This document shows, piece after piece, positions 1 through 50,038 of a stretch of DNA of 50,038 nucleotides (the stretch's first letter is position 1; each line of letters opens with the position of its first letter). Source of the stretch: a virus; the IMG/VR virus record IMGVR_UViG_3300029309_000068, positions 1-50,038 of that record; one strand, written 5' to 3'. A program made the translations under genes and the position numbers. The notes under the pieces are model-generated. The model saw nothing but the letters and a program-made list of their open reading frames with translations, was not told the origin of the DNA and did no database searches.

Positions 1-1
1 G

Positions 2-1129
2 CATTGGGAAATGAAGATGGAGGATGACGATACTGCTCCTTCAGACACAGAGCGTTGGCAAGTCCTAGAGTTCTGGGGTTATGTAGATACAGAAATCCTA
101 GAAGAGAATGGTATCAAGATACCTGCTGACATGAAAGAGTTAGACGAAGTAAGTGCTAACATATGGATAGTCAACGGTAAAGTAATTCGATGTGTACTGA
201 ATCCATTCAAACCTGCACGTATCCCTTACTATGCTGTACCGTATGAGCATAACCCATACAGCTTCTTTGGTGTTGGTATTGCTGAAAACATGGACGATAC
301 ACAAACGTTGATGAACGGTTTCATGCGAATGGCTGTTGACAATGCTGTACTTTCTGGTAACCTTCTGATTGAGATAGATGAAACTAATCTAGTGCCAGGC
401 CAAGACATGAGTGTGTATCCTGGCAAGGTCTTTCGCAGACAGGGGGGTGCTCCTGGTCAAGCCATCTTCGGCACTAAGTTTCCAAACGTTGCAGGTGAAA
501 ACATGCAGCTATTTGACAAAGCAAGAGTATTAGCAGATGAATCAACTGGTTTCCCATCTTTCGCTCATGGTCAAACAGGCGTTAGTGGAGTTGGCCGTAC
601 TGCTTCTGGTATTTCTATGCTTATGTCTGCTGCCAACGGTAGCATTAGGACTGTTGTAAAGAACGTAGATGATTATCTTCTAGCACCTATAGGTAGAGCT
701 TTCTTTGCATTTAACATGCAGTTTGACTTTGACGAAGGTATACGAGGTGACCTAGAAGTAAAAGCTAATGGTACTGAAAGCCTAATGGCTAACGAAGTAC
801 GTAGCCAACGCTTGATGCAATTCTTACAGGTAGCTTCTAACCCAATGTTAGCACCGTTTGCTAAGATGGATTATATTGTACGAGAGATTGCTAAGAGCAT
901 GGATCTAGACCCTGACAAAGTTACAAACTCTATGGCAGATGCTGCAATACAAGCTGAGATAATGAAGGGTTTTCAACAGCCAATGCCTGAGCAACCACAG
1001 GCTCCACCTCAAGAAGAGTCACCTGCAGGAGCAGACGTACAAGATCCTACAGGAGCAGGAGGCGGTAACATAGGTACAGGCACAGCCCCAGTTCCAGGAG
1101 AGCAAGGATTTAGCGGTAATGTCGCTTAA
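2..1129 (+). CDS. Portal protein, C-terminal part (cut by window edge)
   Basis: This is the portal, the ring at the capsid vertex through which DNA is packaged and ejected. The reading frame is open to the left edge (frame 2), and the first visible ATG at 11 is internal (preceding residues HWE), so the N-terminus lies outside the window. The block around YYAVPYEHNPYSFFGVGIAE followed by a helical stretch with TQTLMN and MRMAVDNAV is typical of portals in marine podovirus-like phages. A second helix-rich part with GRTASGISMLMSAA follows. The last 60 residues are rich in Pro, Gln and Gly and look disordered. Position directly before scaffold and capsid genes supports the call. It overlaps the next gene by 11 bases. 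Confidence 0.85.
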   Translation, partial: HWEMKMEDDDTAPSDTERWQVLEFWGYVDTEILEENGIKIPADMKELDEVSANIWIVNGKVIRCVLNPFKPARIPYYAVPYEHNPYSFFGVGIAENMDDTQTLMNGFMRMAVDNAVLSGNLLIEIDETNLVPGQDMSVYPGKVFRRQGGAPGQAIFGTKFPNVAGENMQLFDKARVLADESTGFPSFAHGQTGVSGVGRTASGISMLMSAANGSIRTVVKNVDDYLLAPIGRAFFAFNMQFDFDEGIRGDLEVKANGTESLMANEVRSQRLMQFLQVASNPMLAPFAKMDYIVREIAKSMDLDPDKVTNSMADAAIQAEIMKGFQQPMPEQPQAPPQEESPAGADVQDPTGAGGGNIGTGTAPVPGEQGFSGNVA

Positions 1130-1313
1130 GTCTTTTGTAAACAACAAAGCAGAGTGGGATGCATTCTGTGAAGAACTTGATTTAGAGATTGCAGATTTAC
1201 ACAAACGCTTAGAGCAATCAGAAAGCGTAGTGGAGATCCACCAAACTCAGGGTGGCATTCGTGCATTACGTAGACTAAAATATTTGAGGGAAAAATTTAA
1301 TGGCACTAGATGA
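1119..1313 (+). CDS. Small helical protein of the head module
   Basis: A 64-residue protein with a charged, almost wholly helical sequence (WDAFCEELDLEIADLHKRLEQ, then a GGIRALRRLKYLREK stretch). It overlaps the portal gene by 11 bases and the next gene by 14 bases, so it is translationally coupled in the head operon. Similar small proteins sit after the portal in related marine phages, but I do not recognise a function. A head-completion or chaperone role would be a guess from position only. Confidence 0.65.
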   Translation: MSLKSFVNNKAEWDAFCEELDLEIADLHKRLEQSESVVEIHQTQGGIRALRRLKYLREKFNGTR

Positions 1314-2610
1314 AGACAACCAAATGGTATTAGCTTTTATGACAGAGGCTGAAGAGGTAGACCCAGTATCAGGTAATGAAGTACCTCCAGGCTCACTGCC
1401 TGAAGAAGTACGTGATGACATTCCTGCACGTTTATCTGAAGGTGAGTATGTAGTACCTGCTGATGTTCTTCGTTTTTACGGTGTTAAGTTTTTTGAAGAC
1501 CTACGAGAAAACGCTAAGATGGAACTAGCTCGTATGGACAGGGAGGGGCGTATTGGTGGTGAACCCATACCAGAGGAAAGACTTTCTGATGAAGAGAAAG
1601 CAGAGTTAGACGCTATTGGTGCAGCGGTTGGTGGCTTCATTACAGAACAACCTTCACAGTCTACAATGTCAGATCCGTATCAACAGCAGCAGATGATGTA
1701 TCGACAAGGTGCACCTGTTGCTATGGGTAACGTAGGTTATGACAAAGGTGGATTAGAAGATGGTACAGAACCTACATATACAGATGAGCAACTACGTAAT
1801 GCTTTTGCCCCAGGTTTTAGCTTTCTTGATACACCTGTAGACTCTGCAGCAACTAGCAGTGTAATACTTTATGGTCCTAGCGGTGAGGTAGTAACTTTAT
1901 TCTTACCTGCACAGAAAGACTTGTACGATGAATACATAGAAAAAGGCTACTCAACAGAGCAAGTAAAAGTAACTACAGAAACTGAAGTAGGTCAGCCTCA
2001 AGGTGGCGGTGGAGGAGCAGCACCTAAACAAGAAGTAGAAGATATAAATTTAGAAGACATGGGTGACGAAGACCTTCTAAAAACAGCTAGAGGTTTTGGT
2101 GTATTAAACAATGTAGCTACTGCAGTGGCTTCTGCTGCAGGATTACCTATAGCTGCAATAGTAAATACATCTATGATAGCCAAGTATAATGATACCTTGG
2201 ATGAATTAAATAGTAGAAATATAGATCACGGCTTAGAACGTAAAGGTAGTATCTTCGGTGGTGAGTCTAGTTTGTTTGAAGATTTAGAAGATACAGACGG
2301 TATAGCAGGTCCAAGTTTTGGTGACACGTGGCTAGGCGATTTATTAGGCTTTGACAAAAAAGGATTCGGTGTACAGGGTGATAGCTTGAAAGACTCATTT
2401 GGTGGATCACGAAGAGAGATTGATGATGATACTTTAACGACTACAACAATTAAACCTAAAGCTAGACCTAAAGATAAACCACAACCAAAGGTAAAACCTA
2501 AAGTCAGCAGTCCAAGTGTAGACGATGATCCAATGGAAAATATAGGAGTAACATCATCTTCAAGTTCATCACAAGGTCCATCTTTTGATGATTCATCATT
2601 AGGAAAATAA
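1300..2610 (+). CDS. Acidic virion-associated protein of unknown function
   Basis: A 436-residue acidic protein. Residues 40-65 carry the pattern PARLSEGEYVVPADVLRFYG, which recurs in structural proteins of many marine phages. Residues 240-330 include an Ala-rich segment that could be buried helix. The tail (about 380-436) is low complexity with Lys-Pro and Ser runs. Residues 408-418 (DDDPMENIGVT) recur almost unchanged twice in the 719-residue protein at 23304-25463. It lies between portal and scaffold. A GAGGGAA Shine-Dalgarno site precedes the ATG. The function is not known; a minor head or ejection-related role is inferred from position and the shared motif. Confidence 0.7.
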   Translation: MALDEDNQMVLAFMTEAEEVDPVSGNEVPPGSLPEEVRDDIPARLSEGEYVVPADVLRFYGVKFFEDLRENAKMELARMDREGRIGGEPIPEERLSDEEKAELDAIGAAVGGFITEQPSQSTMSDPYQQQQMMYRQGAPVAMGNVGYDKGGLEDGTEPTYTDEQLRNAFAPGFSFLDTPVDSAATSSVILYGPSGEVVTLFLPAQKDLYDEYIEKGYSTEQVKVTTETEVGQPQGGGGGAAPKQEVEDINLEDMGDEDLLKTARGFGVLNNVATAVASAAGLPIAAIVNTSMIAKYNDTLDELNSRNIDHGLERKGSIFGGESSLFEDLEDTDGIAGPSFGDTWLGDLLGFDKKGFGVQGDSLKDSFGGSRREIDDDTLTTTTIKPKARPKDKPQPKVKPKVSSPSVDDDPMENIGVTSSSSSSQGPSFDDSSLGK

Positions 2611-2643
2611 TAAAAATAAAATTCCATATAACTATAAGGCTAC

Positions 2644-2657
2644 CCAGTTACGACTGG
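2644..2657 (+). other. UACG-tetraloop hairpin in scaffold leader
   Basis: The 69-base gap before the scaffold gene contains CCAGT-TACG-ACTGG, a perfect 5-bp stem closed by a UNCG-class tetraloop, about 22 bases upstream of the AAGGAG ribosome binding site. There is no T-run, so it is more likely an RNA-stabilising or processing hairpin than a terminator. Confidence 0.5.
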
Positions 2658-2679
2658 CCCCAACATAAGGAGAAAAACA

Positions 2680-3627
2680 ATGGCTGAAGTAGAACAAGTA
2701 GAGGTGCATTCCGCATCTCATATGCGTAACCAAGCAAGAATCGATAAGGATGAAGCGGAGCTACGTGAGATACTAAAACAGGCAGGGTATACACAGGAAG
2801 ATGAAACCCCAGAAGAAACTGCTGAAGCTGAACCCGATAGCAAAGAGCCTGAAGCTAAACCAGTACAGGCAGAAGGTGATTCCAAACAAAAAGAAGAACC
2901 TAAAGCAGAAGCACAAGAAGCAGATGAAGATGATGACCTGAGTGCTGAAGAGAAGACTTTCAAGCAACGCTACGGTGACATCAGGCGGCACATGAAAGAT
3001 AAAGAACAAGAGTGGAAACTTAAGTTCGAAAAGCTAGAGTCACAACTAGAGTCTGCAACTAAGAATGAGCTTGTACTACCTAAGTCAGAGAAAGAGATAG
3101 AAGCTTGGTCTAAGAAGTATCCTGATGTAGCAGGTATAGTAGAGGCTATAGCAGATAAGAAAGCACAAGAGCGTTCATCAGATATAGACAAGCGTTTGAA
3201 AGAAGTAGAAGAGCTAAGAGTTACAGCTAAACGTGAAAAAGCTGAAGCTGAACTAGCTGTGATGCATCCTGACTTCAACACCATTCGTGATGATGATACA
3301 TTCCATGAATGGGCTAAGGAACAACCTAAGTGGGTACAAGATGCTTTGTATGAAAACGTAGACGATGCTAAGTCTGTATCTCGTGTAATAGATTTATACA
3401 AAGCCGACAAAGGTATCACAACTAAGAAGAAGCCTACTGAAGACAAAGGTGCAGCAGCTTCTGTAACAACAAAACGTACTACGACACCTAGCGAAAATGA
3501 AGAGTCTACTTATATTAGAGAATCTCAGGTAGCTAAGATGACTATGAAAGAGTACGAGAAGCGTCAGGAAGAAATAATGGATGCCCAACGCTCAGGAAAG
3601 TTTATTTATGATATGTCAAGAAAATAG
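2680..3627 (+). CDS. Capsid scaffolding protein
   Basis: A 315-residue highly charged protein directly before the major capsid gene, as expected for the scaffold that guides procapsid assembly and is then removed. Residues 25-95 are very acidic (EDETPEETAEAEP, KEEPKAEAQEADEDDD). Residues 95-200 form a predicted coiled coil rich in Lys and Glu (RHMKDKEQEWKLKFEKLESQ). The C-terminal 40 residues are basic, suiting the usual scaffold segment that touches the capsid protein. A strong AAGGAG site lies 9 bases before the ATG. The call rests on composition and position, not on a specific motif. Confidence 0.75.
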   Translation: MAEVEQVEVHSASHMRNQARIDKDEAELREILKQAGYTQEDETPEETAEAEPDSKEPEAKPVQAEGDSKQKEEPKAEAQEADEDDDLSAEEKTFKQRYGDIRRHMKDKEQEWKLKFEKLESQLESATKNELVLPKSEKEIEAWSKKYPDVAGIVEAIADKKAQERSSDIDKRLKEVEELRVTAKREKAEAELAVMHPDFNTIRDDDTFHEWAKEQPKWVQDALYENVDDAKSVSRVIDLYKADKGITTKKKPTEDKGAAASVTTKRTTTPSENEESTYIRESQVAKMTMKEYEKRQEEIMDAQRSGKFIYDMSRK

Positions 3628-3658
3628 TTGACAAAACAAATTTCATAAGTAAAACTAT
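3628..3658 (+). promoter_or_regulatory. Promoter before the major capsid gene
   Basis: TTGACA at 3628-3633, then 16 bases, then TAAAACTAT at 3650-3658. The same arrangement (TTGACA-N16-TWWAACTAT) occurs at 18019, 47124 and 47479. The -35 hexamer is a perfect sigma-70 consensus, suggesting host RNA polymerase. It begins at the last codon of the scaffold gene and would give the capsid gene its own transcript. Confidence 0.65.
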
Positions 3659-3659
3659 G

Positions 3660-3686
3660 GCATATACACCATAATCGTGTGTATGC
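3660..3686 (+). other. Strong hairpin just downstream of the capsid promoter
   Basis: GCATATACAC and GTGTGTATGC form a 10-bp stem with one U-G pair and a 7-base loop. Only three T follow, so termination would be weak. It would lie at or very near the 5' end of a transcript from the 3628 promoter and could protect the capsid mRNA. Confidence 0.5.
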
Positions 3687-3732
3687 TTTAACAAGCACTA
3701 GCCACAAAAAGACTTACCTCAAAGTATAGGCC

Positions 3733-3768
3733 CAGTTCAGATAGGTAGGCCAACCTTTCTGTAAACTG
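3733..3768 (+). other. Second hairpin in the capsid leader
   Basis: CAGTT-CAGA-t-AGGT pairs with ACCT-t-TCTG-(TA)-AACTG around the 6-base loop AGGCCA. The core AGATAGG...CCAACCT also occurs, in the other orientation and without the 4-base TAGG insert, in the folded leader at 46253-46270. Confidence 0.5.
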
Positions 3769-3790
3769 ACTACCCTACAACCAAGAGCCT

Positions 3791-3837
3791 CTTTATAGTG
3801 GATATGTAGTGTCAATTCTCACGCCATATCTATAAAG
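3791..3837 (+). promoter_or_regulatory. Hairpin that can hide the capsid ribosome binding site
   Basis: CTTTATA (3791-3797) pairs with TATAAAG (3831-3837), and GATATG (3801-3806) pairs with CATATC (3825-3830), with a GTG bulge and an 18-base loop. The right arm covers the first half of the Shine-Dalgarno sequence AAAGGAG (3834-3840). Folding would lower capsid translation; whether it does so in cells is inference. Confidence 0.5.
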
Positions 3838-3848
3838 GAGATTTAACT

Positions 3849-4913
3849 ATGGCTATAGCAGTTGCCTCTGGCAAAACGGGATTTGACGGTAATTTTAGCC
3901 CGATAATCTATTCCAAACAAGCGCAGATTGCTCTAAGAAAAGCATCTGTTGCAAACGCAATAACTAACAACTCCTACTTCGGAGAGATTGCAAACCAAGG
4001 TGATGTAGTTCGCATCCAGAAAGAGCCTGATGTAACAGTCAACGCTCTTGAGCGTAAAACTGCAATCAGCGTAGAAGACTTAGACGATTCTGAGTTTTCA
4101 CTAACCATTGACAAAGCTAACTACTTTGCTTTTAAAATGGATGACATCGAAGATCAGTTCGCATCTGTTGACTTCGTAAGCCTAGCTGCAGATAGAGCAG
4201 CATACAAAATGGCTGACGCAATGGACGCTGACTTACTTCAGTACATGTCAGGTCACTCTGCTGCAGGTGCAATTACTACTACAACTTCAGGTACAGCACA
4301 GCACCCAACATCAGGTGAAATAAACGGTGAATTTTTGAAAGTAAACCGTTTAGATATGTCCGACATTGGACACATCACAACATCAGCTTCATCAGGTACA
4401 ACTGGTGACTCCATTCCTCTAGCTGCACGTCTTCCAGGTGCAACAGCGTTGTCTACATCTGTGACATCTCCGTTGACTGTGATTGCACGTATGGCTCGTC
4501 AGATGGATACAGCAAATGTTGATTCACGAGGCAGATGGCTCGTTGTTGACCCAGTGTTCATGGAAATCTTAAAAGACGAAGATTCACGTCTATTAAATTC
4601 TGATTTCGGTGGCTCAGGTCTACAAAACGGATTAGCTGTTAACAACTTACATGGCTTCCGACTTTATGTATCTAACAACCTACCTGCAAAAGGTACAGGT
4701 GCAGGTACATCAGGTTCAACTGCCCAAGACGATAATTATGGCGTTATTTTGGCAGGTCAGGAAGATGCGGTTGCTTCTGCAGAGCAGATCAACAAAGTTG
4801 AAAACTACCGTGATCCAGACTCATTTGCAGACATTGTACGTGGTATGCACCTATATGGTCGCAAAATCTTGCGCCCACAAGCATTGGTGTCAGCCGTTTA
4901 CAACGCTGCTTAA
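3849..4913 (+). CDS. Major capsid protein
   Basis: A 354-residue protein, the right size and position (after portal and scaffold) for the HK97-fold shell protein. The N-terminal region includes FSPIIYSKQAQIALRKASVA and a long acidic beta segment (VVRIQKEPDVTVNALERK), a pattern seen in P22-type and N4-type coat proteins. A small-residue-rich loop lies at about 135-200, and the C-terminus (GMHLYGRKILRPQALVSAVY) looks like the closing strand of the A domain. It has its own promoter, a 221-base structured leader, an AAAGGAG site and a hairpin after the stop, all of which suit high and separately tuned expression. The fold is inferred from family resemblance, not proven. Confidence 0.85.
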   Translation: MAIAVASGKTGFDGNFSPIIYSKQAQIALRKASVANAITNNSYFGEIANQGDVVRIQKEPDVTVNALERKTAISVEDLDDSEFSLTIDKANYFAFKMDDIEDQFASVDFVSLAADRAAYKMADAMDADLLQYMSGHSAAGAITTTTSGTAQHPTSGEINGEFLKVNRLDMSDIGHITTSASSGTTGDSIPLAARLPGATALSTSVTSPLTVIARMARQMDTANVDSRGRWLVVDPVFMEILKDEDSRLLNSDFGGSGLQNGLAVNNLHGFRLYVSNNLPAKGTGAGTSGSTAQDDNYGVILAGQEDAVASAEQINKVENYRDPDSFADIVRGMHLYGRKILRPQALVSAVYNAA

Positions 4914-4929
4914 TACTAAATATACTGTT

Positions 4930-4953
4930 GGGCGAGCTATGTCAAGCTTGCCC
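4930..4953 (+). terminator. Hairpin after the capsid gene
   Basis: GGGCGAGC and GCTTGCCC form an 8-bp stem (one G-U pair) with an 8-base loop, 17 bases after the capsid stop. It is followed by TTCAGCG rather than a T-run, so it is more likely a partial terminator or a 3' stabilising structure that sets capsid mRNA above downstream tail mRNA. Confidence 0.5.
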
Positions 4954-4982
4954 TTCAGCGTATAAAACAGTAGGATAACTCT

Positions 4983-5708
4983 ATGGCTACTTATGTTACA
5001 TTAGTAAATGAACTGCTAAGGCGCATGAATGAGGTTACACTTGATACTGCAGGTGATGGCTTTGATACTGTGAGGAATGTACAAGCTTTAGCTAAAGATG
5101 CAGTTAATAGTAGCATTAGACTTATTCTACAGGATGGTCAGGAGTGGCCTTTCCTTAAAACAACTTTTACACAGACCCTTACTGTAGGTACAAGGCAGTA
5201 CGATTTTCCTGCGGATTATTCTAGTACAGATTGGGATACATTCTATCTTAAAAAGCTAGCTTCCGAAAACAATAGTCCTATGCCTTTAAGTACAATATCT
5301 TATGAGCAGTATATACAGAATGTGCGTCCATCAGATGATACAGGGGATCAAGTAAATGGAGATGGTCCTCCTGCGATAGTGTATCAAACACTAGGTAATG
5401 CTTTTGGTGTTAGTCCTATACCTGATGCAGCCTATGAGATAGAGTATGTGTATTGGAAATTTCCTACAGACTTAACTGCTTTTAACGATGTAGCAATTAT
5501 ACCAGATCGTTTTAAACATGTAGTTATAGATGGTGCTATGATGTTTATGATGCGTTTCCGTAGTAATGAACAGAGTGCTGCTATGCACCAGAATAACTTT
5601 GAAGATGGCATCAAGACAATGCGTAGAGTTACCTTCGATGATACCTTATTTGTACGTTCTACTGTTGTAGGTGATGCAAGAACAAGCTCCTTTACTAGTG
5701 GTATATAA
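4983..5708 (+). CDS. Head-tail adaptor / tail tubular protein A-like
   Basis: A 241-residue protein that follows the capsid gene, where T7-like phages have the gp11-type adaptor ring between portal and tail nozzle. It starts with a helical part (LVNELLRRMNEV, AVNSSIRLILQ), then WPFL, a beta segment with TVGTRQYDFPADY, an acidic loop, and a helix VIDGAMMFMMRFRSNEQSAAMHQ near the end. This helix-beta-helix layout and the DFPAD segment match adaptor proteins of marine podoviruses. Its stop overlaps the next start as TAATG, so the two tail genes are coupled. Confidence 0.7.
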   Translation: MATYVTLVNELLRRMNEVTLDTAGDGFDTVRNVQALAKDAVNSSIRLILQDGQEWPFLKTTFTQTLTVGTRQYDFPADYSSTDWDTFYLKKLASENNSPMPLSTISYEQYIQNVRPSDDTGDQVNGDGPPAIVYQTLGNAFGVSPIPDAAYEIEYVYWKFPTDLTAFNDVAIIPDRFKHVVIDGAMMFMMRFRSNEQSAAMHQNNFEDGIKTMRRVTFDDTLFVRSTVVGDARTSSFTSGI

Positions 5709-7246
5709 TGGCTGATAATCTAGCTTCCTTCAAAGTCTTCTGTCAGGGAGGGCTTAACACTAGTAGAGATGTGCTTTCTCAAGGTGAGACACAGCCTGGA
5801 TCAGCTATATCATTGCTTAATTATGAACCTGCTGTTACTGGTGGTTACAGAAAGATAAGTGGCTTTGCTAACAACTACGGCACAGTTACAGGCACAGGAA
5901 GTGTGCTAGGTGTTTGTGTAGCTGATGGTATAAACGATGGCATATTAGCGTGTAGAAAACCATCATCAGGTAATAACTATTTACATAAATGGAATAACTC
6001 TAGTTCAGCTTGGGATGCTGTAACGACTGCAGGTTCACCTACAATGGTAGGTGTAACTAAAGTTAGATTTTCTAGGTTTAACTTTGCTACACCAAAGGTT
6101 GTTTTAACTGACGGTATAAATCCTGCAGCTACATATGATGGTACAACATATACTCAGATTACGCACTCTGATGCACCAACAGATCCAAAGTTTTCTGCTA
6201 TATTTCAAAATCATTTATTTTTAGCAGGTGACCCTGCCCATCCAACAAAGTTATTCTTTAGTGCTCCACTTGCAGAAACAGACTTTGCTGCAGGTAATGG
6301 AGCAGGTGTAATAAATGTAGGTTTCCCTATAGTTGCAATTAAGTCATTTAGAAATGAGCTATTTATATTTGGCTCTACTAACATTAAGAAACTATCAGGT
6401 ACTGCATTAGCCAACTTTGTACTACAAACTGTTACTGACGATCTTGGATGCCTTGCCACAGATAGTGTTATAGAAATTGGTGGTGACTTACTATTCTTAT
6501 CTCAAGATGGTCTACGTCCTATATCAGGTACAGATAAGATTGGTGACGTTAACCTTGAAACTGTATCAAAAGACATTCAATCTATCTTTACAGACATTGT
6601 ATTTGATGTAGATCTAGAAGGGCTTAACGCTGTAGTAATTAGACAAAAAACACAGTTTAGGTATTTTTTTGCAGCCTCAGACTCTCAGGGTATTATAGGT
6701 GGTTTTAGACAGACACCTAATGGGTTACAGTTCGAGTATAGCCAAATGCTAGGTATTACAGCTACTTGTGCAGCTAGCGGTTATATAGGTCAAAATGAAA
6801 TTGTTATACATGGTACTTCATTAGGTAAAGTACAACAACAAGAAGTGGGTAATAACTTTGATGGAGAGCCTATATTAAGTGTGTTTCAAACACCTTTTTT
6901 TCATATGCAAGACCCAGAGCAACGCAAGATATTTTACACTGTAGCAACTTATCTAAGATCAGAAGGAGATAACTCTATTGTTATGTCGGCTTTGTATGAC
7001 TACGCAGATGTAGATACACTAAATCCAACTAACTTTAATTTATCTACTGCAGGTGCTGCAGCTTTTTATAACGAAGCTACATATAATAGTACAGCAATTT
7101 ACGATGGTAATCCATCACCAGTGCAACGCACTAATATATCAGGATCAGGTAAATCCGCATCTTTAAAATACGTAACTAATGATTCCAATGCATCACACAG
7201 TATCCAAGGTTTAGTGATTACGTTTGGAGTAGGAGACAGGTTGTAA
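5708..7246 (+). CDS. Tail nozzle / tail tubular protein B-like
   Basis: A 512-residue, mostly beta protein with repeated Gly-rich strands (GGYRKISGFANNYG, VRFSRFNFATPKVVLTDGINPAATYDG, HLFLAGDPAHPTKLFFSAP, LFIFGSTNIKKLSG). This spacing resembles the propeller-type nozzle proteins that close the short tail (T7 gp12 or P22 gp10 class). It is coupled to the adaptor gene by a TAATG overlap and stands directly before the fibre genes, which fits a tail hub. It is shorter than T7 gp12 (about 790 residues), so the equivalence is by class, not by close similarity. Confidence 0.65.
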   Translation: MADNLASFKVFCQGGLNTSRDVLSQGETQPGSAISLLNYEPAVTGGYRKISGFANNYGTVTGTGSVLGVCVADGINDGILACRKPSSGNNYLHKWNNSSSAWDAVTTAGSPTMVGVTKVRFSRFNFATPKVVLTDGINPAATYDGTTYTQITHSDAPTDPKFSAIFQNHLFLAGDPAHPTKLFFSAPLAETDFAAGNGAGVINVGFPIVAIKSFRNELFIFGSTNIKKLSGTALANFVLQTVTDDLGCLATDSVIEIGGDLLFLSQDGLRPISGTDKIGDVNLETVSKDIQSIFTDIVFDVDLEGLNAVVIRQKTQFRYFFAASDSQGIIGGFRQTPNGLQFEYSQMLGITATCAASGYIGQNEIVIHGTSLGKVQQQEVGNNFDGEPILSVFQTPFFHMQDPEQRKIFYTVATYLRSEGDNSIVMSALYDYADVDTLNPTNFNLSTAGAAAFYNEATYNSTAIYDGNPSPVQRTNISGSGKSASLKYVTNDSNASHSIQGLVITFGVGDRL

Positions 7247-7247
7247 C

Positions 7248-10200
7248 ATGGCAGGTTATTCAAGACAATCAGCAGCAGATATTATCGCTAATGCGGTTAT
7301 TAAAGCTGCACCAGTAAACGCAGAGTATAATGCTTTACGAGATGCATTTGCTTTAGCTACTGGGCATAAACATGATGGTAGCTCCACTGAAGGTGGATAC
7401 GTACCTTTGATAGCTGATAGTGATGCACTAAATAAAGTTGTAATAGATACATCTAACAATCGTATAGGTTTCTTTAGTGAGGTATCTTCTGCTGCAGTAG
7501 AGCAAATACGTATTCAAGATGGTGCCATACTTCCTGTAACTGATAATGATATTGACCTTGGTACATCAACACTACAATTTAAAGATCTGTACATTGATGG
7601 TGTAGGTTATTTAGACTCCGTAGATATAGATGGCGGTTCAATAGATGGAGTAACAATAGGTGGGTCTTCTGCAGGGGCAGGAACATTTTCATCTTTAGTT
7701 GCTACTACAGCAGATATAAATGCAGGTACTATTGACAACGTAGTTATAGGTGGTAGCACAGCATCATCAGGTAGTTTTACCACAGTAGCAACATCAAGTA
7801 ATGCTACAGTAGGAGGCACACTTGGCGTTACAGGTAATGTTACTATGGGTGGCACACTTGCTGTAACTGGTACGTCTAGTTTTACAGGAGCAGCAACCCT
7901 TACATCTGTTGACATTAATTCAGGAGCAATGGATAATACTACTATTGGTAGTTCTACTGCAGCAGCAGGTAGCTTTACTACTTTAAGTGCTTCAGGTACT
8001 TCTACATTAACTACTGTTGATATTAATGGTGGCGCAATTGATGGTGTCACTATAGGTGCAGCCTCTGCAGGTGCAGGTACATTTACAGATGTAACAGCTT
8101 CTGGAACAACTACAATAACAACTGCAGACATAAATGGCGGTAATATAGATGGTACAACTATTGGTGCTTCTAGTGCTGCAGCAGGTAGCTTTACAACTGT
8201 ATCGACATCTGGACAAGCTACATTGGCAAGCGTTGATGTTAACGGTGGTAATATTGACGGGGCTATTATCGGTGCGTCAAGTGCTGCTGCTATAACAGGT
8301 ACAACTATTACAGCAAGCTCTGGTTTTGTCGGAGATTTGACAGGTAATATTACAGGAGATATAGATGGTGACATCACAGGAAATATTACTGGTAATGTTA
8401 CAGGTAACGTAACAGCTAATTCTGGTGCATCTACATTTAATAATGTAACAGTCAACGGAACACTGGACGTTACAGGTACAACAATTGCTAACGTTACAGA
8501 TCCTAGCAATGCACAGGATGCTGCTACAAAAAATTATGTTGACACAGAAGTAGCGGCACTTGTTGACTCTGCCCCAGGTACACTAGACACACTAAACGAA
8601 CTAGCTGCAGCCCTGAATGATGATCCAAACTTCTCTACAACTATTACAAACTCTATAGCTACCAAGCTACCGCTTGCAGGTGGTACAATGTCTGGTGCTA
8701 TAGCAATGGGTACAAACAAGATTACAGGCTTGGGTGATCCAACAGCTAACCAAGATGCAGCAACCAAGAAGTATACAACAGACACATTCTTACCGTTAGC
8801 AGGTGGTACTGTTACAGGTGCGATAGACATGGGCAGTAACAAAATAACTGCTAGTTATACGCCAAGTGCAAACACTGACCTCGCAACAAAAATATATGTC
8901 GATAATATTGCAGGGTCTGGAACCGCAGCCGCTGCTTCTGCAACTGCTGCTGCTTCAAGTGCAACAGCCGCTGCCTCCAGTGCTACTGCTGCAGCTTCAT
9001 CTGCAACAGGAGCAGCTTCTAGTGCAACCTCTGCAGCAGCTAGCTTTGATTCGTTTGATGACAGATACCTTGGCGCAAAGTCATCAGCACCCTCTACGGA
9101 CAACGATGGAGATGCTCTTCAGGTAGGAACTCTCTATTTTAATACTACTACAAACTCTATGCAGGTTTATGGTGGTTCTGGTTTTACTGCAGCAGGTTCA
9201 TCTGTGAACGGAACTTCAGATCGTAACACTTATACAGCCACTGCAGGTCAAACTACCTTTGCAGCTACATATGATTCAGGTTTTGTAGATGTTTATCTTA
9301 ACGGTGTAAAACTACTAGCAGGTACAGACTTTACAGCTACAAATGGTACTTCAATTGTATTAGCCTCTGGTGCTGCAGTAAATGATATAGTAGACATTGT
9401 AGCCTATGGTACATTCACACTATCTACTCATTATACTAAAACAGAAGCTGATGCCCTTTTAGCTGCTAAACAACCTTACCACACCATAGCCGTTACTGTT
9501 CAAAACGTTGGTGGTGCTAACAAGTACTTTCTTGATGGAACGCAGCAGCAGACTGCACTACTACAAAAGTCTGTGACTATAAGATTTGATCAAAGTGACA
9601 GCAGTAACTCTAACCACCCTCTAAGACTGTCAGAAACTTCAAACGGTACTCATGGTGGTGGTAGTGCATTTACTACAGGTGTAACCGCAGTAGGCACTCC
9701 AGGTTCTGCAGGAGCGTACACACAGGTAACTCTTGAGCAAGATGCACCAGATGTGTTGTACTACTACTGTACCAACCATTCAGCTATGGGCGCAACTGTA
9801 TATAGCGGAAAAGACTTTAGTACACTAACCTCTACAGTAGCTGAGTTAAACATTTTAGATGGGGTTACATCAACAGCAGCAGAGCTTAATATACTTGACG
9901 GTGTAACTGCGACAGCTACTGAATTAAATTATGTTGATGGTGTTACGTCTAATGTACAAACTCAGTTAGATGCTAAACTACCTTTATCAGGTGGTACGCT
10001 TACTGGCGCAATAACAGGTACAACCGCTACTTTTACAACTTCTGATAACAGTGCACAACTTAACCTTACATCTACAGATACTGATGCTAATAATGGTCCA
10101 AGACTTGTACTACAAAGAAACAGTAGCAGTCCTGCTGATAATGATGTTTTAGGACAAATTGAATGGTATGGTGAAAACGATGCTTCTGAAGCTATTGAAC

Positions 10201-11510
10201 AAGCAAAAATTACCGTAACCGCTATTGATGTAACTGATGGATCAGAAGACTCAGCTTTAAATATAACTACAAAAATAAACTCTTCTACTAAAAGTAGAAT
10301 CTATATGCCACCAACTGAAACTGTGTTTAATGAAGAAAGTGTTGACGTAGACTTCCGTGTTGAAAGCAATGGCAATGCTAACATGCTATTCGTTGATGGT
10401 GGAAATGATCGTGTTGGCATTGGGACGAGTTCGCCTAACGCCACTCTCACTCTATCTGACGGAACAGATGAGTTTGATTTTGGCGTTACGACTAACTTAT
10501 TAATGATAAAAACTGTTACCTCAGATGGCTCTGATGACCAAAGAATTATTCTTGATGCAGGAAATGGAGGTCAATCTTCTTCAAGAGGGGCATATATAGC
10601 ACTCTCAGGAAATGAAGCATCTTCTAATGGAGGACAAGCCATTTATCAAATGGGTAATGTGTCAGGAGCATCCCACGAATTTAGAAAGGCAGGGGGAACT
10701 TATGCTGCAAGCATAGACAGCTCTGGTAACTTGCTTGTGGGTTCCACTAATACTGCCCCTGCATCAAACAACGTTGATGGTGTATCTTTAAGAGTAAACA
10801 ACAGTTCTCAGTTTTCTAGATCAAACGATCCTGCTTTTGCTGTAAACCGAAAAGGAAACGATGGTGGATTAGCTACGTTTATGAAAGACGGCTCCACTGT
10901 GGGGAGTATTGGGGTTTCTGGTGGAAACAACTTATATATATCAGGAGAAGCAACTAACCACTCTGGACTAACCTTTGCAACAGATTCAGTTTTGCCAACT
11001 CGACAAGGAACGATTACCGACAACATTACTGACCTTGGTCAAAACGGTAACGCATTTAAAGACGCTTACTTTTCAGGCACAGTAATCGCAGGTGGTGCTA
11101 CTATAGATGGTACGCTTGATATTGAGGAGGTATTTGAAAAAGTATTAGTAAATACTAATACAGGTTTTAGCCTTTTCAGTTTTGACATTTTAAGTCAAGG
11201 CGTTTATTTTCTTACTGCCAATCAAGACCAAAACAGAACAATTAATTTTAGAGGGGATGCGTCAACTTCCTTGAATAGTGTTCTTGCAGTAGGTCAGTCT
11301 GTAACTTGCGCAGTTCTTGCTACACAAGGTTCTACAGCATATTACCTCAACGCTTATCAAGTAGATGGATCATCAGTTACACCTAAATGGTCTGGAGGAT
11401 CAGCACCATCAGCAGGTAACGCAAGCAGTATTGACGCTTACTCATTCACGATTATTAAAACAGCAAATGCTACATTCACAGTGTTAGCATCAGTTACACA
11501 GTTCGCATAG
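7248..11510 (+). CDS. Large tail fibre with repeats and a cupredoxin-like segment
   Basis: A 1420-residue fibre, likely a trimeric receptor-binding spike. Residues 1-110 (including GHKHDGSSTEGGYVPLI) form an N-terminal attachment region common in marine phages. Residues about 125-350 hold roughly seven imperfect 28-residue units built on VDINGG.IDG.TIG. About 365-390 is a run of GNITGD/GNVT units. About 557-599 is an Ala-Ser run likely to form a helical stalk, followed by SFDDRYLG. About 745-848 is a beta domain ending CTNHSAMG. Three TAAELNILDGVT-type units follow at about 865-900. The last 400 residues carry NNRVGIG-type strands. The gene starts one base after the preceding stop. Confidence 0.8.
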   Translation: MAGYSRQSAADIIANAVIKAAPVNAEYNALRDAFALATGHKHDGSSTEGGYVPLIADSDALNKVVIDTSNNRIGFFSEVSSAAVEQIRIQDGAILPVTDNDIDLGTSTLQFKDLYIDGVGYLDSVDIDGGSIDGVTIGGSSAGAGTFSSLVATTADINAGTIDNVVIGGSTASSGSFTTVATSSNATVGGTLGVTGNVTMGGTLAVTGTSSFTGAATLTSVDINSGAMDNTTIGSSTAAAGSFTTLSASGTSTLTTVDINGGAIDGVTIGAASAGAGTFTDVTASGTTTITTADINGGNIDGTTIGASSAAAGSFTTVSTSGQATLASVDVNGGNIDGAIIGASSAAAITGTTITASSGFVGDLTGNITGDIDGDITGNITGNVTGNVTANSGASTFNNVTVNGTLDVTGTTIANVTDPSNAQDAATKNYVDTEVAALVDSAPGTLDTLNELAAALNDDPNFSTTITNSIATKLPLAGGTMSGAIAMGTNKITGLGDPTANQDAATKKYTTDTFLPLAGGTVTGAIDMGSNKITASYTPSANTDLATKIYVDNIAGSGTAAAASATAAASSATAAASSATAAASSATGAASSATSAAASFDSFDDRYLGAKSSAPSTDNDGDALQVGTLYFNTTTNSMQVYGGSGFTAAGSSVNGTSDRNTYTATAGQTTFAATYDSGFVDVYLNGVKLLAGTDFTATNGTSIVLASGAAVNDIVDIVAYGTFTLSTHYTKTEADALLAAKQPYHTIAVTVQNVGGANKYFLDGTQQQTALLQKSVTIRFDQSDSSNSNHPLRLSETSNGTHGGGSAFTTGVTAVGTPGSAGAYTQVTLEQDAPDVLYYYCTNHSAMGATVYSGKDFSTLTSTVAELNILDGVTSTAAELNILDGVTATATELNYVDGVTSNVQTQLDAKLPLSGGTLTGAITGTTATFTTSDNSAQLNLTSTDTDANNGPRLVLQRNSSSPADNDVLGQIEWYGENDASEAIEQAKITVTAIDVTDGSEDSALNITTKINSSTKSRIYMPPTETVFNEESVDVDFRVESNGNANMLFVDGGNDRVGIGTSSPNATLTLSDGTDEFDFGVTTNLLMIKTVTSDGSDDQRIILDAGNGGQSSSRGAYIALSGNEASSNGGQAIYQMGNVSGASHEFRKAGGTYAASIDSSGNLLVGSTNTAPASNNVDGVSLRVNNSSQFSRSNDPAFAVNRKGNDGGLATFMKDGSTVGSIGVSGGNNLYISGEATNHSGLTFATDSVLPTRQGTITDNITDLGQNGNAFKDAYFSGTVIAGGATIDGTLDIEEVFEKVLVNTNTGFSLFSFDILSQGVYFLTANQDQNRTINFRGDASTSLNSVLAVGQSVTCAVLATQGSTAYYLNAYQVDGSSVTPKWSGGSAPSAGNASSIDAYSFTIIKTANATFTVLASVTQFA
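7620..8290 (+). repeat. Array of about seven degenerate 84-90-base coding repeats in fibre
   Basis: Units encode VDI(D/N)GG.IDG..IG.S.A..G.F plus a variable linker. Spacing at the DNA level is about 84-93 bases, with many synonymous differences between copies, so the array is old or under protein-level selection rather than freshly duplicated. It probably forms a beta-helical or collagen-like rod. Confidence 0.6.
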
Positions 11511-11519
11511 GGAATATAC

Positions 11520-13535
11520 ATGCCTTTACTTTCAACATTTGGTGCAGCTTCAGCTAGAAGTTTTGGCGGCATTGGTGGAGCAGCAGCAGGTGCAGGTCTT
11601 GATATTACAGACGCTTTCTCAACATTTTTGTATCAGGGAACAGGGTCTGCACAATCCATAAATAACGGTATTGATCTTAGTGGTGAAGGTGGTTTGGTTT
11701 GGATTAAAAGTAACCAATCAAGAGCTCATGCTTTATTTGACACAGAAAGAGGCGTGGGTAAGGTTCTAATTACAGCCGAAACTGCTGCTCAAGCTAATAC
11801 GGCAAACGCTTTAACTGCATTTAACTCAAATGGTTTTTCTTTAGGAATAGATGATTCTGATCTCGTAAATAAAAACTCTTCTGGTAATAGAATGGTAGCT
11901 TGGACATTTCGCAAAGCCTCTAAGTTTTTTGATGTTGTGACGTATACTGGAAATGGATCATCTAGAACCATAAGTCATAATCTTGGATCAGTTCCAGGTA
12001 TGATAATAATAAAAAGCACGACTAGTCAAGAAGATTGGGTGGTATATCATAGATCATTGGGTGGCGGTTATTATTCAAAACTACAAGACACAGCTCAATT
12101 CCTTGGCGTAAACACTAGCGTGTTTAATGGAACGGATGCTACTAATTCCGTTTTTAGTGTTGGCACAAGCAGTAAAAGTAATGGATCGGGTCAAACCTAC
12201 GTAGCCTACGTATTCGCACACAACAACAGTGACGGTGGGTTCGGCCCTGATAGTGACCAAGATATTATTAAGTGTGGGAGTTATACTGGGAATAATTCAT
12301 TAACTGGCCCTAGTGTTAATCTTGGGTTTGAGCCTCAGTTTGTTTTGTTAAAACGTGCAACTAGTGGTGCTGGCTCTTGGTTTATGATGGATGCTATGCG
12401 TGGTATTACATCAGGAATTACAAACGGTGATAAATACTTTCAAACAAATTATAGTGTTTCAGAGCAACAAGATAACTTTATTAAACTTACAGCAAATGGT
12501 TTTGATGTTGAGTCAACTAATAGCGCTATTAATAACTCTGGTGACACCTACATCTTCATGGCAATTAGACGTGGTTCACTAGCTGTACCAGATGATGCGA
12601 CTAAGGTTTTTGATGTTGAAATAGGTGGTTCTTCTGTTGCCGATAATGCATTGGCTACAACAACAGGTTTTCCAGTAGATATGTTTATGCACTATGATAA
12701 CTATTCAAGTGGTGGTGAAACTTTTGTTGTTGATCGGCTGCGAGGAAGAAGTGCGCAAGTTCGCACACAAGTTACAAACGCAGAGGGAACTTATAGCACA
12801 AACAATCCAAGCTTAGATAGTAATTCAGGTTTAATTAATAGAGCAGGGTCTACTAAAAATTTAAGCGGAGGTGTATATTGGCAGTGGAAGCGTGCTCTTG
12901 GCTATTTCGATGTGGTTGCTTACACAGGAAACGGAACAGCAGGTACAAGCATAAATCACAATCTTGGTGTAGTGCCAGAAATGATCTGGTTAAGAGGTCG
13001 TAATGCTGTTAGTAACTGGTTTGTATATCACAAGGATCTTAACGGTGGTACAAATCCAGAAGATTATCATCTTAGAATAAACACATCAGGCGCTGAAAAT
13101 AACGCAACCACATCATTGAATGATACTGCCCCAACTGCATCTAGTTTTTCAACAGGAACTGCATTGAGTACAAGCGGTAACACCTACATAGCCTACCTTT
13201 TCGCTACCGTAGCAGGTGTATCCAAGGTGGGAAGCTATACTGGAAATGGTGAGTCAGTGGTTCAGACTATTGATTGTGGCTTTAGTAGTGGTGCTAGGTT
13301 TGTGCTGATTAAAAAAAGCAGCAGCACTGGTAACTGGATTGTTTACGATGCTGAAAGAGGTATTAGCACAGCAACAAGTGACGGTGTTTTGTTATTAAAT
13401 AGCGGTGATGCAGAAAGTCCTGAGTCCTCGTTTTTTGCGGGGAACGCAATGCAGCCTGACTCTTCTGGCTTTAAAGTTACTACTGATGATTTGAATAGAT
13501 CAGGTAACACCTACATATTCTACGCAATCGCATAG
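11520..13535 (+). CDS. Tail fibre partner protein with repeated GSYTGNG domains, copy A
   Basis: A 671-residue protein with a Gly-Ala-rich N-terminus (SFGGIGGAAAGAG) and about four repeats of a beta unit: FFDVVTYTGNG...ISHNLG.VPGMI..K....W.VYH, then CGSYTGNN...VNLGFEPQFVLLKR, then YFDVVAYTGNG...INHNLGVVPEMIWLRG, then VGSYTGNG...IDCGFSSGARFVLIKK. The YIFMAIRRG and YIAYLFA strands close units. Proteins with this domain are frequent in ocean phages (I believe they are listed as DUF7483; not checked). A paralogue of the same length lies at 15484-17490. It follows the large fibre by 9 bases with an AGGGAA site. A role as a side fibre or glycan-binding tail protein is inferred. Confidence 0.65.
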   Translation: MPLLSTFGAASARSFGGIGGAAAGAGLDITDAFSTFLYQGTGSAQSINNGIDLSGEGGLVWIKSNQSRAHALFDTERGVGKVLITAETAAQANTANALTAFNSNGFSLGIDDSDLVNKNSSGNRMVAWTFRKASKFFDVVTYTGNGSSRTISHNLGSVPGMIIIKSTTSQEDWVVYHRSLGGGYYSKLQDTAQFLGVNTSVFNGTDATNSVFSVGTSSKSNGSGQTYVAYVFAHNNSDGGFGPDSDQDIIKCGSYTGNNSLTGPSVNLGFEPQFVLLKRATSGAGSWFMMDAMRGITSGITNGDKYFQTNYSVSEQQDNFIKLTANGFDVESTNSAINNSGDTYIFMAIRRGSLAVPDDATKVFDVEIGGSSVADNALATTTGFPVDMFMHYDNYSSGGETFVVDRLRGRSAQVRTQVTNAEGTYSTNNPSLDSNSGLINRAGSTKNLSGGVYWQWKRALGYFDVVAYTGNGTAGTSINHNLGVVPEMIWLRGRNAVSNWFVYHKDLNGGTNPEDYHLRINTSGAENNATTSLNDTAPTASSFSTGTALSTSGNTYIAYLFATVAGVSKVGSYTGNGESVVQTIDCGFSSGARFVLIKKSSSTGNWIVYDAERGISTATSDGVLLLNSGDAESPESSFFAGNAMQPDSSGFKVTTDDLNRSGNTYIFYAIA

Positions 13536-13599
13536 CACAAATTGGAATTAGTTCATGCCGAACTGATATTAGAACCATAACATAAAGGAGAATGGTACA

Positions 13600-13818
13600 A
13601 TGGGAAAAGATAAAAAGACCCCAATCACTATCAACGACAAAGAGTATATCGTAGAGGATATGACTCCAGAACAACGAACAATGGTCAACCATATTGCTGA
13701 CCTAGAAAGAAAGCTTAACACCGCACAGTTCAATATGGATCAGTTACGTGTAGGCAGAGATGCATTTGTAAATTTACTAACTGCAAAACTAGCAGAAGAG
13801 GAAAAAGAGGCTGCATAG
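13600..13818 (+). CDS. Small fibre-module protein (coiled coil)
   Basis: A 72-residue acidic helical protein (MTPEQRTMVNHIADLERKLNTA, LLTAKLAEEEKEAA) that begins with a short beta hairpin-like TITINDKEYIVED segment. It lies between the two fibre cassettes and has a strong AAAGGAG site. Near relatives are common beside fibre genes of marine phages (possibly DUF6447). It may be a fibre chaperone or a trimerisation partner; this is from position only. The 64-base gap before it holds a small hairpin AGTTC-ATGCC-GAACT (13550-13564). Confidence 0.6.
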   Translation: MGKDKKTPITINDKEYIVEDMTPEQRTMVNHIADLERKLNTAQFNMDQLRVGRDAFVNLLTAKLAEEEKEAA

Positions 13819-13845
13819 CAGTCTAACTTGAAAGGACTTTAACTT

Positions 13846-15474
13846 ATGACTAGAGCAAGAGATTTAGCTGACTATATTTCAACAGGTGTTTCAGACACTG
13901 AGCTTGATGTATTGGACGGTGTTACAGCAGGTACTGTTACAGCATCTAAGGCTCTAGTCGTAGATGCAAACAAAGATGTAGCAAGTCTTAGAAATATTAC
14001 AGCAACAGGAACTATTACTGGTAATGTAACTGGAGATGTAACTGGAGATGTAACAGGAGATGTTACTGGTAATGTGTCAGGATCATCTGGTTCTACAACA
14101 GGTAATGCTGCTACTGCAACTGCCCTTGCAACAGCTAGAAATATAGGTGGTGTGTCTTTTGATGGTACTGGAAATATAAACTTACCAGGAGTTAATACAT
14201 CAGGTAATCAGGATACATCTGGTAACGCAGCCACTGCAACAACAGCAGGTACAGTTACAACTGCTGCACAAACTAACATCACATCACTAGGTACACTAAC
14301 GACTCTCACTGTAGATGACATTACAATAAACGGCTCAACTATATCAGATGCTGCTGATTTTACCATAGATGTTGGTGGTAATATTACACTTGATGGCGAT
14401 GATGGAGGCCAAGTAAGATTTAAAGACGGTGGAACAGAATACTTATCAATATATAACTCTAGTTCAGATGCTATATTTCAAACTCAAGTTTCAGATAAAG
14501 ATATTCTTTTCAAAGGCAACGATGGTGGTTCTGTAATAACCGCCCTCACACTAGACATGTCAGATGCAGGGTCTGCTAGTTTTAACCATGATATAAAATT
14601 AAGTGATAATAGCAAAGCAATCTTTGGCGCAGGGTCTGACCTACAGATTTATCACGATGGTTCTCATAGCTATATTGATGAAGCTGGCACAGGCGATTTA
14701 AGGATTCGTGCGGAAGGTAATCTTACTCTTAGCGATATGTCAAACAGGGTTTACCTAACAGGTGCATCTCAAGGTGCAGTTCATCTAAGGTTTAATGATA
14801 GCAACAAACTCGCCACCACCGCAAATGGAATTAACGTAACAGGTGATGTAGTTGTTACTAATGATATTTATGTTTCAAATGACCTATTACATCAAGGAGA
14901 TAGCGATACAAAGATATCGTTTGGTACTGATACTATTACATTACTCACAGGCGGCACTACAAGATTACTAGCAAACAACTCTGGAATAAGTCTTAATAAC
15001 GAGCCTTTGCAAAATGTTGAAGATATTTATGTTAATGACAAAATTTTTCACAATGGTGACAGTGATACCTATATCCAATTTAGTACAGACACTATTCAAC
15101 TTTATGCTGGTGGTTCGTATGCTCAGTTTAGTTCTGGCATGTTCTTACTTAATGACGGTTCTCTTGGAGAGGATTACGATGCTTTATCAGGAACATCGCC
15201 AACAATTAATGTTAGTAATGGTGGTATGTTTAGTCTTAGTATGTCAGGCAACACCACCTTTACGTTCAGTGGTGCATCTAGCGGATACAGCCAAGGTTTT
15301 ATTCTTCAGCTAACTGGAAACGGTGGCACGGTCACATATCCGAATACTGTTGATTTTGCTGGCGGTACTGCTCCCGATGCACCAGCGAACGGAGAAACTG
15401 ATATACTTGTTTTTGTTACAAGAGATGGCGGTAGTAACTGGTATGGCGCACTAGCAGTAGACGCAGCAGCATAG
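13846..15474 (+). CDS. Second tail fibre with GNVTGD repeats
   Basis: A 542-residue fibre related to the large fibre at 7248-11510. It begins with ARDLADYISTGVSDTELDVLDGVTAG, which is the ELNILDGVT unit of the first fibre, then a GNVTGDVTGD run (residues 60-85), an Ala-Thr stalk, and repeated strands containing DLQIYHDGSHSYIDE and KISFGTDTITLLTGG. The C-terminal 90 residues form a distinct beta domain ending GGSNWYGALAVDAAA. An AAAGGA site lies 9 bases upstream. With the following gene it repeats the two-gene layout of 7248-13535, suggesting duplication of a receptor-binding cassette. Confidence 0.75.
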   Translation: MTRARDLADYISTGVSDTELDVLDGVTAGTVTASKALVVDANKDVASLRNITATGTITGNVTGDVTGDVTGDVTGNVSGSSGSTTGNAATATALATARNIGGVSFDGTGNINLPGVNTSGNQDTSGNAATATTAGTVTTAAQTNITSLGTLTTLTVDDITINGSTISDAADFTIDVGGNITLDGDDGGQVRFKDGGTEYLSIYNSSSDAIFQTQVSDKDILFKGNDGGSVITALTLDMSDAGSASFNHDIKLSDNSKAIFGAGSDLQIYHDGSHSYIDEAGTGDLRIRAEGNLTLSDMSNRVYLTGASQGAVHLRFNDSNKLATTANGINVTGDVVVTNDIYVSNDLLHQGDSDTKISFGTDTITLLTGGTTRLLANNSGISLNNEPLQNVEDIYVNDKIFHNGDSDTYIQFSTDTIQLYAGGSYAQFSSGMFLLNDGSLGEDYDALSGTSPTINVSNGGMFSLSMSGNTTFTFSGASSGYSQGFILQLTGNGGTVTYPNTVDFAGGTAPDAPANGETDILVFVTRDGGSNWYGALAVDAAA

Positions 15475-15483
15475 GAATAATTT

Positions 15484-17490
15484 ATGGCAAGTCCAAGAGT
15501 AAAACAAACGTTAATGGCTGCTGCTGGTGCGGCTGGTGGTGGTCTTGATGTAGACGAGGTGTTCAGCACGTTTTTGCACACTGGAACAGGTTCTGCACAA
15601 ACGATTGCCAACGGCATTGATCTTACTGAAGGTGGTCTAGTTTGGATTAAAGATAGAGACTCGGGATCAAGAGCACATTATTTATTTGATTCAGAAAATC
15701 TTGCTGCTCCTAATTACAATCAGTATTTAAGTTCTAATGATACAGATGCAATTTATTCTGCGTCTGGTACTGGTAACGGACTAGGAGGTGCTTTTACTAG
15801 CAATGGTTTTCCAGTGCAAGGTAATCATAGTTCATCAGGTCAAGATTACGTCTCTTGGACATTTCGCAAAGCCCCTAAGTTTTTTGATGTAGTTACATAT
15901 TCTGGAGATGGAAACTCTACAAAAACTATCAGTCATAGTCTTGGATGTCAGGCAGGAATGATTTGGGTAAAGCGGTTGGATAGTTCTAATAACTGGTGTG
16001 TTTGGCATAGAGATCAATATAGTTATGGAGGTAATTCTTACGAAGGTCGTTTAGAAAGCAATATTGAATTTGGATATAATACTTTTGATGGAGCATCTTC
16101 AACAACCTTTACAGTTAAAAATGACACAGGTGTAAATGCAAGTGGTGGTTCATATGTTGCTTATGTTTTTGCCCATAATAATAATGATGGTGGGTTTGGC
16201 CCTACTTCAGATCAAGATATTATTAAATGTGGAAGATATACTGGAAATGGATCTAACAATGGGCCTGAGATTGACTTAGGATTTGAACCTCAATTTCTTT
16301 TGGTAAAACGTACAGATGGAACAGGTAATTGGATCACGGTAGATAGCATGAGAAATTTTGGTAGCGGTGTAAATAGTGCTTATCTTTATGTAAATGGTAA
16401 TAATTCTGAATTTAACGATTACGAATTATTTAGAAATCAGTCACAGGGTTTTCAACCCAGACAAAACTTTAGTGTAATAAATGGAAATAATGCTAATTAT
16501 ATTTATATGGCAATAAGGCGTGGCCCAATGGCTACACCTGAAAATGCGACTGATGTATTTAAGGTAGATAAAACTGCATCTAGCTCAAACCCTGCCTATA
16601 CAAGTGGTTTCCCTGTAGATATGGGGTTGGAAAGACGAACTGTAAACGGTGGAAATTGGTCAATATCTTCTAGATTAACGCATGGAAGATTTTTGTCTAG
16701 TCAAAGCAATGATCAAGAATCTGTTGATCCTGAAATGGATTTTGATTATATGACTGGTTGGCAAGAGCAAGGCTACGCTCTTAACGATCAAGTTGCATGG
16801 ATGTGGAAAAGAGCACCAGGTTATTTTGATGTAGTCTGTTATACAGGAGGAGGTGATGCAACCTCAACACACACCAAAAAACACAATCTTGGTGTTGCAC
16901 CTGAAATGCTTTGGGTTAAATGTAGATCAAATAATGGTACTAATTGGATGGTTTGGCACAAAGACATGAATTATAGCACTGGTGAAAGCTATACGAATAA
17001 AGCATTTATGAATTTAAATAATAGTAATGCAGCAACTTTATCATCTAACTATTGGTCATACAGTGGTAATCCACAAATGACAGATTCAGTTTTTTCTGTG
17101 GGTAGTACTTATGACGAAGTAAACGCCACTAACCGAACTTACATAGCTTACCTATTTGCAAGTGTATCTGGTGTATCTAAGGTAGGGGCTTACTCAGGAA
17201 ATGGGGGAACATCAGCAAACGGTAACGGTCAAGACATTGATTGTGGCTTTAGTAATGGTGCTAGATTTGTTTTAATTAAGCCAAGTAATGCAGGTGATCA
17301 CTGGTTTTTGTTTGACAGTGAAAGAGGCATTGTTGCAGGTAATGATGCAACTCTCTTGTTAAATGATAATGCAGGGGAAAGCTCAAGTTCAGATGAAATA
17401 GACCCATTAAATTCAGGTTTTAGGGTGCTTAACCAAAACAATCAACTTAACAGAACAGGGCGTAATTACATTTTTTACGCAATTGCATAA
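15484..17490 (+). CDS. Tail fibre partner protein with repeated GSYTGNG domains, copy B
   Basis: A 668-residue paralogue of the protein at 11520-13535. It shares the order of units: an N-terminal Gly-rich lead (AAAGAAGGG), GLDVDEVFSTFLHTGTGSAQ, FFDVVTYSGDG...ISHSLGCQAGMIWVKR, HNNNDGGFGPTSDQDIIKCG, YFDVVCYTGGG...KKHNLGVAPEMLWVK and IDCGFSNGARFVLIK. The framework residues are kept while the loops differ strongly, the pattern expected for variable surface loops. It starts 9 bases after the second fibre. Both copies are intact, so each fibre may carry its own partner and the phage may display two binding specificities. Confidence 0.65.
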   Translation: MASPRVKQTLMAAAGAAGGGLDVDEVFSTFLHTGTGSAQTIANGIDLTEGGLVWIKDRDSGSRAHYLFDSENLAAPNYNQYLSSNDTDAIYSASGTGNGLGGAFTSNGFPVQGNHSSSGQDYVSWTFRKAPKFFDVVTYSGDGNSTKTISHSLGCQAGMIWVKRLDSSNNWCVWHRDQYSYGGNSYEGRLESNIEFGYNTFDGASSTTFTVKNDTGVNASGGSYVAYVFAHNNNDGGFGPTSDQDIIKCGRYTGNGSNNGPEIDLGFEPQFLLVKRTDGTGNWITVDSMRNFGSGVNSAYLYVNGNNSEFNDYELFRNQSQGFQPRQNFSVINGNNANYIYMAIRRGPMATPENATDVFKVDKTASSSNPAYTSGFPVDMGLERRTVNGGNWSISSRLTHGRFLSSQSNDQESVDPEMDFDYMTGWQEQGYALNDQVAWMWKRAPGYFDVVCYTGGGDATSTHTKKHNLGVAPEMLWVKCRSNNGTNWMVWHKDMNYSTGESYTNKAFMNLNNSNAATLSSNYWSYSGNPQMTDSVFSVGSTYDEVNATNRTYIAYLFASVSGVSKVGAYSGNGGTSANGNGQDIDCGFSNGARFVLIKPSNAGDHWFLFDSERGIVAGNDATLLLNDNAGESSSSDEIDPLNSGFRVLNQNNQLNRTGRNYIFYAIA

Positions 17491-17517
17491 TAAAACTCAT
17501 AAAAAAGGATTAATCTA

Positions 17518-18012
17518 ATGAGTGAGTATAGGGACCGTACAAGCGGTGAAATCAAAACAAAAGATCAACTAAAGCAAGAAAACATAAACATGTCGATGCC
17601 GAAGGTTTGGAACGAGATGACCTTCGATGCGCTAAACGTAGATCCTATTCTTGCTGCACCAAAGCCAACAGAGGGTATTGGGCAATATCAGGTTGTTTCT
17701 CGTAATGGTGCAGTACAAGATGCCAACGACAACTGGGTGGAAGCTTGGGAAATTGTTGACATGTTTGTTGATATTGAAGGTGGGCAAACTAAAGCAGAAC
17801 AAGAGACAGCATATCAGGATAGATTAGACATTGAAGCAGCAGAACTTAATCGTAATCAACGAAATAATTTACTCTCTAATACAGATTGGTGGGCAGTATC
17901 AGACAGAACAATGACATCTGAGCAAACTACTTATCGTACTGCTTTACGAGATTTACCAACACATTCTAACTGGCCTCATTTAGAAGCTGACGATTGGCCT
18001 ACTAAGCCTTGA
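17518..18012 (+). CDS. Tail assembly chaperone-like protein
   Basis: A 164-residue protein whose C-terminal 50 residues follow the pattern RN.LL..TDWW..SD..MT.E...YR.ALRDLP.H..WP....DWP, typical of phage tail fibre assembly proteins (Phage_tail_APC or DUF4376 type). The N-terminal part (YQVVSRNGAVQDANDNWVEAWEI) also fits. These proteins usually sit right after fibre genes, as here. An AAGGA site lies 10 bases before the ATG. It probably helps fold or join a fibre and may not stay in the virion. Confidence 0.7.
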   Translation: MSEYRDRTSGEIKTKDQLKQENINMSMPKVWNEMTFDALNVDPILAAPKPTEGIGQYQVVSRNGAVQDANDNWVEAWEIVDMFVDIEGGQTKAEQETAYQDRLDIEAAELNRNQRNNLLSNTDWWAVSDRTMTSEQTTYRTALRDLPTHSNWPHLEADDWPTKP

Positions 18013-18018
18013 TAAAAC

Positions 18019-18049
18019 TTGACATTTTAACATTTGTGAGTTAAACTAT
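18019..18049 (+). promoter_or_regulatory. Promoter before the ejection/lysis block
   Basis: TTGACA at 18019-18024, 16 bases, then TTAAACTAT at 18041-18049. This is the same motif as at 3628, 47124 and 47479. The start codon of the next gene overlaps the -10 side, so a transcript begun here would miss that start and first serve the large gene at 18313. Confidence 0.55.
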
Positions 18050-18302
18050 GAGTGACATCAAACTCTCCCCAGAAGAACTAGAAGAGATGCTAGATAACGC
18101 AGCTAGGCGTGGTGCTAAAGAGGCACTACGTTCTATTGGGCTACTTGATGATGATGCACAAAAAGATATACTAGAGATGCGTAACTTGATAGAAGCGTGG
18201 AGAGATACACGTAGATCAATATGGTCTACAGTAGTTAAATTAGCTACCGTTGGAGTCCTGACATTTATTGCAGGTGCGGTATGGATGACAATGGGAAAGT
18301 AA
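18048..18302 (+). CDS. Small membrane-anchored protein (DUF6127-like), possible holin partner
   Basis: An 84-residue protein: an acidic helical N-terminus (LSPEELEEMLDNAARRGAKEALRSIGL), a central amphipathic helix (LIEAWRDTRRSIWSTVVK) and one C-terminal membrane segment (LATVGVLTFIAGAVWMTMG). The ARRGAKEALRSIGLDDD...LLEAWRDTR pattern resembles a family I recall as DUF6127. C-terminal-anchored proteins of this size near lysis genes are often holins or antiholins. The start overlaps a promoter-like element, so translation from read-through mRNA is likely. Confidence 0.6.
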   Translation: MSDIKLSPEELEEMLDNAARRGAKEALRSIGLLDDDAQKDILEMRNLIEAWRDTRRSIWSTVVKLATVGVLTFIAGAVWMTMGK

Positions 18303-18312
18303 GGAATAGAGT

Positions 18313-21300
18313 ATGGCAGTAACTTTTAATAAAGGTGAAGTAGTAACAGATGTATACGGCAACACTAGAACTCTTTCTGGTAGTTATTCAGATAGAAGAG
18401 ATGTTGTAAATGCAATTGAAAGAGAAAAAGCTCTGTTAAACGCTGCCCAAACTGGTGACTACTCTGGTCTTATTGGTCCAATTAAAGATAAGGAAGATAG
18501 GGAAAGAGCAGGAGAAATTAAATTTGCAGCAGAGCAAATACTTAAAAAAACTAATGCTCTTCAAGGTGTTCAAACTGGTGACTATAGTAATGCTAGTAAA
18601 GATGCGCCTATGTTGTATGATACTAACACAAACTATGAAAGAACTCTAGGTAGTGGTTCTCCTGATACAGCTACAGGGGGTAAAACCTCTTCTAATAAAG
18701 GGTATGCTGTTTATGGCAGTGTTACAGATGCAAATGGTGATCAATATGTAGCTGTATCTGGTAAAAACTCTAGCTTTATTAATAAAATAAGTGCTGATGG
18801 AACTGTTGAAAGAGTATCAAAACCACCTGCAAAAAAAGGGAAAAGAAATACTAATGTAAACAGAGTTCTTGGAGCTTTTGAGGCTTTAAAAGCAACACTA
18901 GATTTAAGCGAAGGTGGAGGTGATGAAACACCTGTTGATGAAACACCTGTTGATGAATTGCCAGTTGATGAATTGCCAGTTGATGAGACACCAGTTGATG
19001 AGACACCAGTTGATGAAATACTGACAGGGTTCGAACAACCTGTAGACTCTAGTGTAGCAGGTGGTGGTTTTGAACCTGTGATACCAGATACAACAGTACA
19101 ACAAGTACCTGCAGGTGGTGTTGCTACTATTGACCCCAATAGACCTCAGACTGTAGTACAACAAGTATCCCCTGTAACTTATCAAGATGTTGTTCCTACT
19201 GGAACAATGACACCTGTAGGTCAAGTAGATCCTACAACAGGCACAGTATCTACACCAACACAAACAGGTGGCATGTCTGCTGTGCCTCAACAAGTATCAT
19301 ACAAGACACACTATGCAGGTACACAAGGTGCAGTACCACAAACACTTGTAACTACTCAGCCAGGAACAGGTGCTGCGTATCCTGCAGTATTTCAGGGATA
19401 CCAAACTGTACCTTATGGTAATGATTTAGGACAAAGAATAATGATTACTGAATTTAATGGTGTACCTACAACATATGTACCTCCAGGTTTTTTTAAAATA
19501 ACTAAAGAAACAGAGACTACAGGCGCTGCAGAAGGTGGCTTAATGGAGAATATGACTTTAGAAGGTAAAGACCGTATCTTCCGAAAGATGGGTTACAATG
19601 GTCCTAAGACACGAGAAGGTCATGCCAAGTTTGAGGAAGCTAACCCTGCTGCTAAAGCTAAAGGTCTTGCCATAGGTGGTTACATACAGAAGTTTAGTCA
19701 AGGTGGTGCGGTAAGAGCTTTTAATGAAGGTGGTGACACTACTGATGTTAAAAACTTTACATCAGCAGACTTAGCTGAAATGCAGAAGAGGGCTGTACAA
19801 CAAACGATGCAACCCATGCAAGCTACTACAGCCATGATACAACCTACTGCTGCTGATTTCATTCCAGTAGATGCAGGGATGACTGTACCCATAGCTCCTT
19901 TTGCTGAGGCCGCTACAGTAGGCAATGTACAACAAGCTGTGTTACCAACTGCTCCTGCTACAAATATTGCAGGTGTTACTACTGTTGCACCTCAAGTAGC
20001 TACAGAAGCTGCAAAGCTACAAGCTGCTACAGGAGAGCCTACACAACAGATCACTGCACAACAGCAAATAGGTACATCCATCACAGGTATGGAAGCTGCT
20101 CAAGGTAACGCTATAAAAGTAGATAGCCCTACAGCTAGAAAGTTAGAAACAGATCCTGTATCAGGTGAAAGTGAAATAATATCTGGTGCTGCTAATGCAC
20201 AAACTGCTGCTGCATTTACTGAAGCAGTAGACGCTGCAGAAGCTACACCAAGTAAACAAGCAACAGTTGCAGGTCAGCTAGAAAAACTAATGGCTGACTT
20301 TGAGGGTGGTGAGACACCTGCTTGGGCTGCAGGATCTATGCGTACTGCGATGGCTACATTAGCTGCTCGTGGTTTAGGTGCGTCTAGTCTTGCAGGTCAA
20401 GCTGTCATACAAGCTGCAATGGAAGCGGCACTACCTATCGCTCAGATGGATGCTTCTACTGTAGCACAGTTTGAAATGACTAATCTATCCAACAGACAGC
20501 AAAGACAAATGCTTGCTGCACAGCAACGTGCTACATTCATGGGTATGGAGTTTGATCAAGCATTCCAAGCTCGTGTAGCTAACTCTGCTCGTATCGGTGA
20601 CATTGCTAACATGAACTTCACGGCTGAACAACAGATAGCTTTAGAAGACTCTCGTGCAGCAAACACCATGAATCTTAGCAACTTGTCTAACTCACAGGCA
20701 ATGATAATGGCTGAGGCTGCTGCTCTGTCACAACTAGACATGGCTAACTTGTCAAACAGACAACAGGCTGCTGTACAGAATGCATCTAACTTCTTACAGA
20801 TGGATATGGCTAATCTGTCTAATGAACAACAGACTGCTATATTTAAATCACAACAAAACATACAGGCTTTGTTTACAGATCAAGCTGCTGAGAATGCTGC
20901 TGCACAGTTTAACGCTACGAGTGAGAATCAGACTGATCAGTTCTTTGCTAACTTAGCTAACCAAACCTCACAGTTTAATGCTACACAACAGAATGCTATG
21001 GATCAGTTCAACGTCAATAGTGTCAATGCATTGCGTGAGTTTAACTCAGAGCTACAACAACAGCGTGACATTTTCAATGCACAGAACGGATTAGTGATAG
21101 CACAATCTAATGCAGCATGGAGACAAAGCATAGCTACCGTAAACACAGCTACACAGAACCAAAGCAACATGGACTTTGCTAAAACTATCAATGCCCTTAC
21201 TGCATCTAACATGGATCAGATATGGCAACGAGAGCGAGACATTATGAGTTTTGCATTCGCTGCTTCTGAGAGTGCTGCAGACAGAGCCAACAGTATTGCA

Positions 21301-21408
21301 GTAGCAAAACTTACAGCAGATGCACAGGCTGAGGTAGCGGATAATGTAGGTAAAGGTAAAATAGGAGCTTTAGTAGTAGATAGTTTCTTGAAGAAGTGGT
21401 TAGGTTAA
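18313..21408 (+). CDS. Large ejection-type (internal virion) protein with Gln-rich helical half
   Basis: A 1031-residue protein. Residues 1-200 are mixed. Residues 205-236 are seven tandem (T/L)PVDE pentapeptides. About 240-400 is Thr-Val-Pro-Gln-rich. About 405-475 has the marine-phage segment GGLMENMTLEGKDRIFRKMG and GGYIQKFSQGG. From about 480 to the end it is almost all helix, rich in Ala and Gln, with a repeated MANLSNRQQ/NLSNEQQ unit about every 17-20 residues at 720-850 and Asn-Gln-Phe heptads (QFNATSENQTDQFFANLANQTSQF). Large helical proteins before the lysozyme match the gp14-gp16 ejection set of T7-like phages; this role is inferred from size, composition and order. Confidence 0.6.
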   Translation: MAVTFNKGEVVTDVYGNTRTLSGSYSDRRDVVNAIEREKALLNAAQTGDYSGLIGPIKDKEDRERAGEIKFAAEQILKKTNALQGVQTGDYSNASKDAPMLYDTNTNYERTLGSGSPDTATGGKTSSNKGYAVYGSVTDANGDQYVAVSGKNSSFINKISADGTVERVSKPPAKKGKRNTNVNRVLGAFEALKATLDLSEGGGDETPVDETPVDELPVDELPVDETPVDETPVDEILTGFEQPVDSSVAGGGFEPVIPDTTVQQVPAGGVATIDPNRPQTVVQQVSPVTYQDVVPTGTMTPVGQVDPTTGTVSTPTQTGGMSAVPQQVSYKTHYAGTQGAVPQTLVTTQPGTGAAYPAVFQGYQTVPYGNDLGQRIMITEFNGVPTTYVPPGFFKITKETETTGAAEGGLMENMTLEGKDRIFRKMGYNGPKTREGHAKFEEANPAAKAKGLAIGGYIQKFSQGGAVRAFNEGGDTTDVKNFTSADLAEMQKRAVQQTMQPMQATTAMIQPTAADFIPVDAGMTVPIAPFAEAATVGNVQQAVLPTAPATNIAGVTTVAPQVATEAAKLQAATGEPTQQITAQQQIGTSITGMEAAQGNAIKVDSPTARKLETDPVSGESEIISGAANAQTAAAFTEAVDAAEATPSKQATVAGQLEKLMADFEGGETPAWAAGSMRTAMATLAARGLGASSLAGQAVIQAAMEAALPIAQMDASTVAQFEMTNLSNRQQRQMLAAQQRATFMGMEFDQAFQARVANSARIGDIANMNFTAEQQIALEDSRAANTMNLSNLSNSQAMIMAEAAALSQLDMANLSNRQQAAVQNASNFLQMDMANLSNEQQTAIFKSQQNIQALFTDQAAENAAAQFNATSENQTDQFFANLANQTSQFNATQQNAMDQFNVNSVNALREFNSELQQQRDIFNAQNGLVIAQSNAAWRQSIATVNTATQNQSNMDFAKTINALTASNMDQIWQRERDIMSFAFAASESAADRANSIAVAKLTADAQAEVADNVGKGKIGALVVDSFLKKWLG
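18925..19017 (+). repeat. 15-base tandem repeat coding for PVDE pentapeptides
   Basis: Seven units encode TPVDE or LPVDE. Neighbouring units come in near-identical pairs (two ACACCTGTTGATGAA-type, two TTGCCAGTTGATGAA-type, two ACACCAGTTGATGAG-type), which indicates recent slippage in steps of one unit. The product is an acidic, extended linker. Confidence 0.8.
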
Positions 21409-22277
21409 TGGATAGCATAATAGATAAAACAGCAATACAGAACGTAATTAAACAATACACTGGTGTGGACGATGCTGACGAGGCACGTAACAAACTTTTA
21501 TCTAGGGGACTATTTAGTAAGGCAAGAGAGTCAGCAGAAGAAACTAGAGGACAAGTAAAGTCTGCTGTATCCCAAACTGTTGAAGACGCACTAGCATCAG
21601 TGGCAGGGTTAACTAATTTAACTATAAGTAAACGTACCTTACCTGAAGATCAAGAGACACCTGATTTACCTGAAGACCAACCAGGAGAGTTATTTGACGA
21701 TCCTGCTATGCGAACATTTGAGACAGACTTGTATGAGGCTAAAAGGGAGAAACCTACAGATGCCAAAGTTATTAGTGATCCTAATGATGCTGACGGTGGT
21801 GCAGCAAGTGGGAAAGAATTTGATGCTACCGTTAAGGATTTTTTAGAGCTTAACGAAGGTAATGAAAACACACCTTATCAAGACACATTAGGTAATTGGA
21901 CTGTAGGTATTGGACATTACATAGGTAAAACCTTACCTGAAAGATTTAAAAACTCTGATGGCACTCCAAAAAAATTAACAGATACACAAGTAAAAATGTT
22001 GTTTGAAAAGGATTACAAAGAACATAAAGAAGATGCTGCTAAACTTCCTATGTACAGCCAATTAGATAATAAAGGTAAGCAAGCTTTAATAGACTTGACT
22101 TTTAATATGGGTAATGAAAAATTTAATGAAGATGAGTGGAAACTGTTTTTTACAGCTTTAAAAAATAAAGATTTAAAAACTGCAGCTAAAGAATTAAAAA
22201 ATTCTAAATGGTATAATCAGGTAGGAGACAGAGCACCTAGAGTAATAAATTTAATTAAAGGAGCTAAATTTATTTAA
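21408..22277 (+). CDS. Virion-type lysozyme, GH24 (T4 lysozyme) domain at the C-terminus
   Basis: A muramidase that cuts peptidoglycan. I chose ATG 21408 (TAATG with the previous stop) over the in-frame ATG 21396. Counted from 21408, the catalytic set is E150, D159 and T165 in LNEGNENTPYQDTLGNWTVGIGH. The spacing of 9 and 6 equals E11-D20-T26 of T4 lysozyme. The rest of the domain (LPMYSQLDNKGKQALIDLTFNMG, WYNQVGDRAPR) is complete. The first 130 residues are a non-enzymatic, acidic extension. No signal peptide or membrane segment is visible. The extension and its place among ejection genes suggest a virion-bound enzyme for entry, though it may also act in lysis with the holin-like neighbour. 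Confidence 0.85.
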   Translation: MDSIIDKTAIQNVIKQYTGVDDADEARNKLLSRGLFSKARESAEETRGQVKSAVSQTVEDALASVAGLTNLTISKRTLPEDQETPDLPEDQPGELFDDPAMRTFETDLYEAKREKPTDAKVISDPNDADGGAASGKEFDATVKDFLELNEGNENTPYQDTLGNWTVGIGHYIGKTLPERFKNSDGTPKKLTDTQVKMLFEKDYKEHKEDAAKLPMYSQLDNKGKQALIDLTFNMGNEKFNEDEWKLFFTALKNKDLKTAAKELKNSKWYNQVGDRAPRVINLIKGAKFI

Positions 22278-22720
22278 TGTTTGGACTACCACTAGAATTA
22301 ATCACTATGCTCTTCTCCACTGTGCTAGGTGGAGTAATGTCTATCTGGGGTCAGTCAATGAAGAACCGCCAGATGCAGCAAGAGATGTTGATGCAACGTG
22401 CAGAGTTCAATCGTAGTGCTGTAGCTGATGCAAGAGATGCAGGTAAGAATGACAAGCACTTTGCATGGACACGTAGGCTTATAGCTCTATCTGCTGTGTT
22501 CTCTATAATTGTATTGCCAAAGCTAGTCGCTGTATGGTATCCTGAAGTGAGTGTGTACGTAGGATATACTGAAGCTACTGGTGGTTTCTTTAGTTGGATG
22601 TTTGGACCAGATGAAGCTATCAAGTGGAAGATGGCACAAGGTTTTGTAATCACACCACTAGACACACACATCGTATCAGCCATAGTTGGATTATACTTTG
22701 GCGCAGGATTTACAAAATAA
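22277..22720 (+). CDS. Holin-like membrane protein
   Basis: A 147-residue protein with three likely membrane segments: residues 3-23 (GLPLELITMLFSTVLGGVMSI), about 69-90 (LIALSAVFSIIVLPKLVAVWY) and about 126-145 (DTHIVSAIVGLYFGAGF). A basic Gln/Met-rich helix (MKNRQMQQEMLMQRAEFNR) joins the first two. It starts at the lysozyme stop (TAATG). Three segments and pairing with a lysozyme fit a holin. Similar proteins are usually unnamed in marine phages, so the function is inferred from context. Confidence 0.6.
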   Translation: MFGLPLELITMLFSTVLGGVMSIWGQSMKNRQMQQEMLMQRAEFNRSAVADARDAGKNDKHFAWTRRLIALSAVFSIIVLPKLVAVWYPEVSVYVGYTEATGGFFSWMFGPDEAIKWKMAQGFVITPLDTHIVSAIVGLYFGAGFTK

Positions 22721-22732
22721 GGTACATATAAA

Positions 22733-23299
22733 ATGGAATTACTAAAAGCGCCTATCCCAGGTCAATCATTGACAGATGAACCTAAGAACTATCCTTGGGA
22801 GAATCCACCAGAGATAACTGATCCTGAAGAAGCCATTGCTATGCACATGAGTAAGTTCAATGACCCTGAAGTTGTTGACAACATGATCGATCTACTTGAT
22901 CTAGGCTTTCCAGTAAAGGCATTAGCAGAAAGTGTTCTTACAGCTAGTGTTGCTGCAGGGTGGCACACGATAGACATCAGCCTTATCATTGCACCATTTA
23001 TGCATGAGCATATAAAGTCTATAGCTCAAGAGGCAGGTGTAAACTTTGTAGAAGGGCTAGATGAATCTGATAGAGATAAACAAGAAAGAGAGCGTAAAGC
23101 TATCAGAGCTAGAGTAAGTAAAGCATTATCTGACACACCTCAAGATGAAAGAGATGCAGGTTATGACATGGCTATGGAAGCATTAGGTGTGCTAGACAAA
23201 GCTGAAGAGGACTACGAAACAATGCAGGAAGCTCCTGAAGAGTCTGTAGAAGAAACACAAGAGCCACAGATGCAACGTGGCCTAATGGCAAGAGGTTAA
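22733..23299 (+). CDS. Acidic virion-module protein of unknown function
   Basis: A 188-residue protein that opens with KAPIPGQSLTDEPKNYPWENPPE, a segment that recurs in proteins of many ocean phages, then a helical middle (DNMIDLLDLGFPVKALAESVLTASVAAGWHTIDISLIIAPFMHEHI) and a very acidic tail. It sits between the holin-like gene and two large ejection-type genes. No catalytic motif is visible. A structural or ejection-accessory role is likely from position. Confidence 0.65.
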   Translation: MELLKAPIPGQSLTDEPKNYPWENPPEITDPEEAIAMHMSKFNDPEVVDNMIDLLDLGFPVKALAESVLTASVAAGWHTIDISLIIAPFMHEHIKSIAQEAGVNFVEGLDESDRDKQERERKAIRARVSKALSDTPQDERDAGYDMAMEALGVLDKAEEDYETMQEAPEESVEETQEPQMQRGLMARG

Positions 23300-23303
23300 T
23301 AAC

Positions 23304-25463
23304 ATGGCAGGGTTTTGGGCAGGTTTTGGTGAGCAGCTAAGTGAAAACGTTGAGCAACGTAAAAAGACTCTAGATCGTTTGATCGAAGAGAATTTAGCTA
23401 ATGCTCGTGCAGCTAAAGGTAAATATACAAAGCAGAAACAAATTGCTAACACAGTAACAAAGTCTGCTGAGTCAATAAAAAGTAGATATGGTCTTAGTAA
23501 AGGACAGGCTTTAGCTCTAGCAGAAGCATACGGTTCAGATCTACCTAGATTAGAAGCAACTTTAGACGCAAACAACAACAAGTTAAAAGCTAATGTAGGT
23601 ATAGGCTATGATGCTACAGATGTAATGGCGTTTGTAAATATGTCAGGAGATCTAGAGTTTCCTGAAAATGCCAATATAGCTGAGGGTGTTGAAAAGTTGA
23701 TGGGCCTACACTACAATGAAGCTGTTAAAGAAGACAATCCTAAAAGTGAAAGTGCTAAGACTCGTAGCTTTATTCGTGCAGCAATGGCATTTGACCCACA
23801 GATGCAAGCAATGGAAAGAATGGAGTCTATCAAAGGGCCAGAGGGTATGACTTATGCACAGCTTCTTGAGCTAGAAGCAGCAGGGTTTGCACCAGATGAT
23901 ATATACGGTGGCGTAACAAGAGGTGCAGGACCAACATACGACTACACTGAAGCTACTGGTAGAACTACAAATAACTTCTTTTCACGAGAGTTATCACAAA
24001 AGATATTCCAATCTGATTTAACTAATCCAATAGACTATAGTAATTACACCGCTAATCAAGGTAGAGATAAAGCATTACTAAAAGTTAAGATAAACAATGG
24101 TGGTACAGCAATGCAAAGGTTAGAGAAAGAGATAGTCCTTGCGTTTAGAGGTACAGACATGGGCTTAGACTCTTTCCGTAAAGGTGTACTACAAGATATA
24201 TATGACAACATAGAAACAGAAGCACAGTTAGATAGCTTTATTAAAAGTGTTAACAGCCAAGCTGCACTTGGTATCATCAAGGCTAAGAATGGTCAGTTAA
24301 GTCCTGAAGATATTCAAGGTATTATAGCAGGTAGTAGAATAGATCCAGAAACAGAAAAGAAAGAAGAAAAAGTTACAGTCATTAGTGATAATCTTGAGGA
24401 AGCTATTGTTGATCAAGATGATGCTGACGCAATGGAAGATTTAGGAGTCACTAAGACTGCTACTGTTGATGACCAAGACTCAATGGAGAATATTGGTGTT
24501 ACTAAAACTAAAGTCAGCCCTCCTACTGTAAAAACAGATAAAGGTGAAGCACCTGCAGTTTTAACTTCTATAGACGATCTACAACTTAGAGATACTTACT
24601 TTGATGCACCTGAGTCTATACAAGAACAAATAAATAACCTAGACCCAACAGTTAAAACAGACGTTGATGTAGCTAGAATGTTGTTATTACAAAACCAGAA
24701 ATCTATGAAAGAACGTACTCCATTTATAGATGCTGCAGTAGATAAGATAAATATGCTTAAAAATGCAGAGGGATTATCTGAGGATCAAAAGGCTGCAGAA
24801 ACTCTGAAAGTACTTGTACAAGAAGCAAACATTACTATACCAACAAATGAAACAGAAATGGGTTTCTTTAGAGATGACTTAAAAGAAGCTATTGAAGATC
24901 ATGGGCTAGATATAACTCCATCCGTAGAGCAAGCTATAATTAAGAGAGCGTCTAAATTTGACTTAGCATCAATGCAGCTACCTGATGATACACCTAAATT
25001 ATCTGAGCAATTACCTGAGCTTAACAAAGCAGGTTTTGTAGCAGGTAACGCAGGTCAAGTAGCCTTACGTAATATAGAGGCTGCTGATAATCTCAGAGAC
25101 AGTATGTCTAACTACACTCGTGCAGAATGGAATGAGATGTCTCGCAAAGAGCGTAAAGAAAAAGGTTTACCAGAGAACAGGTTAAACTTGTACTTCGCAG
25201 GTAGCGATGCATTTAAAGAACCAAAAAAACAAGCTCCTGAAAACACTAAGATACAAACATCTCAAGACTTTATTGAGCAAGAGTTCCGTAGCGTCATAGA
25301 GTACCTTGAAGAAGAAGAGGTTGACTATGAAGATAGAGAAGACATCAAGTCAGGTATAGCTGCATGGTTTGCTGATAATGATGCAAGACTAGATATATCA
25401 TCTAGCTTAACAACAGACGAAATAACAGATGGTCTTATGCAGGTCTTACAAGAACAAGGATAG
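23304..25463 (+). CDS. Ejection-type internal virion protein (719 residues)
   Basis: A 719-residue, charged, helix-rich protein about the size of T7 gp15 (747). It starts with FWAGFGEQLSENVEQRKKTLDRLIEENLANARAAKG, a helix also seen at the head of large virion proteins in related phages. Residues about 340-420 are low complexity and hold two copies of a motif, DADAMEDLGVTKT and DQDSMENIGVTKT, which also occurs as DDDPMENIGVT in the protein at 1300-2610. The C-terminal half has LPDDTPKLSEQLPELNKAGF and ends with an acidic helical part. No enzyme motif is visible. The role is inferred from size and order. Confidence 0.6.
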   Translation: MAGFWAGFGEQLSENVEQRKKTLDRLIEENLANARAAKGKYTKQKQIANTVTKSAESIKSRYGLSKGQALALAEAYGSDLPRLEATLDANNNKLKANVGIGYDATDVMAFVNMSGDLEFPENANIAEGVEKLMGLHYNEAVKEDNPKSESAKTRSFIRAAMAFDPQMQAMERMESIKGPEGMTYAQLLELEAAGFAPDDIYGGVTRGAGPTYDYTEATGRTTNNFFSRELSQKIFQSDLTNPIDYSNYTANQGRDKALLKVKINNGGTAMQRLEKEIVLAFRGTDMGLDSFRKGVLQDIYDNIETEAQLDSFIKSVNSQAALGIIKAKNGQLSPEDIQGIIAGSRIDPETEKKEEKVTVISDNLEEAIVDQDDADAMEDLGVTKTATVDDQDSMENIGVTKTKVSPPTVKTDKGEAPAVLTSIDDLQLRDTYFDAPESIQEQINNLDPTVKTDVDVARMLLLQNQKSMKERTPFIDAAVDKINMLKNAEGLSEDQKAAETLKVLVQEANITIPTNETEMGFFRDDLKEAIEDHGLDITPSVEQAIIKRASKFDLASMQLPDDTPKLSEQLPELNKAGFVAGNAGQVALRNIEAADNLRDSMSNYTRAEWNEMSRKERKEKGLPENRLNLYFAGSDAFKEPKKQAPENTKIQTSQDFIEQEFRSVIEYLEEEEVDYEDREDIKSGIAAWFADNDARLDISSSLTTDEITDGLMQVLQEQG

Positions 25464-25466
25464 ATA

Positions 25467-28400
25467 ATGTCTAACGCTTTTTCGTATTATACTGCTGAGA
25501 GTATGCAGGATAAAAAAGTATCTGACTTAGTAACAAACGCTGACTTCCTCAAGGATAGTATAACCTTTCTAAAGTCTAACAGAAAGGGTTACACAGATGA
25601 AGATATTAGCAAGATGTCAGGTGACGATGTTGTATCTGAAGTCTTAGAACATTTTCGTTATCAAGTTAGTAACGAAGTTACTATGGCTAAAGATGTGTAC
25701 TACATGAAAGATGATAGTGTAGACATGTCTGAGAAACAATCCTTTGGTAGGCTCATGTTTGCCTTTGATAATTCAAAAGGTGAGGGTTTGTTTGACAGAG
25801 GTGGTGAAGCATTCTTTGATTACGTTCAGGGTGGTGGTAGTGCACCTAGTACATACGGATCTATCCTAGCAGGGTTTGCTTCTGCAGGTACTGGTGCTGC
25901 TGCAATACAAGGTACAAAAGCTGCATCGTTACTTGCCCTGAGAGAACTAGGTAAGAAAGCTATCAAGCGTAGCTTAATGGCAGGTATGGCAGATGGTGTT
26001 GTAGCTGCAGGTCAAGAGTACGGCAATCAGAAGATTAGAGAAAGTATAGCACCTGAAGTAGGTGTAGACTACGAGGGTAGTAAGGGCGCAGTTGCATTAA
26101 GCGGTGCGTTGGGTTTTGGCATGGGAGCAGCAGGTTATGGTATACCTGCATACACGCAACACCAAGGTGCTAAGAAACTAGCTGATACTATTGACATGGG
26201 CAGGAAAGCTAGTGAAGACAGGATTAAAGCTAGTGCCGCAATAGCTAGAAAAAGAGCAGAGGATGCACTTAAAGACAGTAAGAAGTCTGCTAACATGGAG
26301 GGTGCTACCAAAAGAGTTCTTCAGTCTATTGACCCTAGTCTTGTACGTGAAGGTAACTTAGTTAAAAAGTATCTACTTAGTGAAGGAATGCCTGATGGAT
26401 TGATAGGTGGCCTCAGCCTAGAGACAGTACAAAGGTTATCTGCTGCATCCTATGACTTAGCTGAAAGACTTGGTGTAAATCTAAGTGACCCTAATATACG
26501 CATCACTGAAATACTAGCAGACAACATCGGCAAGAACAAAGATTCATTCTTTCAAGTAGCAGAGTCCTATGGTCTTACACCAAGGCAACTATCCGCAACC
26601 TATGCTGCTGAGGTGTCACAAGCTGCTAAGATATTAGGAACACAAAGCGGCTTATCTAAGAGAGCAAGAAAATCAGACTTAGCTAATCTATCTAAAAAGG
26701 TAGACGAATTGTTTGAGGCAGGTATGGCTCCTGCAAAAGCAGAAGACTTAGCAGTTATAGCTAAAGCTACTCGTGACAATCGTAACATTATCTGGCGTAA
26801 CTTTAAAGATGTAGAGAATGCTAGGCGTTTGTTTATGACATCCCAACCTGCTACAACAATGCGTAACAACATATTCTCTGTAGCTATGACAGGTATAGAC
26901 ATCATTGATCAGCTAAATGCTAGTGTACTTAAGACGGTGAGTGGTAAGTCTGGTATGCCTGAGTTCAAAGGCTCAGTATCTAATTTAAAATACCTAACCA
27001 AAGATAACTATGTAGCTGATGCACTTGTAACTATGCTACAAGGACAATCACCAGAGAAGTTTCAAAAAGTATTCTTTGATGCAGCTATCGTAGAAGCTAA
27101 CGTTGTAAAAGATAGTAAACTAACCAAGCTAGGTGCTGCTGCCAACACATTAAACACCTTATCGGACTTTGTAGTTAAACGTGCTATTATTACTGGCAAT
27201 ATAGACAGGACACTACGACAAAGAAAAGACTTACACAAAAGTATTGGTAACAGTGTAATGGATATGTTGGAGAAAGGTACAGCAGATCAGCTACCTGAAG
27301 ACATACTTGATGCAGCTATAGATGAATCACTAGCCTTTACATTTCAACGTAGATTTGGCGGTAAGGATGCTAGTCAATTAAACAAAGGTGTAGGAAACTT
27401 AGTTAGGTTTATACATAACACAGGCTTAACTGTTGTTATACCTTTCCCTAGATACCTAGCTTCTCAAGCTAAGTTTGTATCTGACTATACAGGTTTAACT
27501 TTATTGAGAAGACCATTGCTTGACGGTGTAAAACCTACTACTCAAGAGACAGCCAAGTTTATGACAGGTGCAATGACATTTGGTGGACTCTACAGTATAA
27601 GTAAAGATAAGATACACAGAGGTCTTGAGTGGTTTGAAGCAGAGGGTGAAGATGGTAGAGTGTATGATGCACAAGCTGCTCTTGGTCCTGCATCTGCACA
27701 GGTATACGTAGCAGACTACTATGCTAGGATAATGGAAGGTTTACCTGTCAAGCCTTTGTCAGAGGCATCTAAAGATCTAACAAAGATACTAGGTGGCACA
27801 GAGTTTAGACCTGGCGTTGGGCTTGCTGATAATATCATACGTGCTGCAGAAAGCGGTAATTGGGAACCTCTTACAAATCAAGTAGGTGATTACTTTAGTT
27901 CTTACACATATCCTGCTGCAGTGCTGAAAGACTTCTATGGTCAGTTTGATCCACGTTCATCCTACTTACCTGAGACAAGAGATGCTACCGTATCTGTTGT
28001 AGAGTTTATGGGTATGGACTTTACCATGTCTACCATACAGAGAATTACTAGACATCTTCCAGACTTCAATAGTGATAAAATGTCTGAGGGTTTAGAGAAA
28101 GGGCTAGGAATAAAGATAGCTCCTGAGACACTAGCTAAGTATCTAGAGTTTGCTAACACATCCACACGTACATACTATCAGACTCAGTACACGAAAGATG
28201 CTGATGCCAATAATATGAGACAAGATGCTATACGTTATGATGTTTTTGGTAATGGTCCTATCAGGATACTTGATCCGCTAGTAAAACAGCTTACTGGGTT
28301 TGTAGGTAGACCACCAAAGAATGCATTACAACGTGAGATGACTAGGCTACAAGTAGATCCTTTTAGGATATACAATCCATACATGGAAAAGAATCAAGTA

Positions 28401-28853
28401 CTAGAGTTGTTTACTCAGCAAAAGTTACAGGGTAATCTAGCAGCTAAAGCTAGTTTGTTTATGATGTCACCTAGATATGCAGAATCTAACGATCAAGAAA
28501 AGCAAGCAAGGCTTAGAGAGTTCTTGAAAGCAGAGGTTAGAGTAGCTAGAGCAGATGCTGAGGACACATTACAAAGAATGTCACAACTACCCGAAGCTAC
28601 ACAAGACTACGAATCTTTTATGCGTGGTGAGTTAAAAGCTATGGGTAGACAAGAAAGAAAGTTTGCTGATTTAGGATGGGCAGAAATAAGAGGTGAATAC
28701 GGATATGAAGGTCTGTCTTTTGATGAAGCTCTTGATGTAGTTGATGCAGACAGAGTATTTACTCCTGAAGAAAAAGGCATATATAAAACTAACTTGATAG
28801 ACTTATACATAGGACTCAAAGACTATCAGAAGTACATAAGAGATACACAATAA
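25467..28853 (+). CDS. Largest ejection-type internal virion protein (1128 residues)
   Basis: A 1128-residue protein and the last gene of the virion operon, matching the place of T7 gp16 (1318 residues). Residues about 120-235 contain Gly-Ala-rich stretches (ILAGFASAGTGAAAIQGTKAASLLAL and GAVALSGALGFGMGAAGYGIP) that could insert in a membrane during ejection. The rest is mainly helical with many Arg and Lys. No lytic transglycosylase motif (the ES...Y set at the T7 gp16 N-terminus) is visible, in keeping with a separate lysozyme gene at 21408. It starts 4 bases after the previous stop with an AAGGA site. A two-way terminator follows directly. Confidence 0.6.
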   Translation: MSNAFSYYTAESMQDKKVSDLVTNADFLKDSITFLKSNRKGYTDEDISKMSGDDVVSEVLEHFRYQVSNEVTMAKDVYYMKDDSVDMSEKQSFGRLMFAFDNSKGEGLFDRGGEAFFDYVQGGGSAPSTYGSILAGFASAGTGAAAIQGTKAASLLALRELGKKAIKRSLMAGMADGVVAAGQEYGNQKIRESIAPEVGVDYEGSKGAVALSGALGFGMGAAGYGIPAYTQHQGAKKLADTIDMGRKASEDRIKASAAIARKRAEDALKDSKKSANMEGATKRVLQSIDPSLVREGNLVKKYLLSEGMPDGLIGGLSLETVQRLSAASYDLAERLGVNLSDPNIRITEILADNIGKNKDSFFQVAESYGLTPRQLSATYAAEVSQAAKILGTQSGLSKRARKSDLANLSKKVDELFEAGMAPAKAEDLAVIAKATRDNRNIIWRNFKDVENARRLFMTSQPATTMRNNIFSVAMTGIDIIDQLNASVLKTVSGKSGMPEFKGSVSNLKYLTKDNYVADALVTMLQGQSPEKFQKVFFDAAIVEANVVKDSKLTKLGAAANTLNTLSDFVVKRAIITGNIDRTLRQRKDLHKSIGNSVMDMLEKGTADQLPEDILDAAIDESLAFTFQRRFGGKDASQLNKGVGNLVRFIHNTGLTVVIPFPRYLASQAKFVSDYTGLTLLRRPLLDGVKPTTQETAKFMTGAMTFGGLYSISKDKIHRGLEWFEAEGEDGRVYDAQAALGPASAQVYVADYYARIMEGLPVKPLSEASKDLTKILGGTEFRPGVGLADNIIRAAESGNWEPLTNQVGDYFSSYTYPAAVLKDFYGQFDPRSSYLPETRDATVSVVEFMGMDFTMSTIQRITRHLPDFNSDKMSEGLEKGLGIKIAPETLAKYLEFANTSTRTYYQTQYTKDADANNMRQDAIRYDVFGNGPIRILDPLVKQLTGFVGRPPKNALQREMTRLQVDPFRIYNPYMEKNQVLELFTQQKLQGNLAAKASLFMMSPRYAESNDQEKQARLREFLKAEVRVARADAEDTLQRMSQLPEATQDYESFMRGELKAMGRQERKFADLGWAEIRGEYGYEGLSFDEALDVVDADRVFTPEEKGIYKTNLIDLYIGLKDYQKYIRDTQ

Positions 28854-28856
28854 AAT

Positions 28857-28885
28857 AGGGGCGCATTTAGCGCCCTTACTTTTTT
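28857..28885. terminator. Two-way rho-independent terminator between convergent operons
   Basis: GGGCGC (28859-28864) pairs with GCGCCC (28870-28875) around the loop ATTTA. On the plus strand a run of six T follows (28880-28885); on the minus strand AAAA at 28852-28855 gives a shorter U-run. It lies between the stop of the 1128-residue gene and the last codon of the minus-strand operon, where both transcripts must end. Confidence 0.85.
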
Positions 28886-29082
28886 ATACCATTGAGTCTT
28901 GAGCTACGCTCTGCCCACAGTTGTACTATGATTAAGTGTTTTATAGCCTCCCTTGTTTCAGTAGTGTGATACAGATTGTCAGTTATATACTTGTCTAACG
29001 CTTCTATGCGTTCCTGTATCCCTTCTTTGAAATGATCGTGTCTCCTAGATACAAAGTCTTTTGCTTCTTTTTCTAGGCTCAT
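28876..29082 (-). CDS. Small helical protein, last gene of the early operon
   Basis: A 68-residue protein rich in charged helix (MSLEKEAKDFVSRRHDHFKEGIQERIEALDKYI) and ending with LIIVQLWAERSSRLNGIKK. A GGAGG site lies 10 bases before the ATG, inside the end of the upstream gene. The C-terminal pattern WAERSSRLNGIK recurs in small proteins of other marine phages without a known role. Its stop codon overlaps the terminator stem. Confidence 0.65.
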   Translation of the reverse strand: MSLEKEAKDFVSRRHDHFKEGIQERIEALDKYITDNLYHTTETREAIKHLIIVQLWAERSSRLNGIKK

Positions 29083-29088
29083 ACTTGG

Positions 29089-29280
29089 CTACACCTCCTG
29101 TGGTATCTCTGTGCAGTAAGCAAATACATTAGAGTTAGGCGATGGTCTAGTGTCCATAAGATCATTACGGATAATTGAAGCATTTCTTTTACAATCTTCT
29201 AAAGTAGAATAAACTGTATTTACTGCTTGTACTTGTACATAACCACTTCCGATAGAAAGTATGAACACTAAGACATACAT
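29089..29280 (-). CDS. Short exported protein with two cysteines (paralogue 1 of 3)
   Basis: A 63-residue protein. Residues 1-20 are hydrophobic and end with Ala-Val-Asn, resembling a signal peptide or membrane anchor. The remainder has two Cys (in STLEDCKRNA and VFAYCTE). The plan (Met, aromatic, hydrophobic start, TYxSxEEC-like motif, C near the end) is shared with the proteins at 38487-38681 and 41737-41910. Its start overlaps the upstream stop as TAATG. The two Cys could form a disulfide in the periplasm. The function is unknown. Confidence 0.6.
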   Translation of the reverse strand: MYVLVFILSIGSGYVQVQAVNTVYSTLEDCKRNASIIRNDLMDTRPSPNSNVFAYCTEIPQEV

Positions 29281-29462
29281 TATTCTGACTCTACAGGGAT
29301 AGGATCGTCAGTAGTTATATCTTTAATAACGTCTACACTTTTCTCATAAACAACTACACCTGTTTCCCAAGTGGCTTTAGCTACAGGTTTAGCTACATTA
29401 TCGTAAGTGCCTACTGCTGTTAAAAGATAAACTACAGGTACTAATAAATTAAATAACAACAT
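29280..29462 (-). CDS. Small single-pass membrane protein
   Basis: A 60-residue protein with one N-terminal membrane segment (LLFNLLVPVVYLLTAVGTY) and a polar, acidic C-terminus (DITTDDPIPVESE). It has a good AAGGAG site. It is coupled by TAATG to the next gene, an exported two-Cys protein, so the two may work together at the inner membrane. Not recognised. Confidence 0.6.
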   Translation of the reverse strand: MLLFNLLVPVVYLLTAVGTYDNVAKPVAKATWETGVVVYEKSVDVIKDITTDDPIPVESE

Positions 29463-29504
29463 AATTAACTCCTTTTATTACTTATAAAAATTATAACATA
29501 GCGA

Positions 29505-29960
29505 TTATACTATGTCTACTATTTGTGCTTCTTGATATGGGATATGATAAAATGTTTCACCTTTTGGTATCCTGTAAGTAGGACCAGTAGCTTCTTTAAT
29601 AATAGCATCTACCATTTGTGTACCCTGTATCTTCCAAGCTTTATTGTAATGTTTGTTAAAAACATAAAAGTATAAGTTCTCCAACTGATCTTTGTATTTC
29701 TCTATAAGTCTCCTCTTTCTCCCTGGTATTCGTATCTCTGACCAATACGTAGGCCACTCCTCTTTCCACTGTGCTTTTCTTTCAGCTTCGTGAAAGTAAG
29801 TAACACCATCTTTTTCTGATACAACATCAGCATAGTAATCTTCTTTCTTGCTGACAATTGTATGTCCTTCTGATTGTAAATACTTAATCAAAGCTTCCTT
29901 AGATGGTCCGTCTACTTTGTCGTAAACTTCTTTTTGGAATGGCCTAGTATATACTTTCAT
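29505..29960 (-). CDS. Putative PD-(D/E)XK-fold protein
   Basis: A 151-residue protein. After an N-terminal helix (PSKEALIKYLQSEGHTI) comes YYADVVSEKDGVTYFHEAERKAQW, which fits a PD-(D/E)XK core: Asp in the second strand, then Glu-x-Lys in the third (E-R-K). A basic helix with IPGRKRRLIEKY and a strand LYFYVFNKHYNKAWKI follow, as is usual in restriction-endonuclease-like folds. It begins 3 bases after the RNR stop. I infer a nuclease-like fold; activity and target are unknown. The single Asp-Glu-x-Lys set is weaker evidence than for the two clear nucleases at 32967 and 33377. Confidence 0.5.
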   Translation of the reverse strand: MKVYTRPFQKEVYDKVDGPSKEALIKYLQSEGHTIVSKKEDYYADVVSEKDGVTYFHEAERKAQWKEEWPTYWSEIRIPGRKRRLIEKYKDQLENLYFYVFNKHYNKAWKIQGTQMVDAIIKEATGPTYRIPKGETFYHIPYQEAQIVDIV

Positions 29961-29963
29961 TAA

Positions 29964-31862
29964 TTATGCCCCTATATCCACCACTTCACATACGCCACCA
30001 GTACAAGCCATAGACTGCGTAGCAACTGTATTATCCTCTTGTTCATACTCACTAAGCTTGGACCAGTCAATAGACTTTGGCATTATAGCTGAAAGCTTTT
30101 TGTAATCATCTTTCGTACAATCTTGATAAGGAGCTTGCTGATAAGTGTGATCTGAGTGTGGCAAAAATGATACACCTGACATTTCATCAAAGTGTTTATA
30201 AACAAATGCACCTACTTCCATCCATTCATCAGAACGAACTGTCACTGTTACAGAAGGTTTATGCTCACACCAGTGTCTTTGATAGGTTAGCCATGTCTCC
30301 AACTGTTCAATGGCTGACATATCGTTACGAGTTACAGCTTTATTGGGTGACTTCTGTGGGAAGCTAAACACTGTAGTGGTATCAGGCTTCATCACACAAG
30401 GTGAGTTAGGTATGCCTTGGTCTTTCATCATTTGTGTAAGTGGGTCTTTATTGTCACCACGCACAGTTCTAATGTAATGTAATGCATGACGTGCATGTAT
30501 ACCAGATGCTGAGTCAACTAATTGTGATACTGTTCCGCTTGGCTTGACACAGGTAATTGCTGCACTTGGTGCAATGCCAAGGCGGTTAGCACAATCACTA
30601 TTAGTACGAACAGCAGTTTGTCGTAAATGCTCAAGAGTCTTCTCCAATCCTTTGTTTGCTGATGTCATAAGAGGGTTGTCCATTATTCCTGTGAGTGACA
30701 CACCCAACAGACGCTCCTCTTCTGTGTTGGTTGTCCACACCTTACGCAAGTATGGAAACTTGGTGTATGTGGATTGAATTGTACCAAGAATAGTAGCGAG
30801 TTCCACTTTTCTTTCAAGGTCATCCACAGTATCTGTAGCCCTAACCACCACTTCAGTAAGATTACAAAACTGATTTGGTCGTAGTATAATTTCACTACAT
30901 GGGTTAGTTCCAAACTCATGGTTAGGATCACGTCTTCCATACTTCTCAGCTTGTTTCTTGGACGCTTCACGATTAAATATACCCCTCTCCCCTGACTTGC
31001 TTTCTACTAAAGCTAACCACTCACGCATAAACGTTTCTGAATCTGGCTTCTCTGTATATGAAACACTGTTATTAGCTAACGCTCTATGGGCAGCTTCGTT
31101 CCACCACTGCCCTGACTTAGCGTGACGCATCCTATCATCACTGAGGTTAGACAAACTAATCATAGCACTACGTCTAACACCACCAACAACAACTATCTGA
31201 CCAATGAAACACATTAGGTCATGGCACTCTAAACTAGAAAGCTTACGCCCTTGAGCATCCTTGAATGTCTTTACTGCAAAGTTGAATAGCTCCACAAGAG
31301 GCGCAGGTCCACTAGCTCTACCACCAAATGTTTTTAGCCTTGCACCTGCAGGGCGTACTCTGCTAACATCCCACTGAGGAATCTCTCCTGCCCACAAGAG
31401 TGCCAATACTTGTCTGAACGCTTTAGCCCACCCCTCCTTGCTGTCCTTTACCACAACGGTAGTATCACTCTCGAAGAGTTCAGGAACTTCGGGAAGCTTG
31501 CTAATGAATTGTCTCTCGACACTGAATCCGACACCAGTGCCACAGAGGAGGATGTACATAGCTTCATCAAAGGACTTTGGGTCATCTACGGTTAAGTAGC
31601 TACAGTTATATCCTGCAGTGTTGTCTCTCTCAAGTGCTGCTCCTGCTGTCATCATAGCTCTCATGCTAGGCATGATTTCTAAGTTAAGTATAGCAAACAT
31701 TAATTCATCTTTAGTATCTACATCTACTTTATTACCTACAACATTTTCCATATAACGATCTACAGTTTCAGACCAAGACTCTCTGCCTTTACCATCAATG
31801 TATTTAGCGTAACGTGACTTGTGTATAAAACTTTGGTAGTCGGTTGGTAAGTAGTTATTCAT
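29964..31862 (-). CDS. nrdJ: Ribonucleotide reductase, class II (adenosylcobalamin-dependent)
   Basis: Reduces ribonucleotides to deoxyribonucleotides to feed phage DNA synthesis and needs vitamin B12 from the host. It is 632 residues. The active-site set N320, C322, E324 (in NPCSEI) and C333 has the same 11-residue Cys-Cys gap as C408/C419 of the Lactobacillus leichmannii enzyme. C87 (in YNCSYL) would be the C119 equivalent. The C-terminal pair C620/C625 (CTGGVC) keeps the C731/C736 spacing of the electron shuttle. Typical blocks such as SRVRPAGARLKTFGGRASGP and VKPSGTVSQLVDSASGIHAR are intact. It is about 100 residues shorter than the 739-residue model enzyme. A 54-residue gene and mazG lie directly upstream with overlapping stops. 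Confidence 0.93.
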   Translation of the reverse strand: MNNYLPTDYQSFIHKSRYAKYIDGKGRESWSETVDRYMENVVGNKVDVDTKDELMFAILNLEIMPSMRAMMTAGAALERDNTAGYNCSYLTVDDPKSFDEAMYILLCGTGVGFSVERQFISKLPEVPELFESDTTVVVKDSKEGWAKAFRQVLALLWAGEIPQWDVSRVRPAGARLKTFGGRASGPAPLVELFNFAVKTFKDAQGRKLSSLECHDLMCFIGQIVVVGGVRRSAMISLSNLSDDRMRHAKSGQWWNEAAHRALANNSVSYTEKPDSETFMREWLALVESKSGERGIFNREASKKQAEKYGRRDPNHEFGTNPCSEIILRPNQFCNLTEVVVRATDTVDDLERKVELATILGTIQSTYTKFPYLRKVWTTNTEEERLLGVSLTGIMDNPLMTSANKGLEKTLEHLRQTAVRTNSDCANRLGIAPSAAITCVKPSGTVSQLVDSASGIHARHALHYIRTVRGDNKDPLTQMMKDQGIPNSPCVMKPDTTTVFSFPQKSPNKAVTRNDMSAIEQLETWLTYQRHWCEHKPSVTVTVRSDEWMEVGAFVYKHFDEMSGVSFLPHSDHTYQQAPYQDCTKDDYKKLSAIMPKSIDWSKLSEYEQEDNTVATQSMACTGGVCEVVDIGA

Positions 31863-32019
31863 GTTTCTTCACCTCTATCTTTCTAATTACTGCACCATCA
31901 ATATCATAAATAATATCTTGGAATAACTCAGTAACTGCCTCCTCGTGCATCTCTGCCACTATTGGTAGTATACGTTCTTCCTCGTCTATTTCTATTGTTA
32001 GTTTAATGTTGAACTTCAT
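31855..32019 (-). CDS. 54-residue acidic protein between mazG and nrdJ
   Basis: The short gene begins MKFNIKLTIEIDEEER and ends DIDGAVIRKIEVKKHE. Its ATG overlaps the mazG stop (ATGA), and its stop overlaps the nrdJ start by 8 bases, so its reality is well supported by spacing. The beta-type opening and closing strands with an acidic helix in between suggest a small folded domain. The fixed place between two nucleotide-metabolism genes suggests a link to dNTP supply, but no function is known. Confidence 0.65.
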   Translation of the reverse strand: MKFNIKLTIEIDEEERILPIVAEMHEEAVTELFQDIIYDIDGAVIRKIEVKKHE

Positions 32020-32372
32020 CTCTTATCGCCACTGCCCTTTATGGTTCCTCTCTCCATACGACTGTGAAGTTTATCTAAGTTACACCTGGCTATATATCCC
32101 ATGTCAAAGTTTAGGTCACGACATAAAGCTGCAATGTACCACAGGCAGTCACCCACCTCTGCAGCTACATCTTCTCTGTTAAACTTTCCATCCCTTAACA
32201 TCTTCTTTACTTTGTTGGCTACTTCACCTGCTTCACCTGCGAGTCCTAACGCAGGGTAAACTATCTTGTGTTCATCAGGATATATGGCAGTCTTACGTGC
32301 CTCTATCTGATAATCACCGAATGTCATTTCATACATATCTTTCCAAGCATTTATGTCATCTGCTGTTATCAT
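32016..32372 (-). CDS. mazG: MazG-like nucleotide pyrophosphohydrolase
   Basis: A 118-residue all-helical enzyme that hydrolyses nucleoside triphosphates to monophosphates. The metal-binding set is present: EAGEVANKVKK, then EVGDCLWYIAAL (the Glu-Asp pair). I chose ATG 32372 (MITADD), which overlaps the upstream stop as ATGA, over the in-frame ATG 32390. Phage MazG proteins may clear non-canonical nucleotides, change (p)ppGpp, or recycle nucleotides. Placement beside nrdJ supports a nucleotide-pool role. Confidence 0.85.
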   Translation of the reverse strand: MITADDINAWKDMYEMTFGDYQIEARKTAIYPDEHKIVYPALGLAGEAGEVANKVKKMLRDGKFNREDVAAEVGDCLWYIAALCRDLNFDMGYIARCNLDKLHSRMERGTIKGSGDKR

Positions 32373-32635
32373 TTGTGCATCTCCATCCAACGTTTTTCTA
32401 GTCTGTCAAGATACCATTTTGCTTTTCTTATATCTTCTAATCCATTCTTATACTCATGCCGCCACAAATACTTTAACACATTAGCAGCGTGTGGCGCTGT
32501 AGCTCCTGACATATTCTCTGTCATTGCTTCTATAGCTTCGATGCATTCTATACCACTGTGATTGTAGTGTACTGGATTGTTTACTTGATCATGATCTAAA
32601 GTTGTATCACCAGTTAGTGTTATTGTATCTATCAT
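32369..32635 (-). CDS. DUF3310 protein
   Basis: An 88-residue protein with the family core VNNPVHYNHSGIECIEAIEAM, then ANVLKYLWRHEYKNGLEDIRKAKWYLDRL. DUF3310 proteins are common in phages beside nucleotide metabolism genes and have been loosely labelled nucleotide kinases, but I see no P-loop, so no enzyme role is assigned. Start ATG 32635 overlaps the upstream stop (ATGA); a longer in-frame start exists at 32659 but has poorer spacing. Confidence 0.8.
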   Translation of the reverse strand: MIDTITLTGDTTLDHDQVNNPVHYNHSGIECIEAIEAMTENMSGATAPHAANVLKYLWRHEYKNGLEDIRKAKWYLDRLEKRWMEMHK

Positions 32636-32967
32636 GCGCTTCCCTTTGTCTTTGTCCACTTGTTAAGTGTATATACATTACCCTCTCTTGTTACAACAGG
32701 TTTTTCATCCTCTGCATCCATAGCTACAAGATAATCTCTGTGCTCTTTGACTAGCTGATAAATATCTGGATGTTCATTTGCTATATCTAAAAATGCTGAC
32801 ATCATAGTTGCTACATCTACTATACCGTTGATGATAGGATCAGGTAAGTTATGCTCAGGTGATATTGCTATAGACACATTTGTTTCACCCTCCCAACTAC
32901 CATCATCCTTGTAGTCTACTGGGCTTATAACTATTGCTATTTCATCATTGTCTAAGTCGTGACCCAT
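32632..32967 (-). CDS. Acidic hypothetical protein
   Basis: A 111-residue protein. Residues 8-40 look like beta strands (EIAIVISPVDYKDDGSWEGETNVSIAISP), followed by a helix-rich middle (IINGIVDVATMMSAFLDIANEHPDIYQLVKEHRDYL) and a basic tail. It is coupled on both sides (TAATG upstream, ATGA downstream). Related proteins occur in marine phages beside endonuclease I genes. The function is unknown. Confidence 0.65.
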   Translation of the reverse strand: MGHDLDNDEIAIVISPVDYKDDGSWEGETNVSIAISPEHNLPDPIINGIVDVATMMSAFLDIANEHPDIYQLVKEHRDYLVAMDAEDEKPVVTREGNVYTLNKWTKTKGSA

Positions 32968-33386
32968 TAGTCTTTCCTTTTTGTTTTTAATTCTATCTTC
33001 TTAACTGTAATCTCTTTACCTTTTTCTTTCAGCCAATCTTCAGGTATCACACGATTAGCCCACCGAAACTTATATCGCTCACACCAATGACAATACCTAG
33101 ACTTAGCACCCTTATATAGCTTGGCGTTTGCGTTACTGAAAACAAACCGTATGTCTAGCTCAGGATGCTGTCTCTGTATCTCACGATGCTTACGTCTGTC
33201 GGCACTATCAAAGATACCTTTAGTCTCAATAATGATACCATTGTCTAAAATAAAATCAGGAGTGTAAGTACGGTAACGTAGATCCTCCCATTCTATCTTG
33301 AGCACTTCATATCTAACTTTTGTTTGTTTCTTCCTTAGATAAGAAGCGATATTTTTTTCTAGGCCACTACGATATTTTATAGCCAT
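32967..33386 (-). CDS. Endonuclease I, Holliday junction resolvase (T7 gene 3 type)
   Basis: A 139-residue nuclease that cuts four-way and branched DNA, needed to debranch replicating phage DNA before packaging and, in T7, to degrade host DNA. The catalytic set is E10, D44, E54 and K56 (SGLEKNIA, YTPDFILDNGIIIETKG). The gap of 10 and the E-x-K equal D55, E65 and K67 of T7 endonuclease I. The later CHWCERYKFRWANRVIPEDW segment matches the C-terminal part of the family. It overlaps the exonuclease gene by 10 bases and the next gene by TAATG. Confidence 0.9.
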   Translation of the reverse strand: MAIKYRSGLEKNIASYLRKKQTKVRYEVLKIEWEDLRYRTYTPDFILDNGIIIETKGIFDSADRRKHREIQRQHPELDIRFVFSNANAKLYKGAKSRYCHWCERYKFRWANRVIPEDWLKEKGKEITVKKIELKTKRKD

Positions 33387-34147
33387 TTAGGTAAATCAAT
33401 AACGCTGTAGTTACCCCACCCTGTTCCATAATCTAAAGAAAGATCAGCGAAAGCTATTTGATCTAGTGTGTCATGCATACGCTTCTTAGCGTTATTCAAC
33501 AGGTCTGAACTGACTACATGCATGTGTGAAACATAAGGACTAGATTTTTCACAAGCTATAAAAGAAAACTCTTTGACTTCAATACCTGCTAATTCTATTA
33601 CGTATTTGTAAAACGCTGCCTGAATATCGTATGCGTATTTAAAACACTCTTTAGAAAAACCTGAAGGAGAAGCATCTATGGTTGTTTTAACATCATAGAC
33701 TGCACCCTCTTCGGTTATCATAAGGTCTGGTCTTGTCTTTAATTCTAGTCCTGATCTAGGACATCTTTCAAAAATACTAACTTCGTTAACTCTATCTTTG
33801 TGTCTTAGTGCTTTACCACATTTGTTATTTTCCAAAGCAGACTTAGCCATCTTGTGTGCCATATAATATTCTGCTTCACTAAGAAGAATCTGATCTTCCT
33901 GTAATTCTTTTTCTAGCTCTTTAAAAGCTTTAGATGTTTTAGTTTTTGGACCCTTTACAACTAGGTCTTTATCTTCTTCTAAGAGTAATGCATGAACTGC
34001 ACTACCTAAATTAAAAGCTGACGATTGTTTTTGTTTTTGCCCTCTCCAGTGTGCTAGTGATTTTTTATATACTGTCTTGACTGCCGAAGAAGAGATACCA
34101 CTCATTGAATGATACCTCGTATTCGATAAGTCTTTGATTACACCCAT
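33377..34147 (-). CDS. RecE/RecB-type PD-(D/E)XK exonuclease
   Basis: A 256-residue exonuclease of the type that resects double-stranded ends (DUF3799, exonuclease VIII C-terminal class). Motifs are SSAVKTV with FNLGSAVHALLLE (H52), E122, RPDLMI (D141), YDVKTT (D152-x-K154) and YDIQAAFYKY (Q176, Y180), which together complete the RecB-like nuclease set. It starts at the stop of the 289-residue protein (TAATG) and overlaps endonuclease I. Such exonucleases usually pair with an annealing protein, and the adjacent 34147-35016 protein is the natural candidate. Confidence 0.85.
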   Translation of the reverse strand: MGVIKDLSNTRYHSMSGISSSAVKTVYKKSLAHWRGQKQKQSSAFNLGSAVHALLLEEDKDLVVKGPKTKTSKAFKELEKELQEDQILLSEAEYYMAHKMAKSALENNKCGKALRHKDRVNEVSIFERCPRSGLELKTRPDLMITEEGAVYDVKTTIDASPSGFSKECFKYAYDIQAAFYKYVIELAGIEVKEFSFIACEKSSPYVSHMHVVSSDLLNNAKKRMHDTLDQIAFADLSLDYGTGWGNYSVIDLPKWL

Positions 34148-35016
34148 TAGTCTGCCTCTTCTACGTTGACAAACTCAGCAACGATAGCAGCATCATCATC
34201 AGAGATAGTCTCCTTATTCTTTTCATCCCACTGTTCTAAGATGTAAGAATTTTGCGTAGTAATGTAAGCTAAGAACTTATGTAGAGTATCTTGATCTTCA
34301 GGTTGTAACTCTACCTTGTCACCTACATCTAGACTCATAACGGCAAAGCTATTACCTGTTTTAGAATCAACTGCATTGGCACTTAATTTTAACATGCACT
34401 GAATAGGTAATACGTTCTTACGTCCAAGTGCATTTACTGTTAAGTCTAAAGGTTTTATACTTGAAGGTGGTACTTCAAAAGAGAAAGGCATATTAGTAAT
34501 ATCATCTACTGGATTACCTGCTTCATCAGTAACACCTGATGCAGTAAACTCACCAAAGAGAATCTTCTTACGTTTGATGCTACGAATCAAATCCTTTGTC
34601 TTCTCAGGTACGCTATCCCAATCTTCAATGTAACCTGATGGTCTGCCAAGATTAAATGTACCAACGTTATCTTTGAGGTCACCTTTTAGATCATTAGCCA
34701 TGACTGTCTTCATCATCATCTCTTCTTTGGCATCCCACTTTGACCACTGCTGTCGGATTGCAAAAATACGTATGGTAGGACTAGTTGCGTAGACAACATC
34801 ATCTTCACCTCTTGTAATCTTGTATGCACCTGCAGGTACAACCTCAGTCTTGATAGGCTTACCGTTAACTTCAATCTCACCCATGATACCTGTGTGCATC
34901 AAGTTGACTCTAGCTAAAATGGAACTCTTTCTTTCTCCACCGCTTTGAGGATTTACACCTACTGCCTCTGCGAGAGACATACCTAAATCATTTTGTATTG
35001 CTAGTTCTGTATTCAT
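34147..35016 (-). CDS. Putative ssDNA-binding or annealing protein
   Basis: A 289-residue protein with no motif I recognise. It is coupled to a RecE-type exonuclease on one side and lies 45 bases from the DNA polymerase on the other. Much of it looks like beta strands (ARVNLMHTGIMGEIEVNGKPI, AYKITRGEDDVVYATSPTIRIFAIRQQWSKW), and it ends in an acidic tail (SDDDAAIVAEFVNVEEAD), a feature of ssDNA-binding proteins such as T7 gp2.5 and bacterial SSB. No other SSB or annealing gene is visible in the window. The role is inferred from position, acidic tail and absence of alternatives. It has its own AAGGAAG site. Confidence 0.5.
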   Translation of the reverse strand: MNTELAIQNDLGMSLAEAVGVNPQSGGERKSSILARVNLMHTGIMGEIEVNGKPIKTEVVPAGAYKITRGEDDVVYATSPTIRIFAIRQQWSKWDAKEEMMMKTVMANDLKGDLKDNVGTFNLGRPSGYIEDWDSVPEKTKDLIRSIKRKKILFGEFTASGVTDEAGNPVDDITNMPFSFEVPPSSIKPLDLTVNALGRKNVLPIQCMLKLSANAVDSKTGNSFAVMSLDVGDKVELQPEDQDTLHKFLAYITTQNSYILEQWDEKNKETISDDDAAIVAEFVNVEEAD

Positions 35017-35061
35017 TTATTTTTTTCACTTCCTTGAAAGTTAAAGATGGTTAGTTATACT

Positions 35062-37110
35062 CTAAACATCAATTGTGTCAAGCCAATTCTTACCAATTTT
35101 GGCTTCTAATAATAGAGGCACATTCATTTCTACATCGTATGCGTCTTTTATAACACAGTTTAGATTAGAGTTGATAGTCTCAACAATAGTCAAGACTTTT
35201 TTTACTTCGTCAGGGTGTACATCTATCACCATAGAATCATGTACAGTGTTGACTAAGCATGATTGTAGAGGCTCAAGCAATCGCTCAAACTCTAGTAGTA
35301 CCACAGGTACGATGTCACCTGTAGCAAATCCTTGGACAGGATAATTCTTTATCATAGTAAAGTGTGACACACTACCATTACTCCTACGAGTTACATCAGG
35401 GAATGCGTACTGTCTGCCACTTACATTGGTGATCTTTAGAAACCTCATGGCTTCATCACCTAATCTCTTGTGCCACTTAGCTACGCCTTTGTACTTCTGT
35501 GTAAAGTGTTCGTAGTATGCAGCTACAGCCTTTGGTCTACCATATCCAGTAGCGCCAAAGAGAGGGGCGAATGTATGCTCCTTTGCTGCCTGGCGCTGTG
35601 TAGGTTGCCCTGCATCACTGATAACCTTTGCCGTGTAGGAGTGTACATCAAATCCTGTATTGATCTCCTCCATTGCTGTGCTGTCCTGTGAGAGGAATGC
35701 AGCAACTCTAAACTCCAATTGAGCAAAGTCGCACTCACATATTTGTCCACCCTCCCATCGTGATACGAACACACGTTTTACTGGAAAGGTTCCTCCTCTT
35801 GGCATGTTTTGCATGTTGGGGTTTCGTCCAGAGAATCTACCTGTACTGGTAACACTTTGGGTAAGGTTGACGTGAAGGATTCCGTTGGGCTTGGTGAATA
35901 TGTCGATACCATCCACGAAGCTACTAAGGTAACTGCTGATAGCAGAGAGGCGCTTAAGATCAGTAAGAAAATCAAGAGCAGACTCCATACCGTTGCTTGT
36001 AGCGGTAGCCATAAGACTTTCAAGATTGCCTTTACTAGTGCTGAAGCCATTTGCGCTTATCCATTTCTTGCTTGGCGCAGAGAAACACAGCCCTGCTACT
36101 TGTTTTGTCTGTGTTAGAATGTAGCCTCTACCTTCACACTTCTTACATATGTTTGGTATCTTGTACAGCGTACCATCTTTTCTTGTCCTCCAAACTTTAC
36201 CACCGCCATTACAGTTAGTACAGGTGGATGCTTTAGTTTTTCTAATAATAGAACTGTTTGCATCTATGGCATCCCTAAACTCTTGTTGTGTTTCAGTGTA
36301 GTCAAACAAGTCAGCCCATTCTTTCTTGTTGTGTATACGTCTACTGAATATAACTTGAGATGCTTGCTCAGGACTGTTGAGGTTGATAGGTGTGTCACCC
36401 ATAAGATCACGAGTCTTGCGCTGCAGTCTGTCTTCTATCTCAGCTTTCTCTTTCTCAAACTCTATTCGGACTTGCTGAAGGGCGGTTCTGTCCACACGGA
36501 TTCCTGACATATACATTCTGGTGAGGGCTTTACAGGTGCGGAAGGTAATGTCTCTGACATTATGTAAGGACTCTGCTTCTGGCTTGGCGTAGTCTTGTTC
36601 CAAGGCAAGGAACAACTCACGAGTAATGTCGAGGTCACTCCTAAGATAAAAAAGAAGCTCTTGTAAAGGTATCTCATTGGTGTTGTATCCTTTCTTGTAA
36701 TACTCTTTGAGAGTGTCTTGCTTCTGATAGTTTAGATTCCTACGTTCAGCACAAGCCTCAAGACTTATAGGTTCTTTCTGCCCACGTTGCAGTAGATACT
36801 CAGCTAACATCGTGTCATAGATGTCACCATCATACTTAAATCCTGACTCCCATAGCCACATCAAGTCATGCTGTGCATTGTGCATGATCAATAGTGTTGT
36901 ATGATCTAGTAGGATCTGTATGTTTCTAGCTCTTGATCCACCTACGTCTTGATCTTCTTTGTGACTCAGTGTAAACAAGTGTGTCTCGTCTACGTTATCC
37001 ACATTCTGCACACCTACTTGAACAAGCTCAAGTCCAGGCTCGAATGGGTCAAGTATGTTTTTATTGTCTCTCTTAGTTATTGTATTTTCTACATCTAGTA
37101 CAAGTCTCAT
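35062..37110 (-). CDS. DNA polymerase, family A, with DnaJ-type zinc-finger insertion
   Basis: A 682-residue replicative polymerase. The 3'-5' exonuclease is intact: D6/E8 (LDVENT), N78-D82 (HNAQHD) and Y155-D159. Between exonuclease and polymerase, residues 297-328 carry two C-x2-C-x-G-x-G units (C297/C300, C322/C325), as in the DnaJ central domain; this insertion is the hallmark of the HMO-2011 polymerase. Polymerase motifs are TSTGRFSGRNPNMQNMP, D461 in DFAQLEFR, R506-K510-F514 in the O helix, and H624-D625-S626 (usually HDE). The residue equal to E. coli Phe762 is Phe514, the ancestral state. It overlaps the helicase stop by 4 bases. Confidence 0.95.
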   Translation of the reverse strand: MRLVLDVENTITKRDNKNILDPFEPGLELVQVGVQNVDNVDETHLFTLSHKEDQDVGGSRARNIQILLDHTTLLIMHNAQHDLMWLWESGFKYDGDIYDTMLAEYLLQRGQKEPISLEACAERRNLNYQKQDTLKEYYKKGYNTNEIPLQELLFYLRSDLDITRELFLALEQDYAKPEAESLHNVRDITFRTCKALTRMYMSGIRVDRTALQQVRIEFEKEKAEIEDRLQRKTRDLMGDTPINLNSPEQASQVIFSRRIHNKKEWADLFDYTETQQEFRDAIDANSSIIRKTKASTCTNCNGGGKVWRTRKDGTLYKIPNICKKCEGRGYILTQTKQVAGLCFSAPSKKWISANGFSTSKGNLESLMATATSNGMESALDFLTDLKRLSAISSYLSSFVDGIDIFTKPNGILHVNLTQSVTSTGRFSGRNPNMQNMPRGGTFPVKRVFVSRWEGGQICECDFAQLEFRVAAFLSQDSTAMEEINTGFDVHSYTAKVISDAGQPTQRQAAKEHTFAPLFGATGYGRPKAVAAYYEHFTQKYKGVAKWHKRLGDEAMRFLKITNVSGRQYAFPDVTRRSNGSVSHFTMIKNYPVQGFATGDIVPVVLLEFERLLEPLQSCLVNTVHDSMVIDVHPDEVKKVLTIVETINSNLNCVIKDAYDVEMNVPLLLEAKIGKNWLDTIDV
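36130..36225 (-). other. DnaJ-type zinc finger coding segment inside DNA polymerase
   Basis: This segment encodes two CxxCxGxG units separated by 18 residues. It lies where most family A polymerases have only a linker. A DnaJ central domain normally has four such units making two zinc sites; here two units would bind one zinc. Confidence 0.85.
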
Positions 37111-38336
37111 GCTAAGTACTGACTCCTGTCTCCATCTAACTCACAGTGAATAGTACCATGCCATCCACCCTTGAGTTTGTTCTTTGCTATACAAAGATGT
37201 CTTTGATTTGTTTCATCTTCGTCTTGCCCCTCTACTACTTTGTTCTTTGATATGAGTATCATTAGATCAGCCTCTGCTGCTTTACCAGTACGGCTACCCT
37301 CAAGCATTGATTGATCAGGATGTACCAAACCTTCTGCTGCTGCACTCAACTGTGACATCCATATGATTGCACACTTGTGTTCCTTAGATATGTTACGTGC
37401 ATGTATGGCTGCTTCCTTGAGATAGATGTCTGACTTGTCACTTGTCTTGGACGCAAACTTGTCACCCATATCAAGCACTACAATGTCAGGCTCGTATGCC
37501 TTGATGATAGCTTCAACCCATGCCATGTCTTTACCTGTGCTGTCTTTGATAAAGACGTTCTTCTCCACTGGATCGTAACGTAGTGCAGCCACCGCCATGT
37601 TAGTCTTCACTTCATCCATGCTCATACTTGTAGCAGCACTAAGGTATCTTGCACCTACACGCTCATAGCTTTCTTCGTTACACAGCACCATGCATTTAGC
37701 ACCCTGTGATGCAAACCCATCAGGTGCAGCTATTGTGCTAGCATGAAAGCTAGTCTTACCTGTGTTAGGTCTAGCACCTACTACAACTAGGTGTCCTGCA
37801 CTTATGCCCTCTGTCCTACGTTTAAGTGTAGGTATGTTCCACTTCCATTGTGACTGTATGTCATTGGCTTTTAATAATGTATCGATACTTGTATCATCCC
37901 ACTCTACTTTTAGGTTGGGTAGGAAATCATCTTGGTAATTACTAAGTATATTTCTCAAGGGTTCAAGACTAGACTGTGATCCGTTAACGTAATCAAATCC
38001 AAGGTTAGCAATCTCTTCACCTACCACTTGTTGAAATAACTTAGACAACACATCATCAGCTATCTCTGTAGACAATGGCTTCTCTCTTGCAACCTTTTGA
38101 AACAACTCACTAAAGACTAGCTTGTTAGCTGTAGTCATACTGGTGTTGTTAACAAAGAATAGAGATTCTAACTCTGTGGGTGTAATGTTCTTACCGTATG
38201 TGTCCATAGCGTAGTCAAGAGTCTGCTTGATCTTACGTGCATCCTTACTGAATATCTTATCTGGACAGCGTATACCTTTGTGGTTATCGTAGAACTCTTT
38301 GTCCAACATAGTGCGGATCAATGCTAGTTCCATCAT
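37107..38336 (-). CDS. Replicative DNA helicase, DnaB type
   Basis: A 409-residue ring helicase. Walker A is at 187-196 (GARPNTGKTS), the catalytic Glu block is LCNEES at 219-224, Walker B ends at D289 (PDIVVLDMGD), and the H3 sensor is IIWMSQLS at 325. The N-terminal 150 residues are helical, like the DnaB N-terminal domain. I chose the ATG at 38336 because GAGGAG lies 5-6 bases upstream; the frame also has a TTG at 38354 that seems less likely. Unlike T7 gp4, the primase is a separate gene (39241-40029), with four small genes between. Confidence 0.9.
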   Translation of the reverse strand: MMELALIRTMLDKEFYDNHKGIRCPDKIFSKDARKIKQTLDYAMDTYGKNITPTELESLFFVNNTSMTTANKLVFSELFQKVAREKPLSTEIADDVLSKLFQQVVGEEIANLGFDYVNGSQSSLEPLRNILSNYQDDFLPNLKVEWDDTSIDTLLKANDIQSQWKWNIPTLKRRTEGISAGHLVVVGARPNTGKTSFHASTIAAPDGFASQGAKCMVLCNEESYERVGARYLSAATSMSMDEVKTNMAVAALRYDPVEKNVFIKDSTGKDMAWVEAIIKAYEPDIVVLDMGDKFASKTSDKSDIYLKEAAIHARNISKEHKCAIIWMSQLSAAAEGLVHPDQSMLEGSRTGKAAEADLMILISKNKVVEGQDEDETNQRHLCIAKNKLKGGWHGTIHCELDGDRSQYLA

Positions 38337-38350
38337 ACTTGTCTCCTCTC

Positions 38351-38512
38351 TCAATCAAAACTTGTCTCCTTGTTGTAAACCTTAGCCAACTCTTTATCAA
38401 AAGCTTTATCTGAGGCATACCTCTTACACGCCTCTAACACTTCGTCTACTGTTAAGTCAACGTATACTTTACCTAATGGTACACGTTTATCTATTATCGC
38501 TGTCTTCACCAT
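38351..38512 (-). CDS. 53-residue basic/acidic small protein before helicase
   Basis: A short gene beginning MVKTAIIDKRVPLGKVYVDL and ending KVYNKETSFD. An AAGGAGATACAA sequence directly before the ATG is one of the best ribosome binding sites in the operon. Its stop lies 14 bases before the helicase start and it overlaps the upstream two-Cys protein by 26 bases. The opening looks like beta strands and the middle like helix (VDEVLEACKRYASDKAFDKEL). It could be a helicase loader or accessory factor, but only position suggests this. Confidence 0.6.
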   Translation of the reverse strand: MVKTAIIDKRVPLGKVYVDLTVDEVLEACKRYASDKAFDKELAKVYNKETSFD

Positions 38513-38681
38513 TTGTATCTCCTTGTATGCATGTAAGCCTTACTCCTACCCTACTTTCTGGTGTCATTGAATAGTACAACATATCATAGTTATTGAAACA
38601 TTGATACATATCATCATACGTTCCTATCTTCCTGACTTCTGGCTCACCATTGAACAACCATATGAATACTAACGTCCACAT
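38487..38681 (-). CDS. Short exported protein with two cysteines (paralogue 2 of 3)
   Basis: A 64-residue protein with a hydrophobic N-terminus (MWTLVFIWLFNG) and two Cys, in TYDDMYQCFNNYD and VRLTCIQGD. The plan equals the proteins at 29089-29280 and 41737-41910. The hydrophobic start is short, so it could be a signal peptide or an anchor. It starts at the stop of a 49-residue membrane protein (TGATG), again pairing a two-Cys protein with a small membrane protein. Confidence 0.6.
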   Translation of the reverse strand: MWTLVFIWLFNGEPEVRKIGTYDDMYQCFNNYDMLYYSMTPESRVGVRLTCIQGDTNGEDSDNR

Positions 38682-38830
38682 CAGAACATCGGATTCATTA
38701 GGTCAAATCTTTCGTACCAACTGCTACCCTCTAAGGCTAACCACATCAGTACAGGCACACCTAGTATAAGGATTATACAAACTAGGAATGCCCATCCTAA
38801 ACCTTTTGTTGTACAGTAATGTTCAGCCAT
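38681..38830 (-). CDS. 49-residue membrane protein
   Basis: A short gene starting MAEHYCTTKGLGWAFLVCII with a clear membrane segment (WAFLVCIILILGVPVLMWLAL) and a polar end (SSWYERFDLMNPMF). It overlaps the upstream gene by 8 bases and its stop overlaps the next start as TGATG. Not recognised. Coupling to the exported two-Cys protein is repeated at 29280-29462. Confidence 0.6.
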   Translation of the reverse strand: MAEHYCTTKGLGWAFLVCIILILGVPVLMWLALEGSSWYERFDLMNPMF

Positions 38831-39038
38831 AGTTTTTCCTATACTTCTTAGGGAAGTGCTCTTTGTTCAGCCCTCTGCTAACTTGCTCTGCTGCCCACGA
38901 GTAGTTCACATTCCAGTGTCTCGCTGCATCAGCTATACTCTTGAAGTCTTTACCGTGTAGCCTGCAAGCCCTGCCTCTCTGCTTTTGCGTTGGCTCTACC
39001 TTGATACGGATATGGCATGGTACATTCTTTGGTTGCAT
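38823..39038 (-). CDS. Small putative DNA-binding protein (NUMOD/HTH-like)
   Basis: A 71-residue basic protein. The middle (HGKDFKSIADAARHWNVNYSWAAEQVSRGL) follows the pattern of NUMOD-type modules found in homing endonucleases: a short strand, then a helix-turn-helix with SIADAARHW and VNYSWAAEQVSRG. The ends are rich in Lys and Arg. No nuclease domain is attached. It may bind DNA as a regulator or be the remnant of a homing endonuclease. TAATG coupling to the upstream gene. Confidence 0.55.
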   Translation of the reverse strand: MQPKNVPCHIRIKVEPTQKQRGRACRLHGKDFKSIADAARHWNVNYSWAAEQVSRGLNKEHFPKKYRKNYG

Positions 39039-39241
39039 TATTTGTCTCCTATATTTCTTGGTGCATATACTTCACCGTTGTATTGGCTACCTGTTTCAGT
39101 ATCTGTTCCGAAGTTGAAGTACGCTAGTACCACTAGCATTGCCATTATCCAGTAGAAGGTAACCTTCACCCACTTGATAAATGCCTCGTACGTTTGCTTT
39201 GCTTCTAGCTCTGCTGCGTATCTTGGTTCTACACCTTTCAT
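39038..39241 (-). CDS. Small membrane protein after primase
   Basis: A 67-residue protein with one central membrane segment (VTFYWIMAMLVVLAYFNFG). The N-terminal side is charged (PRYAAELEAKQTYEAFIKWVK) and the C-terminal side polar. It is coupled by TAATG on both sides within the replication genes. Not recognised; attachment of the replication machinery to the membrane is one possibility. Confidence 0.6.
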   Translation of the reverse strand: MKGVEPRYAAELEAKQTYEAFIKWVKVTFYWIMAMLVVLAYFNFGTDTETGSQYNGEVYAPRNIGDK

Positions 39242-40029
39242 TAAACTATCTCCTCTAGTTTCTTAATGTCTGCATCTACTTTGTATTTAATATCATCATA
39301 GAGTCTTAACGCTATAGTTTCTAACCCTGTGTAAGCCTCTATCTCTCTCTTGTACTCTAGTGTTTTATATGCAGCGTCAGGGTCTAATGCTACAATAACC
39401 TTATAAAAATTATCTAAGTGTTGCATATTAGATACACTGAATGATGTACCCAATATAGCCAAACCTGTTAGCCCAGGAAATAGTTTAGCTGCTACGGTAG
39501 CACTAATAACATCCTCAACTACTATCACCACACCACTGGGTTTACCTACAACACGAGTGAATACAGTGGGTGTTTTGTCATAACGCCTCCATTTAACTTG
39601 CCCTGCATAAGATGTACACCTACCTATCGCTCCTACAAGTCTGCCTTTGTCATAGATAGGGAAGACTACTCGTGAGTCCATCACATCATACATCAAGTCT
39701 TCACCATACAAGCCCCACCTACCAATGAATCTCTCAAACTGCTTATGCTCTACAGTAGGCTTGACTATATACTCAGGCCAAGTAAATAACTCATGCTCCG
39801 ACTCAGGCTCTTCATACTGATTAAGCCTACGTTGTATCTCTTGGGCTGTCATACCTGATGACACAACACCTTTAACTCTACAGTCAAGCTTGTAACAATT
39901 GTAAAGCAGAGCACTACCATCTCGTGTAGCAGTGAACGTGTTCTTACCTCTACACACAGGGCAGTCACCTCTATGTCTGTAATCCTCTTTTAGATCAAGG
40001 GCTTCTAGGTAGTTCTTAATGTTGTTCAT
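39241..40029 (-). CDS. DNA primase (zinc finger + TOPRIM)
   Basis: A 262-residue primase that makes RNA primers for lagging-strand synthesis. The N-terminal zinc finger is C23-x2-C26 (GDCPVCRGKN) and C45-x4-C50 (YNCYKLDC), in the style of T7 gp4. The TOPRIM part has VVIVVEDVISATVAA (catalytic Glu) and VIVALDPDAAYK (Asp-x-Asp). FPIYDKGRLVGAIGRC is the usual strand before it. It ends without a helicase domain, so it must work with the separate DnaB-type helicase. It overlaps the recombinase gene by 14 bases. Confidence 0.88.
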   Translation of the reverse strand: MNNIKNYLEALDLKEDYRHRGDCPVCRGKNTFTATRDGSALLYNCYKLDCRVKGVVSSGMTAQEIQRRLNQYEEPESEHELFTWPEYIVKPTVEHKQFERFIGRWGLYGEDLMYDVMDSRVVFPIYDKGRLVGAIGRCTSYAGQVKWRRYDKTPTVFTRVVGKPSGVVIVVEDVISATVAAKLFPGLTGLAILGTSFSVSNMQHLDNFYKVIVALDPDAAYKTLEYKREIEAYTGLETIALRLYDDIKYKVDADIKKLEEIV

Positions 40030-40960
40030 CTCTGCTCCTCCGCTTATTCAATGCATTACTTGCGCCACTAAATGTGTTGACAAGGTAAGGCTTGACTGAC
40101 TCAGGATTCACATGCCCTGTTACTTGCATCAACTCAAGAGTCTCAACACCTGCCTCCACCATCTCAGTGATTGCAGTCCTGCGTAGATCCATAGCTGTCA
40201 GTTTCTTTGGTAGTCTTGCAGCTTCCTTGACTTCATTGATTGCATCATCGATGTGGTCAATAGCGTATGGAACGTATGCCCCTGCCACTGGTGTAGTCTT
40301 TGGTGCTACATAGTCTTGAAATCCAAAGTCCTGACTCTGTTGTCTGAGCATAGAAAGTAGATCATCAGGTATCGGCAAGTGCACATCAGCACCACGTTTA
40401 CTTTGTGTTAAATCAACACGTTGTGCGCTGAAGTTAATGTTATCCCAAGTCAAGGTACGCATGTCACCAACACGCTGCGCCCACTCGTATGCCATGTGTA
40501 CAATCAATCCAATGCTACGCCACTTGAAGTTACCGTATGCTGTGTCAAGAAAAGATACTACTTGATCACGAGTCCACTTGACCTTGCGTGGCTTAGTGCT
40601 CTTCGTCTTGATCAAACGTACTGGGTCATTGTCCATTACGTCTAACCTCATGCTGTACTTCCATGCCGTAGACAGGACAGCCTTGCGATAGTTAGCTGTG
40701 CGTACACCAGACACAAGCCACTTCTCGTAAGCCAGGTTAGTGTGTCTAGCTTTGATGCTGCGTACTGTGTAGTTACCTAAGAGCCTACCCTCTACGTTAG
40801 TCTTAAGTATTACATCCAAGTGTGTCTCGTAGTCTTTCTGTGACTTAGCACTCAAGTTACGAAAGTTATTGCTGTGTAGATAGAAGTCTACAATAGCTGA
40901 CAACTTCGATGTATGTTTAGGTATGTCTACCACTTTCTCCTCACTTTCCAATATACCCAC
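40016..40960 (-). CDS. Tyrosine recombinase (integrase family) lacking the HxxR histidine
   Basis: A 314-residue site-specific recombinase. The N-terminal core-binding part (LSAKSQKDYETHLDVIL) is present. Catalytic residues are R163 (WAQRVGDM), K188 (QSKRG), R260 (AMDLRRT), H283 (TGHVNPES) and the nucleophile Y292 (VKPYLVN). The usual HxxR His is Met257. The start given is a GTG at 40960; another GTG at 40933 follows GAGGAG but with short spacing, so the start is uncertain. It lies inside the replication operon, overlapping primase. No repressor, excisionase or tRNA-like attachment site is visible, so a role other than lysogeny (circularisation, dimer resolution) is possible. Confidence 0.85.
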   Translation of the reverse strand: MGILESEEKVVDIPKHTSKLSAIVDFYLHSNNFRNLSAKSQKDYETHLDVILKTNVEGRLLGNYTVRSIKARHTNLAYEKWLVSGVRTANYRKAVLSTAWKYSMRLDVMDNDPVRLIKTKSTKPRKVKWTRDQVVSFLDTAYGNFKWRSIGLIVHMAYEWAQRVGDMRTLTWDNINFSAQRVDLTQSKRGADVHLPIPDDLLSMLRQQSQDFGFQDYVAPKTTPVAGAYVPYAIDHIDDAINEVKEAARLPKKLTAMDLRRTAITEMVEAGVETLELMQVTGHVNPESVKPYLVNTFSGASNALNKRRSRDEQH

Positions 40961-41011
40961 GATTCCATGCAGTGACCTTCACCAATCAGCATGTCAATCA
41001 AATAAACTATA

Positions 41012-41194
41012 TTAAGTCTTCCCTCCTTTTGCCACTGGTGGTTTCTTGCGCTGAACGTCTGATTGTTTTGTCCTCCTAGTATTACGTTTAACAGGACGCT
41101 CATTGCTATCAGTATTCGTTTTAGGTAAATCCCCAAGCCTGTCGGTAATATCATCATGTGGATCATCTTTCGGGTCAACTTCATCATCTGTCAT
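41012..41194 (-). CDS. Charged, probably disordered small protein
   Basis: A 60-residue protein with an acidic first half (MTDDEVDPKDDPHDDITDRLGDL) and a basic second half (RPVKRNTRRTKQSDVQRKKPP). It is chosen over an overlapping 86-residue frame because its ATG overlaps the stop of the upstream micropeptide (ATGA). No motif is recognised; the basic half could bind nucleic acid. Confidence 0.5.
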   Translation of the reverse strand: MTDDEVDPKDDPHDDITDRLGDLPKTNTDSNERPVKRNTRRTKQSDVQRKKPPVAKGGKT

Positions 41195-41265
41195 ATAACA
41201 CCTATAAATATTAAGAAGATATAAATGAATGGTGATAAGAGATAAAACCCTATCAAGCCTCTCAT
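41191..41265 (-). CDS. 24-residue hydrophobic micropeptide
   Basis: The frame starts MRGLIGFYLL and ends FIGVI; nearly all of it is one membrane segment. It begins 4 bases after the upstream stop and ends with an ATGA overlap onto the next gene, so it exactly fills the operon gap. No strong Shine-Dalgarno sequence is visible. It may be a true membrane peptide or simply a coupling frame. Confidence 0.4.
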   Translation of the reverse strand: MRGLIGFYLLSPFIYIFLIFIGVI

Positions 41266-41269
41266 TATA

Positions 41270-41476
41270 CTAAAACAAAGGTTCATTATTCTCGTCCAAT
41301 ACATCCCTCCTAAAATAATTTGTTTCACTTCTCCAAGGCACATCGATGTTATTAATACCATCATCCTCATGTGTCACAGGTAACAAACCCATAGCCTCCA
41401 TGTGTTGCAGTAAACTAACTGGCAACTGAGGTATCTCCATATTTGGTAGACTGTCTATAAATTTCTTTGTCTTCAT
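41270..41476 (-). CDS. Small hypothetical protein
   Basis: A 68-residue protein starting MKTKKFIDSLPNMEIPQLPV, from an ATG preceded by GGAGAG. It overlaps the upstream gene by 62 bases in another frame. It contains LLQHMEAMGLLPVTHEDDG and an acidic end (DVLDENNEPLF). Two longer in-frame starts exist but lack a better ribosome binding site. Not recognised. Confidence 0.5.
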   Translation of the reverse strand: MKTKKFIDSLPNMEIPQLPVSLLQHMEAMGLLPVTHEDDGINNIDVPWRSETNYFRRDVLDENNEPLF

Positions 41477-41624
41477 CTGTCTCTCCAAAACACTCCTTGA
41501 TATAAACAAATTCATTCTTAGCATACAGATCTTTTAAATACAATATATCTCTACGACTGTCACTTGAATGATAAGCAAACATCTTCTTTGTTGTCTTACT
41601 ATATATGTCTAGTGCATAATACAC
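41415..41624 (-). CDS. Small hypothetical protein with GTG start
   Basis: A 69-residue protein. The GTG start overlaps the upstream TAG stop (TAGTG). It begins with aromatic strands (YYALDIYSKTTKKMFAYHS), followed by a helix (SRRDILYLKDLYAKNEFVY) and an acidic end. Not recognised. Confidence 0.5.
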   Translation of the reverse strand: MYYALDIYSKTTKKMFAYHSSDSRRDILYLKDLYAKNEFVYIKECFGETDEDKEIYRQSTKYGDTSVAS

Positions 41625-41731
41625 TATTTCTTCCCTCTCTTAGCAAAGTTTTCTACTATTCTTTTGTTCCTGCATATGACAATGACATACCCATCCTTGT
41701 CATACGCTACCCATTTCTTCTTACGTTTCAT
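41624..41731 (-). CDS. 35-residue basic microprotein
   Basis: The frame starts MKRKKKWVAYDKDGYVIVIC and ends AKRGKK. It is very basic with a central beta-hairpin-like stretch. It lies 5 bases after the upstream stop and its own stop overlaps the next start, which supports translation. Not recognised. Confidence 0.45.
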   Translation of the reverse strand: MKRKKKWVAYDKDGYVIVICRNKRIVENFAKRGKK

Positions 41732-41736
41732 AATGA

Positions 41737-41910
41737 CTACTCTACTTGTAGCTCTAGACATGCCACTGTCTCACTTTTGTTTGATACTAGGATGGCAGCT
41801 TCACTCATTGCCGCAAGGCATTCTTCCTCACTGGCATATGTCTCAACGTGATAATACTTCACTGTTTGAGATGTCACTAGTAGCTGCATCCATATTAATG
41901 CCCAAACCAT
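41737..41910 (-). CDS. Short exported protein with two cysteines (paralogue 3 of 3)
   Basis: A 57-residue protein with a hydrophobic N-terminus (MVWALIWMQLLV) and two Cys, in VETYASEEECLAAM and TVACLELQVE. The plan (hydrophobic start, TYxSxEEC, a 20-24-residue gap, second Cys near the end) matches 29089-29280 and 38487-38681. The start overlaps the upstream stop as TAATG. Probably exported, with a possible disulfide; the function is unknown. Confidence 0.55.
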   Translation of the reverse strand: MVWALIWMQLLVTSQTVKYYHVETYASEEECLAAMSEAAILVSNKSETVACLELQVE

Positions 41911-42134
41911 TATGCTGCATCCTCAGCAGAACGCCATACATATCGTGTGTAGCGTTGGCCTGTCACTGGGTGTCTACTCTTTATACCATCAATAGCATAC
42001 CCCATTCTGCGTAGCTCTGCGATACGTGCAGTGAATGACTGTATGCTGTAGTCAAGCAATGCCTCACGTTGTGTCAAACCTTTGGTTGCTTTAAGGTGTT
42101 TAAGTATCTTTGTGTATTGTGTAGTTCTAGCCAT
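41910..42134 (-). CDS. Small winged-helix/HTH DNA-binding protein
   Basis: A 74-residue basic protein of helix-turn-helix type: YTKILKHLKATKGLTQREALLDYSIQSFTARIAELRRMGYAIDG, then a wing-like SRHPVTGQRYTRYVW. The pattern T..(I/L)L..L....GLT..EAL...I..F.ARI.ELR..G fits HTH_39-type phage proteins. It is a candidate regulator of early transcription and one of the few genes that could read the palindromes at 46790-46880. A GAGGAG site precedes the ATG. Confidence 0.7.
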   Translation of the reverse strand: MARTTQYTKILKHLKATKGLTQREALLDYSIQSFTARIAELRRMGYAIDGIKSRHPVTGQRYTRYVWRSAEDAA

Positions 42135-42135
42135 C

Positions 42136-42351
42136 TTATTTCTCCTCTGTAATAGATGTTATTATATCTCGTAAAGTCTTAGTAGACTCTGGTGGTATGC
42201 TCAGTGTGTCACCTGTAGCATCTTGTGTAAGTACGAGTCGGTCATTGTCATACAATGTAGCTTCCCATCCGTACCCTAAGTTTAATTGTTTGACTACTCT
42301 GTTGTAGCCATCGTCTGATATGATTGCACCTTGTGCTGTCTTGTAATTCAT
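42136..42351 (-). CDS. Small hypothetical protein
   Basis: A 71-residue protein with alternating strands (GAIISDDGYNRVVKQL, WEATLYDNDRLVLTQDATGDTLSIP) and a C-terminal helix. It is coupled to the upstream gene by ATGA. No motif is recognised. Confidence 0.6.
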   Translation of the reverse strand: MNYKTAQGAIISDDGYNRVVKQLNLGYGWEATLYDNDRLVLTQDATGDTLSIPPESTKTLRDIITSITEEK

Positions 42352-42683
42352 TGCTGTGTCTCCTTCTGTTTATCTGCAATGTCATGTACTCTATCCATGA
42401 ATACAGCTAATGCCACATTAAAATCTGTAAGGCTACAGTTTTCCGCAACATCTCTAATATTATCCCAGAAATCATACTTGTGTGGTTTTCTTGCCACAGT
42501 TCTAGGGTCTGGCTTGCTGTCTATAACTTCTTTAGCTGCATCATCTATTGCACCAGTGAATGTGTTAAGCCACTTGAGTAGGTTGGGCTTGTCCGTTGGT
42601 ACTTCTACCATGTCAGCTTTAATCTTCTTAGCTTCAGCCTGGGTTCCTACCCATTCACCTTGCTTATTCATGTATAGTCTCAT
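42348..42683 (-). CDS. Hypothetical protein
   Basis: A 111-residue protein. It opens with MRLYMNKQGEWVGTQAEAKK, a short beta start, then is helical with WLNTFTGAIDDAAKEVID and NCSLTDFNVALAVFMDRVHDIAD. ATGA couplings lie on both sides. Not recognised. Confidence 0.6.
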   Translation of the reverse strand: MRLYMNKQGEWVGTQAEAKKIKADMVEVPTDKPNLLKWLNTFTGAIDDAAKEVIDSKPDPRTVARKPHKYDFWDNIRDVAENCSLTDFNVALAVFMDRVHDIADKQKETQQ

Positions 42684-42892
42684 TTGTCTAGCATCCTCTG
42701 TAAATCTTCATCAGTTGTTTCTTTGACGTATACCCAATCGTATATGTGTTCATTTGTGCCTAGTCGTGGCTGAAAATATCCGACATCACCTATCTCACCC
42801 ATGACAACCTTCGCTGCGTTGGATGCATCAATGCAACTGTAGCCTAGAAACTGTACAGCTTTACCGTTCTTATGATATGTCCTAACTTCCAT
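42680..42892 (-). CDS. Small hypothetical protein
   Basis: A 70-residue protein with strand-rich halves (VRTYHKNGKAVQFLGYSCIDASNAAKVV, IYDWVYVKET) and a C-terminal acidic helix. It overlaps the upstream gene by 11 bases. The FLGYSCIDASNAAKVVMGEIGD segment may be a small folded core. Not recognised. Confidence 0.55.
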   Translation of the reverse strand: MEVRTYHKNGKAVQFLGYSCIDASNAAKVVMGEIGDVGYFQPRLGTNEHIYDWVYVKETTDEDLQRMLDK

Positions 42893-43076
42893 TATTTGTA
42901 CTTACCCTCACATCTAATCGCCAATTAAAACCTACCAAAGTTTTAGATGTTGCTAAACCTATATCTATTATGTGTTCTTGTATTACATCAGCAATTGTGT
43001 CTATTGTGTGACAGTCTAAGTCTTCTGCTGATATAACAATGTCTTTAAACTGTTGTTTTTTATAAGGCGTGTTCAT
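42882..43076 (-). CDS. Small hypothetical protein
   Basis: A 64-residue protein (YKKQQFKDIVISAEDLDCHTI, then a helix and a VGFNWRLDVRVS strand). It overlaps both neighbours (ATGA upstream, 11 bases downstream). The order strand-helix-strand is compatible with a small alpha/beta fold. Not recognised. Confidence 0.55.
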   Translation of the reverse strand: MNTPYKKQQFKDIVISAEDLDCHTIDTIADVIQEHIIDIGLATSKTLVGFNWRLDVRVSTNNGS

Positions 43077-43252
43077 TCTAGTATCTCCTCTAGTTGATTG
43101 ATAATAGTATTGCCTTTACAGATTTTATCTACTGCTAGGTATCTCTCTTCCTCAGTGTTGAACGGAGACACAGCATCTACTTCCAGTTGTTTGAAGCTAC
43201 GTGCCACGTTAACTATCTTCTGTCTGTTAAAGAATAAATCTTGTAGTTGCAT
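43073..43252 (-). CDS. Small helical hypothetical protein
   Basis: A 59-residue helical protein starting MQLQDLFFNRQKIVNVARSF. I chose ATG 43252 because AAGGAG lies 8-9 bases upstream; an ATG 9 bases earlier has no room for a ribosome binding site. Longer in-frame starts would run deep into the upstream gene. Not recognised. Confidence 0.55.
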   Translation of the reverse strand: MQLQDLFFNRQKIVNVARSFKQLEVDAVSPFNTEEERYLAVDKICKGNTIINQLEEILE

Positions 43253-43253
43253 A

Positions 43254-43529
43254 TTATTCATCCTCCTTTTTGTGAAACCATGCCCTATCATCGTCAGGTA
43301 AAACGTATGGCCTCCAATGATTAGGATCACCCTCACTATCTGTTGGTGGCCTGAAGTCAAACATGTTCTTCAATGTGACAGACATCTCCTCTAACTTACG
43401 GATTTTACTAATATCAGTGTCAAACATTTCTCTAAAGTCTGTGCATATTGCATCCATACTTCGATATACTTCTAGTATTTCTTCTAGCTCATTGCGAGTT
43501 AGTGTTAGTTTTACTTCTTTGTTTGCCAT
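43254..43529 (-). CDS. Small acidic hypothetical protein
   Basis: A 91-residue protein with a helical first half (LTRNELEEILEVYRSMDAIC, ISKIRKLEEMSVTLKNMFDF) and a polar end with HWRPYVLPDDDRAWFHKKEDE. It starts one base after the stop of the 33-residue frame. Not recognised. Confidence 0.6.
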   Translation of the reverse strand: MANKEVKLTLTRNELEEILEVYRSMDAICTDFREMFDTDISKIRKLEEMSVTLKNMFDFRPPTDSEGDPNHWRPYVLPDDDRAWFHKKEDE

Positions 43530-43530
43530 A

Positions 43531-43632
43531 TCAATAGTCCTCCTCTAATCCTGACCATATGTATGCTAGGTATCGCCAAAAGGTTTTACCAAATGCTTCA
43601 TTCATTATGTCTTCTAGTTCTTGTTCAGTCAT
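43531..43632 (-). CDS. 33-residue acidic microprotein
   Basis: The frame starts MTEQELEDIMNEAFGKTFWR and ends LEEDY. It is a single amphipathic acidic helix with aromatic residues. The ATG overlaps the methyltransferase stop (TAATG) and the stop lies one base before the next gene. It contains the AGGAGG site used by the next gene. It may be functional or a coupling frame. Confidence 0.45.
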   Translation of the reverse strand: MTEQELEDIMNEAFGKTFWRYLAYIWSGLEEDY

Positions 43633-44570
43633 TATGCTTCCTCCTTTAATCCTTCAAAGATATGCTTGATAACATCTACTGTCCATCCGTTGCCTAGCAT
43701 CTTGTAGCGTTGTGTGTTACTTACGCCACAGGTATACCCATCAGGTACAGTTTGTAATCTCTCACATTCTGTCACAGTAAGCTTACGCCAATGCATATTA
43801 TCTATGCTATCCCATTCGTGTCTGTCATAAGACAAACGCCCTCCTGTCCTGACACATTTAGATTTATCTCGTATCTCAGGCACATAACCAATGGCGTAGC
43901 CATGCGTACCCGAACAAACACAGCCTGATTTACCATCAACATCGTGAATAGTATTAGCTTGACTACGATAGTCAGGGTTGAGCATATCAGGGTTCTTGTC
44001 GCTGGCTCTTCGCTTCTCCTGCAAGTAAGCACCTGCACGATAGAACTCTGCTGTCTCTTCTTCTAGTATATCTTTGAGCATGATACCTTTGTCCTCTGGC
44101 ACTCCATCAAAGGGAATGTTTGTCCAGTAAAGCCTCTTGCGGTTCTGCGCTGAGACAAGGTTGCTGTTTATCTCCACAGGTTCTACACCTAGATAGTCAG
44201 TAATGACTTGCTCACTCTCCCTCTTCATCTTGACATTCTCAAGTAGGAAATACTTTGGCTTGAGTTCTTTTAACAGTCTGTCAAACTCAAAGAATAATTT
44301 ACTGCGTGGATCATCAAAGTTTAAACCCTTACCGCCAAACGAAAATCCCTGACAAGGTGAACCGCCAATTAGCAAATCAATCTTGGGTAGAAGTTTGGAT
44401 GTCACCCATTTAACATCACCAACGTGCACCATGTCAGGGTAATTTTTCCTGGCAATCTGGATTGCATACTTGTCAATCTCAGCTGCATAATATTTGTTAA
44501 CTGGTATGCCTAGCTGATCTAATGCAATCTGCCCACAAGACATACCATCAAATAGACTTAATACGTTCAT
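43632..44570 (-). CDS. DNA (cytosine-5)-methyltransferase
   Basis: A 312-residue C5 cytosine methyltransferase. Motif I is LSLFDGMSCGQIAL, motif IV GGSPCQGFSF with the nucleophile C73, motif VI ENV (111-113), motif VIII QNRKRLYW, motif IX RKLTVTECERLQTVPDGY and motif X YKMLGNGWTVDVI; all are intact. No restriction enzyme gene is nearby, so it is an orphan. The likely purpose is protection of phage DNA from host restriction, or marking of origin or promoter sites. The target sequence cannot be read from the gene. It couples to its neighbours by ATGA and TAATG overlaps. Confidence 0.93.
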   Translation of the reverse strand: MNVLSLFDGMSCGQIALDQLGIPVNKYYAAEIDKYAIQIARKNYPDMVHVGDVKWVTSKLLPKIDLLIGGSPCQGFSFGGKGLNFDDPRSKLFFEFDRLLKELKPKYFLLENVKMKRESEQVITDYLGVEPVEINSNLVSAQNRKRLYWTNIPFDGVPEDKGIMLKDILEEETAEFYRAGAYLQEKRRASDKNPDMLNPDYRSQANTIHDVDGKSGCVCSGTHGYAIGYVPEIRDKSKCVRTGGRLSYDRHEWDSIDNMHWRKLTVTECERLQTVPDGYTCGVSNTQRYKMLGNGWTVDVIKHIFEGLKEEA

Positions 44571-44782
44571 GTTTGTCTCCTCTCGTCTGCTCTATCTGTG
44601 TACGTGCAATACCCCTCGTCAATTAGTCGTTTAGCTGTACGTCCAAACCACCCTTGCAATTGCCACACAACACCTGTGTCTATCAAGTATTGCCACGCTG
44701 CCGTTTCTTCATCGATGTCGGACATCACTGTCTGTTCACAAATCTCAACAGCGTTTGCTAATGTGAAGTTATACTCTTTCAT
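44567..44782 (-). CDS. Small hypothetical protein (marine phage family)
   Basis: A 71-residue protein. The core DEETAAWQYLIDTGVVWQLQGWFGRTAKRLIDEGYC is a pattern I have seen in many marine phage small proteins without a function (possibly DUF7417). It is mainly helical with several Trp. It overlaps the upstream gene by 14 bases and the methyltransferase start by 4. Confidence 0.65.
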   Translation of the reverse strand: MKEYNFTLANAVEICEQTVMSDIDEETAAWQYLIDTGVVWQLQGWFGRTAKRLIDEGYCTYTDRADERRQT

Positions 44783-45143
44783 GCTTGAACCCTTCCTCTG
44801 CCTGTGCGTCAGTAAGCTTGTACTCTATGCCTGTCTTTAGGTCTTGCACAATCCAAGGCATCTTACGTGCTTTACTCTTGTAGCCTACCAAACTGAAAGA
44901 CATACCTTGATAGTCGTGTATCTTAGACGTATCCAAACCCATTAGTTTAGCCATCTGTGTCAAGTCTTTCTGTTCTTTCGTTTCTGCTCCATCAAGCAAT
45001 ACATTTACTTTGTATGTAGCCTCTCCACCATTGTAGGTACAGTTAGCTACATTGAATGTCATACCCTCATAATCCAATCGCTCTAATGCTGATTGCATTG
45101 CTGCTCGTATTGTTTTTAGTTGTGGTTTTGTAAAGTTAGTCAT
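44769..45143 (-). CDS. Hypothetical early protein
   Basis: A 124-residue protein. The first part (FTKPQLKTIRAAMQSALERLDYEGMTFNV) is a helix followed by strands (NCTYNGGEATYKVNVLLDG). The second part has SFSLVGYKSKARKMPWIVQDLKTGIEYKLTDAQAEEGF. The short helix plus beta sheet resembles a small nucleic-acid-binding or processivity-like fold, but nothing is specific. A GGAGGAAT site precedes the ATG. Confidence 0.6.
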   Translation of the reverse strand: MTNFTKPQLKTIRAAMQSALERLDYEGMTFNVANCTYNGGEATYKVNVLLDGAETKEQKDLTQMAKLMGLDTSKIHDYQGMSFSLVGYKSKARKMPWIVQDLKTGIEYKLTDAQAEEGFKHERV

Positions 45144-45156
45144 TTGTAATTCCTCC

Positions 45157-45873
45157 TTATATGTCTACTACAAATCCTGTTGTATCTTTCTTGGCTTTAC
45201 CCTTTGCGTACAATGCCACAATGGAATTGCTAGGGTCAAGAAAGCGTAAGTCATCTTTGTCTCCGTCTGTCACATTTATGCCACGCCACTGTGGTAGCTT
45301 GTATTCCTTACGGAACACCACAGCCGCATTCATACCGTTGTCGAGTGCATCTTGTAGCTTGTCAGCATACTGGACATTCGCACCTGAGTAAGACCACGTT
45401 AAGTGATAGTTGAATATGTCCTTAGTCTTTCTGTTAGAAATCTTGGTGTAGTCGTAGAATTGCACAGATGGGAATAACTCAAAGATATTTTTACCATCTA
45501 GCTTGACTGTCTCCCACCTAATGTCTGTCGTACCGTTCAACCTAACACATGGCTGAATGCCACGTTTGTCACAGTAAGCTTGAAACTTGGTAATGTCCGT
45601 GTGTAGTTGACGCATAAAGCTTTCCCTATCACGATAGTACCATTCAGTCTTACGCATTCGTGCAGCTTGCACATTGTTGAACGCACCACGCCCTGCTGTG
45701 TACAAACAAGCGTCAATACAGTTTGCTTGTTCAGCCATAGGGCAAGAGTTGAAAGCTTTACCCTCAACCATAACTTTCCAAGGTGTCATATATAGGATAG
45801 CTGTTAGGTATTCACTTCCATCACCTTTGATTGTTTTGGCATTAGTGCCAACTCCTAATAGTTTGTATGTCAT
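45157..45873 (-). CDS. GP88-family-like protein with three-cysteine cluster
   Basis: A 238-residue protein. Near the N-terminus, FNSCPMAEQANCIDACLYTAGRG gives C44-x7-C52-x3-C56. It is followed by RMRKTEWYYRDRESFMRQLHTDI and PCVRLNGTTDIRWE. This combination (Cys cluster, CLxTAGRG, RLNGTTDIxWE) matches phage proteins called GP88, whose function is unknown to me. Three closely spaced Cys followed by a TIM-barrel-like strand pattern suggest an iron-sulfur or metal site. It is the second gene of the early operon, two bases after the first, so it is probably expressed early and strongly. Confidence 0.65.
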   Translation of the reverse strand: MTYKLLGVGTNAKTIKGDGSEYLTAILYMTPWKVMVEGKAFNSCPMAEQANCIDACLYTAGRGAFNNVQAARMRKTEWYYRDRESFMRQLHTDITKFQAYCDKRGIQPCVRLNGTTDIRWETVKLDGKNIFELFPSVQFYDYTKISNRKTKDIFNYHLTWSYSGANVQYADKLQDALDNGMNAAVVFRKEYKLPQWRGINVTDGDKDDLRFLDPSNSIVALYAKGKAKKDTTGFVVDI

Positions 45874-45874
45874 C

Positions 45875-46135
45875 TTATTTTGTTCTCCATATACGCACAG
45901 ACTTTTTGTCTTTTATTGTGCGGATAGCAAAAAGTTTTTCTGGTTCTCGTTTTTTATGACTTTGTATAGCTGATGTAAGCCTACTAGCTACCTGTTTGTA
46001 ATTAAGCTTTGTAGTTGGATCAACAGTAACAGCAAAGCTATCTCCTACATCCATATCTGTAAAAGGATATTTATGGCTAGATACACCACCCCAAATAGGA
46101 TTAGGCATTTCAATATTTTTTTCTATTTTGTACAT
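45875..46135 (-). CDS. First early gene, small hypothetical protein
   Basis: An 86-residue protein starting MYKIEKNIEMPNPIWGG. I chose this ATG because GGAGG lies 7 bases upstream; the frame extends to 46168 without a ribosome binding site. It has YPFTDMDVGDSFAVTV, a helix (NYKQVASRLTSAIQSHKK) and an end, LFAIRTIKDKKSVRIWRTK, that is like small DNA-binding or phage regulatory proteins I have seen unannotated. It is the promoter-proximal gene of the early operon and has a structured leader, so it could be a regulator. Confidence 0.6.
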   Translation of the reverse strand: MYKIEKNIEMPNPIWGGVSSHKYPFTDMDVGDSFAVTVDPTTKLNYKQVASRLTSAIQSHKKREPEKLFAIRTIKDKKSVRIWRTK

Positions 46136-46142
46136 TGTGTTT

Positions 46143-46195
46143 CCTCCTGTTAGTACATAAAGGTACACCTAATTGGGAGGTTTTTTAGATGTACC
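46143..46195 (-). promoter_or_regulatory. Leader hairpin with anti-Shine-Dalgarno loop
   Basis: In the minus-strand RNA, GGUACAUCU (46195-46187) pairs with AGGUGUACC (46170-46162) through 9 pairs including one G-U. The plus-strand copy would have a C-A mismatch there, so the fold belongs to the early transcript. The 16-base loop contains CCUCC (46180-46176), which is complementary to the GGAGG ribosome binding site at 46147-46143. Loop-to-site pairing could switch off the first early gene. Confidence 0.5.
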
Positions 46196-46204
46196 CATAT
46201 GTAA

Positions 46205-46305
46205 CAACAGATTTAGTAAGTCACACCCTGAACCCATACGTCAAGAGCATAAGGATAGGTTGGCCTATCTTAGCTCAGGGTGTAACCGAATAGTCACAAT
46301 CTGTT
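46205..46305 (-). ncRNA. Nested stem structure in the early leader
   Basis: Three stems nest in order: 8 bp (46206-46213 with 46298-46305), 9 bp (46223-46231 with 46275-46283) and a terminal 6-8 bp stem (46254-46259 with 46264-46269, loop of 4). No reading frame covers it. It lies 70 bases before the first early gene, so it may be a cis-acting RNA of that transcript; a DNA-level role at the origin is the alternative. The strand is not certain. Confidence 0.45.
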
Positions 46306-46493
46306 AGCTCTAACGTGTGCACATCTGTGTACTGTGCATAGTATCCACCCTTTAAGAGCACCCTATAGCCAGGCATAAATATACCAGTCCTGGCCTTGCA
46401 GGTTAGCCCATGCAATTAAGCAAAATCGGCAACATACGTTCATCACGAGTATACTATCAGGCATACTAGCTGTCTTAAGTTATTCTATAATCG

Positions 46494-46547
46494 TTAGTCT
46501 GTTTGTTGTTCTTTCTAGTTAGTTTGTTTGTAGTCGTTTAGTCTGTT
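46494..46547 (+). repeat. TTAGTYTGTT direct repeats in GT-rich tract
   Basis: TTAGTCTGTT at 46494 and 46538 is exact, and TTAGTTTGTT at 46519 differs by one base. The surrounding 46485-46565 is strongly rich in T and G on the plus strand and contains no gene. Confidence 0.5.
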
Positions 46548-46700
46548 AGTCATTTAGTTATTTGATAGGGCATTTCACCGTATCTGTCTAAGGACTCTGT
46601 TAGTATGAGGATCAAGAGTTTTTAAACTTACTCTCAAGCTAACTTGTCGCTTTCGATGTATCTACATTAACCCGAACATCTTTTGAATTGCAATAGGTTT

Positions 46701-46773
46701 TTTGCAGATTGTGTGCAGATTGTTGTTAAGCTATTGATATTAAACAAAAAGAATTTGCAGATTGTGTGCAGAT
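46701..46773 (+). repeat. Iteron pair with four GCAGAT boxes
   Basis: The 20-base sequence TTTGCAGATTGTGTGCAGAT occurs exactly at 46701 and 46754. Each copy carries GCAGAT twice, 11 bases apart, so boxes fall at 46704, 46715, 46757 and 46768. The 11- and 53-base steps are close to 1 and 5 helical turns, which would place bound proteins on one face of the DNA. Confidence 0.7.
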
Positions 46774-46789
46774 AGTATGCTTGTCCTTA

Positions 46790-46880
46790 TTTGTGATCAC
46801 AAAAGGTATGTGTGACCATGCATGTCTGTTGTATTTGTGACCACAAACTTGATGGGGGTATGCTTTTTTGTGATCACGGT
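46790..46880. promoter_or_regulatory. Cluster of palindromic operator-like sites
   Basis: TTTGTGATCACAAA at 46790-46803 is a perfect 14-base palindrome. TTTGTGACCACAAA at 46834-46847 differs by one base. TTTGTGATCACGGT at 46867-46880 keeps the left half and core. A half site TGTGACC lies at 46811. Such a set suggests a dimeric repressor or activator controlling one or both divergent promoters. Confidence 0.65.
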
Positions 46881-47029
46881 ACAACTATTGAAGCTATATC
46901 AGTAGTAAAACACAGTAAAAACAATAGTTTACATGCTATATTACTAGATAGAATAACAATAAATATTTATGCCTAGTAAGAACCAATAATAAATATGCAA
47001 TAATATCAAAGACTTAACAGAATCAAGGT

Positions 47030-47054
47030 GGGTAGGGCGAGGGCCACGGTGGGG
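47030..47054 (+). other. G-quadruplex motif
   Basis: Four G runs, GGG-TA-GGG-CGA-GGG-CCACGGT-GGGG, meet the standard intramolecular G-quadruplex rule. It stands out because the flanks (46881-47025 and 47171-47350) are strongly AT-rich. Confidence 0.6.
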
Positions 47055-47123
47055 TACTACGTTATACGTATATGTACAAATACACACACGAGGTTTTTTC
47101 ACTGGGTGACGCAACGTAACTTG

Positions 47124-47154
47124 TTGACAGACCCTTGACTGTGGCTATAACTAT
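47124..47154 (+). promoter_or_regulatory. Rightward promoter in the control region
   Basis: TTGACA at 47124-47129, 16 bases, then TATAACTAT at 47146-47154 (TATAAC is 5 of 6 to the sigma-70 -10 box). This is the best of the four TTGACA-N16-TWWAACTAT sites and reads toward the genes at 47485 onward. Confidence 0.7.
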
Positions 47155-47173
47155 GGGGGTAAGGGGGCATGTT

Positions 47174-47307
47174 AAACATTAATGTTAAAACATTATAAAA
47201 GTAATTAAACATAAATCATCTAAACATTAAATGTATAACATAGGGGTATCTACTTCCCTATACTAGTAACGATAAGAAAAGTTATTGACACTCTTAAAAC
47301 ATTAATG
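47174..47307 (+). repeat. AAACATTAATG-type repeats
   Basis: AAACATTAATG at 47174 and 47297 is exact; AAACATTAT at 47188, AAACATAAAT at 47207 and AAACATTAAATG at 47222 are variants. The first copy is part of the perfect palindrome AACATTAATGTT (47175-47186). They follow the 47124 promoter, so a bound protein could block or modulate it, or they may be a second iteron set. Confidence 0.55.
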
Positions 47308-47478
47308 CTACACTTACATTAGTTACAATCAATATAATAACTATACAACTTGTTGTAACTACGTGTGTAGATTATCTGTGTAAGTTTAAACCACAGTGTC
47401 TCCTCCTCCCTCTATGTAGTTTGTACTTAGGCCTGGTAGTCTACACACGTATTTGTTGTAGTTTATGTAAAGTTTTTC

Positions 47479-47509
47479 TTGACAATGCGAAACAAAGGCG
47501 TAAAACTAT
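47479..47509 (+). promoter_or_regulatory. Fourth copy of the phage promoter motif, overlapping a start codon
   Basis: TTGACA at 47479-47484, 16 bases, then TAAAACTAT at 47501-47509, identical in its -10 side to the capsid promoter. It lies over the first codons of the 47485 gene, so a transcript started here would serve only the genes from 47735 onward. Confidence 0.55.
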
Positions 47510-47742
47510 ATGCATCCGAAGATGTACTACACGACTTCTACGATGCATTAGCTAATAATGATGCTCGTGCTATACGGAAGGTACACATTCCAAAGTCGGA
47601 TGTGTTTTACGTAAGAGAAGCAATATATAATCGTACTGGTGAGTGGTATACACTGGACCATGTAGAACGTGCCATGTATCTTGAAGGTATGCTTACTAGA
47701 TATGAGGTACTAGATCCAGACAGGGAACGTGAGTATGGATAA
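47485..47742 (+). CDS. Hypothetical protein, first rightward gene
   Basis: An 85-residue protein starting MRNKGVKLYASEDVLHDFYD; the TTG two codons earlier is not needed. The core HIPKSDVFYVREAIYNRTGEWYTLDHVERAMYLEGML is a conserved pattern in small proteins of marine phages. It is helical and acidic at the end. No clear Shine-Dalgarno sequence precedes it, and a promoter motif overlaps its start. The function is unknown. Confidence 0.65.
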   Translation: MRNKGVKLYASEDVLHDFYDALANNDARAIRKVHIPKSDVFYVREAIYNRTGEWYTLDHVERAMYLEGMLTRYEVLDPDREREYG

Positions 47743-48091
47743 CATGAAACTACCTATAGCACTTGTAGTAGCGATGGGTGCACAACTGGCAGGTGGCGTG
47801 TGGTGGGTATCACAACAAGCTGCTACTATAACTAGCCTCGAAGAGACTGTATCACAGTTTGCTAGTAAGATGGCTGTAGAAGATAGTGTGAATCTCAAGC
47901 GTGATGTGCTAGAGAACATGGATTACATCGATGGTGCATTCGCTGAGATAGAAGAACTGTGGGAAGAAACAGAAAGCCTAACTAAAACAATAGGGGCTAT
48001 CACTGCCTTACAACAACGTATGGCTTTAATGGAAAACAGTTTGAAGTTTATGAACCGTGACCACATGGAAATGCTAGACCCAAGGAAATAG
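47735..48091 (+). CDS. Membrane-anchored coiled-coil protein
   Basis: A 118-residue protein with one N-terminal membrane segment (LPIALVVAMGAQLAGGVWWVS) followed by a long coiled coil (TITSLEETVSQFASKMAVED, IEELWEETESLTKTIGAITALQQRMALMENSLKFM). This layout recalls inner-membrane spanins or holin-associated proteins, but no outer-membrane partner with a lipobox is visible nearby. I chose ATG 47735, with GGGAA upstream; GTG 47729 and ATG 47744 are alternatives. Confidence 0.6.
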   Translation: MDNMKLPIALVVAMGAQLAGGVWWVSQQAATITSLEETVSQFASKMAVEDSVNLKRDVLENMDYIDGAFAEIEELWEETESLTKTIGAITALQQRMALMENSLKFMNRDHMEMLDPRK

Positions 48092-48092
48092 T

Positions 48093-48377
48093 ATGGCAAC
48101 GACTAAGGATGTAGAGCGACTCCCCAGTGGAAAGTTAAAGTACAGGGGTGAGATATACCCGGGATACAACAAACCTAAAAGCTTGAGAGGTGAAGCTAAG
48201 GCTTCAGCAGTTTTAGCTAAGAAAGGTACTGAAGTAAAAGTTGTACGCTTCGGTGACCCTAAGATGGCTATCCGTAAAGATAACCCTGCTGCACGTAAGA
48301 GCTTCAGGGCTAGACACAATTGTGATACAGCAACTGACAAGTTTACTGCAAGATATTGGAGTTGTAGAGCATGGTAA
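48093..48377 (+). CDS. Basic protein, DUF6321-like
   Basis: A 94-residue basic protein. The C-terminal half PKMAIRKDNPAARKSFRARHNCD...ARYWSCRAW is a conserved signature found in many cyanophage and other marine phage proteins (I recall DUF6321). Two Cys (HNCD and WSCRAW) and a His could bind zinc. The N-terminal half has LPSGKLKYRGEIYPGYNKPK. A good AAGGAA site precedes the ATG. The function is unknown; its basic nature and place before the packaging genes suggest DNA contact. Confidence 0.65.
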   Translation: MATTKDVERLPSGKLKYRGEIYPGYNKPKSLRGEAKASAVLAKKGTEVKVVRFGDPKMAIRKDNPAARKSFRARHNCDTATDKFTARYWSCRAW

Positions 48378-48556
48378 AGAAAGCAAAGAGTAAAGTTAAT
48401 GCTGCTGGTAACTACACCAAACCGACAATGCGTAAGAACTTATTTAACAGCATCAAAGCAGGTGGTAAAGGTGGAAGCCCTGGACAATGGTCAGCACGTA
48501 AAGCGCAGATGCTTGCCAAGCAGTATAAAGCCAAAGGTGGAGGATACAAAACATGA
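48371..48556 (+). CDS. Basic protein with NAAGNYTKP motif
   Basis: A 61-residue protein with about a third Lys/Arg/Gly. KVNAAGNYTKPTMRKNLFNSIKA followed by SPGQWSARKAQMLAKQYKAKGGGYK is a strongly conserved pattern among marine myoviruses and podoviruses; in some it is fused to the preceding domain. It overlaps the preceding gene by 7 bases. The function is unknown. Confidence 0.7.
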   Translation: MVKKAKSKVNAAGNYTKPTMRKNLFNSIKAGGKGGSPGQWSARKAQMLAKQYKAKGGGYKT

Positions 48557-48627
48557 GAAGATACCTAAAGAGATTGTGGTGTGCGATTATCAATCGTAAG
48601 TGCCACCCAGATTGTGATTGTTGCTAG
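48553..48627 (+). CDS. 24-residue cysteine-rich microprotein
   Basis: The frame encodes a peptide starting MRRYLKRLWCAI and ending CHPDCDCC. It has five Cys (10, 17, 21, 23, 24) and a His in 24 residues, with a basic N-terminal helix. The ATG overlaps the upstream stop (ATGA) and the next ATG begins directly after its TAG, so it exactly fills the operon. Metal binding is likely from composition; the function is unknown. Confidence 0.5.
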   Translation: MRRYLKRLWCAIINRKCHPDCDCC

Positions 48628-48759
48628 ATGGCATTAAGTAAATCAAATAAAACAAAAGTAAAAAAAGTTGCTAAGGGTTTGAACAAAGCCTCTAAGCTTC
48701 ACGCTGCTCAGGCAAAGACCTTAAAAGGTATGCTTAAAAAAAGTACAAATAAAAAATGA
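48628..48759 (+). CDS. 43-residue lysine-rich microprotein
   Basis: The frame starts MALSKSNKTKVKKVAKGLNK and ends KKSTNKK; 15 of its 43 residues are Lys. It is a single basic helix with His24. It starts right after the preceding stop and overlaps the next start as ATGA. Such a peptide would bind DNA or RNA non-specifically. Confidence 0.55.
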   Translation: MALSKSNKTKVKKVAKGLNKASKLHAAQAKTLKGMLKKSTNKK

Positions 48760-49091
48760 GAGCGCCTCAAAAGTCATTAAAGAAGTGGGGTGACCAGAAG
48801 TGGAGGACCAAAAGTGGTAAACCCTCTACGCAAGGTCCTAATGCTACTGGTGAACGTTACCTCCCTGCTAAGGCTATTAAGTCTCTTAGCAGCAGTGAGT
48901 ATGCAGCTACAACCAGAGCTAAACGAAAAGGCAAGGCGTCAGGTAAGCAGCATGTATCTCAACCTAAAGAAGTCGCAAAGAAAACTAGGAGATTTAGAGC
49001 CAACAAAGGTGGTGTTGCTAAAAGTCCTAGACAACAGGCTGCAATAGCTGTTAGTATGAAGAAGAGAGGTAAAAAACCGAAAGGAAAGTAA
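48756..49091 (+). CDS. Basic protein of the packaging-side cluster
   Basis: A 111-residue protein rich in Lys/Arg. KWRTKSGKPSTQGPNATGERYLPAKAIKSLSSSEYAATTRAKRKG is a conserved pattern in marine phages (possibly DUF5872). The C-terminal half is low complexity and ends KKRGKKPKGK. It is coupled to both neighbours (ATGA, TAATG). Its role is unknown; a nucleic-acid-binding virion or packaging protein is likely from charge and place. Confidence 0.65.
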   Translation: MRAPQKSLKKWGDQKWRTKSGKPSTQGPNATGERYLPAKAIKSLSSSEYAATTRAKRKGKASGKQHVSQPKEVAKKTRRFRANKGGVAKSPRQQAAIAVSMKKRGKKPKGK

Positions 49092-49765
49092 TGCCCTATC
49101 TTACTAGCAGCATACCGTACTTTAAAGCATGGGTACGTAGAGAATACACTAAGAACTTAGAAGAATATCACGGAGAGTTTTTACATTGTATGGTCATAGG
49201 TGTAACCACCATGCCAAACAGAACGTTAAGCTTTCAAGTTTTATTTACTGGATTTGAATCAGACATAGATGATTCAGAGAATATACACGGTGGTGCAATG
49301 TGGGCTAGGATGCCCTTGACTGCACTTGTAGCTGACACGCCATACGAAGAATGGCCTGAAGAGTTACCACCCTATCTGGCACAACCTTGGGATTGTATGT
49401 CTCATACACATTCCGTATATAAATTAGACAGGGCAACACCTGCCCCTTGGATAGCAAAAGTAGATGGTGAGTTCTATCCTGCAAAGTATTACTTCACTGT
49501 TGACTACACAGATAATGAAGTAGCTGATGATCCTGCACAACACAAACAGTCACACGTACTGGAGTTGTTAGATGCAGGTGAGTACACAGGTAACATAGTT
49601 GCGTTACCCAATAATAGAGTGAGAGTAACTCACCCTGCATGGTTTGAAACAGGTCAAGGTGCTCCTGACTTTAGACCAAACCAACATATATATAACTCGA
49701 AAGAAAACGTAGACTATGTATGGGATACGCAACGAGTCTTTAACAATTTATATAGTGAGGAATAA
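49091..49765 (+). CDS. Conserved marine-phage protein of unknown function
   Basis: A 224-residue protein starting MPYLTSSIPYFKAWVRREYT, a highly conserved opening in proteins of marine podoviruses. It has beta-rich parts (LHCMVIGVTTMPNRTLSFQVLFTGFE, VVALPNNRVRVTHP type) and a WDCMSHTHSVYKLDRA segment with His and Cys. It is acidic, unlike its neighbours. Start overlap TAATG and an AAAGGAAAG site. It usually lies near terminase and portal, so a structural or packaging-linked role is plausible. Confidence 0.65.
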   Translation: MPYLTSSIPYFKAWVRREYTKNLEEYHGEFLHCMVIGVTTMPNRTLSFQVLFTGFESDIDDSENIHGGAMWARMPLTALVADTPYEEWPEELPPYLAQPWDCMSHTHSVYKLDRATPAPWIAKVDGEFYPAKYYFTVDYTDNEVADDPAQHKQSHVLELLDAGEYTGNIVALPNNRVRVTHPAWFETGQGAPDFRPNQHIYNSKENVDYVWDTQRVFNNLYSEE

Positions 49766-49767
49766 AA

Positions 49768-50038
49768 ATGAAAAAGAAAAAGGGAATGGCCGTAGGTGGC
49801 ATGAAGAAAAAGAAAGACATGAAAGGCATGGGCATGAAAGATGGCGGTGTGTCTAAAAAGAAAAAAGGCATGGCAGTAGGCGGTGCTAAAATGAAGAAGA
49901 AGGGTATGGCTGTCGGTGGTGCTAAAATGAAAAAGAAAGGCATGGCTGTCGGTGGTATGAAGAAAAAAGGTATGGCCGTTGGGGGCATGAAAAAGAAGGG
50001 TATGTCCGTAGGCGGTTTGAAGAAAGCACCAAACAAAG
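49768..50038 (+). CDS. Lysine-rich KKKGMAVGG repeat protein (cut by window edge)
   Basis: The frame runs from ATG 49768 (GAGGAA site upstream) off the right edge after 90 codons with no stop. It consists of KKKGMAVGG repeats, at least six, with small variants (KKKKDMKGMGMKDGG, MSVGG, GAKMKKKGMAVGG). About 40% of residues are Lys. Proteins with this repeat are found before terminase genes in many marine phages. It may bind DNA or the capsid interior. Confidence 0.7.
   Translation, partial: MKKKKGMAVGGMKKKKDMKGMGMKDGGVSKKKKGMAVGGAKMKKKGMAVGGAKMKKKGMAVGGMKKKGMAVGGMKKKGMSVGGLKKAPNK

Follow-up and report, generated by a model that had tools for sequence, protein, structure and literature searches.

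Two questions are raised by a sequence arrangement that recurs in a phage genome, TTGACA followed by 16 bases and TWWAACTAT: whether it marks promoters, and which RNA polymerase reads it. The window, the whole stretch of DNA analysed here, is a 50,038-base linear IMG/VR record of an HMO-2011-type podovirus, and is probably incomplete by a few kb, being ~50 kb against 53-57 kb in most full relatives. Family matches of its proteins comprise portal, capsid, tail, DNA polymerase, helicase, ribonucleotide reductase and integrase. Among named phages it is closest to CRP-2, CRP-603 and CRP-207, which infect Roseobacter strains, and to HMO-2011, which infects SAR116. By a published description, HMO-2011-type phages belong to the dominant groups of marine phages (PMC9038755), while a literature search found no paper describing their promoters. 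From sequence similarity and the description in PMC9038755, we assigned CRP-1, -2, -207, -345, -603, -9 and -13 and HMO-2011 to one group, which appears to be subgroup I of that paper, and CRP-3, -212, -235 and -738 to a separate one, which appears to be its subgroup III. Three members or relatives, CRP-9, CRP-13 and ctYwJ313, have the structural genes, while the group's DNA polymerase and helicase were not detected in them, which suggests module exchange.

Occurrence and conservation of the motif

An earlier note on this DNA had reported exact copies of the motif at 3628, 18019, 47124 and 47479, all on the plus strand, and had judged them very unlikely to arise by chance. The copies lie where it placed them, with no exact match on the minus strand of the window; 100 dinucleotide shuffles of the window gave a mean of 0.00 matches, and the reversed pattern gave none. 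The scan of related genomes that it had proposed covered 20 large contigs or full relatives and found one to four exact copies in 13 of them, each time on the strand that encodes the structural genes, and again no reversed pattern. The motif is conserved in the phage group: in dozens of HMO-2011-type relatives, TTGACA-N16-TANAACTA is retained by copies that are not homologous to one another and whose spacers are unrelated. Because these sites are non-homologous and their spacers unrelated, the shared pattern is not the simple descent of one duplicated stretch. Column-by-column conservation gives the consensus TTGACA-N16-TANAAC-TA, and a weight matrix scores 24-25 bits for the sites that we call P1, P2, P3 and P4 and 18 bits for 18019, here P5 (Table 1).

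Outside the group the motif is rare. When 2.9 million IMG/VR contigs were scanned for the exact 31-base pattern, 109 of 119 new contigs among the matches listed encode relatives of window proteins, so that the pattern is usable as a marker of the HMO-2011 group, to which ~90% of the contigs among those matches belong; one more contig among them, L523, shows the P2 sequence. Full matches were absent from 18 bacterial genomes, mostly Rhodobacteraceae, and in five of them TTGACA-N15-19-TANAA was rarer than its reversed control, which led us to reject a host-wide motif. Wider phage kinship was likewise rejected, since the Sinorhizobium/Rhizobium and SAR11 relatives lack the motif; HTVC103P has only two one-mismatch matches, plus one control match. 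The motif was also not found in unrelated roseophages on the same hosts, of which CRP-5 has N17-TATAAT.

Table 1. Predicted promoters, neighbouring genes and RNA elements of the window
Feature	Position	Strand	Remarks
Promoter P3, before capsid gene	3628-3658	+	-35 TTGACA 3628-3633; 16-bp spacer; -10 TAAAAC 3650-3655, then TAT; predicted +1 ~3662
Hairpin at predicted 5' end of capsid mRNA	3659-3687	+	GGCATATACAC-loop-GTGTGTATGC; fold z -3.5
Conserved structured core of capsid leader	3706-3797	+	covariation above all 500 shuffles
Major capsid protein gene, 354 aa	3849-4913	+	PHROG 267
Promoter P5, other register	18019-18047	+	-35 TTGACA 18019-18024; 17-bp spacer; -10 TAAACT 18042-18047 (-7T); predicted +1 ~18054
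84-aa gene (DUF6127)	18048-18302	+	its ATG gives the AT of the apparent CTAT
Bidirectional terminator-like hairpin	28856-28888		between convergent gene blocks
289-aa gene, function unassigned	34147-35016	-	first after P4; exonuclease and endonuclease I genes next
Promoter P4	35051-35081	-	-35 TTGACA 35081-35076; N16; -10 TATAAC 35059-35054, then TAA; predicted +1 ~35047
Promoter P1, rightward	47124-47154	+	-35 TTGACA; N16; -10 TATAAC 47146-47151, then TAT; predicted +1 ~47158
Promoter P2, over start of 85-aa gene	47479-47509	+	-35 TTGACA; N16; -10 TAAAAC 47501-47506, then TAT; predicted +1 ~47513
85-aa gene, function unassigned	47485-47742	+	homologs in relatives; first codons carry the P2 -10

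Five sites and two registers

The capsid site was compared in 43 distinct sequences from relatives, retained if within two mismatches of the motif. All read TTGACA-N16-TA[ACT]AACTA, with the C, T and A after TANAA kept in 43 of 43, while the third -10 base is A in 30, C in nine and T in four, and the spacer varies freely. Counterparts of P1 occur in CRP-2, CRP-603, CRP-207, CRP-1, CRP-345, CRP-13, HMO-2011 and the genomes G001-G004; the form at this place is N17-TATAAT in HMO-2011 and N16-TATAAT in CRP-2 and CRP-13.

The earlier note regarded 47479 as intergenic, but the P2 -10 falls on codons 6-9 of the 85-aa gene, the ATG of which directly follows TTGACA. In most relatives the start codon of this gene also comes at once after TTGACA, with the -10 on codons for V/I-K/Q-L-Y, and the 16-bp spacing is unchanged where the start codon is displaced downstream by three or six bases or the protein has one residue less (e.g. 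L188, L187, L178). Relative to how the remainder of these genes uses codons, A occupies the third position in 81 of 83 sequences at codon 6 (42 expected) and, at codon 7, in 77 of 83 (39.5 expected), while the leucine codon is CTA in 67 of 75 against a background of 16%. These sequences are related and do not count as independent trials, but elsewhere in the genes the synonymous sites do vary. This bias shows that the DNA itself is under selection and, together with the moving start codons, rules out P2 as a coding by-product. In G003 and G004 the gene starts without the P2 motif codons, and a matching promoter lies just downstream of the gene. A transcript from P2 would start inside the 85-aa gene and serve the genes beyond it, and the 85-aa protein would need the P1 transcript. 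That promoters lie over start codons suggests a way to express late genes while the first gene stays untranslated. The 85-aa protein was considered as a regulator and set aside, as its predicted model is too weak to use (pLDDT 65, pTM 0.44, with residues 1-10 of lowest confidence).

On the minus strand, where the earlier note had seen no copy of this form, P4 reads TTGACA-N16-TATAACTAA, one mismatch from the motif. It is kept within one mismatch in 85 of 94 relatives, and all 38 distinct sequences read TTGACA-N16-TATAACTA; CRP-1 and CRP-345 have N17-TATAAC at this place. Its -35 lies inside the 3' end of the DNA polymerase gene and its -10 just past the stop codon, and the next gene's start codon follows ~31-37 nt after the -10, with a Shine-Dalgarno sequence in several relatives. 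P4 shows the layout of a textbook promoter, evidence that the class is not reserved for late, rightward genes. It does not follow, then, that early genes use a different class, as the earlier note had proposed, since this minus-strand site is conserved. The interval 46168-47124 yielded no assignable early promoter on the minus strand.

P5 stands apart from the other four, which the earlier note had treated with it as one class. It fits the motif only because W permits T at -11, and by our count from the listing of 32 relatives with TTGAC[AT] at this place, the 16-bp register never has A at -11, on which ground we rejected its membership of the P1-P4 class. Read with a 17-bp spacer, the same site has TAAACT, TACAAT or TAGAAT in 26 of 32 relatives and T at -7 in 32 of 32. 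By this reading, P5 is a putative fifth sigma-70 promoter, of ordinary form; it is absent or replaced in about half of the relatives.

Which polymerase reads the motif

We consider it highly probable that the motif represents sigma-70 core promoters read by the host RNA polymerase. TTGACA would serve as the -35 element and TANAAC, after a 16-bp spacer, as the -10 element, with C replacing the usual T at -7 and T and A fixed at -6 and -5; transcription would start ~7 bases after the C. P1 and P2 would drive the rightward late genes, P3 the capsid operon, and P4, on the opposite strand, the recombination and nuclease genes after the DNA polymerase gene. The earlier note had placed CTAT outside the sigma-70 consensus, which holds for the T and A, while the C is the last base of the -10 hexamer and not part of an extra box. 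Of the readers that it had named, an alphaproteobacterial host polymerase is the best reading, given the Roseobacter and SAR116 hosts of the relatives and the fact that a base other than T at -7 is typical there (PMC8407463).

The elements themselves agree with this assignment. The -35 is an exact TTGACA at all five window sites and in relatives (43 of 43 at the capsid site, 38 of 38 at the minus-strand site), and -12T and -11A are present in the same 43 of 43 and 38 of 38, though at 18019 only in the 17-bp register. Spacers are 16 bp at four sites, 17 bp at 18019 and 17 or 18 bp in some relatives, all within the sigma-70 range of 16-18 bp, and the forms seen in relatives (N17-TATAAC, N17-TATAAT and N16-TATAAT) vary in spacing and at -7 within sigma-70 limits. 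Classical E. coli-type sigma-70 promoters share with the motif TTGACA, the 16-bp spacer and a -10 matching up to five of the six bases of TATAAT, -12T and -11A included. They differ in the T at -7, in place of which P1-P4 have C; T occurs there only at 18019 and at P1 in some relatives.

In Alphaproteobacteria, A, C, G and T occur at -7 with about the same frequency (PMC8407463); more than 60% of -10 elements lack -7T, a lack that CarD has been proposed to offset (Myers et al., 2021, PMC8407463). The sequence of P1-P4 falls within the alphaproteobacterial form with A, C or G at -7, the setting being taken from the relatives' Roseobacter and SAR116 hosts. Alphaproteobacterial promoters without -7T resemble the phage motif in a TTG-containing -35, a TANAA core, spacing near 17 and a start ~6 bases after the -10 (PMC8407463). 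In contrast, the phage motif has a perfect -35, a spacer of mostly 16 and almost always C at -7, followed by T and A, where the host uses all four bases at -7. A near-perfect -35 combined with -7C would be a form accepted by the alphaproteobacterial polymerase, probably aided by host CarD.

The sister phages point the same way. Upstream of the capsid gene, by our own reading of the sequences, the subgroup III phages have TTGATT-N18-TATAAT (CRP-3), TTGCAA-N17-TATAAC (CRP-212) and TTGATT-N17-TACAAT (CRP-738). In CRP-3, CRP-212 and CRP-235 the promoters lie, as in the motif-bearing phages, between the same two genes before capsid, and CRP-3 and CRP-212 share host strain FZCC0040 with the motif-bearing CRP-207; the subgroup III forms differ in a weaker -35, in spacers of 17-18 and, in some, in a TGnTATAAT-like form, with TG before TATAAT or TATAAC. 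No RNA polymerase, sigma or CarD family match was found among the window proteins scanned, in a record that is probably a few kb short and has several large proteins without matches; the sites thus lack the phage polymerase or sigma match expected of T7- or N4-type phage-polymerase promoters. Taken together, the sigma-70-like promoters of subgroup III, the shared host FZCC0040, the lack of a polymerase, sigma or CarD match and the alphaproteobacterial -7 data make the host sigma-70 polymerase the simplest reader.

Against host reading stand the fixed T and A and the near-invariant -7C, a strictness beyond what host sigma-70 is known to require, the absence of the full motif from all 18 bacterial genomes, and the other forms used by subgroup III and by unrelated phages on the same hosts. 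These facts could instead reflect an unrecognised phage-encoded protein that acts on the host polymerase or sigma and reads -7C, -6T and -5A, so that TANAACTAT would be a phage-specific extended -10 class. The near-invariance of C, T and A at four non-homologous sites fits such a factor, as do the near-confinement of the exact motif to the HMO-2011 group and the other promoter forms of phages on the same host, sister phages included; the many genes of unassigned function leave room to hide it. Yet a search for a transcription factor by co-occurrence with the motif yielded no regulatory gene that fits: CRP-9, CRP-13 and ctYwJ313 carry the motif without the shared replication module, and most motif carriers lack the one DNA-binding regulator that was predicted, a small winged-helix protein (41910-42134). 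Natural TATAAT variants at the P1 place in CRP-2, CRP-13 and HMO-2011 also oppose a strict reader. We therefore regard a phage factor as unlikely; if there were one, a single phage-specific promoter class would serve genes on both strands in subgroup I. The fixed bases could alternatively reflect selection for a single strong and well-tuned form of promoter, with no factor needed.

More improbable still is that AACTAT belongs to a phage-repressor operator overlapping an ordinary promoter. Fixed bases downstream of the -10 would be expected from an overlapping operator common to the sites, and the window and several relatives carry integrases, such relatives being likely temperate, but the fixed bases have no dyad symmetry and no repressor gene co-occurs with the motif. 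Three operator-like palindromes of the form TTTGTGATCACAAA, repeated at 46788-46877 in the large intergenic region, are better candidates, and they do not lie at these promoters. That the sites are chance or coding by-products has next to no probability left: 47479 does lie on codons and 18019 does adjoin a start codon, but the empty shuffles, the conservation and the synonymous-codon bias already contradict this for P1-P4. Under host sigma-70 reading, the promoters are ordinary in principle and new in detail, a putative lineage-specific -7C class used on both strands. The motif provides a transcription map of which gene blocks would start where on both strands, and its sites offer -7C promoters on which the role of CarD in marine Alphaproteobacteria can be tested.

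The capsid leader and other elements

From the predicted P3 start to the capsid ATG there are ~185-220 bases, the window leader being 3662-3848. Its 5' hairpin folds better than shuffles in nine of 10 sequences tested, with double changes that preserve pairing. Over 21 sequences, standard pairs make up 97.6% of the leader's pair cells, and two-sided changes occur at 12 of 26 pairs. None of 500 shuffles and none of the slid controls reached the covariation score, although deriving the structure from the same alignment favours it against the latter. In a 0.77-Mb search, a covariance model matched ahead of the capsid gene in CRP-9 (E 6e-5), HMO-2011 (0.003) and Sinorhizobium phage phiM6 (0.009), and more weakly in CRP-13 (0.07). 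The conserved segments are ACUACC and GCC(C/U), and Rfam gave no match in the window or leader. These comparisons make the leader a candidate for an unnamed cis-regulatory RNA of alphaproteobacterial podoviruses. Its structure gives indirect support for a transcription start near P3, without fixing it, as the hairpin stem starts either a few bases ahead of the predicted +1 or only past it, depending on the sequence.

At oriented coordinates 22773 and 23529 of HMO-2011, in the structural region shortly upstream of start codons, lie promoter-like sites of consensus N17-TACAAT and N17-TATAAT; ordinary -7T promoters may coexist there with the -7C class. In the window, two iteron-like 23-base direct repeats, TTTGCAGATTGTGTGCAGATTGT, lie 53 bases apart at 46701-46776 and are possibly an origin. 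An open frame at 49769-50038, lysine/glycine-rich with repeated KKKGMAVGG units, ends at the contig edge.
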